Virus record (IMG/VR): IMGVR_UViG_3300000116_000263
Location: 1-22,586 of that record
Direction: 5' to 3' (one strand)
DNA: 22,586 bases
Origin: a virus
In this document: piece by piece, positions 1 to 22,586 of the stretch
Numbering within the stretch: the first letter of the stretch is position 1
Layout: every line of letters starts with the position of its first letter
Notes under the pieces: generated by a model
What the model saw: only the letters and a program-made list of their open reading frames with translations
Database searches by the model: none
Told to the model about the DNA's origin: nothing
Made by a program: the position numbers and the translations under genes

Positions 1-80
1 ATATCAACTGCAACAACAGAACTACCAGTTGCACCCGTAACACCGTCTAATATAATTTGTGGAAAGTTCTTAAAGTACAT
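1..80 (-). CDS. partial CDS, possible T4 gp53-like baseplate wedge protein (N-terminus only)
   Basis: On the minus strand an ATG at 80-78 opens a frame that stays open to the window edge for 26 codons, beginning MYFKNFPQIILDG. The aromatic YFxxFPxI start is what I recall for gp53 baseplate wedge proteins of marine T4-like phages, and it directly follows gp48, another baseplate gene. It starts 2 nt after the gp48 stop (TGA, TA, ATG), so translation is probably coupled; an AGGG in the gp48 tail could serve as ribosome binding site. Only 26 residues are visible, so the family call is tentative. A glycine/threonine-rich structural protein of another kind cannot be excluded. Confidence 0.5.
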   Translation of the reverse strand, partial: MYFKNFPQIILDGVTGATGSSVVAVD

Positions 81-82
81 TA

Positions 83-1348
83 TCAATATCCCTGTTCTAC
101 TAAGTTCGAATCGAGAAGAGACATTTCTTCGAATGTCATAGAAAGCAACATGTTTGTGGGAGCGCCGTTCTTGAAAGTGGAGAAGGAACCAGAAGAAGCA
201 TAGTCTACGTTGATTTCTCTCAACGCACATCTGCCGATTCTATTGATCCAATCGTTCTCTACAACTTCTCCTGACTCATTTACCGTCTGGTATTCAATTT
301 CAAATTCGGCGGGGAAGTTATAGAATGCTCCCTGTGCATATGTCTTGTTTAGCGTTGGGTATGCATACTTCTTGAACCTCTTAATAATCTGATATGCTCG
401 CTCAGATTCTTCTTCATTTCGCGGCGAAAGGTTGAATGAGAATTCGAACTTCCGAGATATAGGTTCACGGAAAAGAAGTTGTTTGCGTGGGTTAGGAGCG
501 ATCCTAGCCCCTGCTAGGATAGCAGAATCTATGTTTGTATTCATCCCAAGTAAACCTGCAACACTGTCCACCACGCTTGGAGCCTTGGTAATCAGGGTTC
601 TTGCTGCTAGTCCTTGCCAGTCATTGATGGCGTTCTGTACGAAAGAGAGATCTTGCTGTTCATATTCAAGAAGAGAAAGTTGCTGGATCTTTTGTGGCAT
701 ATACATTGCAATGGTATCTTTAGATTTTACCTTTGCTTCACCAAATCTAGCAAGTCTTCCCGTGTCTTCGAATATTTGTTCTGAGTATTCTGCTGATTGG
801 TTGATTATGTTTGCTTCTGCGTTTGCTACTGAGTCTAACGCCGAACTTTGTTCGGGACTTACAGAAAATGCCTCTGTTGCTGCTCCTCCTGCTTCCCATC
901 CACCCCAAGCACCACCAATCGTAGACAAGAATTGAGCAATACCACCATATCTACCAAGTCTTCCCGATCTTGCTAATGCTCTAGAACCAAGAAATCCTCC
1001 TGCTGCTCCTGCTCCCGCACCAGCCATATTTCCTGTGAATATACTTGATGTTGCTTCTCTTGCATCTGTTAGTTGTTGGTTGCTAAGACCATCAATTCCT
1101 GCTTCGATGTCGGAGTAAATATGAAAGACAATCATATGACTATGCTTTTCTGTACCCAAAGTCAAAGGAAATTCTAATCTATCGGCTGTAGAATATCTAC
1201 CAACTCCTGTTATGTTTCCGAGATAGTCGGAGGACAGATTTTGAATCGAGTCTCTTGCAGTCGGTTGATATGAATCTTGGTTGTTTTGTCTTATGTCTCC
1301 CAGAATATCATTATTGATGCCGGGAAAAGACGGAAAGTTAAGGTCCAT
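83..1348 (-). CDS. 48: baseplate tail-tube cap protein, T4 gp48-like
   Basis: 421 aa. In T4, gp48 sits on top of the central baseplate hub and, with gp54, forms the platform from which the tail tube polymerises. The C-terminal third (about residues 290-415) has the features I associate with gp48 homologues: KQLLFREPISRKFEFSF, then SPRNEEESERAYQIIKRFKK, then a beta-rich end with INRIGRCALREINVDY and a T-x-F-E-E-M-x-L motif. The middle (about 95-160) is an Ala/Gly-rich stretch. T4 gp48 is about 364 aa, so this copy is somewhat longer. The start ATG is preceded by AAAAGGAT at good spacing. It is divergent from gp4 and probably co-transcribed with the truncated gene at the window start. Confidence 0.8.
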   Translation of the reverse strand: MDLNFPSFPGINNDILGDIRQNNQDSYQPTARDSIQNLSSDYLGNITGVGRYSTADRLEFPLTLGTEKHSHMIVFHIYSDIEAGIDGLSNQQLTDAREATSSIFTGNMAGAGAGAAGGFLGSRALARSGRLGRYGGIAQFLSTIGGAWGGWEAGGAATEAFSVSPEQSSALDSVANAEANIINQSAEYSEQIFEDTGRLARFGEAKVKSKDTIAMYMPQKIQQLSLLEYEQQDLSFVQNAINDWQGLAARTLITKAPSVVDSVAGLLGMNTNIDSAILAGARIAPNPRKQLLFREPISRKFEFSFNLSPRNEEESERAYQIIKRFKKYAYPTLNKTYAQGAFYNFPAEFEIEYQTVNESGEVVENDWINRIGRCALREINVDYASSGSFSTFKNGAPTNMLLSMTFEEMSLLDSNLVEQGY

Positions 1349-1392
1349 TGATTATCCTTTTCGTTCTAAAAAATCTCCGATACATAGTATAT

Positions 1393-1827
1393 ATGGCATA
1401 CAAAGGTAGATATAAACCAAATCGTCCAGAAAAATATATTGGAAACCCCACCAGTGTAATTTATCGTAGTCTTCTCGAAAGAAGATTCATGGTATATTGT
1501 GACACATCGAAAAATATCCTAGAATGGGGATCCGAAGAAGTAGTAGTTCCCTACAAATCTCCGGTAGACAATAGGATGCATCGTTATTATGTAGACTTTA
1601 TTGTTCGTCTCAAGAATAAAGAGGGACTGATAGAAACACTTTTGATTGAAGTCAAACCAAAACGCCAGTGCAGTCCTCCTAAAAACCCAACCAAAAAAAG
1701 AAAATCATACATCACCGAAATGAAAACGTGGGGTGTAAACACTGCAAAATGGAAAGCAGCAACAGAGTACGCAGAGAACAAGGGTTGGAAATTTAAAATT
1801 ATGACTGACGAAACACTTGCGCCTTAA
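1393..1827 (+). CDS. 4: head completion protein, T4 gp4 (gp50/65) family, nuclease-like fold
   Basis: 144 aa from the ATG at 1393, close to T4 gp4 (about 150 aa). An upstream TTG at 1348 in the same frame would add 15 hydrophobic residues not expected for the family, so I chose the ATG. The protein acts after DNA packaging, when gp4 prepares the head for neck and tail joining. Visible residues fit a PD-(D/E)XK-type nuclease core: E29 in SLLERRF, D68 in YYVDFI, and E86-V-K88 in LIEVKPK. The C-terminus is basic. There is no Shine-Dalgarno before this start; an AT-rich TACATAGTATAT runs straight into it. The gene opens a plus-strand run of virion genes. Confidence 0.8.
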   Translation: MAYKGRYKPNRPEKYIGNPTSVIYRSLLERRFMVYCDTSKNILEWGSEEVVVPYKSPVDNRMHRYYVDFIVRLKNKEGLIETLLIEVKPKRQCSPPKNPTKKRKSYITEMKTWGVNTAKWKAATEYAENKGWKFKIMTDETLAP

Positions 1828-1844
1828 ATTACATATATAACTAT

Positions 1845-2312
1845 ATGAAAAGATTTATTACATTTTTACAAGAATCACCATCGTCTCCCTGCGGATGTAG
1901 GCACTATTTTGCAAAGTCACCAACAGCCGGGATTGGTTCTTTTGCATCCGAAGATGTACATGAAAATGAAATGCTATTTCCTTTTTTAAAGCGTTCCCGA
2001 GATGCAAAAGATGGTGTTACCTTTGATCGGACCGATTTTTGTAGACTTACAAATCATTCATATACTCCGAATACTATGATGATTCCATTCGGAAAAGACA
2101 TGTATGCCGTTACCATCAAAAGGGTTGGTGAAGGAGAAGAATTTACAATTAACTATGAGGACATACTTAAAACGGTTATGTCAACGGATCGTTACTTTGA
2201 AATAAAACCAAAGGTTCTTCGAATCACGCCTGGATTTGAAGACATGCACATAGAAGATGATACACATAAAAATATACTGGACGAGATTGAATATTTCAGG
2301 TCAATGAGATAA
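1845..2312 (+). CDS. SET-domain protein, putative protein lysine methyltransferase with a capsid-targeting-like N-terminus
   Basis: 155 aa. SET-domain hallmarks are in order: a G-x-G (G29-I-G31) in AGIGSFASEDV, an N-H-S-x-x-P-N motif at 70-76 (AdoMet pocket and pseudoknot), and E-E-F-T-I-N-Y at 98-104 ending in the catalytic-type tyrosine Y104. SET enzymes transfer methyl groups from AdoMet to protein lysines; no substrate can be read here. The first 11 residues, MKRFITFLQES, precede the SET core and align with the T4 capsid-targeting sequence MKTYQEFIAEA, with L-Q-E before S as a gp21-type cleavage step. The gene lies between gp4 and other virion genes, 17 nt after gp4, with no clear Shine-Dalgarno. 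Head packaging and injection into the host are inference. Confidence 0.75.
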   Translation: MKRFITFLQESPSSPCGCRHYFAKSPTAGIGSFASEDVHENEMLFPFLKRSRDAKDGVTFDRTDFCRLTNHSYTPNTMMIPFGKDMYAVTIKRVGEGEEFTINYEDILKTVMSTDRYFEIKPKVLRITPGFEDMHIEDDTHKNILDEIEYFRSMR

Positions 2313-2329
2313 AATGCGATGTAATTTGA

Positions 2330-2337
2330 TATACATA
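2330..2337 (+). promoter_or_regulatory. late-promoter-like box TATACATA, unusually close to a start codon
   Basis: TATACATA differs from the T4 late box TATAAATA at one base and matches boxes upstream of several other genes here. It ends only 4 nt before the ATG at 2342, so a transcript started at the usual T4 distance would have almost no leader. It may be a chance match. Confidence 0.35.
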
Positions 2338-2341
2338 TTAC

Positions 2342-3019
2342 ATGGCTAAATCAAAAATTCTAGACAACCCGGATGCTATTTTAGCAAGGAAAAACATCTT
2401 CGATGCGTTGGAGGAGTTGTTTGATGATACTGGGATTCCAAGAGGTTCTGAGCAGGCTATGACCTGGTTTCGAAGTCTTGCAAGACAGTTGTTCGATCAG
2501 ACTGATGCTACCCCAGAAGAAACTTTCTTGAGAGATCCCACACGGCTTATCCAGAAAACAGGATATAAGAGAAGGGGTAACTTTTTCCTTTTCAACTATT
2601 TACCAAAGGGTGCGTCAAAGTTAAAGTACTTCGACACTATGCCTCTTGTGCTTTTGTTGGATTTTACCAAAGATGGATTCCTTGGACTTAACCTACATTA
2701 CTTACCAAACAACCTTCGAGAGAGGTTTTATTTATTGATTAGACAGAGGATGGTAGGTTCTGTAGACGATGATTTTGCAAGAATTAATATTAATTATGAT
2801 ATGTTAAAATCCCAGAGACAATTTAGACTTTATAGACCATGTATCAGAAGATATAAGACTAGATATATTGGTTCAAGAATATTAAGAATCAAACCGAAGG
2901 ATTGGGACTTTGCAATTCACCTTCCGCTTGAGAGATTTAAGAAAGCAAACAGACAGGTTGTCTATACAGATTCCAGACGTAAACTAGCAGCAGAAATAGA
3001 AGGAAGTGCAGAACAGTAA
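2342..3019 (+). CDS. conserved T4-like virion morphogenesis protein (possibly gp2-like DNA end protector)
   Basis: 225 aa. I recognise the family pattern but not its function with certainty. A central stretch reads FNYLPKGASKLKYFDTMPLV, then DGFLGLNLHYLPNNLR, a YDMLK segment, a basic RPCIRRYKTRYIGSRILRI, and a C-terminal IHLPLERFKKANRQVV segment followed by a lysine/arginine-rich tail. This combination is, as I recall, conserved in marine T4-like phages next to baseplate and head-completion genes and is sometimes annotated as a DNA end protector or structural protein. Its TAA overlaps the ATG of gp54 by one base (TAATG), so the two are translationally coupled. No signal peptide or membrane segment. 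Confidence 0.5.
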   Translation: MAKSKILDNPDAILARKNIFDALEELFDDTGIPRGSEQAMTWFRSLARQLFDQTDATPEETFLRDPTRLIQKTGYKRRGNFFLFNYLPKGASKLKYFDTMPLVLLLDFTKDGFLGLNLHYLPNNLRERFYLLIRQRMVGSVDDDFARININYDMLKSQRQFRLYRPCIRRYKTRYIGSRILRIKPKDWDFAIHLPLERFKKANRQVVYTDSRRKLAAEIEGSAEQ

Positions 3020-3855
3020 TGCCAATACTACCACCAGATTTTCAAAATAATCTTCTAGAGATTGATACCAGTATCAATCTTCCTTTAATCGGCAGCATCA
3101 ACCCTCTAGGGGAGACTGGATCTAAAGTACCAAATGGAGTTGATACTCTTGTTGCAATGATTGTAAACAAGAAACTTGCATATCCATTTAGGTATGAAAT
3201 TTCATTCAGCACAACAGATGCACTATCTAATTTGCGCCTAGCAGTTTCTTGTGAAAACATCACAATGCCAGGAAAGAACATCTCCACTCAGGAAATTAAA
3301 ACTCATGGACCAGTGGATGATATGCCATATGAAGTTTCTTATTCTGGAGATGTTGAAGCAACATTCAAAGTTGCTGGTGATTACTTCGAGAGAAACTTTT
3401 TCGATGCATGGCAAAATACAATCATAGATCCAAAAACAAACAACTTGGGTTACAAAGATTCATATTCATGTGAGATCGAAATAACACAATTAGATTTGCA
3501 AGATCAACCAATATACCACTTGGTGCTGGAAGATGCTTTCCCCAAAGTAGTCGGACCGATTGAGTTGGGTGATGACAGAGAAGGATACCAAAGACAAATG
3601 ATAGGATTCTCTTACAGAAAGTGGAGAATCAGAAAACCAGATGAAGTGGGATTCTTGCAAGGTGTTATAAACAGACTGGATCTTCGAGGAAGACTCAACA
3701 GAAAACTAGACGACATGTTTGGTGGTAACATTCCAATGGAACCAACTGCAATCGGCGGAACTGTTCTTAATCTTCCTTGGGGACTAGATCCCGGTCAATT
3801 GACAACTGACGCGGGACTAGCAACTTCTGACTTTTTTAATGATTTACTTGGATAA
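3019..3855 (+). CDS. 54: baseplate tail-tube initiator, T4 gp54-like
   Basis: 278 aa (T4 gp54 about 320). gp54 starts tail-tube polymerisation on the baseplate and shares the tube-protein fold with gp19. The middle of this protein has the tube-fold signature: YPFRYEISFST near residues 54-64, CENITMPGKNI, then VEATFKVAGDYFERNFFDAW, a YKDSY beta strand, and a closing LEDAFPKVVGPIELGDD with QRQMIGFSYRKWRI. The match to gp54 rather than gp19 rests on length and on the hub/baseplate neighbours (gp26 and tape measure downstream, gp48 nearby). The start codon overlaps the previous stop by one base. The last 60 residues, which include a D-rich L-D-x-x-G-R-L-N-R-K segment, look specific to this phage. 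Confidence 0.7.
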   Translation: MPILPPDFQNNLLEIDTSINLPLIGSINPLGETGSKVPNGVDTLVAMIVNKKLAYPFRYEISFSTTDALSNLRLAVSCENITMPGKNISTQEIKTHGPVDDMPYEVSYSGDVEATFKVAGDYFERNFFDAWQNTIIDPKTNNLGYKDSYSCEIEITQLDLQDQPIYHLVLEDAFPKVVGPIELGDDREGYQRQMIGFSYRKWRIRKPDEVGFLQGVINRLDLRGRLNRKLDDMFGGNIPMEPTAIGGTVLNLPWGLDPGQLTTDAGLATSDFFNDLLG

Positions 3856-3873
3856 TATAAAATGGAGAAAACT

Positions 3874-4566
3874 ATGAAACTACCAAGTGTTGCGTTACCA
3901 AAATATCAAATTTATGTTCCTTCTTCGGGGGAAAAGGTATTCTACCGTCCTTTCGTAGTAAAAGAAGAAAAGGTGTTACTCATCGCTCTTGAAAGCGGAG
4001 AGTATCCTATGATCGCAAAGGCGATTAAGGACATTGTTGATGCATGTACATACGGTCAACTGAAAACAGATCAGATGCCTATCTTTGATTTGTGTTATTT
4101 GTTTCTTAATATTAGAGCAAAGTCTGTAGGAGAAACAGTAGAACCAAATTTGGTATGTCAGTCATGCACCTTCAAGAACCCAATAGAAATTAATTTGTCA
4201 GAGATTCAGGTGATGGGAGATCTCAACAAAAACAAGAAACTCAACTTAGGAGAAAATGTGGGTATGGTATTAAAATACCCAGCACTAAACTCAGAAGAAG
4301 AAATTTCAGGTGTTGATATTTCACTAGGTTCTATCGCAGATTGTATTGAGATGATTTACGAGGGAGACAATGTTTTCAAGTCAGAAGACATTAATAAAAA
4401 GGAGTTGGTTGAGTTTATTGAAAATCTAACTCACCACCAGTTTGAACTTATACTTGAGTTCTTTGCGGATATGCCTAGACTTTCCCATACTGTAAAGTAT
4501 AATTGTTCGCAGTGCGGTAAAGAAAATGAAGTTACTCTGGAGGGACTTGGTGATTTTTTTCTCTGA
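3874..4566 (+). CDS. 26: baseplate hub assembly protein, T4 gp26-like (T4_baseplate family), zero-frame product
   Basis: 230 aa from the ATG at 3874. I chose this start over 3862 because GGAG at 3865-3868 gives good spacing and the family characteristically begins MKLP. gp26 works in assembly of the central hub. Sequence marks are the conserved N-terminus YRPFVVKEEKVLLIALESGE and two C-x-x-C pairs (LVCQSCTFKN and YNCSQCGKEN) that could form a split zinc ribbon. The frame closes with TGA right after a run of seven T (4554-4560). In the -1 frame the reading continues for 61 codons without a stop, giving an extended form (see next entry). The tape-measure gene follows directly, the usual place for a tail-assembly chaperone. 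Confidence 0.8.
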   Translation: MKLPSVALPKYQIYVPSSGEKVFYRPFVVKEEKVLLIALESGEYPMIAKAIKDIVDACTYGQLKTDQMPIFDLCYLFLNIRAKSVGETVEPNLVCQSCTFKNPIEINLSEIQVMGDLNKNKKLNLGENVGMVLKYPALNSEEEISGVDISLGSIADCIEMIYEGDNVFKSEDINKKELVEFIENLTHHQFELILEFFADMPRLSHTVKYNCSQCGKENEVTLEGLGDFFL

Positions 4567-4745
4567 CTCTCTCACATGAATCATTAGTCTTATTTTATAA
4601 ACTCAATTTTCAGATGATGCAACACCATAAGTATTCACTAGAAGAGTTAGAAAATATGATGCCATGGGAGAGAGAAGTTTATACGAATCTTTTAGTTCAA
4701 CACATAGACGAACAGAATAAAAAAATGGAACAAGTAAAAAGGTAA
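3874..4745 (+). CDS. gp26 extended form by -1 ribosomal frameshift (G/GT-like tail assembly chaperone)
   Basis: The zero frame reads GGT GAT TTT TTT CTC TGA at 4549-4566. T TTT TTT (4554-4560) is a perfect X-XXY-YYZ slippery heptamer. Slipping back one base resumes at TCT (4560-4562) and gives 61 further residues to TAA at 4743-4745, about 290 aa in total. The extension reads as real protein: SHESLVLFYKLNF, then HHKYSLEELENMMPWEREVY and a helical, charged end. Conserved-looking sequence begins upstream of the first ATG in that frame (4614), which argues against a separate gene. GGAGGGA at 4539-4545 could act as an internal Shine-Dalgarno stimulator. The arrangement matches lambda gpG/gpGT, where a small share of ribosomes make the longer chaperone. 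Confidence 0.7.
4539..4560 (+). promoter_or_regulatory. programmed -1 frameshift signal: internal Shine-Dalgarno plus T7 slippery heptamer
   Basis: GGAGGGA (4539-4545) lies 8 nt before the heptamer TTTTTTT (4554-4560), in phase as T TTT TTT relative to the gp26 frame. Upstream Shine-Dalgarno elements stimulate -1 slippage in known bacterial cases such as dnaX. I see no strong downstream hairpin before the zero-frame TGA at 4564-4566. Confidence 0.65.
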
Positions 4746-4750
4746 ATTAA

Positions 4751-6544
4751 GTGTCAGATAGAATCGAACAACTAGAAAAGAAAATTGCAGATGCAAGATC
4801 GAAGATTTCTTCAAACCTCGTATCTGGTGGTGATCCCAGTCAGCGTGGTTCATCTCTCTTTAATACGGTACTCGGTTCAAAGGTTGGTGGTTTTTTATCT
4901 AATGTTCCTGCCAGTGTAACAGAAGCCAGAAGAAGACAAGCAGAAGGCGAATTGAAGAGAGCAGAGTCTCAACTAGAGAGAGAAAAAAAGAAGGATAGAA
5001 CAGGATCTCGTACCCCATCCGAAGCAGCAGAAGAGTCTAGAGAAGGTGACGTAAGAGAATCCGAGATAGTCGCAAAAGAAGATGAAGTAGTAGAACATCT
5101 TAGAGCGATTAAATCAAACACTGATGCGTTGGTTGGTAACCCATCTATTGTTGCAATAGGTGGACGAGGTGGTGGACGAGGTGGTGCTGCCGGCGCTGCT
5201 GGTGCTGACGGGATAATGGGATCTGGACTCGATGCAATGGATCTTGGATTATTGGGTACAATGATTCTACCAGGTCCACTAAAAGCACTTGCAAAATCTA
5301 GAGTCGGACAATTTGTAACAGGATTCTTTACAAGTGCAAAGGTTGCCCAAACCGGACAAATGGGATTTGCAGGAATTCAAGCAGCACGAATGGCACAGAC
5401 TGCAAAACAAGGAAAAATGGCAAGTGCAGTTACAGGTTTATCAAAGGCAGCAAGAACCATCAGCATGGGTAGGTTCTTTGGTGGACTGGTAAGTTTCGGT
5501 ATCACAGAAGCAATTTATCAAATAGGTAATGCGATGATCGAAGAAGCCAATGACGAGATCAGAGCAAACGAAGTTCTGTTAAATGTCAGTGGAATGATGG
5601 ACAAAGATAAGCAGGGTAGAACAAGATCTACTAACGTAGGAATGCAAACAGACGCATTTGGTAATACCATACCCGGAACAGGAATGGTACTGCGTGATCC
5701 TTCGAGGGGTGATGCTCCCGGAGAAATGCCTAGACATACCATTGCTAGAGGTTTGTTGCGAGAAAATGAACATTTAGTTCACGAGAGACTGAGAGCAGCC
5801 CATCAAGCGTTTGAAAATAACGAAGATGGTATTGGTGTAGAACACATGCAAGCAGCACAGACTTTACTCAGGGATAGAGGTCGTATTGCTGCTATACTTT
5901 CCCCCAGTAGTCTCGAAGAAGCATTAGGAATACTTCGATTCGAAACAACAAATATGTTTAGTGCTGCTAGAATGGAACTTAATGGTGTGGGGAATGAAAT
6001 TAATTCTCTGCTAGAACCAAGCGATTACTCCAAGTTCAGACAAACACTAAGTCTGTTGGAACAGTTCGATCCGCAAAGTAATAAAGGAATAAAGAATTTA
6101 CAACAGGCTCAAATTGGACGAACCACGACACAATTCACCGGACAAAGTGCAATAGACAAAGGTCTAGGTGCTATGGGGTTTGAGGGGTTACGAAGAACAG
6201 AGTCAGGAACAGATACCATAATCAGCGATAGATTGGAGTCTGGTTTAAGACAAAGGCGAGAGAGAATGAGTGGTTCTGCCAGTTCAGTTTCTGTTGCTCC
6301 AACCTCCAGATCTGTTAGTGGTATGCTTTCAATAGACAGAAATGCATCGGGAACATTTGATAGAACTATGCTTTCCTCTGGGACTGGTGTTCGTGACGTT
6401 GGATTATATAACGTAAATGCACCTACCATATCACAGCAGAATACTACCAATTATGTTGCTGATGGTTATGGTGACGAATCGTTCATGGACAGAGATCGAT
6501 CCAACTTGTTCACCGATGCAAACTATGATTTAAGGAATGCATAA
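4751..6544 (+). CDS. 29: baseplate hub / tail tape-measure protein, probable T4 gp29 equivalent
   Basis: 597 aa, nearly the length of T4 gp29 (590), which sets tail length and lies inside the tube. Evidence is positional and compositional more than by motif. It directly follows the gp26 chaperone pair, starts with a charged coiled-coil segment (residues 1-30 IEQLEKKIADAR and about 55-125), then a Gly/Ala-rich linker near 138-160, then a hydrophobic stretch (about 160-265) with Ala-rich helices resembling tape-measure membrane-active segments. The C-terminal half is polar and Ser/Thr-rich. The start is GTG, with AAAAAGG at 4736-4742 inside the end of the frameshifted frame as ribosome binding site, so its translation may be coupled to arrival of frameshifted ribosomes. 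A terminator hairpin follows at once. Confidence 0.6.
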   Translation: MSDRIEQLEKKIADARSKISSNLVSGGDPSQRGSSLFNTVLGSKVGGFLSNVPASVTEARRRQAEGELKRAESQLEREKKKDRTGSRTPSEAAEESREGDVRESEIVAKEDEVVEHLRAIKSNTDALVGNPSIVAIGGRGGGRGGAAGAAGADGIMGSGLDAMDLGLLGTMILPGPLKALAKSRVGQFVTGFFTSAKVAQTGQMGFAGIQAARMAQTAKQGKMASAVTGLSKAARTISMGRFFGGLVSFGITEAIYQIGNAMIEEANDEIRANEVLLNVSGMMDKDKQGRTRSTNVGMQTDAFGNTIPGTGMVLRDPSRGDAPGEMPRHTIARGLLRENEHLVHERLRAAHQAFENNEDGIGVEHMQAAQTLLRDRGRIAAILSPSSLEEALGILRFETTNMFSAARMELNGVGNEINSLLEPSDYSKFRQTLSLLEQFDPQSNKGIKNLQQAQIGRTTTQFTGQSAIDKGLGAMGFEGLRRTESGTDTIISDRLESGLRQRRERMSGSASSVSVAPTSRSVSGMLSIDRNASGTFDRTMLSSGTGVRDVGLYNVNAPTISQQNTTNYVADGYGDESFMDRDRSNLFTDANYDLRNA

Positions 6545-6547
6545 AAG

Positions 6548-6573
6548 AAAACCCCCACCGAAGTGAGGGTTTT
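6548..6573. terminator. bidirectional intrinsic terminator between the tape-measure gene and gp32
   Basis: AAAACCC (6548-6554) pairs with GGGTTTT (6567-6573), then one mismatch, then CAC with GTG around a 4-nt loop. Read on the minus strand the loop is C(TTCG)G, the extra-stable tetraloop, followed by TTTT and more T. It sits between the convergent ends of the plus-strand tape-measure gene and the minus-strand gp32 gene. Confidence 0.85.
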
Positions 6574-6596
6574 CGACGAACGAATTTTAATTTACA

Positions 6597-7478
6597 TCAA
6601 CCTTCGTTTGCCAACTTCTCGAAGTAAGACAGTGCATCTTCATTTTGAATAGAATCACCAGCACTGGAACTTTCCTCTGAAGTTTCGGAACTTTCCTCCT
6701 GAATGTTGGAGGTCTCAGCAGTCTCTGAGAATCGAGTGTCACCCTTTAGAACAGAATCGAGTTTAGTCTTCAACTCATCATAAGTCTTAAAGTTAGATGG
6801 GGACAGGAATTCCTGAAGAGAATACTGACTCTTCCAGAGTTCCTCCAACTTTTCGTCATCACCATCAAGAAGTGCGGATGAAGTTTCAAACTCACTCTTG
6901 TCGTAGTTAACGAATCCTGCAACCTTACGAATCTTGAGACGGAAGTTTGCACCCGTCCAGAGATCGAATGGATTGACTGCTTCGTCATCTTCGAATTCAG
7001 GTTGCATCTTGTCCATGATCTTATCAAAGATCTTCTTCCCGAACTTGTAAAGGAAAACCTTTCCTTCGTTGTCTGGGTTCTTTGGATCACTAACGACAAC
7101 GATGTTTGCAAAGTAACTTAGACGGCGCTTTCGCTGCCTTGCAATTTCCTTATCCGAATCAATACCACTGTTCCAGAGTTGACTGTTCATTTCAGAAACA
7201 GGATCCTTCTGTCCCCCTAGTGTGGTGAGACTGTTCTCGATATACCAACCACCAGGTCCCTTGAACCCATGATTGAAAACCCGAACCCACGGGAGTTCTT
7301 CGTTTTGTGGTGCAGGTAGGAATCGAATAACCGCATATCCGTTTCCTGCCTTATCAGTTTCAGGCTTCCAGAGTCGATCATCCTTGTAGGACTCGCTCTT
7401 GCTGTTCAACTTGTTTAGTTCTCCGGTCAACTTTTCGAAGTTTGAACGTGAACCACTCTTTAGATCTTTAAATGACAT
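6597..7478 (-). CDS. 32: single-stranded DNA-binding protein, T4 gp32-like, without the zinc cysteines
   Basis: 293 aa (T4 gp32: 301). It coats single-stranded DNA in replication, recombination and repair and regulates its own translation in T4. Order of regions: a basic N-terminal LAST-like segment (FKDLKSGSRSNFEKL) for cooperativity; the OB-fold core with YAVIRFLPAP, VNHG-type FNHGFKGPGGWYIENS, LWNSG, RRLSYFANIVVVSDP and DLWTGANFRLKIRKV; then a Ser/Glu-rich acidic tail (about 245-293), the usual interaction arm. The T4 Cys77/87/90 zinc ligands are absent: the segment reads TTLGGQKDPVSE. A ribosome binding site AAAGGAAA precedes the ATG. Upstream are an overlapping sigma70-type promoter and a late box, fitting expression throughout infection. 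Confidence 0.93.
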   Translation of the reverse strand: MSFKDLKSGSRSNFEKLTGELNKLNSKSESYKDDRLWKPETDKAGNGYAVIRFLPAPQNEELPWVRVFNHGFKGPGGWYIENSLTTLGGQKDPVSEMNSQLWNSGIDSDKEIARQRKRRLSYFANIVVVSDPKNPDNEGKVFLYKFGKKIFDKIMDKMQPEFEDDEAVNPFDLWTGANFRLKIRKVAGFVNYDKSEFETSSALLDGDDEKLEELWKSQYSLQEFLSPSNFKTYDELKTKLDSVLKGDTRFSETAETSNIQEESSETSEESSSAGDSIQNEDALSYFEKLANEG

Positions 7479-7529
7479 AGCATTTCCTTTGTGTTGTGTA
7501 CGATGTGTACGGTGTATGAACGTATATTA

Positions 7530-7557
7530 AGTATACAGTATTTATACCTGTTGTCAA
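7530..7557 (-). promoter_or_regulatory. sigma70-type promoter of gp32
   Basis: On the minus strand TTGACA (7557-7552), a 16-nt spacer and TATACT (7535-7530), with TG directly before the -10. It lies about 55 nt upstream of the gp32 ATG and overlaps a late box in its spacer. Confidence 0.75.
7539..7546 (-). promoter_or_regulatory. T4-type late promoter box TATAAATA for gp32, nested in the sigma70 spacer
   Basis: Minus-strand TATAAATA is the exact T4 late consensus. It falls between the -35 and -10 of the gp32 sigma70-type promoter, so early/middle and late transcription could start from one 28-nt site. Confidence 0.6.
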
Positions 7558-7561
7558 GTAA

Positions 7562-7774
7562 TTATACTGGTAATTTTGTAATTTTTGGGAGGAGATTGGA
7601 GTCTTCACCTTCTTGTTGAATCTTTTCGATTATAGGTTTAGACAGAAGTTTTGCACCAGAGGGAAAATCAATATCAAATGTATTGCAGGCGTTAATTACG
7701 GCGGTAATGTACGAGTTACATACTTTAACCTCTTTTTCCACCAGTTGACAAAAATCAAATTCAGTTGCACTCAT
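7562..7774 (-). CDS. 33: late transcription co-activator, T4 gp33-like
   Basis: 70 aa from the ATG at 7774. An ATG at 7798 in frame would add 8 residues, but AAGGAG lies directly before 7774 at good spacing, so the shorter form is chosen. gp33 bridges RNA polymerase beta-flap and the sliding clamp for late transcription and works with the gp55 sigma factor. The sequence has the small marine gp33 pattern as I recall it: an N-terminal acidic helix, CNSYITAVINACNTFDID, then a helix with SKPIIEKIQQEGEDSNLLPK and a short C-terminal ITKLPV, which would be the clamp-binding-like tail. It is followed by gp32 on the same strand and has its own sigma70-type promoter. Confidence 0.75.
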   Translation of the reverse strand: MSATEFDFCQLVEKEVKVCNSYITAVINACNTFDIDFPSGAKLLSKPIIEKIQQEGEDSNLLPKITKLPV

Positions 7775-7797
7775 GTAAGTCTCCTTTATATGTATCA

Positions 7798-7825
7798 ATT
7801 ATACATCATATAAATCCAATGTCAA
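7798..7825 (-). promoter_or_regulatory. consensus sigma70 promoter of gp33
   Basis: Minus-strand TTGACA (7825-7820), a 16-nt spacer, and TATAAT (7803-7798), both hexamers perfect, with TG adjoining the -10. It lies 23 nt upstream of the gp33 start codon. Confidence 0.85.
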
Positions 7826-7830
7826 TTCCT

Positions 7831-7838
7831 TATACATA
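7831..7838 (+). promoter_or_regulatory. late-promoter-like box TATACATA upstream of the 7877 gene
   Basis: TTATACATA at 7830-7838 lies 38 nt before the ATG at 7877, which has its own AGGAG ribosome binding site. It matches the recurrent variant found before other genes of the window. Confidence 0.5.
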
Positions 7839-7876
7839 TAAAGTAATCAATATTTTGATAATCAGGAGAATAATCA

Positions 7877-8974
7877 ATGTCTGCATCTAAAAAAGGCTCA
7901 GTTCAACTTTCGGCGGTTCAGGGAACCACTGGCTCTTATGTTCTTACCGAAGCAGTAGGACAAACTCAATCTGGTATCACAACGGGTGTTTCTGGTTATA
8001 CCGGAGATCTTGACTGTCAGGTAGTGAAGATTGCTTGGGGTTCAACTGGAGAGTTTTACTGGGCGGACGAAGAAGTAACCACTACAACTGGAACAACTGG
8101 TGGTGCTAGACCTTTTCCAGTTCAACTTAGATCATCCGCAGGAGCAGCAGTAAGTACAACTGCAATCAATGGTTCTACAAGCAGATCGATTGATGTTAGT
8201 TTGGTAAACCAAGGTGGTTCTGCTGCACAAATCGATATCTCCAATGCAAGTGCCGGTGGTGGTGCAACGACTGGTAGATACCTTGCTGTTGCCGGTACTA
8301 CAAACGGTGCGTTTGTTCCCGTTGCAGGTTCCACTGTTGGTGGTGCAATTCCCCACGTTGGTGCAACAACTGACACTGGTTCGACGTTCTCTACTAACTC
8401 AACTGCTGCGAAAGCAAGAGGTACAACTGGTGCATTCATCGGAACTATTTCTGCCAAACTAAGAGCAATTGCAAGTTACCTCGGACAAATGAAAGTCGGA
8501 GGAACTGGTGCAGATGGTGTGTATCGTGTCAGCGGACTTTCCGCAGATATTCGCGGTATTGCTGGTGGAGTCACCATCGGAACCTCTGCTGAACTCACCG
8601 GATTTACATATGCAAACTCTATCGCAGCAATTGCTGGTGGGGTTACCATCGGAATCGGAAGCGTTGCAGTAGACAATCCAAACGTCATCGGATCTAGCAC
8701 TGCTGGTACTGGTGGAGCATATGGTGGATCTGCTGGTATTCAGATTAGAACCGGATCGGTTGCTTTGAAGTCTGGTGTTCGTGTCAAGAATGTACACGGT
8801 TCCGGTACACTTACCGTTTCATATGACACTGCTGCTGGATCAACATCAGCAATGACTGGTGGATGGCAACTAGACGATGCTGAAGAAGTATTTGTCGAAG
8901 TAGATAACCTGAACAAGATTTATGTACGGGGAACAATAGACGCAGGAATCAATTACTGCTACTACGCAACTTGA
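7877..8974 (+). CDS. Gly/Thr/Ser-rich virion structural protein (unrecognised)
   Basis: 365 aa. I do not recognise the family. It is low in charge, rich in G, T, S and A, and looks beta-structured, like phage decoration or fibre proteins. Features: an N-terminal region with WGSTGEFYWADEE (near 52-64), a probable beta-sandwich middle, a duplicated segment with IAGGVTIG at about 228-235 and again near 253-260, and a C-terminal domain with VKNVHGSGTLTVSYDT, GGWQLDDAEEVFVEVDNL and IYVRGTID. The last part resembles a small all-beta virion module. AGGAG lies before the ATG. The next gene starts one base after the stop, so the two are probably made together and may act in one surface structure. Confidence 0.6.
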   Translation: MSASKKGSVQLSAVQGTTGSYVLTEAVGQTQSGITTGVSGYTGDLDCQVVKIAWGSTGEFYWADEEVTTTTGTTGGARPFPVQLRSSAGAAVSTTAINGSTSRSIDVSLVNQGGSAAQIDISNASAGGGATTGRYLAVAGTTNGAFVPVAGSTVGGAIPHVGATTDTGSTFSTNSTAAKARGTTGAFIGTISAKLRAIASYLGQMKVGGTGADGVYRVSGLSADIRGIAGGVTIGTSAELTGFTYANSIAAIAGGVTIGIGSVAVDNPNVIGSSTAGTGGAYGGSAGIQIRTGSVALKSGVRVKNVHGSGTLTVSYDTAAGSTSAMTGGWQLDDAEEVFVEVDNLNKIYVRGTIDAGINYCYYAT

Positions 8975-8975
8975 T

Positions 8976-9932
8976 ATGTTAAACGAAAAAGTTACAAAAA
9001 AAGGACATCGAGCGAGAGGTAAGGCAGATAGAAATATCACGCCCACTGCGTCTAAAGGTATTCAGCGTAAGAGAAAAGCAGAACTCAAAGTTTCTACTGT
9101 CGATGTCGGTGCTGGTCCCGCAGGATTTGATCCGCTTGACATTGCAGGTTGCTACTTCTGGTTTAGAGCAGATCAAATTAGTGGACCGTCGAACGGAGAC
9201 AACATCACCTCCAGTCATACCGTTCCAAACGAAGGTGCTTCAGGAGCGTTTGTACATTCATCAACATCAAGCGAACAACCAACATATACTGCCAGTGCAA
9301 TCAACTCCCAACCAGCAATTACCTTTGACGGAACCTCTGAATACATTGAGTTGAATTCTGCTGACAGTTGGGGAGAATTATTTGATGTGACTGAATTGGA
9401 GAGCGATTATACTGTTATGATTGTTTGTAGACCTCATGATGTATCAGATAATAGTCAGAGAATTTTTGGAATGTATGCTACTACCAACTTTGGATCAGTA
9501 CCCGGATCCGGTGTAAATAATGTTCTATGGATGGGTATTAAGAATAACTCTAAGTTTTCAATCTGCGGAAAGCATAGCGGTACTGATGAAGTTCAAGCAG
9601 CGGCCGCGATATCCGACAACGAAGCACACATTTTTACCGCAGTATATGATCATTCAGAAACAAAGATGTTTCTCTTTCAAGATGGACATCTAAGTGCTTC
9701 TGATTCTTCGTGGGAAGGGGGAGAAAGACATGCCGGTAATGTTAAATTGGGTGGAGTTCGAACAGCAGGCAGATCGATCACATATACAGATAAATTCGAT
9801 GGTGACATCGCAGAGATCCTAATTTATGATAGCAAAATGTCAGAGAGAAATCTAACCAAACTCCACCACTACTTAGGCAAGAAGTATGCTATCAACACAA
9901 AATCTGGTCGTAAGTCTATAACTCGTTATTGA
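8976..9932 (+). CDS. LamG/concanavalin-like lectin-fold virion protein
   Basis: 318 aa. After a basic, disordered N-terminus (residues 1-40, KKGHRARGKADR) comes a jelly-roll domain of the laminin G / concanavalin A-like type, about 55-310: DIAGCYFWFRADQI, QPAITFDGTSEYIEL, YTVMIVCRPHD, AHIFTAVYDHSETKMFLFQDG, VKLGGVR, and the closing DGDIAEILIYDSKMSERNLTKLHHYLGKKY. In this superfamily the closing segment is very typical. Such domains bind glycans or proteins; on a phage they usually decorate capsid or fibres. It begins one base after the 7877 gene and overlaps the convergent nuclease gene by 17 nt at its 3' end. Confidence 0.75.
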   Translation: MLNEKVTKKGHRARGKADRNITPTASKGIQRKRKAELKVSTVDVGAGPAGFDPLDIAGCYFWFRADQISGPSNGDNITSSHTVPNEGASGAFVHSSTSSEQPTYTASAINSQPAITFDGTSEYIELNSADSWGELFDVTELESDYTVMIVCRPHDVSDNSQRIFGMYATTNFGSVPGSGVNNVLWMGIKNNSKFSICGKHSGTDEVQAAAAISDNEAHIFTAVYDHSETKMFLFQDGHLSASDSSWEGGERHAGNVKLGGVRTAGRSITYTDKFDGDIAEILIYDSKMSERNLTKLHHYLGKKYAINTKSGRKSITRY

Positions 9933-10593
9933 CTAGAACTTCTTCTTGGTAGTCTCGAATAGATTTTAGAAGTGGTTTCACATACCGAATGGGATTGTCT
10001 TGAAAGACTTGACTCTCTCCTTGTTCGGTTGCAATCAAGATGGCAATATTGTCGATCTTTTGTCCAGTCATTTCTTGCCACATAATTGCATACGCAGTTG
10101 CTTGCATGAAGTAGTTCTGAATGTCTTCTTTTCTTTTGATTCGAGTAGAACCCTTGAAGTCAATGATGGATAGTTTACCATCATACTCTCCAACACAATC
10201 CACTCGTCCTGCAAGTTCTAGTGTGGAAGACCACAACGGAACTTCTTGTGCATATACATTGTTAATCTTATCCAACTCTGGTTTCAGCAGAATGAACAGA
10301 TCTAGAATGAATGGATTCAACCCACCAGTTGTTTTGTCATCAACACGGTTGTTGATATAGTCTTCGATGAGGTTGTGCAGTTTGTTTCCACGATCAAGAA
10401 CTCGTCTAGATTCCTTGGGATTCTCTGCTCTCCACTTGGCGAAGAACTGTCTCTTCTCCCAGCCAGTTACAGTAGTGACAGACGGATAGTGTCCCTCCGG
10501 TGTGGAGTAGAAACGCTGTCCGTTTTTGTTTACTGTGTTAAGATCCTTGAAAGCCTCTTCAAGAACCACATGTTTAAATTTCTTCATATCCAT
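9916..10593 (-). CDS. PD-(D/E)XK exonuclease, MGME1/RecB-like
   Basis: 225 aa. The catalytic core is easy to see: H73 in GNKLHNLIED, D132 in LAGRVDCVGEYDG, D145-x-K147 in SIIDFKGS, and Q164 in YFMQATAYAIMW. This is the order of the Cas4/RecB/MGME1 clade. The N-terminus FKHVVLEEAFKDL with RFYSTPEGHYPSVTTVTGW is the usual start of the phage branch that I recall from marine T4-like genomes. The likely role is single-strand DNA end processing during replication or recombination. The start ATG follows AGGTG. A sigma70-type promoter lies just upstream, so it is expressed apart from the structural genes. The stop overlaps the convergent LamG gene. Confidence 0.85.
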   Translation of the reverse strand: MDMKKFKHVVLEEAFKDLNTVNKNGQRFYSTPEGHYPSVTTVTGWEKRQFFAKWRAENPKESRRVLDRGNKLHNLIEDYINNRVDDKTTGGLNPFILDLFILLKPELDKINNVYAQEVPLWSSTLELAGRVDCVGEYDGKLSIIDFKGSTRIKRKEDIQNYFMQATAYAIMWQEMTGQKIDNIAILIATEQGESQVFQDNPIRYVKPLLKSIRDYQEEVLVNNEL

Positions 10594-10611
10594 ATATCAC
10601 CTGTTTCATTA

Positions 10612-10639
10612 ATTATACATCAAGATTACTAAAAGTCAA
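10612..10639 (-). promoter_or_regulatory. sigma70-type promoter of the PD-(D/E)XK nuclease
   Basis: Minus-strand TTGACT (10639-10634), a 16-nt spacer, TATAAT (10617-10612), again with TG adjoining the -10. Same architecture as the gp32 and gp33 promoters. It sits between the nuclease and the upstream Pro/Met-repeat gene. Confidence 0.75.
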
Positions 10640-10645
10640 ACGAAA

Positions 10646-12130
10646 TCACCCAAAATAACCATTATCTTTTAGCCACTGGAGAATATCTTCCCGACTAGGC
10701 ATTTTAAACTGGGGATTTGGGTTATATGGTCCTAATGGTTTTGGGGGTGTTGCATTCTTCGCCGGTGAGATCTCTTCACCAAATTGACGCCGCCGGCGCC
10801 GCATTCCGCCTGTTCCACCAAGCATCTTGTCTCTACCTTTAATACCACCTTCGTTACCCATGACTGGAGACATACCACTACCGACTGCATTAGCGACTTG
10901 CTCTTTGAAGTTCTTTGGCATGGCAGTTAAGTCTCTACCTGTTGCAAACTTTTCTTCTTCATCTCGAAGAATTTTATTAAGGAAAGACTTAATCTGCTGT
11001 GCATACTTGTCAACAAATTCCTGTGAAGCCTCTGTGGTTCCGGGTGGTTGTTGTCTTGGCATTTCTTTGGGAGCAGCAGGATCTTGTAGTAGTTTCGATG
11101 GTACAGGTTGACCTTGCTGGGGACCTTCCTGTGGAGGCATCATACCGGGATTAGGCATTCCTGATTTAGGTTCTTCGGGTGTCTCTGGAGCCATGTCCAT
11201 GTACATGTTGTCCTCTTCTGGACGAAGACGATGCCGTTCTATATCTTTAATTCCCATTCTTTTTCCGAAACCATCAGCAGGTTCCATCGCTCTTGGGCCT
11301 TCAGTTTCTGATGGGGGACCACCACCGGGCATACCCATACCACCCATTGGAGGTGCCGAGGCTGCTTGTCGCGGTTGTGGTGGTAGACCTGGTTGATCAT
11401 CCATTGATGGCATCTTAGGCATCTGTCCACCCATTGGAGGCATCGGAGGTCTCTGTCCACCCATTGGAGGCATCTTAGGCATCTGTCCACCCATTGGAGG
11501 CATCTTAGGCATCTGTCCACCCATTGGAGGCATCGGAGGTCTCTGTCCCATCTGAGGCATCGGAGGTCTCTGTCCCATCTGAGGCATCGGAGGTCTCTGT
11601 CCCATCTGAGGCATCGGAGGTCTCTGTCCCATGTCCATAGAAGGTGAGGGTGCCTGTCCTGTGGATGGTGGTGGTGGTAGTGATGGTTTTCTTACCATAC
11701 CTTCAAGGTCACTAAACCCAAGATCAGCACTTAATGCACCGGGCTGTCCTGTTTCAAGTGGACGAACAGCACCGGGTTTCATCATACTACCCATTCCGGG
11801 TGATGTTTTGTCCATAGCATCACGAAAGGATTGCAAAGTTCTTTTTGCTAATTTGGTTGCTTCGTCTTCTTCGTCCTCTTGTGGCATCCTATACTGTTCA
11901 GTAAGAGATTTTGCCTTGTTTAGTATAGACTGTACCATTTTTTTTCCTTGAGTGGACATAGTTTTTTGTTCCTTTTTCATCATGGTAAGTGTTTCTTTCA
12001 TACCTTGTTTTGACATGAGGTGAAGATTTTTTGGTTCAATTGAGTCTCCGGTTGACATTGTAGCAACCATTGAAAGGAGTTCTTGCTCCTCTTTATTGAA
12101 TAGTTTAAAGTCTTTCTTACTAAGTTTCAT
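10646..12130 (-). CDS. Pro/Met-rich repeat protein of unknown function
   Basis: 494 aa, not recognised. The N-terminus (1-110) is charged and helical, with Lys- and Met-rich segments (KETLTMMKKEQKTM). A long disordered Pro/Met/Gly/Gln region follows, with tandem repeats at residues 167-240 (see the repeat entry). A further Pro-rich part reaches to about 370, then a helix near 370-420 (QEFVDKYAQQIKSFLNKILR) and a basic RRRRR segment near 455. The C-terminal end (FKMPSREDILQWLKDNGYFG) looks like a short binding peptide. The start codon overlaps the previous stop (TAATG), so it is coupled to the 12130-12630 gene. A scaffold or linker role in the virion is possible but nothing proves it. Confidence 0.7.
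   Translation of the reverse strand: MKLSKKDFKLFNKEEQELLSMVATMSTGDSIEPKNLHLMSKQGMKETLTMMKKEQKTMSTQGKKMVQSILNKAKSLTEQYRMPQEDEEDEATKLAKRTLQSFRDAMDKTSPGMGSMMKPGAVRPLETGQPGALSADLGFSDLEGMVRKPSLPPPPSTGQAPSPSMDMGQRPPMPQMGQRPPMPQMGQRPPMPQMGQRPPMPPMGGQMPKMPPMGGQMPKMPPMGGQRPPMPPMGGQMPKMPSMDDQPGLPPQPRQAASAPPMGGMGMPGGGPPSETEGPRAMEPADGFGKRMGIKDIERHRLRPEEDNMYMDMAPETPEEPKSGMPNPGMMPPQEGPQQGQPVPSKLLQDPAAPKEMPRQQPPGTTEASQEFVDKYAQQIKSFLNKILRDEEEKFATGRDLTAMPKNFKEQVANAVGSGMSPVMGNEGGIKGRDKMLGGTGGMRRRRRQFGEEISPAKNATPPKPLGPYNPNPQFKMPSREDILQWLKDNGYFG
11411..11632 (-). repeat. in-frame tandem repeats, four 27-bp and four 30-bp units
   Basis: Residues 167-240 of the Pro/Met-rich protein consist of four MGQRPPMP-type 9-residue units followed by four MGGQxPxMPP 10-residue units. 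The DNA units are nearly identical, suggesting recent expansion by slippage or unequal recombination and a likely length-variable region. Confidence 0.9.
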
Positions 12131-12630
12131 TAGACTGTCCTACTTTTTGTCGGATAGAAGGTTTTTGGTAGGAAATCATCAGAAGATACAACATTACTTG
12201 GCTGCATATCCATTGCAATACCATCTAGTTCTCGGAGGATTTGTTGACTTTTTTCTGTTCTATCAGCACTCGCAGGAAGGAGAAGCATTTTGTCAATCCG
12301 GTAAGCAAGTTCTGCCTTTTTGGGATCACTATCGTCCATCCTTTTAAGAGTTTCTTTATATGCCTTTGCTTGTTCTGGATTTACTACCATGTTACCAGAA
12401 AGACTTCCGAAATTTTGATTCAACCCATCAATAAAATTTGTAAAGTTGTATGTGGTTTTAATTATATGATTCCTAACAAAATCAAAAGAATTAGGATTAT
12501 CAACCCTGACAGTCGAACCCCTCATACTTGCGATTGAGCCTGCCTTATCTGATACACCGGGTGCTGGTACAGAAAGAACCTTCTCGTTGAGATCAACTTG
12601 CTCAGATAGGAATGTCTTATAGTCCTTCAT
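12130..12630 (-). CDS. unknown protein with T4 capsid-targeting-like N-terminus
   Basis: 166 aa, body not recognised. The first residues MKDYKTFLSEQ match the T4 internal-protein leader MKTYQEFIAEA in spacing: M-K-x-aromatic-x-x-F-(L/I)-x-E. L-S-E is then a possible gp21-type cleavage step and L-N-E a second one at about residue 16. The rest has one helical region (about 45-70, RNHIIKTTYNFTNFIDGLNQ), a helical middle (85-140) and a polar C-terminus. It lies between an 87-aa small gene and the Pro/Met-repeat gene, overlapping the latter's start by one base. Packaging into the head is inference from the leader alone. Confidence 0.6.
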   Translation of the reverse strand: MKDYKTFLSEQVDLNEKVLSVPAPGVSDKAGSIASMRGSTVRVDNPNSFDFVRNHIIKTTYNFTNFIDGLNQNFGSLSGNMVVNPEQAKAYKETLKRMDDSDPKKAELAYRIDKMLLLPASADRTEKSQQILRELDGIAMDMQPSNVVSSDDFLPKTFYPTKSRTV

Positions 12631-12640
12631 ATAAATTCTT

Positions 12641-12904
12641 TCAGATCAAAGAGATTAAGTTGGTACAGGTTGTTCTGATTCCAGCGGCCGCGGTTAGTCC
12701 AAATATCTTTTGGTGGTGGACAGGTAGAATGGTTCCTGCTGCAACATTTTGGAACTGAATTACTTGACCGTCATGAGTTGTGACACCAATAGAACCAGTA
12801 TTTCCAGTAGAACCATTGTAGATTCCAAAACCATAGACTGTTTGATCTCCGGTAACACCTGCGGGTGAAACGATTCCGGATGCTGTTTTGTACATTTCTC
12901 TCAT
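12641..12904 (-). CDS. small unknown, probable virion-associated protein
   Basis: 87 aa. Not assigned to a named family. It is beta-rich and uncharged, with VYGFGIYNGSTGNTGSIGV, DGQVIQFQNVAAGTILPV and a C-terminal TCTNLISLI. The AAGTILPV block followed by a short hydrophobic end is a pattern I associate with small phage structural proteins. GGAG at good spacing precedes the ATG, and a late-like box lies 34 nt upstream. It heads a three-gene minus-strand unit (12904 to 10646). It has no capsid-targeting-like leader, unlike the next gene. Confidence 0.6.
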   Translation of the reverse strand: MREMYKTASGIVSPAGVTGDQTVYGFGIYNGSTGNTGSIGVTTHDGQVIQFQNVAAGTILPVHHQKIFGLTAAAGIRTTCTNLISLI

Positions 12905-12938
12905 TGCATTCTCCTAATAATGGAAAGTTCTTTATGAT

Positions 12939-12946
12939 TATGTATA
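12939..12946 (-). promoter_or_regulatory. late-promoter-like box TATACATA for the 12904-10646 unit
   Basis: Minus-strand TTATACATAA, 34 nt before the ATG at 12904. It is one of a divergent pair with the box at 12983. Confidence 0.5.
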
Positions 12947-12982
12947 AGAGCAATTAGTTTGATTTTCTGAAGGATTCTCTAT

Positions 12983-12990
12983 TATACATA
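12983..12990 (+). promoter_or_regulatory. late-promoter-like box TATACATA for the 13026 gene
   Basis: TTATACATAA on the plus strand, 35 nt before the ATG at 13026, which has a CGGAGAA ribosome binding site. It is divergent to the box at 12939, with about 36 nt between them. Confidence 0.5.
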
Positions 12991-13025
12991 ATGTAAATCG
13001 TTTAACCAGAACAACGGAGAAATAT

Positions 13026-14042
13026 ATGACGAACGAAAATTTATACTACAGAATGCTCAGAGAGGAATTGCGATCAACAAGAGATTATATATTCTCTCTA
13101 TCCGAACAAAGTTTTGCTGTCCCTCCAGGCCTTGGAGACGGTGGACGTAAACCCGGACAAGAACCTGATTTTGGTGTTTCTCCGTGGCCTCCTGTTGATA
13201 GTCCTCCCATCACTCCTCCTATGGTAAAACCAAATTTCAAACCTGTTATGATTGATCCGAGTACAGGGTATCCAGAAGGAGTTAAACCGCCACAATTTGG
13301 AAACACAATTCCGATCGATCAAATCCCTGTCTGGTTGCAAGATTTTCTCACACAACCTAGAACAAATCCGAATCCACCCCCTGCAACCCTCCCTGCTTAT
13401 TTCCCTAACGGAATTCCCGAAGGTTACGAATTCCATATTATGTTCAGCGGTGTAGGTGGAGTATTTGCAATGTATGCGCTCGTTGATCCGGACGGAAATC
13501 CAATTAACCTTTTTGCTGAGTGGAACGGCACCGTAAGTACTTTCCCACCAACAGCAACAGTAGTTAGGTTTGAAAATGGAGTCCCAATAGTATTCGTTCC
13601 TGCTGGTGCCCCTGCGATGCCCGGGTATCCCGGACCTGCCTTTTATCACTTAGGAGGCGCATATATCAACTTCCTTCCCGGTGCATTCCCCGGTGTGGGT
13701 TTCCCCGTATGGTATACAGGTGGACGATGGTATACGCAAGGTGCTGACGGACAGCCAAATCCGTGGACTCCAAATAATCCCGGTGATGAGGCAGTTCCAC
13801 CAGAGGGAGACATCGAAGACAGTTGGTGGATGGGTCTACCTGAGTGGATGAGGATATCCCTTATTGCAGCAGCCACAGCAGGCGCATTGTGGTTGATAGG
13901 TACTGCTCTTGGAGATTGGTTGGGTAACAATGAACATACGAATATTGCCGGTGGTGGACCACCAGTTCCTCCCGATCCTGATGATTCCGACGAAGGCGGT
14001 GACGGCGACGACGGCGACGACGGCGGCGAAGGTGGACCATGA
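13026..14042 (+). CDS. Pro/Gly-rich protein with one membrane segment and acidic tail; leader with L-x-E steps
   Basis: 338 aa, family not recognised. The leader (1-27) is helical and contains MLREEL and FSLSEQS, two possible (L/I)-x-E cleavage steps as in other proteins of this block. Residues 32-120 are Pro-rich and disordered; 120-240 form an aromatic beta region (YEFHIMFSGVGG, DPDGNPINLF, WYTGGRWYTQGADGQP). One clear membrane-type segment spans about 276-298 (ISLIAAATAGALWLIGTAL), followed by an Asp/Gly-rich tail (DDSDEGGDGDDGDDGG), coded by GC-rich short repeats. The central YEF...DGNPI part resembles residues in the 17072-18049 protein, so the two may be distant paralogues. A terminator follows. 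Confidence 0.65.
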   Translation: MTNENLYYRMLREELRSTRDYIFSLSEQSFAVPPGLGDGGRKPGQEPDFGVSPWPPVDSPPITPPMVKPNFKPVMIDPSTGYPEGVKPPQFGNTIPIDQIPVWLQDFLTQPRTNPNPPPATLPAYFPNGIPEGYEFHIMFSGVGGVFAMYALVDPDGNPINLFAEWNGTVSTFPPTATVVRFENGVPIVFVPAGAPAMPGYPGPAFYHLGGAYINFLPGAFPGVGFPVWYTGGRWYTQGADGQPNPWTPNNPGDEAVPPEGDIEDSWWMGLPEWMRISLIAAATAGALWLIGTALGDWLGNNEHTNIAGGGPPVPPDPDDSDEGGDGDDGDDGGEGGP

Positions 14043-14073
14043 TCCCCCAAAAATAATTTTAAATTTTAGCAAG

Positions 14074-14098
14074 AAACCCCTCATAAGAGGGGTTTTTT
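14074..14098 (+). terminator. intrinsic terminator after the 13026 gene
   Basis: AAACCCCTC (14074-14082), loop ATAA, GAGGGGTTT (14087-14095), and a run of T to 14098. Confidence 0.9.
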
Positions 14099-14121
14099 GT
14101 GTCTTCTTTTTGCTCTAGTTT

Positions 14122-14129
14122 TATACATA
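14122..14129 (+). promoter_or_regulatory. late-promoter-like box TATACATA at the head of the non-coding stretch
   Basis: TTATACATATAAC on the plus strand lies after a terminator and just before the hairpin-rich stretch 14164-14375, over 270 nt from the next start codon. This suggests a transcript with a long structured leader, or a separate small RNA. Confidence 0.5.
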
Positions 14130-14130
14130 T

Positions 14131-14375
14131 AACAGTGAGTAAAACAAATACATACTTTAACTCGAAGAAACGACGACGCCTTAAGTGGTGCCGTCGTTTC
14201 TTCACACATACAAATACAGGCAGTCGGGCGGATAGTAGATCGTTTACAGAACGTAACTCTATCCATGTGCATCACAGGTGATCGTGTTTTCATCTGTGTT
14301 AAGGAATTTCGCTACCTTACGACCGTCACACAATAGACAGCCTCCCACTCAGAGTCATCGCGGTGGGAGGTTGTC
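14131..14375 (+). ncRNA. candidate structured non-coding RNA or long 5' leader
   Basis: No convincing ORF lies between 14043 and 14405. Five hairpins can be drawn by eye in a row: 14164-14203 (12 bp, a mismatch, then 4 bp, 6-nt loop); 14230-14264 (6 bp outer, 4 bp inner); 14273-14298 (9 bp with one G-T); 14300-14319 (5 bp); 14336-14375 (13 bp with one G-T, 14-nt loop). The last ends 19 nt before the AGGAGA ribosome binding site of the 14406 gene. A terminator stands before the stretch and a late-like box at 14122 could start it. It is either the leader of the 14406 gene or a separate RNA; it does not fold as a tRNA and I recognise no known family. Confidence 0.5.
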
Positions 14376-14405
14376 ATATATATATCATAAGAACAGGAGA
14401 CTTTG

Positions 14406-15521
14406 ATGGCTAAACTAAACGAAGGTGATGTAATTGAAGGAATCTTTGCTCTTGCACTCTCGGAGATATTTGCATATGGTAAAATTGATAAGCAAAGACT
14501 GAACAAAGCAAGAACCAAAATTGAACCCGAGATGTTCAAGGATGGTCGTTATGAGGTTGTAATCCGAGATGAACTTGGTGGGGGTAGGGGGTTTCAAACC
14601 AATAGTTTCCCACCAGACATCTTTGTAGTCAAGTTGATTCTCAGATTGAAGCCTGCATCGGTTGAAGGTGCATATGGTAAAAAGTATAATGTGTTGTTCA
14701 AGAGTTCAAAGGACATTGGTAACATTGATTCTAAAATTGATTCTATGATCAAACATGCAAAAGGCTTCAGAGACAAACTTCTTAGAATACGAGACAAATT
14801 CCTCAAGAACAACCGAACCGACAAAGTACTGTTCGAAATCTATGCTGATGGTATCGCTGGAGAAACATCTGGTGGTAAAATTAAAGCCGACATTGATCTA
14901 CGCATTTTTGCAAACGGTAAAAAGCAATCCGATATACACATTCCATACTCGCTCAAGTCGGGAAGCAAAACACTATCCAACCTGTCTCCCTACAAAGGAA
15001 TGATGGCGATGATGGATAAGTTTGGACTTGAGTATGTACATGAAGAAGAGTTTGCATCAAACTTGGGACCTGGTGGTGCTTTGGAAAGAGCAAAAACCCC
15101 AGAACAAAAGAAGAAGAAAGTCCAGATGCTCACTGACATGTATGATGGATTCATTGAAGGTATGGACAAAGAAGGCAGAGGCAGTGCTGCATTCACCAAG
15201 ACTGCGTTTGAAATAATATCTGAAGCGGCATTTGGTGATGACTTTGCTACTGTAGTTGACTTAGACAAATCAACTGTAAAATTCATGGATCCAAAGTACA
15301 CAGACGAGTTGCTCAAGTCCGCACTAAAGAATCGTAGATATGCTAAAGCCGGTATCATAGGTTCCGGAGACAACAGAAAACTTGCTGTGTATTTTGATGA
15401 CATCAACAAGAACGAGAATCATCTCTTCACATACAGAAAGAAGTTCCGTGTGTCGGGTAGCGGTAGTATGGAGTTGAAACTATATGTCGAAGCCGGTAAG
15501 ATGATTTACTCTAAATTGTGA
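14406..15521 (+). CDS. conserved phage protein of unknown function, possible nuclease-like fold
   Basis: 371 aa from the ATG at 14406 (a TTG directly before it is also in frame; AGGAGA at 14395-14400 fits the ATG). The N-terminus AKLNEGDVIEGIFALALSEI is a pattern I recall from uncharacterised proteins of marine T4-like phages. The central part, DIDLRIFANGKK followed by IPYSLKSGSK (about 163-190), is compatible with a D...x-L-K arrangement of a PD-(D/E)XK fold, but I would not call it a nuclease on this alone. A Lys-rich helix (TPEQKKKKVQMLTDMYDGF) follows and the C-terminus is beta-rich. No signal peptide and no capsid-targeting-like leader. It sits behind a 240-nt structured leader. Confidence 0.6.
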   Translation: MAKLNEGDVIEGIFALALSEIFAYGKIDKQRLNKARTKIEPEMFKDGRYEVVIRDELGGGRGFQTNSFPPDIFVVKLILRLKPASVEGAYGKKYNVLFKSSKDIGNIDSKIDSMIKHAKGFRDKLLRIRDKFLKNNRTDKVLFEIYADGIAGETSGGKIKADIDLRIFANGKKQSDIHIPYSLKSGSKTLSNLSPYKGMMAMMDKFGLEYVHEEEFASNLGPGGALERAKTPEQKKKKVQMLTDMYDGFIEGMDKEGRGSAAFTKTAFEIISEAAFGDDFATVVDLDKSTVKFMDPKYTDELLKSALKNRRYAKAGIIGSGDNRKLAVYFDDINKNENHLFTYRKKFRVSGSGSMELKLYVEAGKMIYSKL

Positions 15522-15596
15522 CTTGTCTAGTATTCGTCTGGTACTGTAAATATTAAAATTATGGATATGAATAGTAATAAAAAATGTATCCAACCA

Positions 15597-16313
15597 TCAA
15601 CCATTAATATTATCTTGAATCCATTCTTTATAGTAAAGTATGCTTGCACAACCATTCTCGTAAATGATTCCGTTTTTGTATTGTAAGTAGGACACAACAC
15701 CTACCAATTCATTGTCTAAAGTAAAGACTCCTCCGCCAGAATCACCAAACCAAATAGTGCCTTTTAATGGTAGCATTATCATAAACTGCGGTTTGTCTAT
15801 CAACCTACCATAGTACCAAAACACACCATAGTTGCTAAATCTTTTTCTTCCTGTACCATATCCGACAGTGGTAAGATTCATATGTTTGGACGGATTGTCC
15901 TTCAGAGCAACAGGTTGCTCGTCTGAGAGACTTTCGAGGACTAATATTGAAATATCATGGTTGAGTGCGTCTGGAATATATTCTGGGTGATAAATGACTT
16001 CAGAGACACAATAAGAATCACCATCATATTCGATAAAAACCAACTCATCGTATTCTCTTCCTTCTGAAACATGCGCGGCAGTCAGCACCAAATTTGATGC
16101 TATCAAAACTCCGCTTCCTATTACATCATTTTCAAGTGTACAAATCGAACCAACGAATGGGTATGGATCAAATAGATAGTCATCCACGTATGTGTGACTT
16201 TTTGGTTTTTCTATTATTACTTGTAGTTGGGGTTGAGGTGCTACTACTTTCGCTGCACTGCAACCCAGAACACATAATGTAGTTGCTAATAGATATGAAA
16301 ATAAATTTCTCAT
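15597..16313 (-). CDS. trypsin-like serine protease, predicted lipoprotein
   Basis: 238 aa. The N-terminus MRNLFSYLLATTLCVLGCSA is a lipoprotein signal with lipobox V-L-G-C18. The rest is a chymotrypsin-fold (S1) protease with an intact triad: H81 in VLTAAHV, D120 in LNHDISILVL and S192 in WFGDSGGGVF. The expected product is an acylated protease facing the periplasm or the outside of the host, not a virion enzyme. It is monocistronic, with an exact TATAAATA box 9 nt before the ATG and no obvious Shine-Dalgarno. A phage-coded lipoprotein protease is unusual. Roles could be superinfection exclusion or cutting a host envelope protein; these are guesses. Transfer from a bacterial host is plausible. 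Confidence 0.85.
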   Translation of the reverse strand: MRNLFSYLLATTLCVLGCSAAKVVAPQPQLQVIIEKPKSHTYVDDYLFDPYPFVGSICTLENDVIGSGVLIASNLVLTAAHVSEGREYDELVFIEYDGDSYCVSEVIYHPEYIPDALNHDISILVLESLSDEQPVALKDNPSKHMNLTTVGYGTGRKRFSNYGVFWYYGRLIDKPQFMIMLPLKGTIWFGDSGGGVFTLDNELVGVVSYLQYKNGIIYENGCASILYYKEWIQDNING

Positions 16314-16322
16314 TCCATATAT

Positions 16323-16330
16323 TATTTATA
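16323..16330 (-). promoter_or_regulatory. exact T4 late box TATAAATA before the protease gene
   Basis: Minus-strand TTATAAATAA ending 9 nt before the ATG at 16313. At normal late-promoter geometry the mRNA leader would be only a few nucleotides long. Confidence 0.55.
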
Positions 16331-16370
16331 AGCAAAATGGCTGAAATCAGAGTTTTTTTAGGCTTTTATT

Positions 16371-16673
16371 TCAACTTGGTTTCAAATACCCATGCGGACT
16401 GAAGTTTTGTGCCCTGTCGATATTCTTTGACGCATCTTTGTTGATTGCAGCACCACTTTTGATACTGTCCATTCTTTTACTGAAACCGGGACACATCTTG
16501 TCAACCGTCAGGGTTGCATCTGCACCTGCTTGAAACATACCAACAGACTTCTTGACGGTATTTTCGTTACACTCTGGACAGGGTTCATTGGTTGGTGTGT
16601 CTCTTTTGTCTACGCTCAAGAGAGTTTCGAACTGATGATCACATGACTCACAATTAAATTCATAAATTGGCAT
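16371..16673 (-). CDS. FmdB-type zinc ribbon protein
   Basis: 100 aa. It begins MPIYEFNCESCDHQFE, the signature of the FmdB / CxxC putative regulatory family, with zinc ligands C8-x-x-C11 and C32-x-x-C35 (PCPECNE). The C-terminal 55 residues are polar, with CPGFSKRMDSIKSGAAINKD, and carry no known motif. The family is small and its biochemical role is not well defined; copies are common in marine T4-like phages. AAGGAAA precedes the ATG. It lies downstream of the 16695 gene on the same strand, with a 21-nt gap, and probably shares a transcript with it and the 17072 gene. Confidence 0.85.
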   Translation of the reverse strand: MPIYEFNCESCDHQFETLLSVDKRDTPTNEPCPECNENTVKKSVGMFQAGADATLTVDKMCPGFSKRMDSIKSGAAINKDASKNIDRAQNFSPHGYLKPS

Positions 16674-16694
16674 TATATATTTTCCTTATTAATT

Positions 16695-17057
16695 TTACTT
16701 CGGTTTATGGGTGTGGTATCCACCCATCTCGGGGTACGGGAACATTAATGGGGAGACACTGTATGTACCGTTTCCGTCCAGCGCAAACCACCCGGAATTG
16801 AATATTTCGTACTTCCCCGCCCAGTCGGGAATAGGTGGTGTTCGGGGAGGAGCGCCAATATCACCCCCGAAAGGATTATTAGGATCTCCCGATCCCTCTT
16901 CGGGTTTGTTTGGATTTGACGATGGTGGATTATCGAAGATTGGTATAACAAAGCGAGGAGGTTCCGCAGCAATGGCACCACCATCCATAGGCTTCGGAAG
17001 CATTAAACCCAATTGTTCTTGTAAATATTCTTCTATGATTTGGTTAATGTTTGCCAT
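16695..17057 (-). CDS. small Pro-rich protein with an L-x-E leader, unknown function
   Basis: 120 aa, not recognised. The leader MANINQIIEEYLQEQLGLML contains I-I-E and L-Q-E steps like the other leader-bearing proteins of the region. The rest is Pro/Gly/Asn-rich and probably disordered to about residue 80, then a short aromatic segment (GKYEIFNSGWFALDGNGTY) and a histidine-containing end (GGYHTHKPK). The start has AAAGGA before it. It lies 14 nt downstream of the 17072-18049 gene, whose C-terminal Trp/Gly/Pro-rich composition it resembles, and upstream of the FmdB-type gene. Confidence 0.55.
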   Translation of the reverse strand: MANINQIIEEYLQEQLGLMLPKPMDGGAIAAEPPRFVIPIFDNPPSSNPNKPEEGSGDPNNPFGGDIGAPPRTPPIPDWAGKYEIFNSGWFALDGNGTYSVSPLMFPYPEMGGYHTHKPK

Positions 17058-17071
17058 TTTTATATTTTCCT

Positions 17072-18049
17072 TTAAAGATTATCCTCTGACCAGTCGTCCC
17101 ACCAATCAGAATTTTCAGGCCAGGAAGGAAATCCCCCCTCACCATTTGGTGGTGGGAACCCGAAAGTCTCTGAGTGCCAGTTAAAGAAATTATTCCACGT
17201 ACTTCGGTGTCGCACCCATCCGTAATTTGAGCCTGGACCTCCAAATGGTATGGTTAAGTTCAATTGGATTGCCCAATCATTCGCACCGGGACGAGAGACT
17301 GATTGACCTGGTATAGATCCTGGCGGTATAAAACTACCACCGGGTACTAGGGGAATATTTGCTACGAGAGGATTTCCATTCACATCAAACTTAATACCCA
17401 ACGAAGCGGACCATCCCGTAGGATAACTGACTGCATCACCGGAGGCCTGCCCACCCGTATATGGGTTCGTCCATGTTGCCGTAGGATTAGTTGCAGTCGG
17501 ATCACCACCAGTAAACCAGTAGTTTCCTACATGATCTTGATATACCCATTGTATTGAACCATTTGGTAGGAACCGTGCAATTGTAAGATTAGGAATTAGA
17601 ATAGGATTACCAGATGAGTTTGTGAAAAGTAGAGTCCACATACCATTCGCATAGGCAAGATTGTAGCCCATGAACTCGTATGTGAATGTTGGAGTTACCA
17701 CCATCTCACCATTAATCTCTACCAGAACCCATTCGACTTGATATATGGTAATGATTGGATTACCATCCGCATCAACTTCCCCAGTGTCATATTCAAAATA
17801 GTCAGGAAAACCATCTCCATTTTCGTCTGGACCTGGTACAAGTCCCTGTGGAATTTCTACCGGAGGAATTTCATTTTCCGGAACTTCCAAATTTGTATCT
17901 GGTTTAATTTCCGGAGTAACTTCGGGCACGGAAGGTTTGGATTGAATAGAATCTCCTACCTGAAGCAAAACATCAAGGTCGCTTGGGTTGGATTCTACTG
18001 TTTGTTCTCTAAGAACCTGAAGCATATAATTTTGGAATGGAGTTTTCAT
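17072..18049 (-). CDS. Pro/Gly-rich protein with EF-hand-like loop and L-x-E leader
   Basis: 325 aa, not assigned to a family. The leader MKTPFQNYMLQVLREQ starts with MKT plus aromatic and ends in L-R-E-Q, a possible prohead-protease step. Residues 37-70 are Pro/Glu-rich. A canonical 12-residue calcium loop follows at 75-86: D75-E-N77-G-D79-G-F-P-D83-Y-F-E86, with a second Asp-rich DADGNP at 92-97. Beyond it is an aromatic, Gly/Asn/Pro-rich beta region to the acidic Trp-rich end (SDWWDDWSEDN). The segment YEFMGYNLAYANG...GNPI resembles the 13026 protein. GAGGA precedes the ATG and a late-like box lies 27 nt upstream. Confidence 0.6.
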   Translation of the reverse strand: MKTPFQNYMLQVLREQTVESNPSDLDVLLQVGDSIQSKPSVPEVTPEIKPDTNLEVPENEIPPVEIPQGLVPGPDENGDGFPDYFEYDTGEVDADGNPIITIYQVEWVLVEINGEMVVTPTFTYEFMGYNLAYANGMWTLLFTNSSGNPILIPNLTIARFLPNGSIQWVYQDHVGNYWFTGGDPTATNPTATWTNPYTGGQASGDAVSYPTGWSASLGIKFDVNGNPLVANIPLVPGGSFIPPGSIPGQSVSRPGANDWAIQLNLTIPFGGPGSNYGWVRHRSTWNNFFNWHSETFGFPPPNGEGGFPSWPENSDWWDDWSEDNL

Positions 18050-18076
18050 GAAGTCCTCGCTTGGTTTGTTGTATTA

Positions 18077-18084
18077 TATGTATA
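18077..18084 (-). promoter_or_regulatory. late-promoter-like box TATACATA for the 18049-16371 unit
   Basis: Minus-strand TTATACATATAAT, 27 nt before the ATG at 18049 and just downstream of the terminator at 18105-18126. The box is nearly palindromic. Confidence 0.5.
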
Positions 18085-18104
18085 ATGAAATATGATTCAA
18101 TAAA

Positions 18105-18126
18105 AAACCCCACCGAAGTGGGGTTT
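18105..18126 (-). terminator. intrinsic terminator with UUCG tetraloop after the 18150 gene
   Basis: AAACCCCAC (18105-18113), loop CGAA, GTGGGGTTT (18118-18126), a perfect 9-bp stem. On the minus strand the loop is C(TTCG)G followed by a T run, so it terminates the 18800-18150 transcript. The tetraloop and stem core repeat those at 6548-6573. Confidence 0.85.
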
Positions 18127-18149
18127 CTTTTTTGAGTTTTGTTTCTGAA

Positions 18150-18800
18150 TTAAATTTCATCGAAGGGTACGAAACTTCCTCCGAGTTCTCCACCCTCTCC
18201 GTACGGGAAGTTTGGAGCGATCGTCGTAGACGGGACTCTGAATCCCCCTTGCCACGGGATTTGGTTTTGATTAAAGAGGCTTCCAAGGATTTCTGCAAAG
18301 TTGTCGTAGAATCCTTGTTCAGATCCTGGCACACCACCGGAAGGCACGAAGCCCTCAATTTCTCTAATTCCTACACTACCACCGTTGTCGTAGAACTCGT
18401 AACCAAACTGTCGGAACAATCTACCATACCGTTGCATGGCGCCTTCGAGAGCCTTTCCTGAGAGGCTCCCATCAAGTATACTTGCTAGGATATTGTAAAT
18501 TCCCGACATTCCCGTGTCAGCGCCACCACTGGATGGAAAACCTCTAAGAAGTTCCAGCAGATCGTTCATGGTGCTTGGACGCAGGAACCCTCCTGCTCCT
18601 CCGGCCCCTCCGACACCACTACCGGCATCAATGGCTCTCTTTATAGCATTTGATATCACTTTACTAAAGCCAGTGATTTCGTCCAACTGTCCGTATTCGG
18701 TAATAGAGTCTCTATATCCCTTTTGATATGCTTCTTGAAGTTCTTTGTTTTTAATAAAGTTTCTTGTACTCTCAGAGAGTTCGTTCCAACTATGTTGCAT
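18150..18800 (-). CDS. unknown protein of the leader-bearing family (YQxGYxD type)
   Basis: 216 aa from the ATG at 18800, which has AAAGGA before it; an upstream in-frame ATG at 18878 would add 26 residues, overlaps the promoter region and has no good ribosome site. The N-terminus carries L-S-E, then LQEAYQKGYRDSITEYGQLD, matching the 19670 and 21454 proteins, then ISNAIKRAIDAG, matching the 21981 protein. The 22-nt DNA coding for this last match (18625-18646) is identical, on the other strand, to 22051-22072. The body is Gly/Ala-rich with MNDLLELLRG, again recalling LLELLQQG in the 20803 and 21981 proteins, and ends in a Gly/Pro-rich tail. Function unknown; candidate packaged internal protein. 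Confidence 0.65.
   Translation of the reverse strand: MQHSWNELSESTRNFIKNKELQEAYQKGYRDSITEYGQLDEITGFSKVISNAIKRAIDAGSGVGGAGGAGGFLRPSTMNDLLELLRGFPSSGGADTGMSGIYNILASILDGSLSGKALEGAMQRYGRLFRQFGYEFYDNGGSVGIREIEGFVPSGGVPGSEQGFYDNFAEILGSLFNQNQIPWQGGFRVPSTTIAPNFPYGEGGELGGSFVPFDEI
18625..18646 (-). repeat. 22-nt inverted identity with 22051-22072
   Basis: The minus strand here is identical over 22 nt to the plus strand at 22051-22072, both coding for the IKRAIDA segment after the leader. Flanking bases differ. Confidence 0.9.
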
Positions 18801-18841
18801 TTTACAATCCTTTATGTGTTTATTTTTGGTTAATGCTAGTT

Positions 18842-18849
18842 TATATATA
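18842..18849 (+). promoter_or_regulatory. possible late-type box TATATATA before the 18879 gene
   Basis: TTATATATAATACAT lies 29 nt before the ATG at 18879, in the same setting as the TTATACATA boxes but with T in the variable position. The gap between this gene and the divergent 18800 gene is AT-rich on both strands. Confidence 0.3.
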
Positions 18850-18878
18850 ATACATACATATTCACGGAGAAGGAACAA

Positions 18879-19430
18879 ATGTCAACACCATTTCAAACAT
18901 ATCTTTTAGAGGCAATCAAAGATTACGACACTCCTCTTGGTGTGTACTATGATCCAATTCGTGATCAAAGTGTAAAGGGCGATGATCCTTACTTCAGTCC
19001 AAACGAAAAACCAAACTTAGGTCCAAGACCTGAGTTTGATTCGGAAATTAATCTACTTAATAACAATCCCGACCTTTTTGCTCGATACCTTATACATTTA
19101 CTGGGTGATGAGTACCCTGAAGGCCTTCTTATAAGGGTTCAAGAATATCTTTTAGGATTACCAGAAAACGTAGAAGATTGGCAAGAATATTTTAATGGAG
19201 TAATTGCGGGATTACTCAAACCTCTTGGTTTCTTGGAACGGGTGGGTTTGAATACGCCGAAAATTATTGGCGGTCCGGGTGGAATCGAGGGAATAATAGA
19301 AACACTTGTCGATATTTTGAATGATCTACTTGATAGTCCCTTTGGTGGATCAGAATACCTACAATGGCACTTTAACCAATTCCTACAAGAACTCATAGAT
19401 TTCCTTTCAGACTACGAATATGGTGGTTGA
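18879..19430 (+). CDS. unknown protein of the leader-bearing family
   Basis: 183 aa, not recognised. The leader MSTPFQTYLLEAIKDY shares the TPFQ(T/N)Y start with the 17072 protein and contains L-L-E-A, a possible gp21-type cleavage step. After a polar, Pro-rich stretch (20-55) the body is helical and rich in Leu and acidic residues: DLFARYLIHLLGDEYPEGLL, VEDWQEYFNGVIAGLLKPLG, a GGPGG hinge, then GIIETLVDILNDLLDSPFGG and an amphipathic C-terminal helix ending DYEYGG. The GG end is shared in kind with the 20193 protein (LYGG). GGAGAAGG before the ATG is a strong ribosome site. Confidence 0.6.
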   Translation: MSTPFQTYLLEAIKDYDTPLGVYYDPIRDQSVKGDDPYFSPNEKPNLGPRPEFDSEINLLNNNPDLFARYLIHLLGDEYPEGLLIRVQEYLLGLPENVEDWQEYFNGVIAGLLKPLGFLERVGLNTPKIIGGPGGIEGIIETLVDILNDLLDSPFGGSEYLQWHFNQFLQELIDFLSDYEYGG

Positions 19431-19443
19431 AAAACTTTTTACT

Positions 19444-19451
19444 TATAAATA
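19444..19451 (+). promoter_or_regulatory. exact T4 late box TATAAATA for the 19479-20086 gene pair
   Basis: TTATAAATAAAC, 27 nt upstream of the ATG at 19479, which has AAGGAG before it. Confidence 0.65.
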
Positions 19452-19478
19452 AACTAGACAAACCTCAAGGAGAAACCC

Positions 19479-19673
19479 ATGTCATTTTACATCAACGATT
19501 TTAAACAACACCTTCAGAACATTACCGAAAATGTAGATCAACCTTACGATGAACAAGCATCGCGTAAAAAGGCTGGTAACATGAGAAGCATCGAAGAAAC
19601 CTATACTTCTATGCCACGAAAAACAATGCCTTCGACTCTAATGGAACAACTTAGAAACAGAGGAATCAAATGA
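19479..19673 (+). CDS. small basic unknown protein with leader-like N-terminus
   Basis: 64 aa. MSFYINDFKQHLQNITENV resembles the aromatic/FK-type leaders of the neighbouring proteins, with I-T-E as a possible cleavage step. The rest is polar and basic (ASRKKAGNMRSIEETYTSMP and a C-terminal MEQLRNRGIK). Small, basic and late-expressed fits an internal head protein, but this is inference. Its TGA overlaps the next ATG (ATGA), so the two genes are translationally coupled. It is directly preceded by an exact late box and a good ribosome site. Confidence 0.6.
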   Translation: MSFYINDFKQHLQNITENVDQPYDEQASRKKAGNMRSIEETYTSMPRKTMPSTLMEQLRNRGIK

Positions 19674-20086
19674 ACTTTAATCAACAATTAGCAGAAGCAT
19701 ACCAACAAGGTCGTCGTCAGGCTCTAAATGAGCAAGGCATGATGTCCAACATGAACGCCACTTCTTTTCCACAAGATGGTGGAGGTTTAGTTGGAGGTGG
19801 TAATCAATATCCTTCAATGATGTCTAACAACAATAGTGGTACTGCTGTTCCTAATTACCAATCAGGCAGAGGTCCAATTGGACCCAGGACCGTCCTGGGT
19901 GATCCATTGGTAAATCCAACCACACAAACATTACAAAATATAATGATGAATTGGGGTCCCGTTCCGAAGGACCTATTGCCTTGGCAGCAATATGCATCGG
20001 GAGACTTGAATATGGACGGGGTTATTGATGGTCAAGATCTTGCAATAGAACTGGGCAACATGTCCGGCGAGACCGGAGACGGTTAA
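19670..20086 (+). CDS. unknown protein with YQxG leader and a dockerin-like calcium loop
   Basis: 138 aa. The leader MNFNQQLAEAYQQGRRQALN, then EQ, has L-A-E-A and L-N-E-Q steps and the AYQQG motif of the 18150 and 21454 proteins. A disordered Gly/Asn/Ser/Pro middle (24-90) follows. The C-terminus has a classic dockerin/EF-hand loop at 112-123: D112-L-N114-M-D116-G-V-I-D120-G-Q-D123. Only one such half is present, whereas true dockerins have two, so calcium binding is likely but cohesin binding is not implied. The start overlaps the stop of the preceding gene. A strong terminator follows. Confidence 0.65.
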   Translation: MNFNQQLAEAYQQGRRQALNEQGMMSNMNATSFPQDGGGLVGGGNQYPSMMSNNNSGTAVPNYQSGRGPIGPRTVLGDPLVNPTTQTLQNIMMNWGPVPKDLLPWQQYASGDLNMDGVIDGQDLAIELGNMSGETGDG

Positions 20087-20111
20087 TCTTAAACCCACAC
20101 AACACTAACAG

Positions 20112-20145
20112 AAAGAGAGACTGGTTTTCCAGTCTCTCTTTTTTT
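20112..20145 (+). terminator. strong intrinsic terminator after the 19479-20086 pair
   Basis: A 13-bp stem AAAGAGAGACTGG (20112-20124) / CCAGTCTCTCTTT (20129-20141) with loop TTTT and a T run to 20145. Its T run abuts the next late-like box. Confidence 0.93.
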
Positions 20146-20152
20146 ATACATA
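20145..20152 (+). promoter_or_regulatory. late-promoter-like box TATACATA for the 20193-22586 unit
   Basis: TTATACATAAAAT directly after the terminator T run and 40 nt before the ATG at 20193, which has AAAGG as ribosome site. Confidence 0.55.
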
Positions 20153-20192
20153 AAATAACGAAGGACATATATAGAAATGAAAGGTTCCACAC

Positions 20193-20783
20193 ATGCACTC
20201 ATTTAAAGAATTCATCCAACTAGACGAGGTCGGCGGTATTGGTAAGGGAATCTTCAACTTTATCAAGAATATAGATCCAGATGCTGTTATTGATATGGTT
20301 GGTTCATATTTTAACAAGCCCGGAAGAGTCGTAACGAACGTCATCGACGATACAACAAATGTTGGCTTTGCTCCCGCTCGTTTAAATCTATTTAACAAAG
20401 CAGATGAAATTCTGGATCATCTGGATTTTCTTGCAAACGGAGTATACGATAATCTGGGTAGCCTCTTTAGTGATTTTTTCGCAATGCTAGGTGAAGGATT
20501 TACTGAGTCTTTCGATGCATTTAGAATGATTCTAAGAAACTTAATTGCTGATCCGGATTTGTTAAAACCCGATGCTGCCGATTCGATGCTTGACTATCTT
20601 TTCGATATGGACATGATTATTGAGGTTTCAGAAGACGGCACACAGATGTTTTTCTCCCATAACGGCGCAACCCCCGCACAAAACGAGGTAATAGACACAT
20701 TCTTCAATGGGGCACTAGCAAGTGTTGATGGTCTTTTTGAAGCATTAGTCGATGCCTTTCCAGATTCACTTTACGGTGGATAA
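20193..20783 (+). CDS. unknown helical protein of the leader-bearing family
   Basis: 196 aa. The leader MHSFKEFIQLDEVGGIGKG has FKEFI as in the T4 type (YQEFI), an L-D-E-V step, and then a GGIG segment seen again as AAGIG in the 21981 protein. The body is acidic and helical, with many Phe, Leu and Asp: ADEILDHLDFLANGVYDNLG, LFSDFFAMLGEGFTESF, DSMLDYLFDMDM. It ends with a helix and LYGG. No membrane segment is convincing. No family recognised. It is the first gene of a plus-strand unit with the 20803, 21454 and 21981 genes. Confidence 0.6.
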   Translation: MHSFKEFIQLDEVGGIGKGIFNFIKNIDPDAVIDMVGSYFNKPGRVVTNVIDDTTNVGFAPARLNLFNKADEILDHLDFLANGVYDNLGSLFSDFFAMLGEGFTESFDAFRMILRNLIADPDLLKPDAADSMLDYLFDMDMIIEVSEDGTQMFFSHNGATPAQNEVIDTFFNGALASVDGLFEALVDAFPDSLYGG

Positions 20784-20802
20784 TCATACCAATGAGGTTG
20801 CT

Positions 20803-21435
20803 ATGAATTTTAAAGAACATCTAAGAAAAGAATTGAATGAAAATTTGCTACGAGCCTTGATAAAGGGTTCGATGAATCTTTTTGATTATGCAGATGACTT
20901 CATTCCACCCGGTGGATTTAACTCTCCTCTGAGAAAAAAAGCCCGAGAACTCGACGCAACAAACCTAGATGATTTAATTCCTCCTGTTGGTACTTTTGGT
21001 CAAGTTATAGCAAGACTAAGGGGCATTAAAAAACCTGACTGGTTTACTGGAAGTGATCAGGCCTGGTCGAATCTTATTGGTGAACTCGTTCGAGACTTAC
21101 CCATCATGGGAATTACACCAAACCATCCAACACTACAAATGATTTCCCAATTGATGAATTGGATGACTTCCGGGGGATCAATCAACAATCTTCTTGAACT
21201 ACTACAACAAGGACCTTTTGGTCAATTCTTCACCACCTCCATGCCGGGAAATCTCTTTCGCATGGTTCAAAACGCTGATGGAGTTTATGAATTTGGACTA
21301 AATCCAAGTGTCACAGGCGGTTTGAGTTTGGATGACTATTTTAACCTGAACAATATTAGTCCTGATGATCAAGTAACAATTACTGGATTAAATTCAATAT
21401 TCGAATTTCTTAATAATCTAGGACTTACTGGGTAA
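20803..21435 (+). CDS. unknown protein, paralogue of the 21981 gene
   Basis: 210 aa from the ATG at 20803 (GAGG before it); an earlier frame opening at 20752 overlaps the preceding gene and is not preferred. The leader MNFKEHLRKELNENL contains L-N-E-N. From about residue 118 to the end it aligns with the 21981 protein: NHPTLQMISQLMNWM against NHPLAEMINQLIDWI, then NNLLELLQQGPFGQFFTTS in both, then DQVTI and a closing LNNLGLTG against LNGLNITA. The DNA 21182-21258 is 76/77 identical to 22330-22406 while flanks differ more, pointing to recent exchange. The N-terminal halves are unlike each other. Function unknown. Confidence 0.65.
   Translation: MNFKEHLRKELNENLLRALIKGSMNLFDYADDFIPPGGFNSPLRKKARELDATNLDDLIPPVGTFGQVIARLRGIKKPDWFTGSDQAWSNLIGELVRDLPIMGITPNHPTLQMISQLMNWMTSGGSINNLLELLQQGPFGQFFTTSMPGNLFRMVQNADGVYEFGLNPSVTGGLSLDDYFNLNNISPDDQVTITGLNSIFEFLNNLGLTG
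21182..21258 (+). repeat. 77-bp near-identical repeat, copy 1
   Basis: Matches 22330-22406 at 76 of 77 positions (A at 21241, G at 22389). It codes for NNLLELLQQGPFGQFFTTS and neighbours. Confidence 0.95.
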
Positions 21436-21453
21436 ATTTTAAAGGAAACTACA

Positions 21454-21945
21454 TTGAACAAGTATAATAAATATAATCAACTGCAAGAGTCATACCAACA
21501 AGGTTACTATGATATAATGAATGAGTCAGCGCCAGGATTTATAAAGAATGTGGTAAAGAATGCCATCAAAGGCATCAGAGGAGTGCCTAAGCGTCCTGTG
21601 CGACTTGACATTCCCAAAGGTGTCACACCCGCCCGATTCAACTGGGGTAGTAATCAGGGATGGCAAGCCTTTCTGAACGCCCTGGAATGGGTCACGGGCG
21701 GAAACCTGTTGAACTCGTCACGATATCGCCTTCTCGTCTCGTTTATTACAAATCCCACTGTGGGTAATTTACAACTTTTGAATCAAGTGCTTGGTCAATG
21801 GGGTATTGTTCTTCGGGCAAACAATAATGGTATACTCGAATTACAGGGTGTGCTTATGCCGAGCAACCCAAATTATCCGTGGATGTCGGCAATACGCGAT
21901 ATGTTCATGGAATGGAACATTCCATGGCCTCCACCGGGAAGTTGA
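21454..21945 (+). CDS. unknown protein of the leader-bearing family (YQxGYxD type)
   Basis: 163 aa with a TTG start, chosen because AAAGGA lies at good spacing before it and the resulting N-terminus NKYNKYNQLQESYQQGYYDI matches the 18150 and 19670 leaders (LQE-(S/A)-YQ-x-GY). Possible (L/I)-x-E type steps are L-Q-E-S and, less regular, M-N-E-S. A basic helix follows (FIKNVVKNAIKGIRGVPKRP), then a Trp/Asn-rich body with GSNQGWQAFLNALEWVTGG, SRYRLLVSFITNPTVGNLQ, QLLNQVLGQWGIVL and a Pro-rich C-terminus. Local base composition is slightly more GC-rich than the genes on either side. Function unknown. Confidence 0.6.
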   Translation: MNKYNKYNQLQESYQQGYYDIMNESAPGFIKNVVKNAIKGIRGVPKRPVRLDIPKGVTPARFNWGSNQGWQAFLNALEWVTGGNLLNSSRYRLLVSFITNPTVGNLQLLNQVLGQWGIVLRANNNGILELQGVLMPSNPNYPWMSAIRDMFMEWNIPWPPPGS

Positions 21946-21946
21946 T

Positions 21947-21991
21947 ATGAATTTTAAACAAAATATAAAAGGAGAATTGTATGAACTTTAA
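21947..21991 (+). CDS. 14-codon mini-ORF resembling a leader peptide
   Basis: An ATG two bases after the previous TGA opens a 14-residue frame, MNFKQNIKGELYEL, that looks like the leaders MNFKEHLRKELNEN and MNFKEYLRTELDEA of the flanking paralogues. It overlaps the next gene's start and contains that gene's AAAAGGAGA ribosome site. It has no strong ribosome site of its own. It could be a remnant of a duplicated leader or a short coupling ORF. Confidence 0.35.
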   Translation: MNFKQNIKGELYEL

Positions 21992-22586
21992 AGAATACCT
22001 AAGAACAGAATTAGACGAGGCCGCGGGCATTGGTAGATTTTTAACGAGGTCTATAAAGAGAGCCATTGATGCGGGGGACCTGAACATGCCTATCGGTGGT
22101 TCATTTTCACCAACCCAGGTCTTGGTTAATAGCACATTATCAAGATTAGAAGTTATGGGAAGACCTAGATGGTGGAAAGGAATCGGTTCTGGAGCAGACA
22201 ACATGATCTGGACTGGTGGTCTTAAAAAACTGGTTCGAGGGTTGTCCAACCTAGTAAGTGGACTTCCAGCAAACCATCCGTTAGCGGAAATGATTAACCA
22301 ACTAATTGATTGGATACCCGGTGGAGGTGTCAACAATCTTCTTGAACTACTACAACAAGGACCTTTTGGTCAATTCTTCACCACCTCCGTGCCGGGAAAT
22401 CTCTTTACTTATACTTACGACACTTCGACTGGGATTATTCAATTCGGATTAAATACAGAGATTACAGGCGCTCAGACTTTGCAAGGCTATATTCTGAATA
22501 ATAATATCAGTGCTGCTGATCAAGTCACAATAAATGCAATGGACCTTATCTTCAATTTCCTCAATGGTCTTAATATTACTGCATAA
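21981..22586 (+). CDS. unknown protein, paralogue of the 20803 gene
   Basis: 201 aa, complete, with the stop at the last bases of the window. The leader MNFKEYLRTELDEAAGIG has the L-D-E-A step, then LTRSIKRAIDAG, as in the 18150 protein. The middle (about 37-90) is specific, with MGRPRWWKGIGSGADNMIW. The C-terminal half aligns with the 20803 protein, including NNLLELLQQGPFGQFFTTS, and ends with DQVTINAMDLIFNFLNGLNI. It combines a leader segment shared with one neighbour and a C-terminal domain shared with another, a clear mosaic. AAAAGGAGA is a strong ribosome site. Function unknown; the unit may continue beyond the window. Confidence 0.65.
   Translation: MNFKEYLRTELDEAAGIGRFLTRSIKRAIDAGDLNMPIGGSFSPTQVLVNSTLSRLEVMGRPRWWKGIGSGADNMIWTGGLKKLVRGLSNLVSGLPANHPLAEMINQLIDWIPGGGVNNLLELLQQGPFGQFFTTSVPGNLFTYTYDTSTGIIQFGLNTEITGAQTLQGYILNNNISAADQVTINAMDLIFNFLNGLNITA
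22051..22072 (+). repeat. 22-nt inverted identity with 18625-18646
   Basis: Partner of the segment in the 18150-18800 gene; it codes for IKRAIDA in the 21981 protein. Confidence 0.9.
22330..22406 (+). repeat. 77-bp near-identical repeat, copy 2
   Basis: Direct repeat of 21182-21258 with one mismatch, in the same reading frame of the paralogous gene. Confidence 0.95.

Follow-up and report, generated by a model that had tools for sequence, protein, structure and literature searches.

The window, i.e. the whole 22.6-kb stretch of DNA analysed, is an IMG/VR fragment from a marine T4-like phage and encodes a tail tube cap, a head closure protein (gp4), gp2, tail tube, baseplate hub, gp32, gp33 and an exonuclease. 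Judged by gp32, the named phages closest to it belong to the pelagiphages and cyanophages, with full-length identities of less than 60%. Contigs of close relatives were also recovered, one of which (G004, 118.5 kb) carries gp21, gp22 and gp23; no gp21 or gp23 gene was found within the 22.6 kb of the window itself.

Leader genes of the window and their relatives

A preliminary description of the locus had proposed about a dozen proteins with unlike bodies that share short N-terminal leaders of two classes, and this is borne out by the present analysis. All 12 genes are open frames from the proposed starts, most of them with a Shine-Dalgarno-like sequence upstream, and both classes are recovered. 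Class A leaders follow the pattern aromatic-x-x-aromatic-L-x-E (e.g. MKDYKTFLSE↓Q or MSTPFQKYLIE↓Q, the arrow marking the putative cleavage position), and class B leaders read LxxAYxxGRxxALNE↓Q. An (L/I)-x-E motif closes the putative propeptide in all 12 proteins, as ITE and not LxE in 19479. On the minus strand, class A leaders are found in the products of 12130–12630 (MKDYKTFLSE↓Q), 16695–17057 (IIEEYLQE↓Q) and 17072–18049 (MKTPFQNYMLQVLRE↓Q, with a Ca-loop-like DENGDGFPD in the body). The first of these has orthologues in G001, G004 and L142, with leaders 91–100% and bodies 39–48% identical. The leader of 18150–18800, on the same strand, combines both classes (HSWNELSE↓S...LQEAYQKGYRDSITE), and the composite recurs between gp23 and gp3 in L056.

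On the plus strand, class A leaders open the products of 18879–19430 (MSTPFQTYLLE↓A), 20193–20783 (MHSFKEFIQLDE, cf. MKTFKEF of T4 IPI; statistically the weakest case), 20803–21435 (MNFKEHLRKELNE) and its paralogue 21981–22586 (MNFKEYLRTELDE↓A), which runs to the end of the contig. Class B is represented by 19670–20086 (AEAYQQGRRQALNE↓Q, followed by a dockerin-like loop DLNMDGVIDGQD) and by 21454–21945 (QLQESYQQGYYDIMNE↓S), which has a TTG start. The same strand encodes a protein with YYRMLRE↓E ... FSLSE↓Q and one strongly hydrophobic segment at residues ~277–295 (13026–14042), as well as a short basic leader-type protein (19479–19673, MSFYINDFKQHLQNITE) that is conserved in G004. The interspersed genes 14403, 15597, 16371 and 12641 are without a leader.

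The set is larger than the preliminary description allowed: its 12 genes stand, and a gene outside its range, 1845–2312 (plus strand, between gp4 and gp2), also belongs. The product begins with a class A leader, MKRFITFLQE↓S, and matches the SET domain (PF00856) with 28.2 bits against a cut-off of 22.4; the motifs NHSxxPN and Y are present as TNHSYTPN at residue 69 and YED at residue 104. An AlphaFold model of this protein was too poor for use (pLDDT 38). The gene occurs in G001 and G003 and is absent at the same place in G004, G005, G006 and L007. The SET protein is a predicted accessory enzyme with a leader.

The bodies of the 12 leader proteins gave no PHROG or Pfam match over the cut-off, and their relatives are confined to a few IMG/VR contigs. 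Most bodies are acidic (pI 4–5) and rich in Gly, Pro and Asn. Ca-loop-like motifs are enriched in the leader proteins of G004 (8/21 vs 3/105, p = 2e-5, a pattern noticed post hoc), and could point to folding outside the cytoplasm. Nearly all twelve genes have syntenic relatives in G004, which carries further leader genes too; these relatives and further genes lie next to gp23 (64574, 65733, 66634) and towards the other end of the contig (111676, 112496, 115494, 116328, 117533). In 10 of 12 families the leader is more conserved than the body (p = 0.0015; e.g. 91% vs 39%). Moreover, the leader of W19670 precedes dissimilar bodies in G004 and L014 and also occurs within a large G004 protein. Enzyme-type bodies are also found behind leaders in G004, namely a cytidyltransferase-family protein (MKSYREIQANIRE↓Q) and a DUF6267 protein.

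Separation of the leaders from ordinary N-termini

Plain [LI]xE occurs in about a third of the inner 40-residue bins of G004 proteins. Consequently, the motif in isolation is useless as a test, and P1' and the adjacent positions are required. LxEQ was found within residues 2–40 of 14 of 126 G004 proteins, compared with 3 of 313 later 40-residue bins (p = 4e-6). For the main test an 11-column profile was used against a background of 1,548 N-termini from other phages. As the G004 training sequences include orthologues of the window genes, each gene's own family was withheld from training. Under these conditions 12 of 13 leader genes (the original 12 and the SET gene) fell within the top 5% of the background, vs 2 of the 16 other genes of the window, so that the leaders pass the profile check. 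The exception was 20193, at 9.6%. The Fisher combined p for the leader genes is ~1e-12, albeit from values that are not all independent (20803 and 21981 being paralogues). The tail and baseplate genes of the window score as background, except one tail tube protein at 3.7%.

Similarly, window sequences and their syntenic relatives were kept out of a class B HMM, which was scanned over 2,087 proteins. It returned W19670 (i-E 3e-5), W21454 and W18150 as the best held-out proteins, directly after the known members. Searches for the class B leader in named phages by tblastn gave one chance match, and outside the clade a DNA-pattern scan gave matches in mid-protein or none in an open frame. Likewise, no clear N-terminal leader enrichment was observed in HTVC008M, the best-known related pelagiphage; the expanded set is consequently not general to Kyanoviridae.

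Head genes and virion proteomes of relatives

The leaders had been read preliminarily as head-targeting sequences cut by a gp21-type protease, and the head genes of the relatives are in line with this. G004 encodes a gp21 homologue (E = 1e-38) as well as a gp23 whose site is compatible, and genes with leaders directly adjoin gp21 or gp23 in G004, G013, L055 and L056; the G004 locus syntenic with the window lies far from the head cluster. Shortly upstream of the conserved DPILISLVRRAMP block, G004 gp23 contains two (L/I)xE steps, the first (LLE↓N) inside the conserved ENQEK stretch and the second (LQE↓Q) after it. The last such step before the conserved gp23 body reads LQE↓Q in the clade, or LNE↓Q in G013. 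Being the last (L/I)xE, after ENQEK and ahead of the conserved block, LQE↓Q is the likeliest maturation site of gp23, and this tetrapeptide is identical to that of the leaders. LQE↓Q in gp23 does not on its own prove that the protein is cut there, since many gp23s with a later LxE↓A/T site contain ALREQ as well. Across lineages the P1' residue of the leaders appears to track that of gp23 (Q for both in this clade; A or T for T4 and S-SM1), a suggestive pattern drawn from few lineages.

The protein encoded by the minus-strand gene 10646–12130 is rich in Pro and Met, has xxEQ sites in its interior and resembles gp23 at residues 368–437. Comparison of this protein and its relatives with the gp23 of the clade (KEQVANAVGSGMSPVMGNEGGIKG vs QEQANNIVGGGMSPVVGSEGEIKG) gave E = 7e-8 and 1e-5, and the common segment covers the propeptide, cleavage site and N-arm. 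In other phages, 9 of the 16 N-termini scoring at least ~10 bits with the leader profile belong to gp23 or to genes that lie between it and the portal, mostly at the gp67/68 position, several of the nine being mutually orthologous.

The strongest support for the leader system is provided by virion data on the cultured cyanophage S-CREM2, for which 52 virion proteins have been identified by mass spectrometry (Table 3 of PMC10665884). When the sequences were read at the coordinates of that table, non-structural proteins detected by mass spectrometry were found to begin with MKRFDAFLTE↓E (kinase), MKNFSSFLTE↓A (cytidylyltransferase), MKDFDSFLEE (SAM hydrolase) and MKDLHSFLTE↓Q (ORF13), and the Cas9-like nuclease carries LRFASFMAE↓A further in from the N-terminus. 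With a leader profile trained without S-CREM2, the kinase, cytidylyltransferase and SAM hydrolase took ranks 1–3 of 203. The chance that all top three of 203 are non-structural proteins detected by mass spectrometry is 0.002. Five of the seven matches to a leader regular expression were likewise detected (p = 0.013). A Fisher test over score thresholds was only borderline (p ~0.05), because leader-bearing proteins are few. The authors of that study considered contamination of the CsCl band possible for the non-structural proteins, and left it undecided whether these are cargo or contaminants (PMC10665884). Mass spectrometry has likewise placed the cytidyltransferase of S-SM1 (T4-GC190) in virions (PMC3037559); the protein begins with MKKFSAFLNE↓A. 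The window shares this MK-x-F-xx-FL-x-E type of leader with the virion-associated enzymes of S-CREM2 and S-SM1, as in MKDYKTFLSE and MKRFITFLQE; its bodies are, however, unrelated to the kinase, SAM hydrolase, cytidylyltransferase and Cas9-like nuclease of those phages. As virion enzymes of cultured relatives bear the leader, the window genes appear to encode a large set of interchangeable proteins that are loaded into the head. In the literature covered, mostly outside the subscription journals, no description of a capsid-targeting leader in cyanophages was found.

Probable capsid targeting and alternative readings

In T4, the internal proteins IPI–III and Alt carry a capsid-targeting sequence (CTS) and are cut by gp21, gp24 is a further gp21 substrate, and Alt is delivered at infection. 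The preliminary description had likened the leaders to the T4 internal proteins, and the likeness holds in design: a short aromatic N-terminal propeptide, (L/I)-x-E near residues 6–20, unlike bodies and accessory genes, with MHSFKEF and MYTFKEF among the leader proteins resembling the MKTFKEF of T4 IPI. It does not extend to a shared detectable profile. The profile trained on G004 leaders placed gp24 first among the 251 ORFs of T4, but left IPI–III and Alt unmatched, none of them placed above 120th of 251 (ranks 120–230). The leader system also differs from that of T4 in its size (~20 leader genes in G004 vs four in T4), in a P1' residue that is mostly Q instead of A, in the second leader type (AYxxGRxxALNEQ), and in bodies that are mostly acidic and Gly/Pro/Asn-rich, unlike the small basic T4 proteins. 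In operation the leader system would resemble the T4 CTS, but it represents an expanded marine variant, distinguished by its P1' preference and by a second class of leaders. In the giant phages phiKZ and SPN3US, too, a large number of head proteins are ejected and have propeptides cut by the prohead protease (PMC5694885); there the propeptides are longer and the protease specificity is different.

Taken together, the leaders are probably capsid-targeting propeptides, which would serve for docking in the prohead and be removed by a gp21-type cut, the mature bodies remaining in the head and most of them probably being ejected. Late in infection, the amphipathic N-terminus would draw each leader protein into the prohead core, where the gp21-type protease would cut after (L/I)-x-E, in this clade mostly before Q. 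The mature body would then stay inside the head alongside the DNA, and most bodies would probably enter the host with it when the virion infects the next cell. The docking and cutting steps are based on the T4 rule (PMC9026906) together with the sequence. Good support for head packaging and for cutting by a prohead protease comes from the relatives, from gp23 and from the S-CREM2 and S-SM1 virion proteomes in the literature, cleavage and in-head location being predictions; ejection into the host and any effector role of the bodies are inferred. A more far-reaching version, which we put forward only tentatively, is that the clade possesses a modular delivery system with swappable leaders and ~20 proteins per virion. 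It would include the SET protein as a candidate protein methyltransferase delivered like T4 Alt, and a set with EF-hand-like Ca-loops that perhaps folds after exit, e.g. in the Ca-rich periplasm.

Alternatively, the leader proteins could be parts of the prohead assembly core comparable to T4 gp67, gp68 and gp22, with bodies that contribute to the assembly or the size of the head and are degraded or expelled, undelivered. The leader profile matches proteins at the gp67/68 position of other phages, the leader genes of relatives lie within the gp20–gp23 cluster as do the genes of the T4 core proteins, some bodies are of low complexity and Gly/Pro-rich, and the 10646–12130 protein combines several xxEQ sites, as in the core proteins, with its gp23-like segment. 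Yet most leader proteins of the window have one or two N-terminal sites and not many, and the G004 locus is distant from the head cluster. In addition, the bodies are numerous, unlike, accessory and patchy in relatives, and include enzymes (SET; the cytidylyltransferase and DUF6267 proteins of G004), and the leader enzymes of S-CREM2 persist in mature virions. We consider this explanation unlikely for the set as a whole, albeit some leader proteins of the window may be core parts and not cargo.

It is very unlikely that the leader is instead a sorting or assembly signal for another site of the virion (tail tube, baseplate or head surface) and that its LxE steps are a by-product of amphipathic helix formation: tail and baseplate genes adjoin the locus and many bodies, with their Ca-loop-like motifs, resemble extracellular proteins, but the leader tracks the gp20–gp23 genes and the gp23 site and not the tail genes, and all tail and baseplate genes of the window bar the one tail tube protein score at background. 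That ordinary amphipathic N-termini were mistaken for a motif is hardly credible: the motif is short and [LI]xE in itself common, but the combined p was obtained with orthologues excluded and the S-CREM2 virion enzymes detected by mass spectrometry were recovered independently.

If capsid targeting by these leaders is correct, the sequence alone would indicate which proteins of a phage are carried in its head, and the question raised by the S-CREM2 authors, whether virion enzymes are cargo or contamination, would be answered. The same rule would be applicable to many proteins of unknown function in marine T4-like phages. The capsid-targeting rule of T4 would then extend to ocean phages, with a far larger set of cargo and a candidate protein-modifying enzyme among it.

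Late-promoter-like motifs and genes of the leader locus

The motif TATAHATAAT, which resembles a T4 late promoter, occurs four times in the window (positions 12937, 12983, 16321 and 18842; 0.1 expected). Three copies lie immediately upstream of the genes at 12641, 13026 and 18879, and the remaining copy precedes 15597. The gene at 15597-16313, within the leader locus, encodes a trypsin-like serine protease that carries no leader; its N-terminus, MRNLFSYLLATTLCVLGCSA, is a lipoprotein-like signal start.

Other genes of the window

An unannotated Pro/Met-rich protein (10646-12130) contains a copy of the propeptide end, cleavage site and N-arm of the clade's major capsid protein, gp23, a segment that is absent from the gp23s of HTVC008M, S-SM1 and T4. 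Separately, the interval between gp4 and gp2 holds, as an accessory insertion, a gene (1845-2312) for a SET-domain protein with a head-targeting leader.

Leader proteins of related phages

In G004, a 118.5-kb contig of a close relative, EF-hand-like loops were found in 8 of the 21 leader proteins (L023, L026 and L028), at a density ~12 times that of the rest of the contig for a pattern (DxDGDGxxD) picked post hoc, after inspection; exceptions include gp23 and one prohead-core gene. Besides its leader, a 913-residue protein of this contig (L028:12496-15237) has a domain of the cytidyltransferase family as well as DUF192, and its end is HNH-like; additional xxEQ steps separate the domains, a layout as if of a polyprotein cut in the head. 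In the cultured cyanophage S-CREM2, residues 17-25 of the Cas9-like nuclease ORF12 (L143:7704-10313) form a leader-like stretch, LRFASFMAE|A (bar, proposed cut), and ORF12 was detected in virions; this nuclease may therefore be head cargo.
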